Origin: Bacteroidota bacterium
Lineage (GTDB): Bacteria; Bacteroidota; Bacteroidia; Palsa-965
NCBI GenBank assembly: GCA_006218065.1
Contig: VBWE01000024.1
Span: forward strand, 20,656-72,111
Reading direction: 5' to 3'
DNA length: 51,456 bases
A model generated the notes under the pieces. The model searched no databases. It saw nothing but the letters and a program-made list of their open reading frames with translations, and had not been told where the DNA came from. Every line of letters begins with the position of its first letter. Positions within the stretch are counted from its first letter, which is position 1. A program made the translations under genes and the position numbers. This document shows, in pieces, positions 1 to 51,456 of the stretch.

Positions 1-233
1 AGCAGGTGCGCGCATTCGTGAAAGCCGATGCGGCCTGGCTTTCCAAAATGAATATCAATTCGGCGGATGTGAACGAACTGAAAAAGCATCCGTACATCAC
101 GCCTTCGGTAGCCACTGCCATCGTGAGTTTCCGCAAGGCGCACGGACCTTATAAAAACCTCGAATCGCTGCAGCGCGTGGATTTGGTGAATGCGGATTTA
201 TACCGTAAAATTGCGCCTTATCTCACCCTGTGA
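1..233 (+). CDS. Helix-hairpin-helix protein, C-terminal part (5' truncated by window)
   Basis: The reading frame is open from the first base and ends with TGA at 231-233, so only the last 76 or so codons are visible. The visible part has the helix-hairpin-helix pattern of ComEA-like DNA-binding domains: MNINSADVNELKKHPYI, then VATAIVSFRKAHGPYKNLE, where the pattern 'N-ADxxEL...Pyi...A..I..yR..hG.f.s...L..v' is typical. Such modules bind DNA without sequence specificity. In Bacteroidota many are small proteins with two or three HhH copies and an N-terminal membrane segment, which would lie upstream of this window. The stop codon overlaps the GTG start of apt by 4 bp, so the two genes are probably co-transcribed. 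Function beyond DNA binding is not inferable. Confidence 0.8.
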   Translation, partial: QVRAFVKADAAWLSKMNINSADVNELKKHPYITPSVATAIVSFRKAHGPYKNLESLQRVDLVNADLYRKIAPYLTL

Positions 234-766
234 ACGTGGAAAAAATCAGGCAAGCCATCCGCACCGTTCCCGACTTTCCGAAGCCGGGGATCATGTTTAA
301 GGATATCACGCCTTTGCTGCAGGATCCTGAACTGAGCCGCGAAATCACCGAAGAGCTTGCGCTGCAGCTTGCCGGCAAACAGATTGATGCTATTGTCGGT
401 GTAGAAAGCCGCGGTTTTCTTTTCGGTTTTGCACTGGCCGCCGCACTCAAAGTACCTTTCATCCTGGTTCGTAAATCGGGCAAGCTGCCGTATAAAACCA
501 TCGCCACGGAATACGCACTGGAATACGGTACCGCGAAAGTGGAAATGCACACCGATGCCCTGAAAGCAGGCTGGAATGTGCTTATCCACGACGACCTGCT
601 CGCTACAGGCGGAACAGCCGCTGCAGCCGCACGACTGGTTGAAATGCAAAACGCCCGGGTAGCAGGCTTCGCGTTTATCGTTGAACTCGGCTTCCTGAAC
701 GGCCGCGCCGCCCTCACGGGATATACCGACGAGATCATAAGCCTCGTTTCCTACGACGGGGAGTAA
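230..766 (+). CDS. apt: Adenine phosphoribosyltransferase
   Basis: This enzyme converts adenine and PRPP to AMP and pyrophosphate in cytosolic purine salvage. The 178-residue length matches the family. The type I PRTase PRPP-binding loop is visible at about residues 117-130 (VLIHDDLLATGGTAAA, with the paired Asp and TGGT). The adenine-binding N-terminal segment is also typical (FPKPGIMFKDITPLL, about residues 16-30), as is VGVESRGFLFG near residue 57. GTG at 230 is chosen as the start because it overlaps the upstream stop and gives the standard N-terminus. An in-frame GTG three codons in is the only close alternative. Nothing unusual is seen. Confidence 0.96.
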   Translation: MNVEKIRQAIRTVPDFPKPGIMFKDITPLLQDPELSREITEELALQLAGKQIDAIVGVESRGFLFGFALAAALKVPFILVRKSGKLPYKTIATEYALEYGTAKVEMHTDALKAGWNVLIHDDLLATGGTAAAAARLVEMQNARVAGFAFIVELGFLNGRAALTGYTDEIISLVSYDGE

Positions 767-818
767 CAGCCTGCCATAAAATTTACACCAGCGGTTAGGC
801 TTGTTCGGCGCGGAACGT

Positions 819-826
819 TATTTTTG
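819..826 (+). promoter_or_regulatory. Probable Bacteroidota -7 promoter box upstream of acyl-CoA dehydrogenase
   Basis: TATTTTTG matches the Bacteroidota -7 consensus TAnnTTTG and lies 33 bp before the ATG at 860. A TTG at 801-803 could serve as the -33 element, but the spacing (15 bp) is shorter than the usual 19-21, so only the -7 box is called. Confidence 0.5.
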
Positions 827-859
827 CAATCCTACGTACATTTATAAGAGAAGTAAATC

Positions 860-2038
860 ATGGAACCTGTAAACACAATGACCCAAGAGGCGCAGAGCAT
901 GGAATTTTCGCTCAATGAAAACCAGCTGATGATCGCTGATATGATCCGCCGCTTCGGCGAAGAACATATCCGACCGAAAATGATGGAATGGGACGAAAGC
1001 CAGGAATTCCCGGTCGACGTGTTTAAAAAAATGGGCGAGCTCGGCCTGATGGGCGTGCTTGTTCCGCAGGAATACGGTGGTGCGGGCTTCGGCTATTTCG
1101 AATACGTAACGGCCATTTCCGAACTGGGAAAAATCTGCGGATCGATCGCGCTTTCCATGGCCGCGCACAATTCGCTTTGCACGGGACATATCCTGCAGTT
1201 CGGCAACGAAGAGCAGAAACAGAAATACTTACCCAAACTCGCCACCGCAGAATGGATCGGCGCCTGGGGACTTACCGAACAGAATACCGGTTCCGATGCA
1301 GGCGGCATGCTGACCACGGCTGTCGCTGACGGCGATCATTATGTGCTGAACGGATCGAAGAATTTCATCACGCATGCTATCAGCGGAAATGTCGCCGTAG
1401 TGATCGCACGCACCGGTGAAAAAGGCGATGCGCACGGCATGACCGCGTTCATCATCGAAAAAGGAATTCCCGGTTTCGCTCCCGGCAAAAAAGAAAACAA
1501 ACTCGGTATGCGCGCGTCGGAAACGGCCGAGCTGATCTTTACGGATTGCCGTGTACATAAAAGCCAGGTGCTCGGAAAACCAGGCGAAGGATTTATCCAG
1601 GCGATGAAAGTCCTCGACGGCGGCCGCATTTCGATTGCTGCGCTTTCACTGGGCATCGCCAAAGGCGCGTTCGAAGCTGCGCTGAAATATTCGAAAGAGC
1701 GCCAGCAATTCGGAAAACCGATTTCGCATTTCCAGGGAATCGCGTTCAAACTGGCGGATATGGCTACGGAAATCGAAGCGGCCGAACTGCTTACTTTCCA
1801 GGCTGCCGATATGAAAAACCGCGGACTGAAGATGACGCGCGAAAGCGCTTTCGCGAAATATTACGCGTCTGAAGTCGCCGTGAGAGCGGCAACCGAAGGC
1901 GTGCAGATTTTCGGCGGATACGGTTATACCAAAGATTTCCCCGCAGAAAAATACTACCGCGATTCCAAACTCTGCACCATCGGCGAAGGTACTTCCGAAA
2001 TTCAGAAATTAGTTATCGCCCGCGAAATTCTCAGGTAA
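860..2038 (+). CDS. Acyl-CoA dehydrogenase (short-chain/butyryl type)
   Basis: This FAD flavoprotein performs the alpha,beta-dehydrogenation of acyl-CoA in beta-oxidation or branched-chain catabolism, passing electrons to ETF. The 392-residue length matches the family. In order: the N-terminal helical domain ([17 protein letters not shown]), the FAD-binding [16 protein letters not shown] region at about 135-150, KNFITHA near 170, the substrate loop [11 protein letters not shown], and the C-terminal [12 protein letters not shown] followed by [16 protein letters not shown]. The catalytic base should be Glu376 in GEGTSE, as in short-chain dehydrogenases. The start at 860 gives a 13-residue leader before the usual MEFSLNE start; the ATG at 899 is an equally plausible start. 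It is monocistronic, between a promoter box and a terminator. Chain length is not determined. Confidence 0.93.
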
Positions 2039-2061
2039 TTTATCCAGTAATAAAAATTCAT

Positions 2062-2088
2062 ACAGCCGCTGTAAAGGCGGCTGTCTTA
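2062..2088 (+). terminator. Hairpin terminator after acyl-CoA dehydrogenase
   Basis: An 8-bp perfect stem, ACAGCCGC at 2062-2069 with GCGGCTGT at 2077-2084, has a 7-nt loop and is followed by a short T-rich stretch (cttatt). The T tract is weak, so termination may be partial. It ends 12 bp before the start of the subtilase gene. Confidence 0.6.
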
Positions 2089-2100
2089 TTAAACGATCGC

Positions 2101-3675
2101 ATGAGAAATATTTTTTTCTTCGTCCTGCTCGCCGCATTTACCCCGCTCGGCGCGCAGGAAAAAGCCCCCGAAAACTGGTTTAACCTGTCCTATCAAACAG
2201 AAAAAGTGCGCGGCGTGCAAACGGAACGTACTTATAATGAACTGATCAAAGACAAAAAAGGGAAGACGGTGATCGTTGCTGTAATCGACGGCGGAATTGA
2301 TAATAACCACGAGGATCTGAAAGATATGATGTGGAAAAATCCCGGCGAAATTGCAGACAACAAGATCGACGACGACAAGAACGGGTACATCGACGATGTG
2401 TACGGCTGGAATTTTCTCGGCAACCAGAAAGGGGAAAATATACGCTACGAGCAAACCGAATTCACGCGCCTGTACAAAAAACTGAAACCGAAATACGACG
2501 GCAAACTGCTGATCGACGTACCCGCCACATCCCGCATGGAATTTGAGCTGTACGAAAAAGTACGGGGTGAGTATAACAAGCAGCTCACCGACATGAAGAA
2601 AAACAAAGTGCTGCTCGATACGATTGTCGCCCTGGTGAACGACATCAAGGCGCAGCGGAAAACGGATTCGGCCACATTCGCCGATTTCAAAGCGTACCAG
2701 CCTTCGGATGCGTTCAAAAAACTGCACTTCGCCCTGAAGATCGGTATCAAGGATGAAAAAACCTGGAACGAGGCGATCAAGGAAATCAAAACGGGCAAAG
2801 AGCAGATCGACGCGTCGATCAACCATCACCTGAACCTCGATTTCAACCCGCGCAGCCTGGTAGGCGACGACCCGGAAAACCCCAATGAACGTTATTACGG
2901 GAACAACGATGTAAAAGGTCCGGACGCTTTGCATGGCACACACGTCGCGGGAATCATCGCCGCATCGCGCAATAACAATATCGGTATCAAAGGCGTGGCT
3001 GCCGATGTCCGCATCATGGCCATCCGCGCAGTTCCCGATGGCGACGAACGGGATAAGGACATTGCCAATGCGATCCGCTACGCGGTGGATAACGGTGCGC
3101 AGATCATCAACATGAGTTTCGGAAAATCATACGGAACACATAAGGAAGCCGTGGATGAAGCGGTGAAATATGCCGAAAGCAAAGGCGTGCTGCTTGTTCA
3201 CGCGGCCGGGAACGACGGTAAGAATAACGACAATACGGATAATTTTCCGAGCGATACTTATAAAGGAGGAGGTTCCCCGAATAACTGGATCGAAGTTGGC
3301 GCGCTTTCCTGGAAAGACGGCAAAAGAGCCGTGGCGCCGTTCAGCAACTACGGCAAAACGGAAGTGGATGTTTTTGCCCCTGGAGTAGCGATCAATTCCT
3401 GTAAAACCAACGGCGGTTATACCGAGCAAAGCGGTACCAGCATGGCTTCGCCGGTTTGCACGGGGGTTTGCGCGGTACTTAAAGCGTATTATCCCGATCT
3501 CACGCCTGCACAGATCAAAACGATTATCGAAAACTCGTCGGACAAATCACTCGCGAAGAAAAAAGTAATCACACCCGGCACGAAAAAGAAAAAAATAAAG
3601 TTCGGCAAACTGTGCAAAACCGGCGGATTTGTGAACCTGTACGAGGCGTTTAAACTGGCGGAGACAACGAAATAG
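2101..3675 (+). CDS. Secreted subtilisin-like serine peptidase (S8 family)
   Basis: An endopeptidase with the full S8 triad: Asp63 in VAVIDGGID, His278 in HGTHVAG and Ser447 in GTSMASP. The oxyanion Asn is in the HAAGNDG motif. Residues 1-18 form a signal peptide (MRNIFFFVLLAAFTPLGAQ), so it acts outside the inner membrane. The Asp and His segments are separated by about 215 residues instead of the usual 30-40. The insertion (roughly residues 95-265) is Lys/Glu rich and predicted helical, and it includes acidic Asp repeats (IDDDKNGYIDD) that could bind calcium. The protein ends in a basic tail at about 495-510 with no T9SS sorting domain, so it is probably periplasmic or exported by other means. 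Substrate is unknown. Confidence 0.9.
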   Translation: MRNIFFFVLLAAFTPLGAQEKAPENWFNLSYQTEKVRGVQTERTYNELIKDKKGKTVIVAVIDGGIDNNHEDLKDMMWKNPGEIADNKIDDDKNGYIDDVYGWNFLGNQKGENIRYEQTEFTRLYKKLKPKYDGKLLIDVPATSRMEFELYEKVRGEYNKQLTDMKKNKVLLDTIVALVNDIKAQRKTDSATFADFKAYQPSDAFKKLHFALKIGIKDEKTWNEAIKEIKTGKEQIDASINHHLNLDFNPRSLVGDDPENPNERYYGNNDVKGPDALHGTHVAGIIAASRNNNIGIKGVAADVRIMAIRAVPDGDERDKDIANAIRYAVDNGAQIINMSFGKSYGTHKEAVDEAVKYAESKGVLLVHAAGNDGKNNDNTDNFPSDTYKGGGSPNNWIEVGALSWKDGKRAVAPFSNYGKTEVDVFAPGVAINSCKTNGGYTEQSGTSMASPVCTGVCAVLKAYYPDLTPAQIKTIIENSSDKSLAKKKVITPGTKKKKIKFGKLCKTGGFVNLYEAFKLAETTK

Positions 3676-3722
3676 TAAATTGCTTTGCCCGGCGGCATTA
3701 TTTTTTTTTCAACGGGCGGATT

Positions 3723-3752
3723 TTGATAATCCAAGTCCGTTCATTACATTTG
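3723..3752 (+). promoter_or_regulatory. Bacteroidota-type promoter of rpsU
   Basis: TTG at 3723-3725 (part of TTTTG) is followed after 19 bp by TACATTTG at 3745-3752, an exact fit to the TTTG-N19-TAnnTTTG consensus. Transcription should start at about 3757-3760, giving a leader of about 20 nt before the ATG at 3779. Confidence 0.85.
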
Positions 3753-3778
3753 CAGCCCTGATAAAAAAAGGAACAAAC

Positions 3779-3973
3779 ATGATCATAGTACCTGTTAAAG
3801 AAGGCGAATCGATCGAAAAGTCGCTGAAGAAGTTCAAAAAGAAGTTCGAAAAGACCGGTGTTGTCCGCGAACTTCGTGATCGTCAGAAGTTTACGAAGCC
3901 TTCGGTGCGCAAGCGCGAAGTGAAGCTCCGTGCCATTTACCGTTCGCAGATGCAGTTGGAAGAGCAGCAATAA
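3779..3973 (+). CDS. rpsU: 30S ribosomal protein bS21
   Basis: A small basic subunit protein of 64 residues that binds near the 3' end of 16S rRNA. The sequence starts MIIVPVKEGESIEKSLKKFK and continues with the family's conserved VRELRDRQ and KPSVRKREV motifs. The frame extends upstream, but the true start is the ATG at 3779, which follows AAGGA at 3768-3772 by 6 nt and lies just after the promoter. In Flavobacterium, bS21 occludes the anti-Shine-Dalgarno sequence of 16S rRNA (established work), so a purine-rich Shine-Dalgarno here could allow autoregulation. The gene is followed by a very strong terminator, so it is largely a single-gene unit. Confidence 0.97.
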   Translation: MIIVPVKEGESIEKSLKKFKKKFEKTGVVRELRDRQKFTKPSVRKREVKLRAIYRSQMQLEEQQ

Positions 3974-4002
3974 TTCTTTGCTCCTCTTATTCAGATACTT
4001 GT

Positions 4003-4078
4003 AAAGAAATACGCATTTCAGGCTATAACTTTTTATCCGGGTTATACGTTTACTGAAGTGCGTATTTCTTTTTATTTT
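4003..4078 (+). terminator. Long rpsU terminator abutting the recombinase start
   Basis: A 19-bp stem (4003-4021 with 4053-4071, one G-U pair) encloses a loop that holds a second 6-bp stem (tataac/gttata). It is followed by TTTTTATTTT. This is a textbook intrinsic terminator. It ends only about 5 nt before the GTG start of the next gene at 4083. Confidence 0.9.
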
Positions 4079-4082
4079 CTCT

Positions 4083-5009
4083 GTGAGCGACGATCTTGTT
4101 GAACGGTTTATCGATTTTCTCAGCTACGAAAAGCGCTTTTCGCCCCACACGCTTGTTTCTTACAAAAACGACCTCATCCAATGCCGCGAGTATCTCGAGG
4201 TAGAATACGAACACGTTGATTTTCTATCAGCGGATCATGCTATTATTCGTTCCTGGGTTGCACAGATGCTCGAAAAGGGAACTTCTGACCGAAGCATCAA
4301 CCGAAAAATCAGCTCATTACGTACGTTTTATAGGTTTCTTATGCGGGAAAACCTGCTGAAGGTAAACCCCATGCTCAAAGTCCAGGGCCCTAAAACGCCC
4401 AAGCGCCTGCCCGAATTCGTGGAAGAAAGCCAGATGCACACATTGCTGGAAGACCATATCCGGCACGAACGGGAGGATGAAGGGGCGGATCCGTTCAAAA
4501 TCATGCAGGCCCAGCTGATTATCGAACTGCTTTACGGAACAGGCATGCGCCGGGCCGAGCTGATCAACCTGGAACAGGGGAATTTCGACCGGGGCAAATC
4601 AACCGTCAAAGTCCTTGGAAAACGGAACAAAGAACGGATCATTCCGGTCGTACCAAGACTTAATGAATTGATAACCAAATATATAAAAGAAAAAGAAGCC
4701 CGTGGTATTCCTGCTTCGCCCGACGGAACGGACTACCTGTTACAACAACCAAAAAACGGTAAAAAACTGGCCGAAAACTTTGTTTACACCCTCGTAAAAA
4801 AGTACCTTGCACAGGTAACCACTATTGCTAAAAAAAGCCCGCACGTGCTGCGTCACTCTTTCGCCACCCACCTGCTGAACCATGGCGCCGACCTGAACGC
4901 CATCAAGGAGCTGCTGGGTCATGCGAATCTTTCGGCGACGCAGATTTATACGCACAATACCGTTGAAAAACTGAAAAACATTTATCACAAGTCCCACCCC
5001 AGGGCCTGA
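4083..5009 (+). CDS. xerC: Tyrosine recombinase, XerC/XerD type
   Basis: A DNA strand-exchange enzyme, probably for resolving chromosome dimers at dif. The 308-residue length and domain order match XerC/D: an N-terminal SAM-like core-binding domain (FIDFLSYEKRFSPHTLVSY) and a C-terminal catalytic domain. All catalytic residues are visible: Arg156 (GTGMRRAEL), the beta-hairpin Lys (LGKRNKER), His254 and Arg257 (HVLRHSF), His280 (LLGHANLS) and nucleophile Tyr289 (IYTH). The GTG at 4083 gives the family N-terminus; no upstream alternative exists. The conserved place between rpsU and hpf, and the absence of mobile-element features, argue for a housekeeping Xer protein. XerC versus XerD cannot be separated here. 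Confidence 0.9.
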   Translation: MSDDLVERFIDFLSYEKRFSPHTLVSYKNDLIQCREYLEVEYEHVDFLSADHAIIRSWVAQMLEKGTSDRSINRKISSLRTFYRFLMRENLLKVNPMLKVQGPKTPKRLPEFVEESQMHTLLEDHIRHEREDEGADPFKIMQAQLIIELLYGTGMRRAELINLEQGNFDRGKSTVKVLGKRNKERIIPVVPRLNELITKYIKEKEARGIPASPDGTDYLLQQPKNGKKLAENFVYTLVKKYLAQVTTIAKKSPHVLRHSFATHLLNHGADLNAIKELLGHANLSATQIYTHNTVEKLKNIYHKSHPRA

Positions 5010-5045
5010 CCATATTTCACTAGAATTATTCACCCATTAATTTAA

Positions 5046-5053
5046 AAAGGAGG
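5046..5053 (+). promoter_or_regulatory. Full-length Shine-Dalgarno (AAAGGAGG) of hpf
   Basis: An 8-nt perfect complement to the 16S 3' end, 5 nt upstream of the ATG at 5059. Most genes in this window, like most Bacteroidota genes, have no such sequence, so this one stands out. Confidence 0.85.
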
Positions 5054-5058
5054 AAAAA

Positions 5059-5358
5059 ATGAATCTCCAGATCCAGTCCATCCACTTTACTGCCGATCGC
5101 AAATTGCTTTCGTTCATCGAGGAAAAAGTCGGCAAGCTTAACCAGTTCTATGACGGTATTATCAGCGGAGAGGTTTTCCTGCGCCTGGATAAATCCGAGG
5201 CGAGTACCAACAAGGTAGCCGAAATCAAGCTCAACGTCCCGGGGAAGGACATCTACGTGAAAAAACAATGCAAAACCTTTGAAGAGGCTATCGATACAGG
5301 GGTTTTAGCGCTCGGCCGCCAGGTAAAACGATATAAAGAGAAGGTAAAAGGATTGTAG
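5059..5358 (+). CDS. hpf: Ribosome hibernation promoting factor, short form (HPF/RaiA family)
   Basis: A 99-residue protein of the sigma-54 modulation/S30EA family. It starts MNLQIQSIHFTADRKLL and carries the beta-alpha-beta-beta-beta-alpha pattern of ribosome-binding HPF (KVGKLNQFYDGI, then EIKLNVPGKDIYVKK and FEEAIDTGV, ending in the basic GRQVKRYKEKVKG). There is no C-terminal dimerization domain, so it is the short form. It binds the 30S decoding region when translation slows. It lies directly downstream of the recombinase (49 bp) and is followed by an intrinsic terminator. The exceptionally strong ribosome-binding site suggests translational control linked to ribosome state. Confidence 0.93.
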   Translation: MNLQIQSIHFTADRKLLSFIEEKVGKLNQFYDGIISGEVFLRLDKSEASTNKVAEIKLNVPGKDIYVKKQCKTFEEAIDTGVLALGRQVKRYKEKVKGL

Positions 5359-5381
5359 TTTTAACTGCCTGATGCATTTCC

Positions 5382-5413
5382 GGGGCCGTTCTGACTGAAC
5401 GGCCTCTTTTTTT
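5382..5413 (+). terminator. Intrinsic terminator after hpf
   Basis: The stem GGCCGTT at 5384-5390 pairs with AACGGCC at 5398-5404, extended by two pairs at the base. It has a 7-nt loop and a run of seven T at 5407-5413. Confidence 0.9.
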
Positions 5414-5457
5414 GCTCTTTTCGGGCCGGCCGAATTGTCTAAAAAAAAACAATGGAA

Positions 5458-5488
5458 TTGTTACCAATCTGATTTTTTTATACATTTG
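5458..5488 (+). promoter_or_regulatory. Promoter of the tRNA-tuf-secE-nusG block
   Basis: TTG at 5458-5460, a 20-bp spacer, then TACATTTG at 5481-5488, matching the Bacteroidota consensus. The first tRNA begins 76 bp downstream, so there is a 5' leader to be processed off. Confidence 0.85.
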
Positions 5489-5563
5489 CAGTCCTTTTTA
5501 AGGAGGGTTGCGGCATTTTCGCAGTCTTTATCGTTCTTTCAAACCTTGTTTTGAAGAAGGAAT

Positions 5564-5637
5564 GCCGATGTAGCTCAGTTGGCCAGAGCAGCTGATTTGT
5601 AATCAGCTGGTCGGGGGTTCGAATCCCTCCATCGGCT
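5564..5637 (+). tRNA. tRNA-Thr (anticodon TGT)
   Basis: A cloverleaf with acceptor arms GCCGATG and CATCGGC, anticodon stem GCTGA/TCAGC, loop TTTGTAA (anticodon TGT at 5598-5600) and T-arm GGTTCGAATCC. The discriminator base is T. CCA is not encoded. It is the first of four clustered tRNAs upstream of tuf. Confidence 0.95.
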
Positions 5638-5659
5638 CCCGAATTCACAGCCTATCGTA

Positions 5660-5742
5660 GGGGAGATACTCAAGCGGCCAACGAGGACAGACTGTAAATC
5701 TGTTGACTTATGTCTTCACAGGTTCGAATCCTGTTCTCCCCA
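5660..5742 (+). tRNA. tRNA-Tyr (anticodon GTA)
   Basis: A class II tRNA with a long variable arm. Acceptor arms are GGGGAGA and TCTCCCC, anticodon stem ACAGA/TCTGT, loop CTGTAAA (GTA at 5694-5696), T-arm GGTTCGAATCC and discriminator A. It lies 22 bp after tRNA-Thr. Confidence 0.95.
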
Positions 5743-5751
5743 CTACAAAGA

Positions 5752-5774
5752 GTTACCCCCCGGGTAACGTTTTT
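5752..5774 (+). terminator. Small hairpin with T run between tRNA-Tyr and tRNA-Gly
   Basis: GTTACCC at 5752-5758 pairs with GGGTAAC at 5762-5768 across a 3-nt loop, followed by GTTTTTG. It resembles a weak intrinsic terminator, but it sits inside a tRNA-tuf unit where full termination is unlikely. A processing or attenuation role is equally possible. Confidence 0.4.
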
Positions 5775-5791
5775 GATGGGTTGTGAAAAAA

Positions 5792-5804
5792 GCAGAAGTA
5801 GCTC
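5792..5804 (+). pseudogene. Fragment resembling the 5' end of tRNA-Gly
   Basis: GCAGAAGTAGCTC matches the first 13 bases of the intact tRNA-Gly (GCGGAAGTAGCTC at 5837-5849) at 12 of 13 positions, 45 bp upstream. No cloverleaf can be completed, so this looks like a decayed duplicate. Confidence 0.5.
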
Positions 5805-5836
5805 TCCGGTAACAATCGGGGAGATGTTTCTGAAAA

Positions 5837-5909
5837 GCGGAAGTAGCTCATTTGGTAGAGCATCAGCCTTCCAAGCTGAGGGTGGCCGGTTCGAGCCCGG
5901 TCTTCCGCT
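5837..5909 (+). tRNA. tRNA-Gly (anticodon TCC)
   Basis: Acceptor arms GCGGAAG and CTTCCGC, anticodon stem TCAGC/GCTGA, loop CTTCCAA (TCC at 5870-5872), T-arm GGTTCGAGCCC and discriminator T. It is flanked on both sides by short partial copies of itself. Confidence 0.95.
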
Positions 5910-5959
5910 CAAGAGTAGGGACTTCCGGGCGAGAAGTTTATCCCGGTGAAAATCGGGAA

Positions 5960-5977
5960 GCCCGGTTTTCCGCTCAA
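5960..5977 (+). pseudogene. Fragment resembling the 3' end of tRNA-Gly
   Basis: GCCCGGTTTTCCGCTCAA matches the 3' end of the intact tRNA-Gly plus flank (5895-5912) at 17 of 18 positions. It follows the gene by about 50 bp and cannot fold as a tRNA. It pairs with the 5' fragment at 5792 as the likely remains of tandem tRNA-Gly copies. Confidence 0.55.
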
Positions 5978-6047
5978 ATGAATGTCAGAGCGAACCTCTG
6001 AACAGCCGTCGGATGTGCAGCACCGAAGCGAACAAACGACTGTAACG

Positions 6048-6119
<72 letters not shown>

Positions 6120-6246
6120 CAGAAAATTGCCGCAAATGGATTCCGGCCCGCGGCGCCGGGAAAAACGAGTAAACACATGATCTGCGGAAACGCAGTGAAA
6201 AATTAAAACAAAGACAAACAATAACAACTTTAACACAAACTAAGCT

Positions 6247-7434
6247 ATGGCTAAGGAAAAATTCGAACGTTCCAAACCGCACGTGAACGTTGGTACCATC
6301 GGTCACGTTGACCACGGCAAAACTACCCTGACTGCCGCCATTACGACAGTTCTGGCCGGGATGGGCCTTGCCCAGGTCCGTGACTTCTCGTCAATCGATA
6401 ACGCTCCCGAAGAAAAAGAGCGTGGTATCACCATCAATACATCACACGTGGAGTATGAAACCAAGAATCGTCACTATGCGCACGTTGACTGTCCCGGTCA
6501 CGCTGACTATGTGAAGAACATGGTTACAGGTGCTGCCCAGATGGACGGCGCTATCCTGGTTGTAGCTGCTACAGACGGCCCGATGCCGCAGACGCGTGAG
6601 CATATCCTGCTCGCCCGCCAGGTTGGTGTTCCGAAAATCGTCGTGTTCATGAACAAAGTGGACATGGTTGACGATCCGGAACTGCTCGACCTCGTGGAAA
6701 TGGAAATCCGTGAACTCCTGTCGTTCTACAAGTTCGACGGCGACACTACGCCGATCATCCGCGGTTCTGCTCTCGGCGGACTGAACAACGAGCCCAAGTG
6801 GGTTGAAAAAATCGTTGAACTCATGGATGCGGTTGATACCTATATCCCGACTCCGGAGCGCGATCGCGACAAACCGTTCCTGATGCCCGTTGAAGACGTG
6901 TTCTCGATCACCGGTCGTGGTACAGTTGCCACAGGCCGTATCGAAACAGGCGTGATCAACGTAGGTGAGGAAGTGGAAATCATCGGTATGCAGGAAGAGA
7001 AACTGAAGTCGACCGTTACCGGTGTTGAAATGTTCCGCAAACTGCTTGATCGTGGTGAAGCCGGCGACAACGTTGGCCTGCTCCTGCGTGGTATTGAAAA
7101 AGAAGCGATCCGTCGCGGTATGGTTATCGCCAAACCCGCTTCGATCACTCCGCATACTATTTTCAAAGCTGAGATTTACGTACTGAAGAAAGAAGAAGGC
7201 GGACGCCACACTCCTTTCCACAACAAGTACCGTCCCCAGTTTTACCTGCGTACAACCGACGTAACCGGGGAAATCGAACTCCCGGCAGGACGTGAGATGT
7301 GCATGCCCGGCGACAACGTTACGATCACGGTAAACCTGATCGTTCCGGTTGCTATGGACAAAGGTCTCCGTTTCGCCATCCGCGAAGGCGGCCGTACCGT
7401 AGGTGCTGGTCAGGTAATCGAGATCGTGAAGTAA
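6247..7434 (+). CDS. tuf: Elongation factor Tu
   Basis: A GTPase that delivers aminoacyl-tRNA to the ribosomal A site. The 395 residues fit the family. GTP-binding motifs are G1 GHVDHGKT (19-26), G3 DCPGH (81-85) and G4 NKVD (136-139). The switch I segment (EEKERGITI) is intact, and domains II and III follow with the [11 protein letters not shown] and [13 protein letters not shown] signatures. The start is ATG 6247 ([14 protein letters not shown]). The gene is co-transcribed with the upstream tRNA genes and followed by a large hairpin before tRNA-Trp. Nothing unusual is seen in the protein. Confidence 0.99.
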
Positions 7435-7461
7435 TTCACGAACGGGAAACAGATCAATCAA

Positions 7462-7502
7462 CAACTAAAGGTGTACGCTGAAAAGCGGTACACCTTTAGT
7501 TG
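7462..7502 (+). terminator. Stable hairpin between tuf and tRNA-Trp
   Basis: A 15-bp perfect outer stem (7462-7476 with 7488-7502), a single bulged G, then 3 bp closed by a GAAA tetraloop. No T tract follows, so an RNA-processing or mRNA-stabilising role for the tuf 3' end is as likely as termination. Confidence 0.65.
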
Positions 7503-7532
7503 CCAAATAAAAGTACCCGCCGCGGGGCAATT

Positions 7533-7603
7533 ACGGGCATAGTTCAATGGTAGAATAGCGGTCTCCAAAACCGTTGATCTAGGTTCGAATCCTGGTGCCC
7601 GTG
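7533..7603 (+). tRNA. tRNA-Trp (anticodon CCA)
   Basis: Acceptor arms ACGGGCA and TGCCCGT, anticodon stem GCGGT/ACCGT (one G-U pair), loop CTCCAAA (CCA at 7565-7567), T-arm GGTTCGAATCC and discriminator G. The position between tuf and secE is conserved widely in bacteria. Confidence 0.95.
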
Positions 7604-7654
7604 CAAATCTGCCGAAGTAAAACGCAGAAAGGAAAATAAAGAAAGCTGCAAGCC

Positions 7655-7843
7655 ATGAATAAGATCAAAGCATATTTCGAAGAGGTCAGCAACGAACTGC
7701 TGAACAAAGTAACATGGCCCACCTGGAGTGAATTGCAGGAAAGCGCAATCATTGTTATGGTTGCATCCATTATCATCGCGCTGGTTGTCGGTGCAATGGA
7801 TTTCGGCTTCAACAAATTGATGGGACTGATTTACAGCCTGTGA
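7655..7843 (+). CDS. secE: Preprotein translocase subunit SecE
   Basis: The essential small subunit of the SecYEG channel. At 62 residues it is the minimal form, with one membrane-spanning helix. The amphipathic N-terminus is the family signature (YFEEVSNELLNKVTWPTWSE, with the conserved KVTWPT), and a single transmembrane helix spans about residues 30-50 (IIVMVASIIIALVVGAM). The start is ATG 7655, after tRNA-Trp. nusG follows 78 bp downstream, the classic secE-nusG pair. Confidence 0.95.
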   Translation: MNKIKAYFEEVSNELLNKVTWPTWSELQESAIIVMVASIIIALVVGAMDFGFNKLMGLIYSL

Positions 7844-7921
7844 TCCCGCCCCGCATACCAGGGAAACGCAGGCAGTTAATAAGCACAGTTAGGAAATCAC
7901 GAACATAAGCATCGCCGACCA

Positions 7922-8485
7922 ATGAGCGAAGTCAACACGAAGGATTCACAGGTAAAGAAGTGGTACGTATTGCGCGTAGTGAACGGCAAGGAGAAGAAGA
8001 TCAAGCAATACATCGAATCGGAGATTACCCGTCTCGGAATGCAGGACTATGTTTCACAGGTCCTGATCCCGATGGAAAAAGTAATCCAGATCCGCAACGG
8101 GAAAAAAGTAAGCAAAGAGCGTAATATTTTCCCCGGCTACATTATGCTTGAAGGAGTGCTTACGGGAGAAATCCCGCACGTGATTAAAAACATTACCGGC
8201 GTGATCGGTTTCCTCGGCTCGAAGAGCGGGGAAGCAGTTCCGCTTCGCCTGGCCGAAGTAAATCGTATCCTCGGCAAGGTTGACGAAATGGCCAGCGCGG
8301 AAGAAACCATGCTGAACACGTTCGTCGTGGGCGAAACCGTCAAAGTAATCGACGGTCCGTTCAATACATTCAGCGGCGTGATCGAAGAGATCAACGAAGA
8401 CAAGAAGAAGTTGAAAGTGATGGTGAAAATCTTCGGCCGCAAAACTCCGCTCGAGCTCAACTACATGCAGGTTGAGAAAGAGTAA
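7922..8485 (+). CDS. nusG: Transcription termination/antitermination factor NusG
   Basis: An RNA polymerase-associated factor that suppresses pausing and couples to Rho or ribosomes. It has 187 residues. The NGN domain (about 12-110) starts KKWYVLRVVNGKEKKIKQYI and includes NIFPGYIMLE. A KOW domain at about 130-187 carries VKVIDGPFNTFSGVIEEIN. The start ATG 7922 gives a short acidic leader before the NGN domain. It sits directly upstream of rplK, as in most bacteria. Confidence 0.97.
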   Translation: MSEVNTKDSQVKKWYVLRVVNGKEKKIKQYIESEITRLGMQDYVSQVLIPMEKVIQIRNGKKVSKERNIFPGYIMLEGVLTGEIPHVIKNITGVIGFLGSKSGEAVPLRLAEVNRILGKVDEMASAEETMLNTFVVGETVKVIDGPFNTFSGVIEEINEDKKKLKVMVKIFGRKTPLELNYMQVEKE

Positions 8486-8549
8486 TTCAATTGCTGTTAC
8501 GCGCTTCCATCATAACAGAACAAAAATCAGAATTCAAGAAAACTGAACA

Positions 8550-8996
8550 ATGGCAAAAGAAGTAAGTGCACTGATCAAGCTCCAGATTAAGGGTGGCGCT
8601 GCCAACCCTTCACCTCCTATCGGTCCCGCACTGGGCGCCAAGGGCGTGAACATCATGGAGTTTTGCAAGCAGTTCAATGCCAGGACCCAGGAAAAAGCAG
8701 GAAAAGTTCTGCCGGTAATCATCACGGTTTATACTGATAAATCATTTGAATTTATCATTAAACAGCCGCCGGTTGCCGCACAGATCTTAGAAGCGGCAAA
8801 GATCCAGGGCGGATCGGGCGAATCGAACCGGAAAAAAGCCGGCTCCATAACCTGGGAACAGGTGCGCCAGATCGCCGAGGCGAAAATGCCCGACCTCAAC
8901 TGCTTTACCATTGAGTCGGCCATGAGCATGGTTGCAGGTACTGCCCGCAGCATGGGTGTCAGCGTAAGCGGTAACAGCCCGCTGGCTGCAAAATAA
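8550..8996 (+). CDS. rplK: 50S ribosomal protein uL11
   Basis: Forms the GTPase-associated centre with 23S rRNA and the L10-L12 stalk. It has 148 residues. Conserved motifs are [19 protein letters not shown] (N-terminal domain, thiostrepton region) and GTARSMGV near the C-terminus. The start is ATG 8550, 64 bp after nusG. It is the first gene of the L11-L1-L10-L12 string. Confidence 0.98.
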
Positions 8997-9063
8997 AAAG
9001 TAAACCCGATGGAGTCGGCGGATGAAACAGGCCGCGACGTTTGCACATCACAAAACCAAATCA

Positions 9064-9759
9064 ATGGCCAAACTGACCAAAAAACGCAAGGCGGCGTTGG
9101 GCAAATACGACCCGGCAAAAGCCTACGCACTCGCTGATGCAGCGAAAATTATCAAGGAAATTTCCACTACAAAGTTCGACTCTTCCGTCGATCTGAGCAT
9201 CCGCCTGGGTGTTGACCCCCGCAAAGCCAACCAGATGGTGCGCGGAACGGTTACCCTGCCTCACGGCACAGGTAAAACGCTGCGTGTACTGGTGATCTGC
9301 ACTCCCGATAAAGAAGCCGAGGCAAAAGCTGCCGGGGCTGATTTTGTAGGAGGGGATGATTTCGTACAGAAGATCAAAGAAGGCTGGACTGACGTGGATG
9401 TAATCATCACCACACCCAGTATGATGGGAAAAGTTGGTGCACTCGGTAAAGTACTCGGTCCCCGCGGCCTGATGCCGAACCCGAAAACGGGAACGGTTAC
9501 CATGGAAGTGGGCAAAGCCGTTACTGCGGCAAAAGGCGGCAAAGTCGATTTCAAAGTCGATAAAGCCGGCATTATCCATACTTCGGTTGGAAAAGCCTCT
9601 TTTGATGCGCAGAAAATTGCAGAGAACGCCAACGAAATCCTGCAGATGATTATCAAGCTGAAACCGGCTTCGGCGAAAGGCATGTACCTCGAAAGCGTAT
9701 TCATCTCGAGTACCATGAGCCCAAGCGTACAAATCGAAACCAAAACGCTTGCATCATAA
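9064..9759 (+). CDS. rplA: 50S ribosomal protein uL1
   Basis: A component of the mobile L1 stalk involved in release of deacylated tRNA, and in many bacteria the translational repressor of its own operon. From ATG 9064 it has 231 residues, the usual family length, and starts [10 protein letters not shown]. The frame extends to 9022, but the extra 14 residues do not fit the family. The conserved motif [14 protein letters not shown] is present. It lies 67 bp after rplK. Confidence 0.97.
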
Positions 9760-9788
9760 GCTCACGCAGCTTGTAATAAGTGAATGGT

Positions 9789-10313
9789 ATGAAAAAAGAA
9801 GAAAAAACAGCGATCATTAACGACCTGGCCGAGCGCCTGAATGCCAACAAGCATTTCTATCTCGCCGACACAGCCGAACTCCCGTCCGACAAGACGAGCA
9901 GCCTTCGCCGCATGTGTCACGAGCGGAAAATCAAAATGTTGGTGGTGAAAAACACCCTGCTCCGCAAAGCCATGGAACGCACGAACGACGAAGGCTTCAA
10001 GCCGATGTACGACGTGCTCAGCGGTCCGATTTCAATTCTTTTCTGCGAAACAGCCAGCGAGCCCGCAAAGCTCATCAAGGCTTTCCGCACCAAGGAAAAG
10101 AAACCGATCCTGAAAGCTGCCTATGTAGAGGAAAGTGTATATATCGGCGATGACCAGCTGGATACGCTCGCTTCGATCAAATCGAAGAACGAGATCATTG
10201 GCGACATCATCGGCATGCTCCAGTCTCCTGCGAAAAATGTCATCTCTGCTCTCCAGAGCAGCGGCGGCAAAATCGCCGGCGTGGTGAAAACACTCTCCGA
10301 ACGTCCCGAATAA
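9789..10313 (+). CDS. rplJ: 50S ribosomal protein uL10
   Basis: The stalk base protein that anchors L12 dimers to 23S rRNA. From ATG 9789 it has 174 residues and begins MKKEEKTAIINDLAERL. A GTG at 9780 would add three residues and is less likely. The conserved stretch VVKNTLLRKAME is present at about 53-64, and the C-terminal helix that binds L12 is seen at about 140-170. The gap to rplA is only 29 bp, so there is no room for the long L10 leader known from E. coli. Confidence 0.97.
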   Translation: MKKEEKTAIINDLAERLNANKHFYLADTAELPSDKTSSLRRMCHERKIKMLVVKNTLLRKAMERTNDEGFKPMYDVLSGPISILFCETASEPAKLIKAFRTKEKKPILKAAYVEESVYIGDDQLDTLASIKSKNEIIGDIIGMLQSPAKNVISALQSSGGKIAGVVKTLSERPE

Positions 10314-10379
10314 GGATGCTCATTACTGAAAAAAACACAAATCAATTCACTCAAGTCTAATTCTCAAAAACCAAATAAA

Positions 10380-10754
10380 ATGGCTGATATCAAAGCTATC
10401 GCTGAAACCCTCGTTAACCTGACGGTTAAAGAAGTGAACGAACTTGCAAAAGTTCTGAAAGATGAATACGGAATCGAGCCTGCAGCTGCTGCTGTAGCTG
10501 TAGCTGCCGTCGGTGGCGGCGGTGCCGCTGCTGCTGCTGAGAAAACGTCGTTCGACGTGATCCTCAAGTCGGGCGGTGCAAACAAACTTGCCGTAGTGAA
10601 ACTCGTGAAAGACCTCACCGGTCTTGGCCTGAAAGAAGCGAAAGACCTGGTTGACCAGGCTCCGAAGCCGCTCAAAGAAGGCGTAGACAAAGCTACTGCG
10701 GAAGATCTGAAGAAGCAGCTTGCGGACGCAGGCGCTGAAGTGGAGGTTAAGTAA
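10380..10754 (+). CDS. rplL: 50S ribosomal protein bL12 (L7/L12)
   Basis: The multicopy stalk protein that recruits translational GTPases. It has 124 residues in three parts: an N-terminal dimerization helix pair ([19 protein letters not shown]), an Ala/Gly-rich hinge (about 36-58) and the C-terminal factor-binding domain ([18 protein letters not shown], then [19 protein letters not shown]). The start is ATG 10380. The gene is followed by a long hairpin before rpoB. Confidence 0.98.
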
Positions 10755-10785
10755 TCTCTGCTTACGGCCTGCTCCGTGCGGGAAT

Positions 10786-10829
10786 AGACCTACATCCCGT
10801 CCCGATGCAATCGGGACGGGATTAGGTCT
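10786..10829 (+). terminator. Long hairpin in the rplL-rpoB spacer (probable attenuator/processing site)
   Basis: A nearly perfect stem of about 20 bp closes on a GCA triloop. The inner 12 bp (10795-10806 with 10810-10821) are perfect; the outer part (10786-10794 with 10822-10829) is perfect apart from one bulged C at 10793. No run of T follows directly. In E. coli the same spacer carries a partial terminator and an RNase III site that lower rpoBC relative to ribosomal protein mRNA. A like role is inferred here. Confidence 0.75.
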
Positions 10830-10880
10830 GATCCCATTTGTTGTTTACAGTTCTTTTATTTCACCATAATACCTAAGGCC

Positions 10881-14693
<3,813 letters not shown>

Positions 14694-14737
14694 ACTGGGT
14701 TACTAACGGAATCAATCGACCATCAAACAACTGAACT

Positions 14738-17700
14738 ATGTCTTTCAGGAAAGATGTCAAAATAAAGAGTAACTTCTCGAAGATCACGATCAGCCTGGCT
14801 TCCCCGGAATCCATTCTTGAACGTTCGAGCGGAGAAGTGCTCAAACCGGAAACCATTAACTACCGTACTTACAAGCCCGAACGTGACGGCCTGTTCTGCG
14901 AACGTATTTTCGGACCGGTAAAAGATTGGGAATGCCACTGCGGCAAGTACAAGCGGATCCGCTATAAAGGAATCGTTTGCGACCGTTGCGGTGTGGAAGT
15001 GACGGAGAAAAAGGTACGCCGCGAGCGCATGGGTCATATTACGCTGACCGTGCCCGTTGCGCATATCTGGTACTTCCGTTCGCTCCCGAACAAAATCGGT
15101 TACCTGCTGGGACTGCCCACCAAGAAGCTCGACATGATTATCTACTACGAACGTTACGTGGTAATCAATGCCGGTGTGATGGGCAAAGAAGGCATCCAGT
15201 ACATGGATTTCCTGACGGAAGAACAGTACCTCGAAATCCTCGAGAAGCTGCCGAAAGAAAACCAGTACCTGGACGACGTCGATCCCAACAAATTTGTTGC
15301 ACGCATGGGCGCGGATGCGCTTATGATGCTGCTGGCCGGCATCAACCTCGACGAACTTTCGTACGAGCTGCGCCACAAGGCCAGCACCGAAACCTCGCAG
15401 CAGCGTAAGAACGAAGCGCTCAAGCGCCTGCAGGTGGTAGAAGCTTTCCGTCATGCAAACAAAGTGGTGGAAAACCGTCCGCAGTGGATGGTGATCAAAG
15501 TGGTTCCGGTGATTCCGCCCGAACTGCGCCCGCTTGTGCCACTGGACGGCGGACGTTTCGCGACATCGGATCTGAACGATTTGTATCGCCGCGTGATCAT
15601 CCGCAACAACCGTCTCAAACGCCTCATCGAGATCAAAGCGCCTGATGTGATTCTCCGTAACGAGAAACGCATGCTCCAGGAAGCCGTTGACTCGCTGTTC
15701 GACAATTCACGCAAATCGAACGCGGTGAAAACCGAATCGAACCGTGCGCTGAAATCGCTGTCCGACTCGCTGAAAGGCAAACAGGGCCGCTTCCGTCAGA
15801 ACCTGCTCGGTAAACGTGTCGACTATTCCGCACGTTCGGTTATCGTCGTAGGACCTGAATTGAAACTGCACGAGTGCGGTTTGCCGAAAGAAATGGCTGC
15901 CGAACTGTTCAAACCGTTTATCATCCGCAAACTCATCGAGCGGGGAATCGTGAAAACGGTGAAGAGCGCGAAAAAAATCGTTGACCGTAAAGACGCCGTG
16001 ATCTGGGATATCCTCGAGAACGTACTGAAAGGTCACCCGGTTCTGCTCAACCGTGCCCCCACGCTGCACCGCCTCGGTATCCAGTCCTTCCAGCCCAAGC
16101 TGATCGAAGGAAAAGCGATTCAGCTGCACCCGCTCGTATGTACGGCCTTCAACGCTGACTTCGACGGTGACCAGATGGCGGTACACGTACCGCTCGGCAA
16201 TGCGGCCATCCTCGAAGCCCAACTGCTCATGCTTGCTGCACACAATATCCTGAACCCTGCAAACGGATTCCCGATCGCGGTTCCGTCGCAGGACATGGTA
16301 CTTGGTCTGTACTACATGACCAAAGGCCGCAAGAGCGACAAGACGCTGAAAGTAAAAGGCGAAGGCCTCACGTTCTACAACGCGGAAGAAGCGATCATCG
16401 CTTACAACGAAGCCCGTGTCGACCTCAACGCTTTTGTTAAAGTACGCGTCAACAACCACCGGGATGAAGACGGCATGCTCGGACCGAAAGTGATTGAAAC
16501 CACGCTCGGCCGCATCCTGCTCAACCAGGTTGTTCCGAAACAGGTCGGTTACATCAACGAACTCCTCACCAAGAAATCGCTCCGCGATATCATCGGTATG
16601 GTGCTCAAGGAAACGAACATGGCTACGGCTTCGCGTTTCCTCGACGACATCAAGGAACTCGGGTTCAAGATGGCCTTCCGCGGCGGTCTTTCCTTCAACC
16701 TCGGCGATATCATCGTTCCGGAAGAAAAGGAAAAGATGATTGCCGAAGCACACGGACAGGTGGAAGAGGTAATGTCCAACTACAACATGGGCTTTATCAC
16801 GAACAACGAACGTTACAACCAGGTTATCGATATCTGGACGCATACGAACTCGCGCATCACCAAGAAGGTACTCGACCAGCTTGCATCGGACCGCCAGGGC
16901 TTCAACCCGGTGTACATGATGCTTGACTCGGGCGCCCGCGGTTCGAAAGAACAGATCAAGCAGCTCGGCGGTATGCGCGGTCTTATGGCCAAGCCTTCGA
17001 AGGCAGGTGCCAGCGACGGCGGTATCATCGAGAACCCGGTTATCTCGAACTTCAAAGAAGGTCTGTCCATTCTTGAATACTTCATCTCCACGCACGGCGC
17101 CCGTAAAGGTCTTGCGGATACGGCCCTGAAAACGGCCGATGCCGGTTACCTCACACGCCGCCTGGTTGACGTTGCACAGGACGTGGTCATCAACCTGCAG
17201 GACTGCGGAACACTCCGCGGACTGATTGCTACGGCGCTCAAGAAAAACGAAGAAATCGTGGAGCCGCTGTACGACCGTATTCTCGGCCGCACGTCGGTAC
17301 ATGATATTTTTGATCCGCAGACAGGCGACCTTATCGCTACTTCCGGTGAAGAGATCACGGAAGAAGTCGGTCAGCGCGTCGCAGCTTCTGCGATCGAATC
17401 GGTGGAAATCCGTTCGGTGCTTACCTGCGAATCGAAGAGCGGTGTTTGCGCGAAATGTTACGGACGTAACCTCGCGACAGGCCGCATGGTTCAGATCGGT
17501 GAAGCGGTGGGTGTTATCGCCGCACAGTCGATCGGTGAACCGGGTACACAGCTCACGCTCCGTACCTTCCACGTAGGTGGTACGGCTTCGAACATCGCTG
17601 CAGCTTCCAAACTCGAAGCGCGTTACGACGGTATCGTGGAGATCGAAGAACTCCGCACCGTTAAGCGTAAGACACAGGAAGGTTCGATGGTAGACGTTGT

Positions 17701-19033
17701 TATTTCACGTTCGGCAGAACTTCGCCTGGTGGATGCCAATACGCGCATCGTGGTCGCTACCGGTAATATTCCTTACGGTTCACAGCTTTATGTGAAGAAC
17801 GGGGAAGCGGTGAAAAAAGGCCAGATGATCTGCGACTGGGATCCGTACAACGCCGTTATCGTATCGGAATTCGCCGGTAAGATCGCTTACGAACATATCG
17901 AAGAAGGTGTAACCTTCCGCGAAGAATCGGACGAACAGACCGGCTTCAAGGAAAAAGTGATCACCGAATCGAAAGATAAAACCAAGAACCCGTCTATCCG
18001 TATCATGAGCGGTGATGAGATACTGAAAACGTATAACATCCCGGTCGGCGCCCACGTTGTGGTAAACGACAGCTCGAAGATCGAAGGCGGCCAGATCCTT
18101 GTAAAAATTCCGCGTTCGCTCGGTAAAACGGGCGACATCACCGGCGGTCTGCCGCGTGTTACGGAGCTTTTCGAAGCGCGTAACCCGAGCAACCCGGCCG
18201 TTGTTTCCGAGATCGACGGTATCGTGTCCTTCGGTAAGATCAAGCGCGGTAACCGCGAACTGATCATCGAATCACGTATCGGCGAGCGTAAAACGTACCT
18301 CGTTCCGCTGTCGAAGCATATCCTCGTGCAGGAGAACGACTTTATCCGCGCAGGTGAAGCCCTGTCCGACGGTTCGATCAGTCCCGGCGATATCCTCGCC
18401 ATCAAAGGACCGACAGCCGTGCAGGAATATCTTGTGAACGAAGTACAGGAAGTATATCGTTTGCAGGGTGTGAAAATCAACGACAAGCATTTTGAAGTGA
18501 TCGTCCGCCAGATGATGCGCAAAGTGGATATCGTTGATCCGGGCGACACGATGTTCCTCGAATTGCAGATCGTGAACAAAGCGGATTTTATGGAAGAGAA
18601 CGATCGCCTCTACAGCAAGAAAGTTGTGCTGGATCCGGGCGATTCGCCGAACCTGAAATCGGGACAGATCATCAACGCACGCAAACTGCGCGATGAGAAT
18701 TCTGCGCTCAAGCGTAAGGACCAGAAATTAGTTGAAGCGCGCGATGCAGTTCCGGCAACGTCTTCGCAGATTCTCCAGGGTATTACCCGTGCATCACTGC
18801 AGACAAACAGCTGGGTATCGGCTGCTTCGTTCCAGGAAACCACGAAAGTACTTAACGAGGCTGCGGTGAACGGCAAGCAGGATACGCTGCTCGGCCTGAA
18901 GGAAAACGTGATCGTCGGTCACCTGATCCCCGCAGGAACCGGTATGCGCGACTACGAAAAACTGGTGGTCGGTTCGAAAGACGAATACGAAAAACTCATG
19001 GCTGCGAAAAAAGAAGCCATGGAAGAAGTTTAA
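14738..19033 (+). CDS. rpoC: DNA-directed RNA polymerase subunit beta'
   Basis: The catalytic core subunit of RNA polymerase, 1431 residues. The N-terminal zinc site is intact (CHCGKYK, then CDRCG, about 66-88). The Mg-binding loop NADFDGD spans 472-478 with the three catalytic aspartates. A second zinc site is visible around 905-918 ([15 protein letters not shown]). The sequence ends in a Lys/Glu-rich tail. The start is ATG 14738, 44 bp after rpoB. A strong hairpin at 19091-19121 closes the unit. Confidence 0.98.
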
Positions 19034-19090
19034 TTCGAATTACGAATCTGTACGAATTGATTCAGTTATTTCTGATACTTTCAGTTAAAC

Positions 19091-19121
19091 AGAGAAGCCG
19101 GCCCGCAAAGCCGGCTTCTCT
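19091..19121 (+). terminator. Terminator hairpin after rpoC
   Basis: A perfect 12-bp stem, AGAGAAGCCGGC at 19091-19102 with GCCGGCTTCTCT at 19110-19121, has a 7-nt loop. No T tract follows, but the stem is the end of the ribosomal protein/RNAP block and directly precedes a new promoter. Confidence 0.75.
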
Positions 19122-19123
19122 GC

Positions 19124-19154
19124 TTGACATAAGGCTTGAAATAAAGTACATTTG
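19124..19154 (+). promoter_or_regulatory. Promoter of the DUF2341/T9SS protein gene
   Basis: TTG at 19124-19126, a 20-bp spacer and TACATTTG at 19147-19154 match the Bacteroidota consensus. The ATG at 19182 lies 27 bp after the box, which excludes the TTG at 19152 as a start. Confidence 0.8.
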
Positions 19155-19181
19155 CAAAACACAAAACAATCTTCCCTCACC

Positions 19182-21635
19182 ATGAAAAAAATCTTTACTC
19201 TCATTTCGGGCACTGCGCTCTTTTCTGCGGCCCTGTATGCTCAGCCGGTCGGATGGACCTACGTGATGCCGGTTCAGATCACGAACAATACGTCGTCGCT
19301 GGTTACGGATTACCAGGCGAGTCTCACGATTAATACGCAGGCGCTGATCGGCGCCGGCCAGATGCTGGCTACCGGTGATGATATCCGTTTCGGAAAAGAA
19401 TGCAGCGGTACTACACTTTACAATTACTGGATCGAATCGGGAATCAATACGACCACGACGACCATCTGGGTGAAAGTAGATTCTATCCCGGCTTCGGGAT
19501 CGCGTACGTTTTACATGTATTACGGAAACAGTTCTGCAACAGCCGTATCGGCTGTACCGGGAACGTTTATCGGCCCGCATTCATCAACGGACAGCGTGGC
19601 TTCCGGCGGAGCCGGTGGAGCGACAAACTCGCAGCGCGGTTTCCGTTTTGCGCCGAACGTGGATATCCTGATGACGCATTTCGGAAAACGAGAGCCGAAC
19701 GGAACGACACGTTACGTAACGCTTTTTAATTTTTCCACGCAGGCTGTTATTGCCCAGCTCCAGGTCTCCGGTCCGGCTGCGCAGTATTCGTACGGCGCGC
19801 TGGCCAGCCCGGTATGGCTGACACAGGGTACACAATACGTGTGCGAACTGTACCAGGGTGCAAGCGACGGGTATTATTTCGGTACATCTTCACAGATCGG
19901 TCAGCATCTTACTTACCTGGATATGCGTTACTGTAACAGTTGCACGCAGAATACATTTCCCACCAATACGCTGAACAATTACCATTACGGTTATCCTGAT
20001 TTCTGGTACTTCTCGCGCAACATGGTTACACCCGCACCAACGGTCAGCTATCCTTCAACCGGTACTCCGCCGGTAATCGCACTCGGTGCAGATATCGCCG
20101 TTTGTTCGGGTTCATCCGCTTCCATCGGCGCGACAGCTACCGGCGGCTCCGGCAGTTTCACGTATTTGTGGACGCCTTCGGCAGGACTGAGCAGCGACAG
20201 CCTGGCTGTTGTAACGGCAACGCCTTCTGCAACCAGCACGTACGTACTGACGGTAACAGATAATATCAACTGCGGTACAAATGATGCGGATACCATTACA
20301 GTAACCGTGAACAGCCTGCCGGTGGTTGCACTTGGCAGTGATGCCGCATTCTGTGCCTCCACCATACTTGATGCGCAGAATGCCGGATCAACCTATCTCT
20401 GGAGCGACAGCAGCACAAGCCAGACATTAAACGTACTGGCATCCGGCACATACGATGTCGCGGTAACCGATGGCAATGGCTGTACAGGCAACGACACGAT
20501 TACTGTTACCATCAACCCGCTGCCGGCAGTGAACCTCGGCCAGGATGTGGTGCAGTGTGCAGGAACGGTGACATTTGACGCGCAGAATGCCGGCGCAACG
20601 TACCTGTGGAGCGACAGTACCACGGCACAAACGCTTATCACAGGTTCGGGCGGAACTTTTTATGTAACCGTAACGGATTCCAATGGCTGCTCGGCTGCCG
20701 ACACGGTAATGGCTACCATCAACCCGCTGCCCGCAGTGAACTTAGGCAACGATGCGTCATTCTGCGGAAGCACAGTACTGGATGCACAGAACGCAGGTGC
20801 AAACTTTGCATGGAATGATTCCACTACCGCGCAAACGCTCAATGTCAGTTTGTCGGGTGCATACTATGTAACAGTAACCGATGGTAACGGCTGTTCAGCC
20901 GCCGACACCATCAACGTAACGATCAATACATTCCCCACGGTAAATCTCGGCAGCGATATCGAACAGTGCGGAGGTACGGCAACGCTTGATGCACAGAACG
21001 CCGGTTCAACCTACCTGTGGAGCGACAGCAGTTCAGCACAGACACTCGTTGTTTCGGCTTCCGGCACGTATTACGTAATGGTAACCGACTCGAACGGATG
21101 CAGCGGTTCCGACTCTGTTCTCGTTACCATCAACACACCTCCGACGGTAACGGCAGCTATTCCGCAGTCAACGGTTTGTCTCGCTGACGCAGCCTTTACG
21201 CTGACCGGCGGATCACCGGCCGGCGGAACGTATTCAGGAACTGGTGTGAGCGGAGGCCAGTTCAATCCTTCGGTTGCAGGCACGGGTACTTTTACGATTA
21301 CGTACACCTATACCGATGGAAACAATTGTACGGCTTCGGCAACAGACCAGGTTGCAGTAAGCGCCTGTGTAGGAATCCAGGCACAGCATAACGACTGGAC
21401 GCTGAATGCGTACCCGAATCCTTTCGGCGACCAGCTTGATGTCGTGCTTGCCGGTTACCAGGGCAAGGCCAGTATCCGCCTGGTTGACATTACCGGCCGC
21501 GTAATCTATACGGGCACGATGATGAACGGAGAGAAGCATACCATCCCCGCAACGGAATTTCCTGCAGGATCTTACCTGCTGGAAGTACTCACGGATTCCG
21601 GTAAAACAGTTCGCCAGCTGATACACAGTAAATAA
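19182..21635 (+). CDS. Secreted modular protein: DUF2341 domain, Ig/PKD-like repeats, T9SS type A sorting domain
   Basis: 817 residues with a clear signal peptide (MKKIFTLISGTALFSAALYAQ). Residues about 25-140 match the DUF2341 pattern (MQITNNTSSLVTDYQASL early on; FYMYYGNSSA later), a presumed beta-sandwich found in surface proteins. A beta-rich region follows, then one divergent repeat and four tandem Ig-like repeats of 68-69 residues (379-652), each with DAQNAG, a Trp and a VTDxNGC motif. The last 80 or so residues form the T9SS C-terminal domain (AYPNPFGDQLDVV...DITGRVIYTG...FPAGSYLLEV), which targets cargo across the outer membrane. It is likely a cell-surface or matrix protein; its ligand is unknown. 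It has its own promoter and terminator. Confidence 0.88.
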   Translation: MKKIFTLISGTALFSAALYAQPVGWTYVMPVQITNNTSSLVTDYQASLTINTQALIGAGQMLATGDDIRFGKECSGTTLYNYWIESGINTTTTTIWVKVDSIPASGSRTFYMYYGNSSATAVSAVPGTFIGPHSSTDSVASGGAGGATNSQRGFRFAPNVDILMTHFGKREPNGTTRYVTLFNFSTQAVIAQLQVSGPAAQYSYGALASPVWLTQGTQYVCELYQGASDGYYFGTSSQIGQHLTYLDMRYCNSCTQNTFPTNTLNNYHYGYPDFWYFSRNMVTPAPTVSYPSTGTPPVIALGADIAVCSGSSASIGATATGGSGSFTYLWTPSAGLSSDSLAVVTATPSATSTYVLTVTDNINCGTNDADTITVTVNSLPVVALGSDAAFCASTILDAQNAGSTYLWSDSSTSQTLNVLASGTYDVAVTDGNGCTGNDTITVTINPLPAVNLGQDVVQCAGTVTFDAQNAGATYLWSDSTTAQTLITGSGGTFYVTVTDSNGCSAADTVMATINPLPAVNLGNDASFCGSTVLDAQNAGANFAWNDSTTAQTLNVSLSGAYYVTVTDGNGCSAADTINVTINTFPTVNLGSDIEQCGGTATLDAQNAGSTYLWSDSSSAQTLVVSASGTYYVMVTDSNGCSGSDSVLVTINTPPTVTAAIPQSTVCLADAAFTLTGGSPAGGTYSGTGVSGGQFNPSVAGTGTFTITYTYTDGNNCTASATDQVAVSACVGIQAQHNDWTLNAYPNPFGDQLDVVLAGYQGKASIRLVDITGRVIYTGTMMNGEKHTIPATEFPAGSYLLEVLTDSGKTVRQLIHSK
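20316..21137 (+). repeat. Four in-frame tandem repeats of 204-207 bp
   Basis: Units start at 20316, 20520, 20727 and 20931. Each encodes 68-69 residues beginning LPxVxLG and ending VTIN(P/T). Segments such as gatgcgcagaatgccgg and tggagcgacag recur almost unchanged, so units can recombine and copy number may vary. Confidence 0.85.
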
Positions 21636-21652
21636 TATTTTCCGAAAAAATT

Positions 21653-21689
21653 AAAACAGCTGCTCTCCTTCGGGGAGCGGCTGTTTTTT
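21653..21689 (+). terminator. Intrinsic terminator after the DUF2341/T9SS gene
   Basis: A stem of about 17 bp with two G-U pairs (AAAACAGCTGCTCTCC with GGGGAGCGGCTGTTTT) around a TTC loop, ending in six T at 21684-21689. Confidence 0.9.
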
Positions 21690-21767
21690 ATGTTTTCTAT
21701 TGCGCGTGGCAACTTTCATTAGTAAGAATTATGCCGGTTTTGCTTTATCTTTTCCACGCAGTTCGGA

Positions 21768-21775
21768 TACATTTG
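21768..21775 (+). promoter_or_regulatory. -7 promoter box immediately upstream of small-protein gene
   Basis: TACATTTG fits the -7 consensus and ends 3 nt before the ATG at 21779, so a transcript from it would be leaderless or nearly so. A TTTG at 21739-21742 is too far (25 bp) for a good -33 box, so confidence is limited. Confidence 0.45.
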
Positions 21776-21778
21776 ATT

Positions 21779-22186
21779 ATGGTGGCGATCGAAAATAATA
21801 TTACGTTCCTGGAGAGTATCGACTTAGGTTACGCTTCCGTTCACCTGCGGAGCGACGGTATCCTGTTGATCAATACCGTAGACAATCATTTATTCACGGG
21901 AGAGGAAAGCCGCGCCATTACCGAAGCGCTCGGAACTGTGTCGGGCGGCATTGCGCGGCCGGTGCTGAAAGTTGCGGGCAAGTACAGCAGCGCTGACGAA
22001 AGCGCGCGCATATATACGGCAAGCCCGGAAGGACTCCGGTACACGCTTGCAGACGCCGTGCTGATCAATTCGATGGCCCAGCGCATCATCGGCAATTTCT
22101 ACCTGCAGGTGAACAAACCGTCGAAGCCTACGCGCCTTTTTACCAGCAGGGAAGACGCGATCAAGTGGCTGAAAACTTTCCTTTAA
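21779..22186 (+). CDS. Small protein of an uncharacterised Bacteroidota family (STAS/SpoIIAA-like fold suspected)
   Basis: 135 residues from ATG 21779; an upstream ATG at 21731 would add 16 hydrophobic residues but overlaps the likely promoter. The sequence alternates predicted beta strands and helices. Features are a hydrophobic strand GILLINTVD, a helix EESRAITEALG, and a C-terminal motif with aromatic FY, then KPTRLFTSREDAIKWLKTFL. The final motif, F-(T/K)-(S/T)-R-E-(D/E)-A-(I/L)-x-WLK-(T)-F, is shared with the protein at 50077-50478, so the two are paralogs. The layout resembles small STAS-like proteins, but I cannot name a reaction. It has no signal peptide, so it is cytoplasmic. Confidence 0.7.
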   Translation: MVAIENNITFLESIDLGYASVHLRSDGILLINTVDNHLFTGEESRAITEALGTVSGGIARPVLKVAGKYSSADESARIYTASPEGLRYTLADAVLINSMAQRIIGNFYLQVNKPSKPTRLFTSREDAIKWLKTFL

Positions 22187-22260
22187 GAAAGACTGTTTAA
22201 AATTACGTCAGGGGAAACGGTAAACGATCTATCCCAAAGGGAATTTTAAACTCGCCCTAA

Positions 22261-22420
22261 GAGGCTGTTAGGAAATTATCCTTCCGGCTTTCAGGGTGTC
22301 TTTTTTGCTCACCCTTCGTTGCTTTTTTCGCCTGTAGTATCCAACTACTTGCTCAAAAAGCGCCTCGATTGACCAAAAAATACACTCCGGAAATCTCGAA
22401 AAACAAATTCCTAACAGCCT
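22261..22420 (+). mobile_element. MITE-like element (160 bp) with terminal inverted repeats
   Basis: The ends are inverted repeats: GAGGCTGTTAGGAA at 22261-22274 and TTCCTAACAGCCTC at 22407-22420. Both are flanked by TAA, consistent with a 3-bp target duplication. The interior has no ORF matching a transposase; an apparent ORF across it runs into the next gene in another frame. This is the size and form of a non-autonomous miniature element mobilised in trans. Confidence 0.75.
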
Positions 22421-22436
22421 CTAAGAACCGATTTCG

Positions 22437-22444
22437 TATTTTTG
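22437..22444 (+). promoter_or_regulatory. Possible -7 box upstream of the DUF3467 gene
   Basis: TATTTTTG fits TAnnTTTG and lies 36 bp before the ATG at 22481. No -33 element is clear; the position where one would fall is inside the right end of the MITE-like element, so the insertion may have altered the promoter. Confidence 0.4.
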
Positions 22445-22480
22445 TAATACGGTATTGTTGCCGTATTAATACGCATTGCC

Positions 22481-22798
22481 ATGCAAAACGAACAGAACCC
22501 GGAAGGACAACTGAATATCGAATTGTCGGAAGAAGTGGCCGAAGGTATTTATTCGAACCTCGCCGTGATCACACACTCGACCTCGGAGTTTATTATCGAT
22601 TTTATAAAAGTAATGCCGGGTGTTCCGAAAGCGAAAGTAAAATCGCGTATCGTACTTACCCCGCAGCACGCCAAACGGCTGATGCGTGCGCTGAAGGATA
22701 ATATCACGCGTTTCGAACAGGTGAACGGACCGGTTAACGATACGGAATTTTCAAATGCTTACCCGATGAATTTCGGTCCGCCGAAAGGGCAGGCGTGA
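22481..22798 (+). CDS. DUF3467 domain protein
   Basis: A 105-residue cytoplasmic protein that fits the DUF3467 family pattern: an N-terminal Gln/Asn-rich stretch, IELSEEVAEGIYSNLAVITHS, then EFIIDFIKVMPGVPKAKVKSRIV, and a C-terminal helix HAKRLMRALKDNITRFE. It ends with a Pro/Gly-rich tail. The family is widespread in Bacteroidota and of unknown function; members lie in varied contexts. The start ATG 22481 is clear. Confidence 0.85.
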   Translation: MQNEQNPEGQLNIELSEEVAEGIYSNLAVITHSTSEFIIDFIKVMPGVPKAKVKSRIVLTPQHAKRLMRALKDNITRFEQVNGPVNDTEFSNAYPMNFGPPKGQA

Positions 22799-22906
22799 AT
22801 AACTGGTTACCTGAAACGATTCGTTTTTTAACGGAATTACAGACTCTGTTGCCAGTATCCGCAAAAAATGACTTCGTATCTTTTATACTGATCCAACCGG
22901 CAAACC

Positions 22907-24808
22907 ATGAATTTCAAAAAACTACTCGTATCACTTTCGCTGTTGAGTTTTACTCCGGCATTCAGCCAGTTCTCCGGCAATGCGCTTGATTTTGACGGCG
23001 CCAACGATATGGTCGTTGTGAACAGCGTACCGGCCTATTTCAGCAGCCTCGGAACAAACGATTTTACTTTCGAAGCCTGGGTGAATCCGCGCGGCGCGGT
23101 TTTTTCCCGCATTTTCTTTGCACAGGCGGCAACGAATAATTTTACAGCTGTTTCGACCGGCGCGACCAACAATATTTATTTCTATGTCGTTGTCAACGGT
23201 ACAAACTACAGTGTGGCCACTACGGCAACCCTGCCGCAAAATCAATGGACGCACGTGGCAGCCCGCTGGACGGCGGCAGGAAGCCAGGTGCAGGTTTTCT
23301 TCAACGGTGTGCTGCAGGCTGGCATCGGTGGCGGAACGTCTTCTACGGGAACCAGCGGACTGATGACACTCGGGACGCGTCCCGGCGGCGCCCAGTATTT
23401 CAACGGTGTGCTGGACGAAGCGCGGCTCTGGAACGAAGCCCGTACCGATTGCGAAATCTTGGCGAATATGAACAACAGCATTACCGGTACGCAGGTGAAC
23501 CTTACAGCCAATTATGATTTTAACCAGGGCGTAGCCAGCGGCAACAATGCCGGCGTTACTTCGCTGCCCGATCTTTCCGGCAATTCCTACAACGGTACGC
23601 TGACCAATTTTGCGCTGACCGGCGCGACTTCCAACTGGATCAGTTCCGCCGCCACAGTTAATTCTTCGGGCGGACCGCTTGGCGGATATACCGCTACGCA
23701 GAATGTGTCGGTATGCAGCGGCGGCAATTATACATTCCCCGATGGATCCACACAAACCAACATCACCGCACCGGTGTCATATGTCAGCTCGGTTCCAGGG
23801 CCCAGCGGCTGCGACAGCCTGATCACGACAAACGTGAGTGTGAACGCTGTGTATTCGATTAACGATACCGTTTCGGTTTGCAGCGGCGGAAGCCATACGT
23901 TCCCCGACGGCAGCACGCAAACCAATATCACGTCGACGACAAACCAGGCCAGCACACTGCAGACACAAGCCGGCTGCGACAGCGTGATCAATACCCTGGT
24001 GAACGTATTGCAGCCTTCTGCATTCTCCGAAACGGCTGCCGTTTGCGAAGGAGATTCGTACACGTTCCCGGACAGCACTACGCAAAATAATATTACTTCG
24101 CAGGTTATTCATACCAGCACCCTGGTGAATTCAGCGGGCTGTGACAGCGTGGTAACGACTACCGTGAACGTGAATGCGGTTTATGCGATGGCGGATTCTG
24201 CAACGATTTGCGCGGGCGACAGCTACACTTTCCCTGATGGTTCTTCGCAAACGAATATTACCTCGGCCGTAATTTATACCAGCCAGTTAGCATCGGTTGC
24301 CGGCTGCGACAGCCTGGTCACGACAAGTCTCGCAGTGAACCAGGTGGACACGATGGTATCCGTAACCAGCGTTACGCTTACCGCATCCGCTTCGGGCGCA
24401 ACATACCAGTGGCTGGATTGCGTGAATGGTTATGTCATTCTCCCGGGAGATACGTCACAGAATTTCACCGCCACGGTAAACGGTACGTATGCAGTTGCTG
24501 TTACACAAAACGGATGCACCGATACAAGCGGCTGCCACGTGATTCTCTCTACTTCGCTGGACCATGCGCTGAACGGAACATCCGTACGTGTTTACCCGAA
24601 CCCCGCGCACGATCTGCTGATGATAGAAACATCCGGCCTGGCGGGAGGAACAATTGAACTGACCGACATTGCAGGAGCAGTAGTGCTGCGTACGAATTTC
24701 AGCAGCTCCGTGATTTCGGTCGATCTCTCCGGGCTTGCTGCCGGAACATATTTCGCCAGGCTGGATACGCCGGAAGGAAAGATCGTGAAGAAGGTGCAGA
24801 AACAGTAG
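22907..24808 (+). CDS. Secreted LamG-like protein with tandem Cys-containing repeats and T9SS type A sorting domain
   Basis: 633 residues with a signal peptide (MNFKKLLVSLSLLSFTPAFSQ). Residues about 25-205 form a LamG/concanavalin-like domain (ALDFDGANDMVVV, FTFEAWVNPRG, WTHVAARWTAAG, LDEARLWNEART), a carbohydrate- or protein-binding fold. Then follow four repeats of 55-56 residues (264-484), each with VCxGxxYTFPDGSTQTNIT and AGCDS(L/V)(I/V)TT, probably with one disulphide each. After a spacer comes the T9SS sorting domain (VRVYPNPAHDLLMIE...DIAGAVVLRTN...LAAGTYFARL). It is probably a cell-surface adhesin-like protein. Its 3' end converges on argH with 15 bp between stops. Confidence 0.88.
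   Translation: MNFKKLLVSLSLLSFTPAFSQFSGNALDFDGANDMVVVNSVPAYFSSLGTNDFTFEAWVNPRGAVFSRIFFAQAATNNFTAVSTGATNNIYFYVVVNGTNYSVATTATLPQNQWTHVAARWTAAGSQVQVFFNGVLQAGIGGGTSSTGTSGLMTLGTRPGGAQYFNGVLDEARLWNEARTDCEILANMNNSITGTQVNLTANYDFNQGVASGNNAGVTSLPDLSGNSYNGTLTNFALTGATSNWISSAATVNSSGGPLGGYTATQNVSVCSGGNYTFPDGSTQTNITAPVSYVSSVPGPSGCDSLITTNVSVNAVYSINDTVSVCSGGSHTFPDGSTQTNITSTTNQASTLQTQAGCDSVINTLVNVLQPSAFSETAAVCEGDSYTFPDSTTQNNITSQVIHTSTLVNSAGCDSVVTTTVNVNAVYAMADSATICAGDSYTFPDGSSQTNITSAVIYTSQLASVAGCDSLVTTSLAVNQVDTMVSVTSVTLTASASGATYQWLDCVNGYVILPGDTSQNFTATVNGTYAVAVTQNGCTDTSGCHVILSTSLDHALNGTSVRVYPNPAHDLLMIETSGLAGGTIELTDIAGAVVLRTNFSSSVISVDLSGLAAGTYFARLDTPEGKIVKKVQKQ
23696..24358 (+). repeat. Four in-frame tandem repeats of about 165 bp
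   Basis: Units of 55-56 codons starting at residues 264, 320, 375 and 430. The core TFPD-STQ-NIT and GCDS motifs are repeated in each, while flanking residues diverge, so these are older duplications than those at 20316. Confidence 0.8.
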
Positions 24809-24823
24809 CAGCTGAACAGGCGA

Positions 24824-26113
24824 TCAGATCTTCGCCAGTTTTTCCCTGAACGTTTTTTGAATACGGTCGTTCGCCAGGTTGCCGATGCTCCCGGTGTGCA
24901 TATGCTTTATTTCCTTTCCCGGTTTGAACACGCCGGCTTCCACGGCCATGCCGACTGATTTATACGCCTCGCGGAACGGGATGCCCTGCAGCACGAGCGT
25001 ATTCACAGCTTCCACGGTAAACATGTATTTGTAACGGTCGTCTTCCGCGATCTGTTCGTTTACCCGGATTTCTTTCAGCATAAGTACGGACATTTCCAGG
25101 CAATCCTGCAAACTTGCAAATGCAGGAAACAGGATTTCTTTTGTCAACTGCAGATCGCGGTGATATCCCGAAGGAAGATTCGTGATCAGCAGCGTGAGTT
25201 CATTCGGCACGGACTGCAGCCGGTTGCATTTTGCGCGGATGAGTTCGAAAACATCCGGATTTTTTTTGTGCGGCATGATGCTGCTGCCGGTGGTCAGTTC
25301 GTCGGGAAAAGACACGAAACCGAAATTCTGACTCATATAAAGACAAATGTCCATCGACATCCGCGCCAGCGTAGCTCCTGCGGCAGCGAGGGCCACGGCT
25401 GCGAATTTTTCCGTTTTGCCGCGCGTCATCTGTGCGTAAACCGCGTTGATATTCATTTCCGAAAAACCGCCCAGTTCCGTCGTCATTTCGCGGTCGATAG
25501 GGAAAGACGAACCGTATCCCGCGCCCGAGCCGAGCGGATTTTTATCGGCGACACGATAGGCTGCGATCAGCATTTCGAGATCGTCGCTGAGACTTTCGGC
25601 GTATGCCGAGAACCAGAGACCGAACGACGAAGGCATGGCGATCTGCAGATGCGTATAACCGGGAAGCAAAACAGCTTTGTGTTTTTCACTTAGATTCAGC
25701 AGTATGTCGAAGAGCACGGCGATACTATCCGCTGTTTTTTTTAGTTCATCTTTGATGAAAAGCTTGATTGCCGTAAGCACCTGGTCGTTCCGTGAGCGGG
25801 CGGCATGGATTTTCTTCCCGGTTTCGCCGAGCTGCTGCGTCAGCGTAAACTCGATCTGCGAGTGAATATCTTCCACGCCTTCGTCGATCACGAGCGTACC
25901 GGATTCCGCTTTTGCGAGCAGCAAACGGAGTTCCCGGTGAACGGCTGTTTTTTCCTCGCGGCTCAGCAGCCCGATCTTTTCGAGCATCGCGGTGTGCGCA
26001 AGCGTTCCGGTAATATCGTGTTTGGCGAGAAGCAGGTCGAAATTTTTGTCGTTACCGACAGTGAACTTTTCGATCAGTTGATTCGCGCCTGTTGTTTTTT
26101 GCCAGAGTTTCAT
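24824..26113 (-). CDS. argH: Argininosuccinate lyase
   Basis: The last step of arginine synthesis: argininosuccinate is split to arginine and fumarate. From ATG at 26113 it has 429 residues (MKLWQKTTGANQLIEKFTVG). The frame continues to 26152, but the longer N-terminus does not fit. The fumarase-superfamily signature GSSIMPHKKNP is at 276-286, and HAARSRNDQV and GYTHLQIAMP are intact. It is the last gene of the arg operon, 61 bp after the deacetylase. Compared with the proteobacterial enzyme the C-terminus is short, which is usual in Bacteroidota. Confidence 0.94.
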   Translation of the reverse strand: MKLWQKTTGANQLIEKFTVGNDKNFDLLLAKHDITGTLAHTAMLEKIGLLSREEKTAVHRELRLLLAKAESGTLVIDEGVEDIHSQIEFTLTQQLGETGKKIHAARSRNDQVLTAIKLFIKDELKKTADSIAVLFDILLNLSEKHKAVLLPGYTHLQIAMPSSFGLWFSAYAESLSDDLEMLIAAYRVADKNPLGSGAGYGSSFPIDREMTTELGGFSEMNINAVYAQMTRGKTEKFAAVALAAAGATLARMSMDICLYMSQNFGFVSFPDELTTGSSIMPHKKNPDVFELIRAKCNRLQSVPNELTLLITNLPSGYHRDLQLTKEILFPAFASLQDCLEMSVLMLKEIRVNEQIAEDDRYKYMFTVEAVNTLVLQGIPFREAYKSVGMAVEAGVFKPGKEIKHMHTGSIGNLANDRIQKTFREKLAKI

Positions 26114-26174
26114 ATTGGTATTGTTTTCTTTTTTTAGCCGCAGAGTTCGCAACTATGCTCTGTGTTCTCTGTGA

Positions 26175-27275
26175 TTAGTTCTGTGGTATCATTACCTGTT
26201 CAAGCATCTGCGTGTACAGATCAATTCCTTCTCCGATCTCGGAGACGTAAATGAATTCATCCGCACTGTGCGAGCGCGCCGAATCGCCCGGCCCGATTTT
26301 AAGGGAAGGGCAGGGGATCAGCGCCTGGTCCGAAGTAGTGGGCGATCCGTAACACTTCCGCCCGATTTTTTTCCCGGCTTCGACGATGGGATGATCCGCT
26401 GCGATGGACGAGGAACGCATGCGCAATGATCTCGGTTTGATTTCACAGCCGACGTTCCTGCCGGCGATATCCAGGATTTCTTCGTGCGTATAAAGTTCAT
26501 TTACGCGGATATCCACTGTGAAACGGCAGTCGGCGGGAACAACATTGTGCTGCGAGCCGGCCTGGATCATGGTTACCGACATTTTCACCGGGCCGAGCAG
26601 TTCCGATTCTTCCGGGAATTTAAAACTGTGGAACCATTCGATATCCTGCAGCGCTTTGTAAATCGCATTTATACCTTCTTCCCGCGCGGCGTGCCCGGCT
26701 TTTCCTGTGCTGGTGCAGTCAAGGACAAGCAATCCTTTTTCGGCAATGGCCAGGTGCATCTGCGTGGGTTCGCCCACGATCGCAAAATCAACCGGGCCAA
26801 TTTCACCGAGCACGCTTTCGATTCCGTTCGGGCCGGAATTTTCTTCTTCTGCGGTTGCAGCGAGAACCAGGTTGTACAGCATATTTTCCTGCGGATAAAA
26901 ATGCACGAAAACCGCGATCAGCGAAACCAGCGCTCCCCCGGCGTCGTTACTTCCCAGGCCGAAAATTTTTCCATCCTCCTGCGTTGCTTCAAAAGGATTG
27001 CGCGTGTATGCCGGGTTCGGTTTTACCGTGTCGTGATGCGAATTGAGCAGGATGACGGGCTTCAGCGGATCGTAGTATTTGTTCTGCGCAAGGATATTGT
27101 TTCCTGCCCGGGAAAAAGAAATATCACGTGACCGGAAAAAATCGCCGATCAGTTCAGCCGTACCGTTTTCCCCGCCGCTGAAGGACGGGGTTGCGATCAG
27201 TTGTTTCAACAGGTGCAGGACGGATTCTTTCAATTCCTGGCTCACCGTGTTTTTGTTTGCGAATGCCTGTTTCAT
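26175..27275 (-). CDS. argE: N-acyl-L-citrulline/ornithine deacylase (M20 family, ArgE-like)
   Basis: A zinc metallo-deacylase of the M20 family; 366 residues. Metal ligands: His80 and Asp82 in LNSHHDTV, Asp111 in GLGSNDAGG, and the Glu pair in TAEEENSG (143-144). The dimerization/lid domain spans about 180-295. Because the neighbouring carbamoyltransferase works on N-acylated ornithine, the substrate here is more likely N-acyl-L-citrulline than N-acetylornithine (inference). The start ATG 27275 follows the argB stop with no gap, indicating translational coupling. Confidence 0.85.
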   Translation of the reverse strand: MKQAFANKNTVSQELKESVLHLLKQLIATPSFSGGENGTAELIGDFFRSRDISFSRAGNNILAQNKYYDPLKPVILLNSHHDTVKPNPAYTRNPFEATQEDGKIFGLGSNDAGGALVSLIAVFVHFYPQENMLYNLVLAATAEEENSGPNGIESVLGEIGPVDFAIVGEPTQMHLAIAEKGLLVLDCTSTGKAGHAAREEGINAIYKALQDIEWFHSFKFPEESELLGPVKMSVTMIQAGSQHNVVPADCRFTVDIRVNELYTHEEILDIAGRNVGCEIKPRSLRMRSSSIAADHPIVEAGKKIGRKCYGSPTTSDQALIPCPSLKIGPGDSARSHSADEFIYVSEIGEGIDLYTQMLEQVMIPQN

Positions 27276-28061
27276 TTAATCAAGTATTTCGGTTTTTACG
27301 GATTGATCCAATGCCGCAAGATTCCGTGCATGCGTAATGATGACCTGTCTGGCTCCTGATCTTTTCGCAAGAAATGCGTTCTCCAGTTTGGGAATCATGC
27401 CCTTGCTGACCCGGCCGTTTTCAATCAAATGCGAAAAAGCGGCAGCTTCGATCGTTTCGATCACGGATGCATCATTTTCCGGATCGGCCAGCACGCCGTT
27501 TTTTTCAAAGCAGTACACCAGCGAAACGGAATATGCGGATGCCAGCGCGGCAGCAAGTACGGCGGCAATGGTATCGGCATTCGTATTGAGCAGCTGGCCT
27601 TTCCCGTCATGCGTAACCGGCGCAAGCACAGGAACAAATCCCATATCGAAGAGCCGTTTAAAATTCGCCGTATTGATTTTATCCGCGCTGCAGTCGCCCG
27701 CAAAACCGTAATCGATAACGGAACCGGTCCTTTTTTCCGCGGTAATCAGTCCGCCGTCGGCTCCGCATAAACCGATAGCATGGCAATCTGCTGACTGGAG
27801 TTTGGCAACGATTGTTTTGTTGATCCAGCCGGCATAGACCATGGTTACTACGCGCAGCGTTTCGGCATCGGTGATTCTCCTGCCGTCAACGAGCGTCGTT
27901 TTTATGCCGAGCCGGGTACCCAGGTCTGTAGCCAGTTTTCCGCCGCCGTGCACCAGTATTTTTTTTCCGGGCAAAGCAGCGAAGTCACGCACCAGCTTAT
28001 CGAGCGCTTCCGGGTCGTCGATAATATTTCCGCCGGCTTTTATAATCGTCAGTTTTTCCAT
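27276..28061 (-). CDS. argB: N-acyl-glutamate kinase
   Basis: Phosphorylates N-acetyl- (or N-succinyl-) glutamate, the second step of the pathway. It has 261 residues with the amino-acid kinase fold: IIKAGGNII near the start, the glycine-rich loop LVHGGGKLATDL (about 37-48), substrate-binding VDGRRITDAETL, NTNADTIAAVLAAAL in the ATP domain and SKGMIPKLENA. The start is ATG 28061, 2 bp after the carbamoyltransferase stop. The form lacks the long N-terminal helix of arginine-inhibited hexameric kinases, so direct feedback by arginine is unlikely. Confidence 0.93.
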   Translation of the reverse strand: MEKLTIIKAGGNIIDDPEALDKLVRDFAALPGKKILVHGGGKLATDLGTRLGIKTTLVDGRRITDAETLRVVTMVYAGWINKTIVAKLQSADCHAIGLCGADGGLITAEKRTGSVIDYGFAGDCSADKINTANFKRLFDMGFVPVLAPVTHDGKGQLLNTNADTIAAVLAAALASAYSVSLVYCFEKNGVLADPENDASVIETIEAAAFSHLIENGRVSKGMIPKLENAFLAKRSGARQVIITHARNLAALDQSVKTEILD

Positions 28062-28063
28062 AG

Positions 28064-29059
28064 TCAGCCGGCTTGAAATTCTTTTTGTTTTGTTCCCGAT
28101 ACTGCCGGCGTTCCAGATTCCAGCATGTTTTTCAATACGGCCATCGCGGCGTAGACCCGGTTAGCGGCCTGTGCGGCTACCAGCGTGTTTTTCCCGTCGA
28201 GCAGCGCGGCCGAAAGTTCCACGTCGCGCCTCACCGGCAGGCAGTGCATGATTTTTGCGTTGTTCGTGACTTTCATGCTTTCCGGGCTGAGCATCCAGTT
28301 TTCGCCTTTCGTAAACGGTTTCCCGTAATCGTGATACGAAGACCAGTTTTTGACATAAACGAAATCGGCGTCGTGCAATGCTTTCTGCTGATCGTATTCG
28401 ATCGTTGCGCCGCGCGTATAATCTTCGCAGAGCTCCATGCCTTCGGGATGCGTAATGGTAAGTTCGTTCCCGGAAGCGAGCATCCATTCCGCAAAAGAAT
28501 TCGAAACGGCCTGCGGCAGCGCTTTTACATGCGGCGCCCAGCTGAGCACGATTTTAGGTTTGCGGTTTTGCGGCCGATTTTCTGCAATCGTCACTAAGTC
28601 GGCGAGACTCTGCAGCGGGTGCAGCGTAGCCGACTCGAGGCTGATGACCGGCGTTTTGCAGTGATGCAAAAATTTCACCAGCGTGCGTTCGCTGTAATCC
28701 TCACGTTTATCCGCGAGTTTCGGAAAGCAGCGTATGCCGATAATGTCGCAGTACTGGCCGAGCACAGCCGCGGCTTCGCGCACGTGTTCCGCTTTGTCCC
28801 CGTTCATCACGGCGCCGTCTTCCAGTTCGAGCGCCCAGCCGTCGCGGTCCATGTTCATGGCCAGCACATGCATGCCCAGCAACTGCGCAGCTTTCTGCGT
28901 GCTCAGGCGCGTGCGCAGGCTCGGGTCCAGGAAAAACAGGCCGAGCGTTTTATTTTTTCCGAGCGTACTGTAATCATACGGATTGGCCTTCAACTGCAAA
29001 GCGTCTGAAACAAGCGCCTGTACATTGGCTACATCGTGAACGGTGGTGAAGTGTTTCAT
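28064..29059 (-). CDS. argF': N-acyl-ornithine carbamoyltransferase (probable N-succinyl type)
   Basis: Transfers carbamoyl from carbamoyl phosphate to an N-acylated ornithine, giving N-acyl-citrulline. It has 331 residues. Carbamoyl phosphate is bound by SLRTR (47-51) and HPLQ; MHCLPVRRDVE is present near the C-terminus. The sequence is clearly of the acetyl/succinyl-ornithine subgroup (NMDRDGWALELEDGAVM, ITHPEGMELCEDY), not classical ArgF. Residue 90 in the loop GDKAEH is Ala, where N-acetyl enzymes have Glu and the Bacteroides N-succinyl enzyme has Pro. It lies between argD and argB in the operon (10 bp and 2 bp spacers). Confidence 0.92.
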   Translation of the reverse strand: MKHFTTVHDVANVQALVSDALQLKANPYDYSTLGKNKTLGLFFLDPSLRTRLSTQKAAQLLGMHVLAMNMDRDGWALELEDGAVMNGDKAEHVREAAAVLGQYCDIIGIRCFPKLADKREDYSERTLVKFLHHCKTPVISLESATLHPLQSLADLVTIAENRPQNRKPKIVLSWAPHVKALPQAVSNSFAEWMLASGNELTITHPEGMELCEDYTRGATIEYDQQKALHDADFVYVKNWSSYHDYGKPFTKGENWMLSPESMKVTNNAKIMHCLPVRRDVELSAALLDGKNTLVAAQAANRVYAAMAVLKNMLESGTPAVSGTKQKEFQAG

Positions 29060-29069
29060 TTCTTCGGTT

Positions 29070-30212
29070 TTATTTTTGGATTAACTGTGATGCTGTTACT
29101 GCTGAAAGTGCAGACAGGAAATAATCGACTTCCGTTTTCCCGGTATTCAGCGGCGGAAGCAGGCGGATCGTTTTTTTGTCGCCCGACGAGCCGGTGAAAA
29201 TGCGGTACTTTTCCAGCAATGTTTTCCGGACGAGGGCAGCAGGCGCTTCGGTTTCCAGGCCGATCATCAGGCCTTTTCCGCGGACTTCTTTTATGCCGTC
29301 GATGGAGCGTATTTTTTCCATCAGCGTTTCGCCGGTTTGCTGCGCGTGTTCCACCAGCTTTTCTTTTTCCATGATCTCCAGCACCGCCAGTCCCGCCGCG
29401 CAGGCCAGGTGATTTCCACCGAACGTGGTTCCGAGCAAACCGTGTTTCGCTTCGAATGCCGGGGAAATCAGCACGCCGCCAATGGGAAAACCGTTGCCCA
29501 TGCCTTTTGCGACAGTAATTAAATCAGGCCCGATCTCCGCAAACTGGTGCGCGAAAAATTTCCCCGTGCGGCCGTAACCGGATTGTACTTCGTCCAGTAT
29601 CAGTACTGCCTGGTGCCTGTCGCAGAGTTCCCGGAGTTTTTTAAGAAAGGTGGCAGCGGGTTCGCGGATTCCGCCCACGCCCTGGATGCCTTCGATGATC
29701 ACGGCGCAAACGTCGCTGCCGATATTCATCGCGGCAAGCGCTTCGTCGTCGAAAGGCAGGAATTTAACCTCGTGCTGCCGGTTGATGGAAGTTGTAATCG
29801 AAGGATCATGGGTCGCAGCGACTGCGGCGGAAGTTCTGCCGTGAAACGAATTGCCGAAAGCGATTATTTTTTTCCTGCCGTTGCGGAAGGAAGCCAGCTT
29901 GAGCGCATTCTCGTTCGCTTCGGCTCCGCTGTTGCAGAGAAACAGGGAATAATCCGGGTACCCGCTGAACCGGCCGAGTTTTTCCGCGAGCTCTTCCTGC
30001 AAACTGTTTTGCACGGCGTTCGAGTAAAAAGAAATTTTTTCCAGCTGCGATTTCAGCCGCGCGGTATAATGCGGATGCGCATGACCAACGGAGATCACAG
30101 CATGTCCGCCGTAAAAATCGAGGTACTTGTTCCCGCTTTTATCCCAGAGCCAGGAACCTGCAGCTTTTACCGGTTCAATGTCAAACAATGGGTAAACGTC
30201 AAATGGTTTCAT
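29070..30212 (-). CDS. argD: N-acyl-ornithine aminotransferase
   Basis: A PLP-dependent class III aminotransferase: N-acyl-glutamate semialdehyde to N-acyl-ornithine with glutamate as donor. From ATG 30212 it has 380 residues (MKPFDVYPLFDIEPVKAAG). The upstream extension to 30260 does not fit the family. The PLP lysine is Lys236 in TVAKGMGNGFP; LCNSGAEANENALK and ILDEVQSGYGRTG are intact. It is separated from argC by 237 bp that hold a heptamer repeat array, the only long gap inside the operon. Confidence 0.94.
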   Translation of the reverse strand: MKPFDVYPLFDIEPVKAAGSWLWDKSGNKYLDFYGGHAVISVGHAHPHYTARLKSQLEKISFYSNAVQNSLQEELAEKLGRFSGYPDYSLFLCNSGAEANENALKLASFRNGRKKIIAFGNSFHGRTSAAVAATHDPSITTSINRQHEVKFLPFDDEALAAMNIGSDVCAVIIEGIQGVGGIREPAATFLKKLRELCDRHQAVLILDEVQSGYGRTGKFFAHQFAEIGPDLITVAKGMGNGFPIGGVLISPAFEAKHGLLGTTFGGNHLACAAGLAVLEIMEKEKLVEHAQQTGETLMEKIRSIDGIKEVRGKGLMIGLETEAPAALVRKTLLEKYRIFTGSSGDKKTIRLLPPLNTGKTEVDYFLSALSAVTASQLIQK

Positions 30213-30291
30213 CGTAGTATGTTTAAAATTCCTCCTGGTTCGTTTTGCATCAACTGTCACGGGAAGTCGGAATAGGTTTTGGTTTAGTTAT

Positions 30292-30403
30292 CCGTTTACC
30301 GTTTACCCGTTTACCGTTTGCCGTTTGCCGTTTGCCGTTTGCCGTTGGATGTCGTCAAAATCTAACTGCTCCCGTTTAAACAAAAACCGCAAACGGTAAA
30401 CGG
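30292..30403. repeat. Heptamer tandem array with inverted partner in the argC-argD spacer
   Basis: Eight consecutive copies of CCGTTT(A/G) (one with an extra C, the last CCGTTGG) fill 30292-30348. After 41 bp, two copies in opposite orientation (30390-30403) are a 14-bp perfect reverse complement of 30307-30320. In the transcript this gives a long stem with several possible registers. Confidence 0.9.
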
Positions 30404-30449
30404 TAATCCAACTCTTTTTTTTAACGAATACATAGTTTTAAATAACCCG

Positions 30450-31424
30450 TTAAAATGCAACTGCTTTTAATTTCAACCCGAGCGTTTCTTCCAGTCCGAA
30501 AGCGAGGTTCATATTCTGCACGGCTTGGCCGGATGCGCCTTTCAGCAGGTTGTCGATCACGCTCGTGACGAATATTTTTTCGCCCTGTTGTTCGATGTGC
30601 AGCAGGCACTTGTTGGTATTCACCACCTGTTTGATATCGACCGGTTGTCCGGATAAGAACGTGAAAGGATGCGGCAGGTAGTAGGAACGATAGATTTCCA
30701 GCAGCGCATCAAAATCGCCGGCATAATCAAAATACACCCCGGCCAGGATTCCCCGCGTGAACGATCCGCGATACGGGATGAAATGAACCTGTTGCGAAAA
30801 ACCGGGCTGCAGGTATTCCAGGCTTTGCCCGATCTCGGCGAGATGCTGGTGATGCAGCGCTTTGTACGCGGAAATATTCCCGTTCCGCCAACTGTAATGC
30901 GTGGAAGGCGATAAGGACTGTCCCGCGCCGGTTGATCCCGTGGTGGCCGAAATATGAATATCGCTTTGCAGCAATCCTGCCGCTGCCGCGGGAAGCAGGG
31001 CGAGCTGGATAGCCGTGGCAAAACAGCCGGGATTGGCGATATGCACGGCCGCGTTTATTTTTCCACGTTGCAGTTCGGGAAGACCGTAAACAAAATCATG
31101 TTCCCGGTCATGCAGCCTGAAATCATGACTCAGGTCGATAATTTTTGTCGTGGCGGCAAAATGGTTTTCCGCAAGAAATTTCTTCGCTTCACCGTGCGCG
31201 AGGCAAAGAAAAATGACGTCAGCATCCTGCGTATGCCCGGATGAAAAGAGCATGTCGGTATCGCCGAGCAAATCGCCGTGTACCAGCCAGAGCGGTTTCC
31301 CGGCTTGGCTCCGGCTTTGCGCGAATCCGATTTCAACAGCCGGGTGACCGAGCAGGAGCCGGGTGAGTTCTCCGCCCGTATAGCCTGCTGCGCCGATTAT
31401 GCCTGTTTTGATTTTCGTCGTCAT
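30450..31424 (-). CDS. argC: N-acyl-gamma-glutamyl-phosphate reductase
   Basis: An NADPH-dependent reductase making N-acyl-glutamate semialdehyde. It has 324 residues. The Rossmann motif is GAAGYTGGEL (11-20) and the catalytic cysteine is Cys134 in ANPGCFATA. The dimerization/C-terminal domain includes HFIPYRGSFTRGI with the conserved His. The start ATG 31424 overlaps the argG stop (ATGA), so translation is coupled. The C-terminal NLAFGLEETLGL is typical of ArgC. Confidence 0.95.
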   Translation of the reverse strand: MTTKIKTGIIGAAGYTGGELTRLLLGHPAVEIGFAQSRSQAGKPLWLVHGDLLGDTDMLFSSGHTQDADVIFLCLAHGEAKKFLAENHFAATTKIIDLSHDFRLHDREHDFVYGLPELQRGKINAAVHIANPGCFATAIQLALLPAAAAGLLQSDIHISATTGSTGAGQSLSPSTHYSWRNGNISAYKALHHQHLAEIGQSLEYLQPGFSQQVHFIPYRGSFTRGILAGVYFDYAGDFDALLEIYRSYYLPHPFTFLSGQPVDIKQVVNTNKCLLHIEQQGEKIFVTSVIDNLLKGASGQAVQNMNLAFGLEETLGLKLKAVAF

Positions 31425-32635
31425 GAGCTGATTTTTTCTTTTTGATTTTCATTTACCTGGTGCCAGATCTTCACGGGATTGCCGAATATCCTGGTAAACC
31501 CTTTTACATCCTCGCCGGTCCAGGCCCGGTTCATTTCGCCATAGCTTCCGAATTTCGCCTGCATCAGGTCGTGTGGCGATTCGATGCCGTCGACCAGGAA
31601 ACGGTACGGGTGCAGCGTAACGAAAACATCGCCGCTCACGTTTTGCTGCGTGCTGCTGAGCAAGGCTTCGATATCGCGCATCACCGGGTCGAGGTACTGG
31701 CCTTCGTGCAGCCAGTTGCCGTACCACGACGAAAGCTGGTCTTTCCACCAGAGCTGCCATTTGGTGAGCGTATGTTTTTCGAGTGCGTGGTGCGCTTTGA
31801 TCACGATGAGCGGGGCGGCCGCTTCAAAACCCACGCGCCCCTTGATGCCGATGATCGTGTCGCCGGTATGGATGTCGCGCCCGATTCCATAAGGCGCGGC
31901 GATTTCCTGCAGCGCCTGCAAAGCGGCTACCGGCTGATCGTAACTCGTTTCATTCACGCGGAACAGTTCTCCCTGCCGGAAAGAAAGCCGAATTGTTTCG
32001 CTGCCGGTTTTTTCTGCGGACGTGGGATACGCGTTTTCCGGCAGCGGCGTGCGTGATTGCAGGGTTTCCCGTCCGCCGACCGAAGTACCCCAGATTCCTT
32101 TGTTGATGGAGTAGGCGGCTTTTTCAAAATTCATCCGGATGTTTCGTTCTTCCAGGAAACGGATTTCCGTTTCGCGCGAAAGCTGCAGGTCGCGGATAGG
32201 CGTAATAATTTTTGTTCCCGGCAGCAGGATGTCGAAAATCATATCGAAACGTACCTGGTCGTTGCCTGCGCCGGTGCTGCCGTGCGCCACACAATCAGCG
32301 CCGCACTGTTTTACAAAGTCCGCGATGAGCATGGCCTGCGTAATCCGCTCCGCACTTACGGAAAGCGGGTAGGTGTTATTTTTCAGCACGTTTCCGAAAA
32401 TCAGGAAACGGATACATTTTTCGTAATACTGTTTCAGCCCGTCGATGCAGGACCAACCCGATACACCGAGTTGTTCCGCGTGTTTTTTTATTTCGCCGAG
32501 TTCAGCGGCATTGAACCCGCCGGTATTGATGGTCAGTGCATGGACTTCATATCCCTGCTCGCGGAGCCATACGGCGCAGAAACTGGTGTCGAGGCCGCCG
32601 CTGAAGGCCAGCACGATTTTTTTGTTCGTTGTCAT
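31421..32635 (-). CDS. argG: Argininosuccinate synthase
   Basis: Joins citrulline and aspartate with ATP to give argininosuccinate. It has 404 residues. The PP-loop AFSGGLDTS spans about 9-17; AHGSTGAGNDQVRF and KAAYSINKGIWG are family landmarks. It lies 5 bp after the GNAT gene and overlaps argC by 4 bp. Its early position in the operon, before the ornithine genes, is the usual Bacteroidota order. Confidence 0.95.
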   Translation of the reverse strand: MTTNKKIVLAFSGGLDTSFCAVWLREQGYEVHALTINTGGFNAAELGEIKKHAEQLGVSGWSCIDGLKQYYEKCIRFLIFGNVLKNNTYPLSVSAERITQAMLIADFVKQCGADCVAHGSTGAGNDQVRFDMIFDILLPGTKIITPIRDLQLSRETEIRFLEERNIRMNFEKAAYSINKGIWGTSVGGRETLQSRTPLPENAYPTSAEKTGSETIRLSFRQGELFRVNETSYDQPVAALQALQEIAAPYGIGRDIHTGDTIIGIKGRVGFEAAAPLIVIKAHHALEKHTLTKWQLWWKDQLSSWYGNWLHEGQYLDPVMRDIEALLSSTQQNVSGDVFVTLHPYRFLVDGIESPHDLMQAKFGSYGEMNRAWTGEDVKGFTRIFGNPVKIWHQVNENQKEKISS

Positions 32636-32640
32636 GTTCG

Positions 32641-33321
32641 TCAGAATAAGGTGATGAATACTTTCTTACTTTTTTCGATGGAACGCAGGAGTACGTGTTT
32701 TTTAAACCGCAGCCAGCGTTCGTAAAGCTTCGATCGTTTCCGGAACTGGTCGCCGGCCGTTCCCGGTTTTTTCGCAAGCGCCGAAGGATCGTAAAGCATG
32801 GCGGTGCAGAGGCAGTTCTTCCTGTCCTTGCTCACCAGGATCTCGAAATTCACACAGCTGCGGCATCCTTTCCAGAATTCGTCGTCGTTGGTGAGTTCGG
32901 AATAGGTGACCGGCTCGTATCCCAGCTCGGAATTTATTTTCATCACGGCAAGGCCGGTAGTCAGGCCGAAAATTTTTGCACCGGGATATTTGTTCCGCGA
33001 CAGTTCGAAAATTTGCTGTTTGATGCTGCGCGCCAGCCCGCTTTTGCGGAAAGCCGGCGCCACGATAAGTCCCGAGTTGGCTACGTACTGCCCGTGTCCC
33101 CAGGTTTCGATGTAACAAAATCCCGCCCATGTGCCGGCGGCGGAAAATGCGATGACCGCTTTTCCTTCCAGCATTTTTCCCGCGACATAATCCGGCGACC
33201 GCTTGGCGATACCGGTGCCGCGGGCTTTCGCGGAAGCTTCCATTTCGTCGCAGATCTGCTGTGCGAAACCGGTATGGGTTTCGTTTGCGACAAGAACAAT
33301 ACAGTCCATGGTATTTTGCAT
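32641..33321 (-). CDS. GNAT acyltransferase, probable first enzyme of arginine synthesis, with C-terminal cysteine motif
   Basis: 226 residues from ATG 33321 (MQNTMDCIVLVANE); the longer frame to 33390 lacks family support and an ATG 12 nt further in is also possible. The acetyl-CoA loop is at about 88-97 (VAPAFRKSGLA). The C-terminal part has Cys153, Cys156, Cys170 and Cys172 (GCRSC and CLC), which could bind a metal; a basic tail follows. As the first gene of an arg operon with no argA or argJ in sight, it likely makes the N-acyl-glutamate. Whether the donor is acetyl- or succinyl-CoA is not shown. It lies 5 bp before argG. Confidence 0.8.
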   Translation of the reverse strand: MQNTMDCIVLVANETHTGFAQQICDEMEASAKARGTGIAKRSPDYVAGKMLEGKAVIAFSAAGTWAGFCYIETWGHGQYVANSGLIVAPAFRKSGLARSIKQQIFELSRNKYPGAKIFGLTTGLAVMKINSELGYEPVTYSELTNDDEFWKGCRSCVNFEILVSKDRKNCLCTAMLYDPSALAKKPGTAGDQFRKRSKLYERWLRFKKHVLLRSIEKSKKVFITLF

Positions 33322-33445
33322 GGTAAAAAGAATGACTTGTCCCATGCCCGTCAGCACCGTGACGGAAAACGGAACGAATGAAACATACACCGGCGGAAAA
33401 TAATCGCGCAGCGACAGTTAATGAATAAGAAAAGGTTCGGAAAAT

Positions 33446-33517
33446 ACTGTCAGCGTACGACAGTGTAATTACCTGCGCCCCTTCAGGGACGCGGCGTAAA
33501 GAGGCAACGGCGCAGGT
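33446..33517 (-). promoter_or_regulatory. Nested hairpins in the arg operon leader
   Basis: In transcript orientation, ACCTGCGCC (33517-33509) pairs perfectly with GGCGCAGGT (33479-33471). A second stem follows: ACTGTC (33464-33459), 7-nt loop, GACAGT (33451-33446), then ATTTT. The first stem's 5' arm lies within the last ten codons of the 44-codon leader ORF and its 3' arm lies just past the stop, the geometry of ribosome-controlled attenuators. Confidence 0.55.
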
Positions 33518-33617
33518 GACCTGCTACGAGATCGGACATAATGAAAAACACGCGGCTCGCCTTGGCCGGCTTAACCTGGCTGCTTGCGCTGCCGAAGAAG
33601 AAGAGCGATTGTTTCAT
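33483..33617 (-). CDS. Putative 44-codon leader peptide of the arg operon
   Basis: ATG at 33617, TGA at 33483-33485; begins MKQSLFFFGSASSQ. It has no homology I recognise. It contains Arg22, the tandem pair Arg36-Arg37 and Arg43; the codons for the pair lie in the 5' arm of the leader hairpin. The upstream purines (AAGAGC) are a weak ribosome site. It lies between the arg promoter and the GNAT gene, inside a leader of about 350 nt that otherwise has no gene. That it is translated, and that it senses arginine, is inference. Confidence 0.5.
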   Translation of the reverse strand: MKQSLFFFGSASSQVKPAKASRVFFIMSDLVAGHLRRCLFTPRP

Positions 33618-33671
33618 CTTTTGCTCTTGAGTGGTTAAGGTGTTTGACTCGTTGTGATTTTTTTACAGGCG

Positions 33672-33703
33672 CAAATGAACTAAAAAAAATGAACACATGT
33701 CAA
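33672..33703 (-). promoter_or_regulatory. Promoter of the arginine operon
   Basis: On the - strand, TTG (33703-33701, in CTTGAC) is followed after 21 bp by TTCATTTG (33679-33672), one mismatch from TAnnTTTG. Transcription would start near 33665, leaving a leader of about 345 nt before the GNAT ATG. Confidence 0.65.
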
Positions 33704-33800
33704 GTTCCGTGAAAAATATTTTTCGAAGATGCTTCCTGTAAATTGTACTTCTGCGAAAAATCCCCGGCGATTTCCTGTTCGGAATTGTTGTGCGGAAATT

Positions 33801-36458
33801 TCAACGGATCAGCGAAACGTGTCCGATACGTTCGTGTATGTTCCCGTACACATCCTGGTAACGCAGCTTCCACACGTACACATCTTCCTGGCATTTGCTG
33901 CCTTTGTATGTGCCGTTCCAGCCTTTGGAGAGATCGTTGCTCGTGAAAATCAGTTCGCCCCAGCGGTCGAAAATGAGCAGCTGCATGTCGTGAATATTTG
34001 TTCCGTAAACGTAGAACTCGTTGTTGGGTCCGTTGCCGTTCGGCGTAAATGCATTCGGAATGAAACAGCTGCTCGCTTCTTCCACGATAAACGTGAGGTA
34101 CGTGGTATCCGTACATCCGTTCACGGCAAAAGCCACCAGCATTACGAGGTAAGTACCTGTCGAATCATACAGGTGGTTATATGGTCCCGTATCCGATGTG
34201 ACCAGCGAATCGCCGTCGCCGAAATAAAGTATGTACGAAACAGCGCCGGTAGTAAAGTTGTTGAACTGCAGCGGCGGATCGAAATCGGTAATCACCTGCG
34301 TGGAAACAGTAAGTGCGGCATCGGGTGGCATGGGTACGCTGATCACATTTGGTAAAGTGATGCTATCCGTACAACCCCAGGAATTGGTAGCGATAAGTGT
34401 AACCGAATAATTTCCGCCGGCGTTGTATATGTGCGTGGGATGAATAAGCGCAGAAGTATCCGCACCGCCGGAGGCCGGATCACCGAAGTTCCAGAGGTAG
34501 GTCACCGCGCTGTCGGTCATGTTGGTGAAATAAATTTCATCTGGCGGACAATCTGCCGTTGTTGCGCTGAACATCGGCACAGGGAGCGGGTTTACTTTCA
34601 CCATCGTACTCTGTATGGCGGAAGAGCAGCCCGCAGAATCTGTTGCGATTACCGTGTACACGGTTGTCTGCGTGGGCGTGATTGTGTTGGTGGATACGGG
34701 CAGCAAACCGTTGTTCCACTGGTACGTGTATGGTGGTGTGCCTCCCGTTACGTTAGCAATTATAATTGTACTCTGTCCCTGGCAGATCGTCATATTGCTG
34801 TTGGGTGTAACGATGACGGGCGGCGGCGCTGTAATGGTCAACGGCTGCACCGCGATACATCCCGTGGAATCGGTGACGGTGCAGATATAATTCCCGCTGC
34901 ACAAACCGCTTTCCGTTGGCCCGTTTCCGCCGGAAGGAAGCCAGCTGTACGTGTAAGGAGGAGTGCCGCTCAGCGGGCTCACCGTCACGGATGCGTTACA
35001 ATCGCCGGCGCAAACCAGCGGTGTGACCTGGTTGGACAGGATGAGGCCGACTGAGTTCACTGTTACCGTGATGGAATTTGTACAGCCGTTGACATCGGTA
35101 ACCGTAACCAGATAGTTCCCTGCAGCAAGCCCGGATATGGCGGAAGTCGTATCGCCCGTTGTCCACAGGTACGTGTATGGGCCTGATGTGCCGATCACAT
35201 TCACACTTGCCGAACCGTTGCTGCTTCCGCAACCGGTGGGCGTTGACCCGGGAATCATGGTGAATGTGGGCGGAGGAGTAAGGTTTACAATGATGACATT
35301 CCAGCAACCGGCGGCATCATACACAGTACAGATATAAGAACCTGCACAAAGGTTAACGGCGCTCGGCCCGGCGGAAATGGCCGGTGTCCACACGTATGTG
35401 TAAGGCGGAACTCCGCCCGATGCAAAAATATCGATGGTGCCGGTACATCCTCCCGCGCAAAGCGGCGCCACACTGCTGTCGGTTGTTGAAAGCGTGGACG
35501 GAATGACGTAAATGGTTACCTGGTCGCTGAGCGGGATCGGGTTGCCGCTGCAGCCGGTGTTCACCAGGCTTGCCGTGTATGTAGTGGTTTGCGTCGGGCA
35601 GAGCTGCGGCGTGGAAAAATTCGTCGTGATCACGTTGCCGGAAGGATCGAGCCACTGGAAAAGGTACGTGGGAATACCGGCCGGGCTGAAACGTACACCG
35701 TCGTTGCTTGCCGTCCACGGTGTGGGATAATTTCTGCCGGGATAAATTGATGCGGCTGTGCCGGTGGCGTTGTGCAGACCTTCGATTGCCGCGCCGTTGT
35801 TCCAGGCCGGGCACACGGATTTTTCGCGGATAAAAATGTCGATTATGTTCGTGGTTTCGTGCAGCACGATCTGCGAAGTATTGGTCAACTGGCTGCAGCC
35901 GTTCCCGTACATGCCTGCGTCGTACCAGCTGGCCACGAATACGCGGCAGGGCGCGGTACCGTAAATTTCCCAGTTGATCGAAGTAAGTGCGGAATCGGTG
36001 ACGACCGTCGGATCGAGATCGTGGTACGGCGCCATCACGCAGTTCATCGGGAGCGCAGGATCAGGCGCGGAAACGCCGATCGTCCACGGGCAAAGTCCGT
36101 TGGCTACGCTGGCGTCGAATGAAAGAAGCCCGTTGGTGCCGATCACCACCTGCTGGTAGCTGGTACCGTAGAACTCGAAACAGAACGGGAGATTGATCAG
36201 CGCCGACCAGGTATCATCCGTATTCGCAAGCACAACATTGGAACCGGAGAAAGGATAAGGCTGGTAAGGTATCTGCGCGGGCTGATACACCGTAGTGGCG
36301 CGGATGCCTTCCACCGTGGCGTTCAGCGTAACGCATTGCCCCGAGCAAAGCGTATCATCAGCGCCGGCATCCACGCTCACACAAAGCTGCGCCTTCCCTG
36401 TTGCATAAAACAGCAGCGTAAGCACAAGCAAAAAATATGCAGTGATTTTTGCGCGCAT
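33801..36458 (-). CDS. Large secreted SprB-like repeat/PKD protein with type B T9SS (CHU_C) sorting domain
   Basis: 885 residues from ATG 36458 with a signal peptide (MRAKITAYFLLVLTLLFYATG). The N-terminal 280 residues are a beta-rich unassigned region (NLPFCFEFYGTSYQQVVIG). Then come three or more SprB-type repeats (CAGGCTGTIDIFASGGVPPY; CSGNYICTVTDSTGC), named after the Flavobacterium gliding adhesin, and a PKD domain (about 665-725; WNFGDPASGG, HIYNAGGNYSVTL). The final 85 residues are the gliding-motility/CHU_C type B domain (FIPNAFTPNGNGPNNEF, FDRWGELIF, DVYVWKLRY). It is likely a surface adhesin secreted with help from an SprF-like partner, which is not seen nearby. Confidence 0.88.
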   Translation of the reverse strand: MRAKITAYFLLVLTLLFYATGKAQLCVSVDAGADDTLCSGQCVTLNATVEGIRATTVYQPAQIPYQPYPFSGSNVVLANTDDTWSALINLPFCFEFYGTSYQQVVIGTNGLLSFDASVANGLCPWTIGVSAPDPALPMNCVMAPYHDLDPTVVTDSALTSINWEIYGTAPCRVFVASWYDAGMYGNGCSQLTNTSQIVLHETTNIIDIFIREKSVCPAWNNGAAIEGLHNATGTAASIYPGRNYPTPWTASNDGVRFSPAGIPTYLFQWLDPSGNVITTNFSTPQLCPTQTTTYTASLVNTGCSGNPIPLSDQVTIYVIPSTLSTTDSSVAPLCAGGCTGTIDIFASGGVPPYTYVWTPAISAGPSAVNLCAGSYICTVYDAAGCWNVIIVNLTPPPTFTMIPGSTPTGCGSSNGSASVNVIGTSGPYTYLWTTGDTTSAISGLAAGNYLVTVTDVNGCTNSITVTVNSVGLILSNQVTPLVCAGDCNASVTVSPLSGTPPYTYSWLPSGGNGPTESGLCSGNYICTVTDSTGCIAVQPLTITAPPPVIVTPNSNMTICQGQSTIIIANVTGGTPPYTYQWNNGLLPVSTNTITPTQTTVYTVIATDSAGCSSAIQSTMVKVNPLPVPMFSATTADCPPDEIYFTNMTDSAVTYLWNFGDPASGGADTSALIHPTHIYNAGGNYSVTLIATNSWGCTDSITLPNVISVPMPPDAALTVSTQVITDFDPPLQFNNFTTGAVSYILYFGDGDSLVTSDTGPYNHLYDSTGTYLVMLVAFAVNGCTDTTYLTFIVEEASSCFIPNAFTPNGNGPNNEFYVYGTNIHDMQLLIFDRWGELIFTSNDLSKGWNGTYKGSKCQEDVYVWKLRYQDVYGNIHERIGHVSLIR

Positions 36459-36539
36459 CTGAAGTATCCCGTAATCGCCCGTTAAGGCTTGTGTTGCCAA
36501 ACCAAAGGTAAGGAAATCACGGGCAGGAACCGGGAGTGG

Positions 36540-38765
36540 TTACTCCGTCGGTTTCCGGTTGAAGAGCATATACCCGAAGTGGAAAAGCAGCGTTACCGGC
36601 TGCTTCAGCGGACTGTAATAATTCACGCTTACGCAGGCCGGGCCTACGGGCGAATGGTACACTAATCCCGCCATGCCCACGTAATTGTACACGGTGAGCG
36701 GATCACCGTAAAACGCCGTGTGGTCGGGGTTTTCGTAGATCGGGGCGATGGGCGTGAAACCGTATGCTTCGATGCGCAGGTCGAATGTTTTGCGGATGCG
36801 GATAATGTTTTTCAGACCGATGGCGATATACTGGTTCGCGCGAAGTTCCGGGATGAACAGCGTTTTACTTTCGGGCGTGGGCTGGAAAGCGGGCGCGTTC
36901 AGCATGGACGCGGTATAGTTGCTGAAGAATCCCTGCGTGGAATACACCGCTTCGGCATACACGCCCAGGCGAAGCGTACCGCGGCTTTTGTAATAATTAT
37001 CGTAAACAAAACGGAGCTGCGCCCATTCCAGGATATTCCGGAACGGTGCGCTGTTCGGTGAAGTGCTGCCCGGATCGTAAAACTCTTCGCCCTGTACCAG
37101 GCGCAGGCGCAATGCCGTGTACGAACCTTCGCTCGCATATTGTTTCCGGTTCAGCGAATTCCGTTCATACGCAATATGCGCGGTGAACATGTCGAAATCC
37201 GTGCGGTCAACCGTATCGGCCGAAGTAAATATATCCGTCTGGTAATACAGGCTGCGGTTGAACGCGTAGGCCGCACCGCCCACCAGCCGGCCCTTGCGCA
37301 TTACCGGGAGACCGATGTTCAGCTCGCCGTACCGGTCGATCTGGATCAGGAAAGGCGGTTTGTTGTCGCTGAAAAAAGCGGTGCTGCTTTTGAAAAAATC
37401 CCAGCGGTTGTAAGTCGCGACCGGCTCCACATAAAAAGGAAAGCTGAACGGAAAATCGATCCGCGCGCGCAGCTGGCCCGAATTGTACAGTTTCCCGAAA
37501 TAGCCGTTGCCGATAAAACTGATAGCCACGTTGCCGAGGTAATTGTACTGCAGTCCAACGAAACCCATGTTGACCGGGCGGTTCGAGAAGTTTCCGCCGA
37601 ACTGGGTCTGCATGTCTTTTTCTTTTTTGATGCGCAGGGTCAGGTCGGTCTTCAGTTTTTCAACCGGAACGGTTGGACTGCGGTGGCGGAGCAGTTTGCG
37701 CACGTAGTTCACCTGGCTTTTTTTCATCCGTTCGCCTTCGATCAGGATGTTTTCAAAAATAAGCGGCTTGATTTTGGCGCGGAAATTCGCACGCTTCGCA
37801 GCGAGTTCTTCCGGCGTGCTGCGGCGGACAAGCGAACTTTTAATCTCTTCGATCTTGCGGATGGTTGCTACATACCCGCTGTCGATTACGCGCTGCGGGT
37901 CGTCGAAATCAAAAAGACCGATCCAGTCGGCATTCGGTTCCACTACCACGCCGTTCTCGCAGCCGGCGTCGAAATTGGTTTTGCTCGTGAGCATGGCGCG
38001 GATCTGCGAAAGCAGGTTATCCTCGTCGGGTTTCAGGAATGCGGAAGCCACGTTGCTGCCGATGATAAAATCGGGGAAGAAATCCGTGTACATCACATTC
38101 GAGGGAAAATTATTATACAACCCGCCGTCGAAAAGCAGTTTGCCGTCGACTGCGATCGGTTTGAGGTAAAAAGGATACGACATGGAAGCGCGCACAGCCT
38201 GCGCCAGGTCGCCGTTGCGGAAGATCACCGATTTTTTGGCTTCGATATCCGAGGCTACGCAGCGGAAAGGGATCATCAGGCTGTCGAAATTATAACCGGC
38301 AGCGGCGATGGCGCCGGCAGTCTGCTCCATCAGCGCAAAATCCATTTCGATGGGTGAAATAATATTGGTGGGCAGGTTGGTGGCAAAAGTCGTATCGAGC
38401 GAAAGTTTAAACGTGACCCACGACGCGTTATCTTCTTTTTTCTTGAAATAGTATGCGTACTTCGGTTCGATGGTACCGTAGGCCCAGCTCCTGAACTGGT
38501 CCGTTTTGGTAATCGCTTCGATCTGCGCCGGCGAATAGCCCATGGTGTACATGCAGCCCACCAGTGCGCCGATGGAAGTGCCGGTAATGTAATCGATGGG
38601 AATATTGTTTTCTTCCAGCGCCTTCAGCACACCGATATGCGCCAGGCCCGAAGCGCCACCGCCACTAAGCACCAGGCCCACTTTTTCGTTCTGGGCGCAG
38701 AGCGGAATCCTCCCGGCCAGGAAGCAGATCAATACGAAATACAGGAGCAATCGCCCGCGCAGCAT
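36540..38765 (-). CDS. Patatin-like phospholipase with POTRA-like segment and outer-membrane beta-barrel
   Basis: 741 residues with a signal peptide (about 1-24). The patatin domain (27-225) has the oxyanion loop GGGASG (35-40), nucleophile Ser64 in GTSIG and catalytic Asp213 in DGG. A linker with a POTRA-like segment (about 305-370, RMKKSQVNYVRKLLRHR) is followed by a C-terminal Omp85/BamA-like barrel (about 385-741) of alternating aromatic strands. The architecture matches PlpD-type two-in-one autotransporters, where the barrel inserts in the outer membrane and the lipase is periplasmic or secreted. It has its own -7 box just upstream. Confidence 0.9.
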   Translation of the reverse strand: MLRGRLLLYFVLICFLAGRIPLCAQNEKVGLVLSGGGASGLAHIGVLKALEENNIPIDYITGTSIGALVGCMYTMGYSPAQIEAITKTDQFRSWAYGTIEPKYAYYFKKKEDNASWVTFKLSLDTTFATNLPTNIISPIEMDFALMEQTAGAIAAAGYNFDSLMIPFRCVASDIEAKKSVIFRNGDLAQAVRASMSYPFYLKPIAVDGKLLFDGGLYNNFPSNVMYTDFFPDFIIGSNVASAFLKPDEDNLLSQIRAMLTSKTNFDAGCENGVVVEPNADWIGLFDFDDPQRVIDSGYVATIRKIEEIKSSLVRRSTPEELAAKRANFRAKIKPLIFENILIEGERMKKSQVNYVRKLLRHRSPTVPVEKLKTDLTLRIKKEKDMQTQFGGNFSNRPVNMGFVGLQYNYLGNVAISFIGNGYFGKLYNSGQLRARIDFPFSFPFYVEPVATYNRWDFFKSSTAFFSDNKPPFLIQIDRYGELNIGLPVMRKGRLVGGAAYAFNRSLYYQTDIFTSADTVDRTDFDMFTAHIAYERNSLNRKQYASEGSYTALRLRLVQGEEFYDPGSTSPNSAPFRNILEWAQLRFVYDNYYKSRGTLRLGVYAEAVYSTQGFFSNYTASMLNAPAFQPTPESKTLFIPELRANQYIAIGLKNIIRIRKTFDLRIEAYGFTPIAPIYENPDHTAFYGDPLTVYNYVGMAGLVYHSPVGPACVSVNYYSPLKQPVTLLFHFGYMLFNRKPTE

Positions 38766-38791
38766 GGGATTCAGGTGTTTACTTGGTGGGG

Positions 38792-38799
38792 CAAAGGTA
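38792..38799 (-). promoter_or_regulatory. -7 box of the patatin gene
   Basis: TACCTTTG on the - strand, an exact TAnnTTTG match, 26 bp upstream of the ATG at 38765. A TTTG at 38816-38813 is only 13 bp further upstream, too close to be a standard -33 box. Confidence 0.55.
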
Positions 38800-38862
38800 G
38801 GTAATTTAACCGCAAAGCATGCCAGGTATTCGGGAAGACCAGAAAACGTCTTGCGGTTGCCG

Positions 38863-39663
38863 TTAAATGGTTTCAGCCTGTTGAAGCAGGTCTTTAAAAT
38901 ACTTCACCGCCAGCCTCAACCGCGACCCATACCACGAAAACATCTCCCCATCCGCCAGCAGAATTTTAGCATCCGGCAGTATGGTTTGAAAATCGGCAAT
39001 ATGTTTTTCCTTAAACGGATACGGTTCCGAAGAAAGCAGCAATACTTCCGGCGCCAGTTTTTTTATTTCTTCGGCGGTGAATTCCGGGTAACGTCCCGCA
39101 AAGCCCGTGGCGAGGTTTTCAAAACCGCAGATGTTCAGCAGGTGATCGATAAACGTATCCGGGCCCGCGCACATCCAGGGATTTTTCCAGATGAAGTACA
39201 GGCAGGGTCTTTTCTTTTTTTCCTGTCGCTGAAAATCGCGGAAGCGTGAACGGATTTCGCCGACGAGTGCGTTTGCTTTTTCTTCCCTGCCGGTCATCGC
39301 GCCGATCTGTTCCATCATCACGTACGCATCGTCCAGCGTGCGGATATCGCTCATCCACACGGTATAATCGCGCATGAGTATTTCGATCTGCTCCTGTTCG
39401 TTTTCTTCTTTGTTGCCGATGATCAAATCCGGTTTCAATCCGGCGATGCGTTCAAAATCGAGCTGCTTGGTGCCGCCCACGCGCGTTTTTTCGCGGAACC
39501 ATTTTTCGGGATGGATGCAGAATTTGGTGATGCCGATAGTTTCTTCTTCCAGGCCGAGATCGGAAAGCAATTCGGTTTGCGAAGGCACAAGTGAAATGAT
39601 ACGCTTCGGAAGTCCGGGTATAATGACTTCCCGGTTCATCTGGTCGATGAAAATCCGGCTCAT
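38863..39663 (-). CDS. Helical-backbone metal receptor / BtuF-like substrate-binding protein without signal peptide
   Basis: 266 residues with the periplasmic-binding fold of the cobalamin/siderophore class: PKRIISLVPSQTELLSDLGL near the start, GLKPDLIIGNKEEN, a long linking helix (about 115-150) and LAPEVLLLSSEPYPF. Such proteins usually sit in the periplasm and hand cobalamin or iron chelates to an ABC importer. Here the start (MSRIFIDQMNREVIIPG) has no signal sequence, and no permease or ATPase gene is adjacent. The start overlaps the upstream T9SS gene stop by 2 bp (ATGA). A cytoplasmic or separately exported role is open. Confidence 0.75.
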   Translation of the reverse strand: MSRIFIDQMNREVIIPGLPKRIISLVPSQTELLSDLGLEEETIGITKFCIHPEKWFREKTRVGGTKQLDFERIAGLKPDLIIGNKEENEQEQIEILMRDYTVWMSDIRTLDDAYVMMEQIGAMTGREEKANALVGEIRSRFRDFQRQEKKKRPCLYFIWKNPWMCAGPDTFIDHLLNICGFENLATGFAGRYPEFTAEEIKKLAPEVLLLSSEPYPFKEKHIADFQTILPDAKILLADGEMFSWYGSRLRLAVKYFKDLLQQAETI

Positions 39664-41495
39664 TGTTTCACGATCTCTTTCGAGGTATACACCGTTTGCG
39701 GTGAAGAAATTTTCAATACGTAAATGCCTTTCGAAAGCGAAGCCGCACTGAAGCTGAAACGGTTCACGCCGGTTTTCACGCGTTCGCGGAGCAGCAGTTT
39801 CACTAAGCGTCCCTGCAAATCGTACAGTGCGAAATCAACCTGCTCCTCGCGTCCGGCAGAAAAAGTCACATCAAAAATTTCCACGGAAGGATTCGGGAAA
39901 ACAGTTACATCGGTAACCGGGTTGGAGTTCACCGCAAAACCCACGTCGGCGCTGATGCCGAGTTCCGTAATCCAGGTGGAGTGGGTGTGACTGGCCTGCC
40001 CGTACATGCCGTTCATCCACACGGTTCCGGTAGTATTGTACCGGCGCTGCATGCCCGAGTAATCGCCCCAGCGCTCGTCGCCGCTGATCAGGCTGATATA
40101 ACCGAGGCCCTGTTTCACCACCGTTCTGCCCGAATACGAAGGTGTGCCGTCGCAGACTATCGCGGAAACGCCCGGCTTCACGTTCACGGAACTGTGCAGC
40201 ACGCCGATCACGGCCGTATTGTCGCCCGGGCCAATTCCCGCGTACGCAATATTCGGATAACCGTATTCGATCGTATCGCTCATGATGGTTGCGAAAAGCG
40301 AAGGCGAACTGCTCACGTTGCTGATCATGCCGTGCAGGAAAGACGCCTGGCCCATCGTGGTGTCCATCGTATTCTGCACAAACTGGATCATGTTGTTTTC
40401 AATGAAGGCGCCGAGTACGCGCGCGTCGTTGGTGGCGAGGCGGTCGGCGAATCCCTGCTGCTGCGCGTTTGCGGGAGCCCAGTACGAAACGTTCGAAACC
40501 AGCGGCTGCACGGTGATCTGCTGCCCGGGTGCGTTCATCGTATCGGTGAGGTGCACGAGGAAAATCGTATCGTTGTTCACGTCGAGATTCCGGTTCGAGA
40601 GAAAATAAATATCCGGGCCGTAAATGGTGCTGCCGCCTTTTACCGGGCAGAGGTTGCGGATGGGACGGCCGCCGAACTGGATATTGTTGTGCAGCTGCGT
40701 GCTCAGGCTGTCGCCGTTGTACCCGTCGTTTTTGTTGATCTGCCAGATGAGCGTTTCCACGAAACCGGTTTGCCAGGGCATGTTGTTCTGCAAAAGATTG
40801 ACGGTGATGAATACTTCCTGCTGCGTGATGGCGATGGCCGGGTAATCCGTCCAGTAACCGTTGTTCAGCGGGTTGCCGGGCAGTTCGTACATATTCCACG
40901 CGCCGGTGGGAACGCCGGGCTGCGAAAAACCGAGAATGATGCTGCTCGTGGAATCGGTGAAGCCGGCGAGGCAGATCAGGATGTAACGGTCATTGAGCGG
41001 ATCGTAAATCACTTTCGGATCGAATTTCGATTGCGTGTTGCCGAGAATATTCGACCAGGCGGATAATGTGGTTCCTCCAAGGTTGGTGCTGGTGGATACA
41101 TCGTATCGGAAGATATTGCTGTTCTGCACGGACACTAATTTTCCGCTGTTCGAAATCGCGATCTCGTTATCGTTCGGCGTGGAATTGCCAAACGCGTTGC
41201 CCTGGATGCTCATGCCGATGAAAGGCGCATTGGGCGCGACCATGGTGCGCTGCTGCGCGGGAAGGGTTTTCCCCGGTTTGCGATACAGGCGGTCGAGGCT
41301 GTCCTTGATCTGCGCGAGTTGATCCACGCCGCCCGGTTTGGGCATTTCGATGCACTGCAGCACGGGATCGAAATCTTCGCGCATGGTGCTTTCGTCGGCG
41401 ATGCCTGCCAGCGGGAAAGTGAATTTGCGCGATTGCTGGGCGGAAAGAAGGCCGGCGCTGAGCAGCAGGAAAAATAGTGCGGAAATGTGTTTCAT
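39660..41495 (-). CDS. Secreted protein with T9SS type A sorting domain
   Basis: 611 residues; the signal peptide is MKHISALFFLLLSAGLLSAQ. The central part (about 90-520) resembles a beta-propeller-like or WD/kelch-like extracellular domain (NGKLVSVQNSNIFRYDVST, DPKVIYDPLNDRYILI, SGDERWGDYSGMQRRYN) but I cannot assign a family. The final 85 residues are a T9SS domain (VFPNPSVEIFDVTFSAG, LYDLQGRLVKLL, LSKGIYVLKI). Its stop overlaps the ATG of the BtuF-like gene, so they are co-transcribed. The function is unknown. Confidence 0.8.
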   Translation of the reverse strand: MKHISALFFLLLSAGLLSAQQSRKFTFPLAGIADESTMREDFDPVLQCIEMPKPGGVDQLAQIKDSLDRLYRKPGKTLPAQQRTMVAPNAPFIGMSIQGNAFGNSTPNDNEIAISNSGKLVSVQNSNIFRYDVSTSTNLGGTTLSAWSNILGNTQSKFDPKVIYDPLNDRYILICLAGFTDSTSSIILGFSQPGVPTGAWNMYELPGNPLNNGYWTDYPAIAITQQEVFITVNLLQNNMPWQTGFVETLIWQINKNDGYNGDSLSTQLHNNIQFGGRPIRNLCPVKGGSTIYGPDIYFLSNRNLDVNNDTIFLVHLTDTMNAPGQQITVQPLVSNVSYWAPANAQQQGFADRLATNDARVLGAFIENNMIQFVQNTMDTTMGQASFLHGMISNVSSSPSLFATIMSDTIEYGYPNIAYAGIGPGDNTAVIGVLHSSVNVKPGVSAIVCDGTPSYSGRTVVKQGLGYISLISGDERWGDYSGMQRRYNTTGTVWMNGMYGQASHTHSTWITELGISADVGFAVNSNPVTDVTVFPNPSVEIFDVTFSAGREEQVDFALYDLQGRLVKLLLRERVKTGVNRFSFSAASLSKGIYVLKISSPQTVYTSKEIVKQ

Positions 41496-41572
41496 AACAG
41501 GAAGGTGTGAGATGCTAATTTACGAAAAAGACGGCATTGTGCGGGTTTGAGATCATTTGAAAGTATGAACTC

Positions 41573-41694
41573 TTCACCGCAGGACGTAAGGAGCGTCCTT
41601 TAAAAAGACTCAGCTAGTCGAAGTCTTAAAGACTTCGACTAGCGAAGACTCTATAAAACAAACTTTAATTACACACTCCCTGCGGTGCGGTGAA
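41573..41694. repeat. Intergenic palindromic element, copy A (GCTAGTCG core)
   Basis: Outer inverted repeats TTCACCGCA (41573-41581) and TGCGGTGAA (41686-41694) enclose a 6-bp hairpin (AGGACG...CGTCCT, 41581-41599) and a strong palindrome, GCTAGTCGAAGTC (41613-41625) with GACTTCGACTAGC (41631-41643). It lies downstream of the dus stop. The core is shared with the element at 49965. Confidence 0.85.
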
Positions 41695-41710
41695 TTTTTG
41701 GACCTTCTGA

Positions 41711-42700
41711 TCAAACACGCACTTCCGCATATCGCTCGCGGATTTCCTCGAGCGTAGCAAATAAAATTTCGAGCGATTCATTGGTGACGAGTATCATCCG
41801 GTACTCTTTGAAATTCGGAAGTCCTTTGAAGTAGTTCGTGTAATGCCGGCGCATTTCCACGATGCCGATTTTTTCACCTTTCCATTCCACCGATTTCTGG
41901 AGGTGCGTGCGGCACACGTTTACGCGGTCGTTGATGGTGGGTGCGGCGAGATGCGTTCCGGTTTTCATGAAATGCTTGATCTCGTTGAAGACCCAGGGAT
42001 AACCGATGCTTGCGCGGCCGATCATAATGCCGTCCACGCCGAAACGGTTTTTCAGTTCCAGCGCTTTTTCGGGGCTGTCCACGTCGCCGTTTCCGAAAAT
42101 GGGAATCCGGATGCGCGGATTATTTTTCACTTCACCGATCAGGGTCCAGTCGGCGCTGCCTTTGTACAGCTGCGCGCGCGTTCGGCCGTGGATGCTGAGC
42201 GCCTGCACGCCCACGTCCTGTAAACGTTCGGCCACTTCCATAATGTTGATACAACTTTCGTCCCAGCCCAGTCGCGTTTTCACCGTAACCGGCAGCCTGG
42301 TCGACTTCACCACGGCTTTCGTGAGGCGCACCATGAGGTCCACGTCTTTCAGCACGCCGGCGCCCGCACCTTTGCAGACTACTTTTTTTACCGGGCACCC
42401 GAAATTGATGTCCACCAAATCCGGGTTCACCGCATCCACGATTTCCGTCGCCATGGCCATCGCTTCTTCATCGCCTCCGAAAATCTGGATACCGACGGGC
42501 CGTTCGTAATCGAAAATGTCGAGTTTCTGTTTGCTTTTGATGGCGTGACGGATGAGTCCTTCGCTCGAAATAAACTCCGTGTACATCAGGTCGGCGCCGT
42601 GCTGCTTGCACACGAAACGGAACGGCGGATCGCTTACGTCCTCCATAGGCGCAAGGAGCAGCGGGAATTCCCCGAGTTCAATCGATCCGATTTTTACCAT
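41711..42700 (-). CDS. dusB: tRNA-dihydrouridine synthase
   Basis: An FMN enzyme that reduces uridine to dihydrouridine in tRNA D-loops; 329 residues. TIM-barrel start with FMN-binding APMEDVSDPPFR (17-28). The catalytic cysteine is Cys102 in INFGCPVKKV; VKTRLGWD, IHGRTRAQLYKG and NGDVDSPEKA follow, and GRASIGYPWVFNEI is seen near 230. The DusB subgroup assignment rests on overall pattern. The final 90 residues form the helical tRNA-binding domain. It lies upstream of the palindromic element and the T9SS gene. Confidence 0.92.
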   Translation of the reverse strand: MVKIGSIELGEFPLLLAPMEDVSDPPFRFVCKQHGADLMYTEFISSEGLIRHAIKSKQKLDIFDYERPVGIQIFGGDEEAMAMATEIVDAVNPDLVDINFGCPVKKVVCKGAGAGVLKDVDLMVRLTKAVVKSTRLPVTVKTRLGWDESCINIMEVAERLQDVGVQALSIHGRTRAQLYKGSADWTLIGEVKNNPRIRIPIFGNGDVDSPEKALELKNRFGVDGIMIGRASIGYPWVFNEIKHFMKTGTHLAAPTINDRVNVCRTHLQKSVEWKGEKIGIVEMRRHYTNYFKGLPNFKEYRMILVTNESLEILFATLEEIRERYAEVRV

Positions 42701-42760
42701 CTGTATAAAACGAAGTCTTTATTAACGTGTTAGTTCCTTTTCCCGTAAACCGCGTTACGA

Positions 42761-42922
42761 TTTTCGATTTCGGATTGCCGGTTTGCGATTTAAACGGACA
42801 CTTCGCGTCTTAGCGCCTTAGCGGTAAAAAGCGGATTACAATCTTCACCGCGAAGACACAAAGGCGCTAACGTTTACCCGAAACATAAATCGGCAATCCG
42901 CAATCGGCAATCCCAAATCGGC
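42761..42922. repeat. Heptad-repeat inverted element upstream of the CPBP gene
   Basis: The right arm has five perfect-period 7-mers: AATCGGC, AATCCGC, AATCGGC, AATCCCA, AATCGGC (42888-42922). The left arm (42761-42795) has heptads of the opposite sense (ttttcga, tttcgga, ttgccgg, tttgcga). Between them lies a second imperfect inverted pair (42801-42825 with 42845-42873, agcgccttagcggt against accgcgaagacac). The last heptad directly abuts the promoter box. Confidence 0.85.
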
Positions 42923-42923
42923 A

Positions 42924-42931
42924 TAACTTTG
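42924..42931 (+). promoter_or_regulatory. -7 box of the CPBP protease gene
   Basis: TAACTTTG matches TAnnTTTG, 27 bp upstream of the ATG at 42959. The region where a -33 box would fall is occupied by the heptad repeat, and no TTTG is visible there. Confidence 0.6.
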
Positions 42932-42958
42932 CACAAATTTACCAAAAGCGATCCGTAC

Positions 42959-43849
42959 ATGAGCGATGATATGAAAGAACCGGTTTCTTTCTGGAAGCAG
43001 ACCACGCCGGGTTTTCGTTTGTGGCTCCTGTTCCTGATGCATGTGCTGCTGATGGTGATCGTGATGGCCCTGGCGCAAACGCCCTCGCTGTCGTGGATCT
43101 CGGGCGAAGCGGGAAAAGGCTGGCCGCTCTGGCTCACGCGCCTCAGCCAGGCCTGGGTTACGGCGTTGCTCTTTGCTTTACCGGTAATGGCCCTGGCGCA
43201 TCTTTCGCCTGCGGAAAGCACCGCGATGCGCATTACCACCAAACGTCCGCAACTGCTGCTCCTGCTGCTTTCTGTGCTCATGGTGCTCACCGCCGCACCC
43301 GGCGACGACTGGGTATATGCCATAAACCGCGCGCTGCTGCCGCCCGAAGTGATCAAAGCCGAATCGGAAGGCATGGACGGCGTGGTTGAATTGCTCGCCA
43401 TGCCCGGCCCGATGGATTTGTTTTTCAACCTGCTCGTGATGGGATTTGTGACGGCGGTTTGCGAAGAACTGTTTTACCGCGGCGCAGTGCAACGGCTGAT
43501 TTTCCAGTGGTCGAAAAAACTGCATTTCGCGGTATGGATCACGGCGGCGCTTTTTGCTTTTATGCATTATAATCTCAGCGCATTTATTCCGCGCTGCCTG
43601 CTGGGCGCTTTGCTCGGTTATTTATGCGTCTGGGGCGGATCGCTCTGGCTGAGTATTGCGGCGCATTTTGCGAACAATGCTTTTTTCCTCGTTTATTATT
43701 ACTGGAGCCAGCGCAGCGAAGCAGTCGCTTCTTTTGGTTTCCCACCCTGGCTGGGACCGCTGAGCATCGGGCTTACGATTACTTTGTTGCTGGTTGTTCG
43801 CAGGCGGTACGAAAAAGGCCTGGAAACGGATACCGGCGCTTCGCAGTAA
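42959..43849 (+). CDS. CPBP-family intramembrane glutamic endopeptidase
   Basis: 296 residues, multi-pass inner-membrane protein (about seven to eight hydrophobic segments). The CPBP/Abi signature residues are present: Glu169-Glu170 and Arg174 in CEELFYRG, His203 in FMHYNLS, and His236 with Asn240 in AAHFANN. Members include CAAX-processing (Rce1-type) and bacteriocin-immunity proteases; which substrate applies here is unknown. ATG 42959 is chosen because a TTG at 42929 overlaps the promoter box. It converges on the next gene with 8 bp between stops. Confidence 0.88.
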   Translation: MSDDMKEPVSFWKQTTPGFRLWLLFLMHVLLMVIVMALAQTPSLSWISGEAGKGWPLWLTRLSQAWVTALLFALPVMALAHLSPAESTAMRITTKRPQLLLLLLSVLMVLTAAPGDDWVYAINRALLPPEVIKAESEGMDGVVELLAMPGPMDLFFNLLVMGFVTAVCEELFYRGAVQRLIFQWSKKLHFAVWITAALFAFMHYNLSAFIPRCLLGALLGYLCVWGGSLWLSIAAHFANNAFFLVYYYWSQRSEAVASFGFPPWLGPLSIGLTITLLLVVRRRYEKGLETDTGASQ

Positions 43850-43857
43850 AAGTATCC

Positions 43858-45417
43858 TTACCCGGCGCTGGCGGCAACGGGTAACGAACGCATATTCCGG
43901 TACGCTTCGGTATAATCCGTTCCGTTTACTTTCGCTTTCATCCAGGGAACAAGATCGATATCCTGGAAAGCGTTCTTCTCGAAATCATGATTCCGCAAGG
44001 ACGCTGTTTCTTCATAAATCATGTTCAAATCCGCCTGCCTGTTTTTCTTTTCGCCCGGGTATTCGAGCAGCAGGCGGATAAATTTTACCAGGCTGGTTTC
44101 AGATTTTTCCTTCCGCCCGATTTTAGCGAGATAGCGTTCGGTTGAACGGATTTCATACAGCAGCAAAACGTCGTTCCCCAATTCGTAATGTACCAGCAGG
44201 TTGAGCAGGCGCATGGAAGCAAGCAGGTCTTTGCGCAGGTCATTCCGGGCTTCGTTGATCACTTTGTTGATCCATTTCAGGGCTCCTTTCAGGTTGCCTG
44301 TGGCGAATAAAGCGGATGCGAAAGAGCAGCAGGTTTCGAGATGTACATGCGCATAGATGGCCGGTTTTTTCTGTAAAATATTTTTCCCCTGCACATCGTG
44401 CAGCAGGATAATCTCGTCGAAAAGAAAATTCCTGCTGAAATAATAAATACGGATGTTGAGCAGGAGCATGCGATGCACTTCCAGTAAAGTGGGCGACGGT
44501 GATTTTTTCAGTGTGCCGGGAATGTTCCTGAAATTTTCGTACGCTTCGAAATATGCATCGTTCCTGTTCAGCCAGATACTCACCATCATGAAATTATAAA
44601 GCGCATGGATGTATTTGCCGGTATTGGCCTGCCTGAACTCTTCGCGTTCATGCAAAAGCCGTATGCTTTTCGACAGGCTGTCGTAAACATGGGGAAGATC
44701 ATTTACCAGCTCGCCGTATTTCGAATGCATATTGTAATACGTGATTTTCGTGCAGGTAGTAAGCGGCCTGTTCTCGTCCTGCATCAGCGGGTGATCGAAT
44801 ATCGCGCGGATTTCCTGCAGTGTTTCTTCATTGCGGATATTGCCCACGCTGAATGTAATATGATAGAGCCGTTCCGCCAGCGCTTCGATCTCGACTACGT
44901 TTTTCAGGCGATCCAGGTTCGCCCGTTCTTCCCGGTGAAGGATTTCCGAACCTGCGTGACTTTCTTTCGACTGCGGATCGTTTCGCAGCAACTGCCGTTC
45001 CCAGAAAGCCAGCTGGTGCAGATACCGGTACAGCTCATGCGCTTCGATCAGGCGCCGCGTTGCCGCGATCTCCCGGCGGCAATGTTCTTTTAACCGCCTG
45101 CGGAAAAAAATTTCGATGCTGGTGAGCTTGTTGTTGATTTCCACTTCAGGTGATATTTCTTCGTGGAAAAGTCGTAACGTTTTCACCAGGTTGTTTTTCA
45201 AATAATTTTTGGTCGCCGGGAGAAGCCGTTCCGGGATAAATTTCAGCGCCTTCTTTTTCAGCTCGCTTTCATCATACGTTTTCATTCCGTCCAGCACATC
45301 AAAAAGGAGCAGGTACGTCTTCGCGTCCTTGCCGGAATGTATCCTGCTGTACTTCCGGAAAAATCCCTTTTCATTTTTCGACATCGAATGAATGATGTCA
45401 AACACGAGGTCCTGCAT
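43858..45417 (-). CDS. Uncharacterised all-helical repeat protein
   Basis: 519 residues, no signal peptide and no clear catalytic motif. Almost the whole chain is predicted helical in pairs (for example ETCCSFASALFATGNLKGAL, RMLLLNIRIYYFSRNFLFDE), suggesting a TPR-like superhelix. The start (MQDLVFDIIHSMSKNEKGFF) and FRKYSRIHSGKDAKTYLLLFD resemble a group of large Bacteroidota hypothetical proteins seen in many genomes. The function is unknown; a scaffold or regulatory role is only inferred from the fold. It is on the strand opposite to its neighbours, so it is a single-gene unit. Confidence 0.7.
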   Translation of the reverse strand: MQDLVFDIIHSMSKNEKGFFRKYSRIHSGKDAKTYLLLFDVLDGMKTYDESELKKKALKFIPERLLPATKNYLKNNLVKTLRLFHEEISPEVEINNKLTSIEIFFRRRLKEHCRREIAATRRLIEAHELYRYLHQLAFWERQLLRNDPQSKESHAGSEILHREERANLDRLKNVVEIEALAERLYHITFSVGNIRNEETLQEIRAIFDHPLMQDENRPLTTCTKITYYNMHSKYGELVNDLPHVYDSLSKSIRLLHEREEFRQANTGKYIHALYNFMMVSIWLNRNDAYFEAYENFRNIPGTLKKSPSPTLLEVHRMLLLNIRIYYFSRNFLFDEIILLHDVQGKNILQKKPAIYAHVHLETCCSFASALFATGNLKGALKWINKVINEARNDLRKDLLASMRLLNLLVHYELGNDVLLLYEIRSTERYLAKIGRKEKSETSLVKFIRLLLEYPGEKKNRQADLNMIYEETASLRNHDFEKNAFQDIDLVPWMKAKVNGTDYTEAYRNMRSLPVAASAG

Positions 45418-45610
45418 GGTTTCGATAGTTAATCGTTGTGCCGGTATTGGTGGTTTAAATATTTGATAACCAGTATATAAACAATAGCCATTCCCCTGGT
45501 TCGCTCCGCATAGTTCCGGCTTTTTGACTTGAGAAAAAGTCGGCGAAACGACATTTTTGATCCGGCAACAAGAAAGCCCCTGTTACAGTGGTTTTTTTAC
45601 CTGTTAAAAA

Positions 45611-46723
45611 ATGAAAAGAACTATCGTGTTCATGTTTTTCCTGGTATTGGGTCTCCCGGAAATCATATTTGCTCAACCGTCCTGGATTTTATCGGGAGCG
45701 CCGGTTGGCGATACCAGCACACACATGTACCCGGTAGTAAACATCAGTCCGAACATGAAACTGGTGCTTCGTCATGTTTTGCTGCAGGACAGCCTGATGG
45801 TTTATAATATGTCGGGCGCTCCGCCTGCCATGCACGTTTACCGCGTCGATCAGTTGCCTAATGTGAACTGCGGTTTGCCGGGTATGCTGGCTAATGATCG
45901 CTATTTCGGCGTATTCGTGATCGGCGGATCTTCACCGTCGTATACCGTCGATTATTTTTACAGCAACAATCCGTATGTAACGCCGGTATACGAGCCCGTC
46001 CTGGAAACGTGGATGCGTCCGACCAACGCTGATGTGGCCTGCGCGGCCTGGTCGAATATGAGTTCTACCTTATTCATGGCCGGCGATTCGCTGGTGCGGA
46101 CGGGCATGAGCGGGCGGATGGAAATTGTACTCAGCTATTCGCCAATCGTGCTGCCGGTCGACTGGCTTTCCGTAAACGCTTCGTGGTTGGGCGACGGCTG
46201 CAGCAAAACATTGGTGAACTGGCAAACCGCGAGCGAAAGCAACAGCCATCATTTTGAAGTGGAGCGTTGTTCAGACTCGGGAACCTGGGAACTCGCCGGG
46301 ACGGTAAACGGATCGGGCAACAGCAGCCAGCCGCAGGCATACGTGTTCCTGGATAATGTTCCGTTTTCTTCAGGATATTATCGCATCCGGCAGGTTGACA
46401 ACAGCGGACTGTCGACATTAAGCCCGGTTGTTTCGCTCACTTGCGGAGAAGAAAATATTTTCGGCGTGAGCGATCTTTTTCCAAATCCCTGTTCCGGCGA
46501 ATGCAGCATCAGCATAACCAGCGACAGGACAGAAACGTTGCTGCTGCAGGTTACCGATATGCGGGGGCGTATTTGCAAAAGCACGGCATGGCAGATTCAG
46601 CAAGGCGTTTCCCGGGTTCGTTTTGATGCCGGCGATTTGCAGCCCGGTTCGTATTGCCTGCATATTTCACGCGACGACGGAACAATGTGTACAAAAAAAC
46701 TGGCGGTTGTCCGCCGGGATTGA
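45611..46723 (+). CDS. Secreted protein with T9SS type A sorting domain
   Basis: 370 residues, signal peptide MKRTIVFMFFLVLGLPEIIFAQ. Residues 25-190 are not recognised. At about 185-280 there is a beta-sandwich segment typical of T9SS cargo (LVNWQTASESNSHHFEVERC, then YYRIRQVDNSGLSTLS). The final 80 residues are the sorting domain (LFPNPCSGECSISITS, VTDMRGRICKS, LQPGSYCLHIS). It has unusually many cysteines for such cargo. It lies 21 bp upstream of the LamG gene and probably shares its transcript. Confidence 0.8.
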   Translation: MKRTIVFMFFLVLGLPEIIFAQPSWILSGAPVGDTSTHMYPVVNISPNMKLVLRHVLLQDSLMVYNMSGAPPAMHVYRVDQLPNVNCGLPGMLANDRYFGVFVIGGSSPSYTVDYFYSNNPYVTPVYEPVLETWMRPTNADVACAAWSNMSSTLFMAGDSLVRTGMSGRMEIVLSYSPIVLPVDWLSVNASWLGDGCSKTLVNWQTASESNSHHFEVERCSDSGTWELAGTVNGSGNSSQPQAYVFLDNVPFSSGYYRIRQVDNSGLSTLSPVVSLTCGEENIFGVSDLFPNPCSGECSISITSDRTETLLLQVTDMRGRICKSTAWQIQQGVSRVRFDAGDLQPGSYCLHISRDDGTMCTKKLAVVRRD

Positions 46724-46744
46724 AACCAATAAAAACATGAAATC

Positions 46745-47449
46745 ATGAAATGGAAAATTCCTGCGGTCTTTTTCAGCCTGCTCATTTTCGGAACGATGCG
46801 TGCACAAATGCCGGGAGCCGGCAACTGTCTTTCATTTAACGGCATGACGGATTATGTGGATTGCGGCCTGGTAAATTTCGGGACGAGCGATTTTTCTTCG
46901 GAATGCTGGGTAAATTTTTCACTTCCTTCCCCGGGCACGCAGGGTATTATGGGCAACTGGGTACTCGGTACGCCATGGCCTTCTTATTTCTATGTTGTGT
47001 ACGGATTGCTCGGATCGACAACGCTCACGGCGGCTTTCCACAGGGACGGCCCGGCATTCAATACCTACGCTTCATGGAATACGGGCGGAACGCTTACGGG
47101 CTGGCATCATATTGCAACCGTTTACGACCGCGACGGGATGATGGAACTTTACGTTGACGGAATCCTGCGCGCTTCCGCCAGTATTGCTTTTGCGGATGGA
47201 CTGACGATCAACAGTCCCGCTCCTTTTATGATCGGCAGCCTGGGAAGCGGGGTCGCTTCTTTCTTCGGAAAAATAGACGAAGTGCGTTTGTGGACCAAAG
47301 CGCTGACGCAGGCTGAAATCCGCGACGGCATGTGCCGCAAACTGACCGGGAATGAAAACGGGCTGACCGGCTATTGGCGCTTCGACAGCGTTTCAGGAAC
47401 AACAGCCGCTGACAGCAGCCCGGCAGGAAGAACAGGAACACTGAATTAA
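46745..47449 (+). CDS. Secreted LamG-like protein without a sorting domain
   Basis: 234 residues with a signal peptide (MKWKIPAVFFSLLIFGTMRAQ). The rest is one LamG/concanavalin domain: CLSFNGMTDYVDCG, FSSECWVNFSLPSPG, GWHHIATVYDRDGMMELYVDG, GKIDEVRLWTKALTQAE and GLTGYWRFDS. It ends directly after the domain, with no T9SS C-terminal domain, unlike the LamG protein at 22907. It is therefore either periplasmic or a truncated relative. One base separates its stop from the kinase-like gene. Confidence 0.82.
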   Translation: MKWKIPAVFFSLLIFGTMRAQMPGAGNCLSFNGMTDYVDCGLVNFGTSDFSSECWVNFSLPSPGTQGIMGNWVLGTPWPSYFYVVYGLLGSTTLTAAFHRDGPAFNTYASWNTGGTLTGWHHIATVYDRDGMMELYVDGILRASASIAFADGLTINSPAPFMIGSLGSGVASFFGKIDEVRLWTKALTQAEIRDGMCRKLTGNENGLTGYWRFDSVSGTTAADSSPAGRTGTLN

Positions 47450-47450
47450 T

Positions 47451-48098
47451 ATGGTAGTCGCCCTTCGTCCCGGTTTGGTTACGGAAAGTGAAAACTGCAC
47501 GTCACATACGTTTTTGCTTTGGGAGTTGCGCAACCGCATGCGGAATAACCTGTCGGTTATTGCTTCGCTGCTCCGGATGAAAGCCGCCGCCGCCGCCGAC
47601 AGGCAATTGCGCATGGCCCTGCTCGAAACCTGCGAATGTGTCGACACGATGGTCATGATCGATGAAAAAATTTTTGTGGCGAATCAGCAGGTGATGATCG
47701 AAGGGAGCGACTACCTGCATAACCTGGTTCATGCGCTCAGGAAAGCATACTGCCCGGAGCATATCGCCATACACGTTTCAACGGCCCCGGTCCGGATGAA
47801 AACTTCAAAAGCGGAGCTGCTCGGCCTGGTAGTGAACGAAGTGCTGAGCCATATATTCCGGTGTGCATTTCGCGGCCGGGCGGAAGGAATAGTGGAAATC
47901 AGGTTGCGGAAACGCAGCAGCTTCATCGAGCTGGTGATCAAAGACAACGGGAATGGTATGTTTAACGAACAGTTAAAAAGAAATAACACACAGGGAACAG
48001 GGCTCATCGAAATCCTGACGAAACGACTGGAAGGGAGGTTTAGTTTCGAAAACGATTCGGGGACCCGCTTTACGTTGGTGTTTGCCGATACTGTGTAA
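47451..48098 (+). CDS. Degenerate HisKA_2/HWE-type histidine kinase-like protein
   Basis: 215 residues, cytoplasmic, no sensor or membrane part. An N-terminal helical stretch (25-45, ELRNRMRNNLSVIASLL) matches the HisKA_2 dimerization motif E-x-H-H-R-x-K-N-N-L, but the phospho-acceptor His is Arg27 and its neighbour is Asn28. The HATPase_c part keeps the G1 box (DNGNG, 165-169) and a G2-like GTGLIEI; the expected N-box Asn is His134 (NEVLSHIF). It probably cannot autophosphorylate and may act as an ATP-binding partner, or be inactive. A strong terminator follows. Confidence 0.7.
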   Translation: MVVALRPGLVTESENCTSHTFLLWELRNRMRNNLSVIASLLRMKAAAAADRQLRMALLETCECVDTMVMIDEKIFVANQQVMIEGSDYLHNLVHALRKAYCPEHIAIHVSTAPVRMKTSKAELLGLVVNEVLSHIFRCAFRGRAEGIVEIRLRKRSSFIELVIKDNGNGMFNEQLKRNNTQGTGLIEILTKRLEGRFSFENDSGTRFTLVFADTV

Positions 48099-48116
48099 AT
48101 CCTGTGTGTTAATGTG

Positions 48117-48161
48117 CGGCTGCCCTGTTCCGGTTATCCCCGGAACGGCAGCCGTTTTTTT
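48117..48161 (+). terminator. Intrinsic terminator after the kinase-like gene
   Basis: CGGCTGCC (48117-48124) pairs with GGCAGCCG (48147-48154), with an inner GTTCCGG/CCGGAAC stem, followed by seven T at 48155-48161. Confidence 0.92.
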
Positions 48162-48202
48162 GTTAAGCAGTTTTTTAACCGGGGAATAGCTATTTTTAAT
48201 CG

Positions 48203-49903
48203 ATGAAAAAAATCCTGCTGTTCGCATGCATTCCCGTTTTACTTGGTTCCTGCAGCATATTCGGTATTCATTATAAAGTCCACAATCCGAAAAGGGCCGG
48301 CAAGTATCCCGAAAAAACAGAACAGCTGCGTTTGCTGGGCGGGCATTCGAAGTACCGTGACGGTTTCGATGTGAAGCAATACGCGCTCGACATCAGAATC
48401 GATCCTGCAAAGCAATATGTGGGTGGATTGGTGCGCATGGACGCCGTTGCGCTGCGCGATCTCGACACAATACAAATCGACCTGTATCCTGAAATGAAAA
48501 TGCTGTTGGTGCAGAACGGAAAAACCAGTTGCCCGTTTTTCCGCGGCGAGGGAGCGGTATTCATAGTCCCCGGCCCGGTGAAGAAAGGTGAGCGTTTTTC
48601 GCTTTTGTTTGTTTACGAAGGAAACCCCATGATTGCAAAACGCCCGCCCTGGGTGGGAGGAGCCGTGTGGAAATACGATTATAACGGCAATCCCTGGTGC
48701 GGCATAGCCTGCGAAAGCGAAGGCGCCAGCCTGTGGTGGCCCTGCAAGGATATGATGGACGATGAGCCGGATACAGTGCAGGTCAACCTCACCGTTCCTG
48801 CAGGTCTCGTGGCCGTGAGCAACGGACGTTTACAGGGGAGCGAGGAAAAAGGAGAACTCACGACCTGGAAATGGCTCGTTTCATACCCGATCAATGTTTA
48901 TAACGTGACGTATTACGTGGGTAAGTTCAAGCGGGTGCATGATAGTTACGAAAGTGAAGTCACCGGGCAAACGCTGGACCTGGATCATTACGTGCTCGAT
49001 TATAATTACGAACGTGCGCTCAAACATTTCAGGCAGGTGAAAGATCATATCGCCTTGTATGAAAAACGTTTCGGGCCGTATCCCTGGTACCGCGACGGGT
49101 TCAAGCTGGTGGAGTCGCCTTTTGCGGGCATGGAACACCAGACGGGAATTGCGTACGGGAACGGATACACGAACGATTACGAAGGTTTCGACTACATCAT
49201 CCTGCATGAAACTGCGCACGAATGGTGGGGCAACAGCGTTACGGCGGCTGATCTGGGCGACGGCTGGATCCACGAAGGTTTTGCCACATATGCCGAAGCC
49301 CTGTTCGTGGAAGAAACGCAGGGTCGTGACGCGTACCGCAGGTACCTGCTCGATCAGCGGCTGACGATCATCAACCGGCGACCGGTTTCACGTCCGTTCA
49401 ACATGCGGTATTTCAATTACCGCGACGGCGATATTTACCATAAAGGATCGTGGATACTTCACTCGCTGCGCTACGCGCTGGAAAACGACAGCCTGTTTTT
49501 CGACATCCTGGAAACCTTTGCAACGGAAAACGCGCCGAAGACCGTTACCTCGAAAGATTTCATCGCGCTCGTCAACCGAAAAACAGGAAAGGACTATCAA
49601 TGGTTTTTCGATCAGTATCTCTACAACCGTCTTGCGCCGGAAATCGAATATTCCATCGAGAAAGGAAAAATGTATTACCGCTGGACTTCGCGCACGATGC
49701 CGGGATTTAAAATGAAGCAGCGCGTTTCCGGAACCGCCGGCGCCTCGCTGATCGAGCCTGCGCACAAAACCATCCGGGAGTTGGATATCCCGGCGTCAAG
49801 CCTGCCGTACGTTTCGCTTAACGGGAATGATTACCTGGTGCGGATTGTTCGTGTAAAACACCTGCGGCGTGAATTCATGAAACAAAAGGCAAAGGGCGGA
49901 TAG
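48203..49903 (+). CDS. Lipoprotein M1-family zinc aminopeptidase
   Basis: 566 residues. A lipoprotein signal ends in LLGSC (Cys17 lipidated), so it is anchored to a membrane on the periplasmic or surface side. The zinc motif HETAH spans 335-339 with catalytic Glu336, and the third ligand is Glu358 in HEGFATYAE, the M1 spacing of 18 residues. The exopeptidase motif is GMEHQ in place of the canonical GxMEN, which may alter N-terminal recognition. The N-terminal beta-saddle domain (about 50-200) is intact; the C-terminal helical domain is short. The last codons overlap a heptad-repeat arm. Confidence 0.9.
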   Translation: MKKILLFACIPVLLGSCSIFGIHYKVHNPKRAGKYPEKTEQLRLLGGHSKYRDGFDVKQYALDIRIDPAKQYVGGLVRMDAVALRDLDTIQIDLYPEMKMLLVQNGKTSCPFFRGEGAVFIVPGPVKKGERFSLLFVYEGNPMIAKRPPWVGGAVWKYDYNGNPWCGIACESEGASLWWPCKDMMDDEPDTVQVNLTVPAGLVAVSNGRLQGSEEKGELTTWKWLVSYPINVYNVTYYVGKFKRVHDSYESEVTGQTLDLDHYVLDYNYERALKHFRQVKDHIALYEKRFGPYPWYRDGFKLVESPFAGMEHQTGIAYGNGYTNDYEGFDYIILHETAHEWWGNSVTAADLGDGWIHEGFATYAEALFVEETQGRDAYRRYLLDQRLTIINRRPVSRPFNMRYFNYRDGDIYHKGSWILHSLRYALENDSLFFDILETFATENAPKTVTSKDFIALVNRKTGKDYQWFFDQYLYNRLAPEIEYSIEKGKMYYRWTSRTMPGFKMKQRVSGTAGASLIEPAHKTIRELDIPASSLPYVSLNGNDYLVRIVRVKHLRREFMKQKAKGG

Positions 49904-50061
49904 CAAAAGGCAATCCGCGTATTTTAGTGAGATCGTGGAAATGAGACCCTGGAAAAGAGACTTTGCTAGTCGTCGACTCAGTCGACGACTAGCAGAAACT
50001 CTATAACGAGGTCTTTTTTATAGAGTCTATGTGAACTTTGTTTTTTGCCCTTTGCCTTTTG
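49883..50061. repeat. Intergenic palindromic element, copy B, with heptad arms
   Basis: Heptads AAAAGGC, AAAGGGC, GGATAGC, AAAAGGC, AATCCGC run from 49884 to 49918. The inverted arm GCCCTTTGCCTTTTG at 50047-50061 is a 15-bp perfect reverse complement of 49883-49897. In between lie the palindrome GCTAGTCGTCGACT (49965-49978) with AGTCGACGACTAGC (49980-49993), and a 9-bp hairpin (ACTCTATAA 49998-50006 with TTATAGAGT 50018-50026). The left arm encodes the end of the M1 peptidase. Confidence 0.88.
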
Positions 50062-50076
50062 CAGTTGGAGTAAAGA

Positions 50077-50478
50077 CTAAAACGTCTTCAGCCAGTCCAG
50101 CGCTTCTTCCCGGGTTTTAAAAACTTTATACGGCATTTTGGGTTTGTAGAATCGTCCGTAGAAATCGGCGATCAGGCGGAACGCGAGTGATTCTGCGACC
50201 ATGGCCACAGCCAGGAAAGGCTGCTTGTGCTCGATGTGTGAGGCAAATTCACGGCCTTCGCGCGTGTACCACAGGGATCCTTCCGATTCAAAAAGAAACG
50301 GATGTTTTTCTCCCCCGGTGATACGCAGAAATACCTCGTGCATTTCCTGCTTTATTTCCGCATCAACTTCGGCACCGTCGAGATAGTTTACAAATACTAT
50401 CCCGCCGATAAGTTCTATCCTGGCCGCATTGCGGACCGTAACGGCAGAGCCGTCTCCCCCCCTGGTTTCGATAAAAAT
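50077..50478 (-). CDS. Paralog of the small protein at 21779, apparent non-canonical start
   Basis: The reading frame is homologous to the 21779 protein over its whole length: IELIGGIVFVNYLDG against VHLRSDGILLINTVD, and FKTREEALDWLKTF against FTSREDAIKWLKTF at the end. The first ATG (50343) would cut off the first third of the domain. Upstream the frame stays open to a TAA near 50509 with no ATG, GTG or TTG; an ATT at 50478 would give 133 residues, matching the 135 of its paralog. A run of seven G lies near 50455-50462. The start choice is inference. Function is unknown. Confidence 0.6.
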   Translation of the reverse strand: MFIETRGGDGSAVTVRNAARIELIGGIVFVNYLDGAEVDAEIKQEMHEVFLRITGGEKHPFLFESEGSLWYTREGREFASHIEHKQPFLAVAMVAESLAFRLIADFYGRFYKPKMPYKVFKTREEALDWLKTF

Positions 50479-50632
50479 GGAATTTAAATGGATTCGCCGG
50501 GGACGAAGTTAGAATTTCTTGCCAAAGAAAAAAGCCCCGTTGCCGAAAAAAATTAACGATCTGTCGAAAAGAAGTTTAAGCGGAGAATAAAGTTACCTAT
50601 ATTCAAAAAATACTCTTCCAAAAACCACCTGT

Positions 50633-51456
50633 ATGAATAGACTGCTACTACTCGGAGGCGCAATCGTATTATCGTCTGCTCTTTATGCGCAGGGCAACTG
50701 GACACAAAAACAGAATTTTTCCGGAGTAGGTCGTTTTGCGGCCTGCTCGTTTGAAGCGGACAGCACGGCCTTTATCGGCGCCGGGCAGGCTTCGAGCGGT
50801 TTTGTTTCCAGTTTCTGGCGGTACAATGTTTCGAACGATACCTGGACACAGATCGCTGCATTTCCCGGCGGCGCGCGTTCGGGCGTGACTGCGGTCGGAG
50901 CGGGGACAAAAGGATACGTGGGACTTGGCTACGACGGAACGTATCACAACGACTGGTATGAGTATGATGCGCTGACGAATGCCTGGGATACCTTGCTGAC
51001 CTATACTGGCGGCGGGCGGACCGGTGCGGTGGGTGTGCACATCAACGGAAAAATTTACGTTCATGGCGGCGCTACCAGCACGACCACTTTCCTTTCATCA
51101 TCACACGAGTATAATATCGCGAACAACAGTTGGACGGCGAAAGCTTCGCTGCCTGCACTGGCCCGTTTCGGCCCGGCCGCTTTTGCGCTGCAGGGAAAAA
51201 TGTACATCGTAGGCGGCGCTTACCAGCCGGCGCAGATGTCGAACGAAACGTTTGAATACAACCCGGTGGGCAACGCCTGGACAATCAAAGCCAATTTCCC
51301 CGGCGGTGTCCGCGGCGGCATGTCGGGCTTCTCGATCTATGATTTCGGATTTGCCGGCCTGGGAACACCCGACGGTACAACGCACCGGAATGATTTTTAC
51401 CGGTACGATCCCGTGCAGGATTCCTGGTCGATGATCGACAGTTTTCCCGGAAGCGC
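50633..51456 (+). CDS. Secreted kelch-like protein, 5' part (runs off the window)
   Basis: The frame from ATG 50633 is open to the window end (about 274 codons). A signal peptide is clear (MNRLLLLGGAIVLSSALYAQ). Kelch-type repeats are visible: NDWYEYDALTNAWDTLL, GKIYVHGGAT, SSSHEYNIANNSWTAKA, GKMYIVGGAY, ETFEYNPVGNAWTIKA and NDFYRYDPVQDSWSMI, each with the Gly-Gly, Tyr and Trp pattern of a beta-propeller blade. The start matches T9SS cargo in this genome, but any C-terminal sorting domain would lie beyond the window. Confidence 0.85.
   Translation, partial: MNRLLLLGGAIVLSSALYAQGNWTQKQNFSGVGRFAACSFEADSTAFIGAGQASSGFVSSFWRYNVSNDTWTQIAAFPGGARSGVTAVGAGTKGYVGLGYDGTYHNDWYEYDALTNAWDTLLTYTGGGRTGAVGVHINGKIYVHGGATSTTTFLSSSHEYNIANNSWTAKASLPALARFGPAAFALQGKMYIVGGAYQPAQMSNETFEYNPVGNAWTIKANFPGGVRGGMSGFSIYDFGFAGLGTPDGTTHRNDFYRYDPVQDSWSMIDSFPGS

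Follow-up and report, generated by a model that had tools for sequence, protein, structure and literature searches.

A heptad-armed palindromic element between argC and argD in a Bacteroidota genome and its likeness to S23-bearing elements

A sequence that repeats every seven nucleotides in the argC-argD gap of an arginine operon raises the question of what it is and how it came to lie there. To our knowledge, there is no agreed origin for the heptanucleotide repeats of cyanobacteria, Xanthomonas and other bacteria, and we know of no function for the S23 protein; a tie between the two would give both a testable role, in that S23 elements would form a widespread class of mobile elements with the heptads as arms. 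In the window, that is, the whole stretch of 51,456 nucleotides that we analyzed, TRF identified by far its best tandem array at 30292-30346 (period 7, 7.7 copies, score 80), within the gene order argG-argC-gap-argD-argF. The units follow one another as CCGTTTA, CCGTTTA(+C), CCGTTTA, four times CCGTTTG, and CCGTTGG, and CCGTTTRCCGTTTR has 13 matches in the window where 2.07 are expected and 100 shuffles gave at most 5. The array noticed in the preliminary description is therefore real, but its count of eight tandem 7-mers is not exact since the eighth unit is degenerate and the register slips by 1 nt at 30306. Its placement in the long gap of the operon was likewise correct, except that the array makes up just one arm of a composite palindrome of about 225 bp (around 30221-30446), and it is this whole element that occupies the entire gap. 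The features of the window to which we refer are the following.

30213-30449, no strand: argC-argD intergenic gap (237 bp) with the element
30221-30235, + strand: left outer end GTTTAAAATTCCTCC (GGAGGAATTTTAAAC on the - strand), 9 bp before the argD start codon; an end common to most family copies
30266-30275, + strand: inner inverted-repeat motif GTCGGAATAG of the left end, from comparison of family flanks
30292-30346, + strand: left arm, heptad array CCGTTTA/CCGTTTG, from TRF and motif search
30347-30381, + strand: conserved core A, GGATGTCGTCAAAATCT..GCTCCCGTTTAAAC, found at 36 places in the genome (reversed control, 0)
30384-30406, - strand: right arm, complementary to the left arm, with an exact 14-bp match at 30390-30403
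30434-30446, - strand: degenerate right outer end AGTTTTAAATAAC, recognized by comparison with GGAATTTTAAAC of other copies
42758-42920, no strand: second heptad-armed element, arms 42758-42792 and 42886-42920 (AATCGGC/AATCCGC), repeated core 42796-42875
49883-50061, no strand: third heptad-armed element, arms 49883-49897 and 50047-50061 (AAAAGGC/AAAGGGC), core C2 palindrome 49960-49996

The two arms of the argC-argD copy can form the stem that had been proposed from the 14-bp inverted copy, which is indeed perfect: none of 1000 shuffles paired equally well or better. The predicted RNA fold of this copy is modest (z -1.6), and the copy is without an S23 ORF, for which 237 bp leaves no room. 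When the element and the window were scanned against Rfam, the element matched no RNA family above threshold, and the weak microRNA matches obtained reflect long hairpins only. On the - strand (window 30210-30235), the end of the element provides a GGAGG located 18 nt upstream of the argD start codon; the insertion could thus supply part of the argD leader, with a spacing that is long for a Shine-Dalgarno sequence.

The element is not alone in the genome (G000, 5.26 Mb). In a 451-kb sample, which stands in for the whole genome in our period statistics, there are five strong runs of 7-nt period and none of periods 4, 5 or 8-13. CCGTTTR arrays recur across the rest of the genome, mostly as inverted pairs, with a conserved core, GGTATTACAGGGATGTCGTCAAAATYTACCTGCTCC(C/G)GTTTAAAC, in between; the family core begins GGATGTCGTCAA, and a search with the core gave the 36 places listed above, against none for the reversed pattern. 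The plan of what we call family 1 consists of a left end (GTTTAAAATTCCTCCGGAGAGCCGTTTTACAGGAAAACTGTT...GTCGGAATAG), a repeat arm, a core, a complementary repeat arm, and a right end (CTATTCCGACGTATAGCAACAGTTTTCCTGTAAAACGGCTCTCCGGAGGAATTTTAAAC, 43 matches in the genome). Altogether, we counted 58 copies at about 55 loci, consistent with the four copies in the sample, which extrapolate to about 47 per genome. The dispersal anticipated in the preliminary description is thus borne out. Several cores are interchangeable within one frame, namely core A, by which the copy in the window was assigned to the family, core B, and the hairpin cores C, D and E. The arms are either of heptad type (CCGTTTA, CAGTTTG) or of a mixed 6/7-nt CAG type (CGGCAGT, CGGCAG), many of them being mixed rather than pure heptads. 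Palindromes are also nested within these elements, as hairpins in hairpins at recurrent positions: both palG (TCCCGATAGCTATCGGGA; L173, L203, L186, L049) and palH (CCTTCGCGTAGCTTCGGCGAAGCAAGG; L180, L193, L199, L202) lie inside the outer ends. The family is genome-specific among the genomes compared since neither the CCGTTTR pattern in 38 relatives nor the right end in the taxonomic family was found above chance. A generic pattern, CCNNTTR x3, was discarded as a statistic because it is cyclically almost its own reverse and its reversed control gave equally high counts.

Arms of the same copy resemble each other more than arms of different copies do. For heptad-type arms, alignment gives 47.2 within and 38.0 between copies (8 of 10,000 permutations), and for CAG-type arms 28.7 against 25.4 (177 of 10,000), the latter in a test trimmed to the arms, as a version with 75-bp flanks failed because the outer ends cross-matched between copies. 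Such matching would be expected if pairing is under selection, or if one arm is rebuilt by copying from the other. It also bears on the simplest account of the array, a plain microsatellite grown by slippage next to a chance inverted copy, which would agree with the near-perfect units and the 1-nt slip at 30306. Inverted pairing that recurs around conserved cores at many loci, with arms that match within copies, makes this account very improbable, and the conserved core already contradicts it.

In five genomes of the same taxonomic family with argC, the distance from the argC stop to the argD start is 1, 1, 1, 2 and 31 bp, and the 237-bp gap here is therefore a derived state, explained by the element. 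Several argC-argD junctions of other Bacteroidota have inverted heptad arms of unrelated sequence, which in Olivibacter, Sporocytophaga and a Chitinophagaceae enclose an ORF belonging to PF05635 (S23), so that heptad elements with and without an S23 ORF share this junction. Other argC-argD gaps of Bacteroidota (L092, L110, L121, L124) contain inverted repeats in which heptads are not clear; the junction thus seems to be a recurrent landing site for several kinds of palindromic element. These data are relevant to the notion of a terminator or mRNA-stabilizing hairpin under selection at this site of the arginine operon, which would account for the position between two operon genes and for the strong hairpins formed by clean copies of the family (z -6.0 for an ORF-less one). 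We regard it as improbable: four of the five relatives with argC are essentially gapless at this point, the copy in the window folds only modestly, and gene context is that of background gaps. The ORF-less copies lie in 24 tandem, 13 convergent and 11 divergent gaps, without operon bias, and the convergent share (13/48) shows no excess over background (27/136).

The window contains two further heptad-armed elements, the arrays at 42888 (a right arm) and 49884 (a left arm) each having an inverted partner, absent from the preliminary description, that 0 of 1000 shuffles equaled. The core of the second (42796-42875) is also present in L048 and L041, and the palindrome at the core of the third is likewise a repeated one. 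The idea that all three arrays belong to one dispersed class holds for architecture and for the 7-nt period, but not for the units, whose sequence varies between elements while the period stays 7 (or 6-8). The tandem arrays of consensus AAnnGGC that had been envisaged are instead paired arms belonging to discrete elements, whose cores and outer ends are conserved.

What links these elements to S23 is the setting of the S23 genes themselves. This genome has four PF05635 genes, each of them bracketed by inverted 6/7-nt arms whose unit classes are those of the ORF-less elements: GCAAAAG (as at 49884), GCAGTA, CGGCAGT (as in family 1) and CGATTGG (as at 42888). Moreover, one of these elements (L241) shares with family-1 copies a frame, TCGGAATA..TACTAAGCGGCAGTCGGCAG, with E values down to 6e-8. 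In a tree of S23 proteins, three of the four form one clade despite their differing arms, the fourth not being placed. An S23-bearing element is predicted to fold as RNA with its arms closing around the ORF (z -5.5).

The association extends well beyond this genome. We surveyed 73 S23 loci, almost all of them in genomes of other Bacteroidota, using 120-bp flanks and scoring an inverted repeat when at most 1 of 100 shuffles did as well. An inverted repeat flanks 49 of the 73, about a third being without a significant one, and 37 of the 73 have strong lag-7 periodicity, as compared with none at lags 4, 5, 10 and 11 and with 3, 6, 1 and 1 at lags 6, 8, 9 and 12. Control ORFs in this genome gave 6/138 for inverted repeats and 4/138 for lag 7; at the argC loci of other Bacteroidota the figures were 17/542 and 47/542, the last being raised because the argC-argD elements themselves contribute. 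On cyanobacterial plasmids, lag 7 was found at 11 and an inverted repeat at 9 of 14 S23 loci; read by eye, the heptads are inverted at one Azospirillum plasmid locus and in direct orientation at a Gemmatirosa locus. Similarity of S23 proteins follows similarity of arms (Mantel r 0.17, 0/500), the trend being weak between cyanobacterial and other loci (r 0.10, 47/1000). The cyanobacterial proteins are interspersed among those of Bacteroidota in the tree, which suggests horizontal transfer. At 48 of 61 loci the S23 gene is in sense with both neighbors, and at 6 it is antisense to both, a strong bias against a 50:50 insertion null and a modest excess (Fisher 0.011) over the same-genome background, itself sense-biased at 136 to 53. 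The median arm run is 38 nt, in a distribution that the detection threshold trims from below. At seven loci (L245, L248, L254, L260, L263, L322, L324), the arms seem to repeat every 8 nt instead of every 7; several of these loci cluster in the S23 tree, and period length may thus be a trait of S23 lineages.

Known systems offer a model for how such an element could work. In the 23S rRNA intervening sequences (IVS) of Leptospira and Coxiella, an S23 ORF is enclosed by complementary termini that pair into a long stem, and in Coxiella tandem heptamers (GACAGAT), variable in number between strains, precede the ORF, and the IVS is excised by RNase III (PMC4990558). Stem-forming complementary termini are shared by our argC-argD copy. 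In contrast, the IVS sits in a 23S rRNA helix, whereas the copy here lies between argC and argD and other elements lie between protein genes; the IVS has an S23 ORF, which is missing here and present in four other elements of the same genome; and here both arms are built of period-7 units. S23 of Xanthomonas is a homopentamer, as cited in PMC4990558, the structures 2gsc and 2rld each have five chains, and the family resembles, in sequence and fold, Avd of the diversity-generating retroelements (PMC10053308), to which one S23 that we examined gave a sub-threshold bAvd match.

Taken together, these data lead us to consider it rather probable that what lies between argC and argD is an inserted descendant, without the ORF, of selfish S23-type elements with heptad arms; its two complementary arms enclose a conserved core of about 35-50 bp. 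Complete members of the class would have a PF05635 ORF (S23/IVP, an Avd-like four-helix bundle) between period-7 arms. The copy in the window fits through its inverted 7-nt-period arms around a core and, via family 1, through the frame in common with L241. Such elements would insert at gene junctions, mostly in sense within operons, and would loop out of the host transcript in the form of a long hairpin; their arm units would change through slippage, and the second arm would be kept matched via copying or template switching. From the plan of the Coxiella IVS, the S23 homopentamer and the resemblance to Avd, we infer that the arms are probably bound by an S23 pentamer, which would help the elements to spread and would act in trans on copies lacking the ORF, the argC-argD copy included. 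Set against a simple form of this model are the family-1 ORF-less copies, placed like background gaps, the modest fold and missing ORF of the copy in the window, the third or so of S23 loci with no significant inverted repeat, the many mixed 6/7-nt arms of family 1, and a RAYT gene that adjoins an alternative core, so that another enzyme may move ORF-less copies.

This last point leads to a different origin, a MITE- or REPIN-like palindrome moved by an unrelated transposase such as a RAYT, with heptad arms as incidental slippage products inside inverted repeats and S23 as a passenger in the same hairpin-prone sites. The genome has two Y1_Tnp genes, one directly followed by core C2, and family-1 elements have long outer inverted ends and nested palindromes. 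As in bacterial MITEs, there are inverted outer ends (the right one degenerate in the window), no ORF, an intergenic location and about 55 copies; internal heptad arms, interchangeable cores and the lack of a parent transposon recognized by motif search set family 1 apart. Genome-specific dispersed palindromes are also typical of REP/REPIN with RAYT (PMC3733652), but the GTAG/CGTC tag of REPs is absent from the family-1 ends (GTTTAAAATTCC / GGAATTTTAAAC), both Y1_Tnp genes, on reading, carry core C2 or another palindrome instead of a family-1 element, and family 1 is a composite of about 225 bp with repeat arms. No transposase was recognized between outer ends in a motif search, 37 of the 46 right-end places having a left end no more than 400 bp away, and S23 is associated with heptads also in genomes and phyla without family 1. 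We therefore judge this origin unlikely. A search for an autonomous transposon with family-1 ends, by motif only, recognized none within 1.4 kb of the 46 right-end places, and by eye the flanks of family copies have no consistent target-site duplication. The RAYT-like Y1_Tnp gene (L231:1447-2200; G000:C24, around 47.5-48.3 kb) is followed by a C2 palindrome, TCTGCTAGTCGACGACTCAGTCGTCGACTAGCGAAGAC, of the same kind as that at 49960-49996, and by about four tandem units of about 29 bp, possibly a REPtron for C-type cores. A further C-type palindrome, AGCTAGTCGAAGTCTTAAAGACTTCGACTAGC, lies at 41599-41657 of the window and has relatives at several places in the genome.

An origin through S23-type elements would also alter how described heptamers are read. 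The preliminary description aptly likened the array to cyanobacterial heptanucleotide repeats. As in STRR and TAACTGA repeats, reported from Cyanobacteria, Beggiatoaceae and some Bacteroidetes (PMC4679880), we see dispersed, intergenic, tandem heptanucleotides in a Bacteroidota host, a likeness at the level of description; those repeats were described as direct, without a core, pairing rule or S23 ORF in the descriptions found. Where it knew of no described equivalent in Bacteroidota, described relatives do exist in the heptamers of the Coxiella IVS (PMC4990558) and in Xanthomonas, which has 70-75 intergenic inverted pairs of GGGAATC per genome, generally without association with mobile elements (Rehm 2015, PMC4692102). 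The Xanthomonas unit differs from ours, and the link to S23 was not made there. Our literature search, in which subscription journals were poorly covered, returned no paper in which S23 genes and period-7 arms are joined as a class; this link is apparently new, inverted heptamer pairs, heptamer arrays, and S23 in IVS and cas loci having been described separately. Tentatively, and with considerable doubt, many dispersed bacterial heptanucleotide repeats (STRR, Xanthomonas GGGAATC, TAACTGA, Bacteroidota arrays) might be arms of one cross-phylum class of selfish hairpins around an S23/Avd-like pentamer, in which the 7-nt period would correspond to a heptad for each S23 subunit along a single strand, the arms would comprise some five heptads, and ORF-less copies would spread in trans. 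If S23 elements are mobile and heptads are their arms, the S23 genes in CRISPR and biosynthetic operons would be insertions and not functional parts. 23S_rRNA_IVP is listed among the proteins of cas loci (PMC3936711), where insertion may explain its presence, and we observed S23 genes flanked by heptads or octads in CRISPR operons of cyanobacterial plasmids at L313, L318 (cas6-S23-cas4) and L324 (cas10-S23-cmr3).
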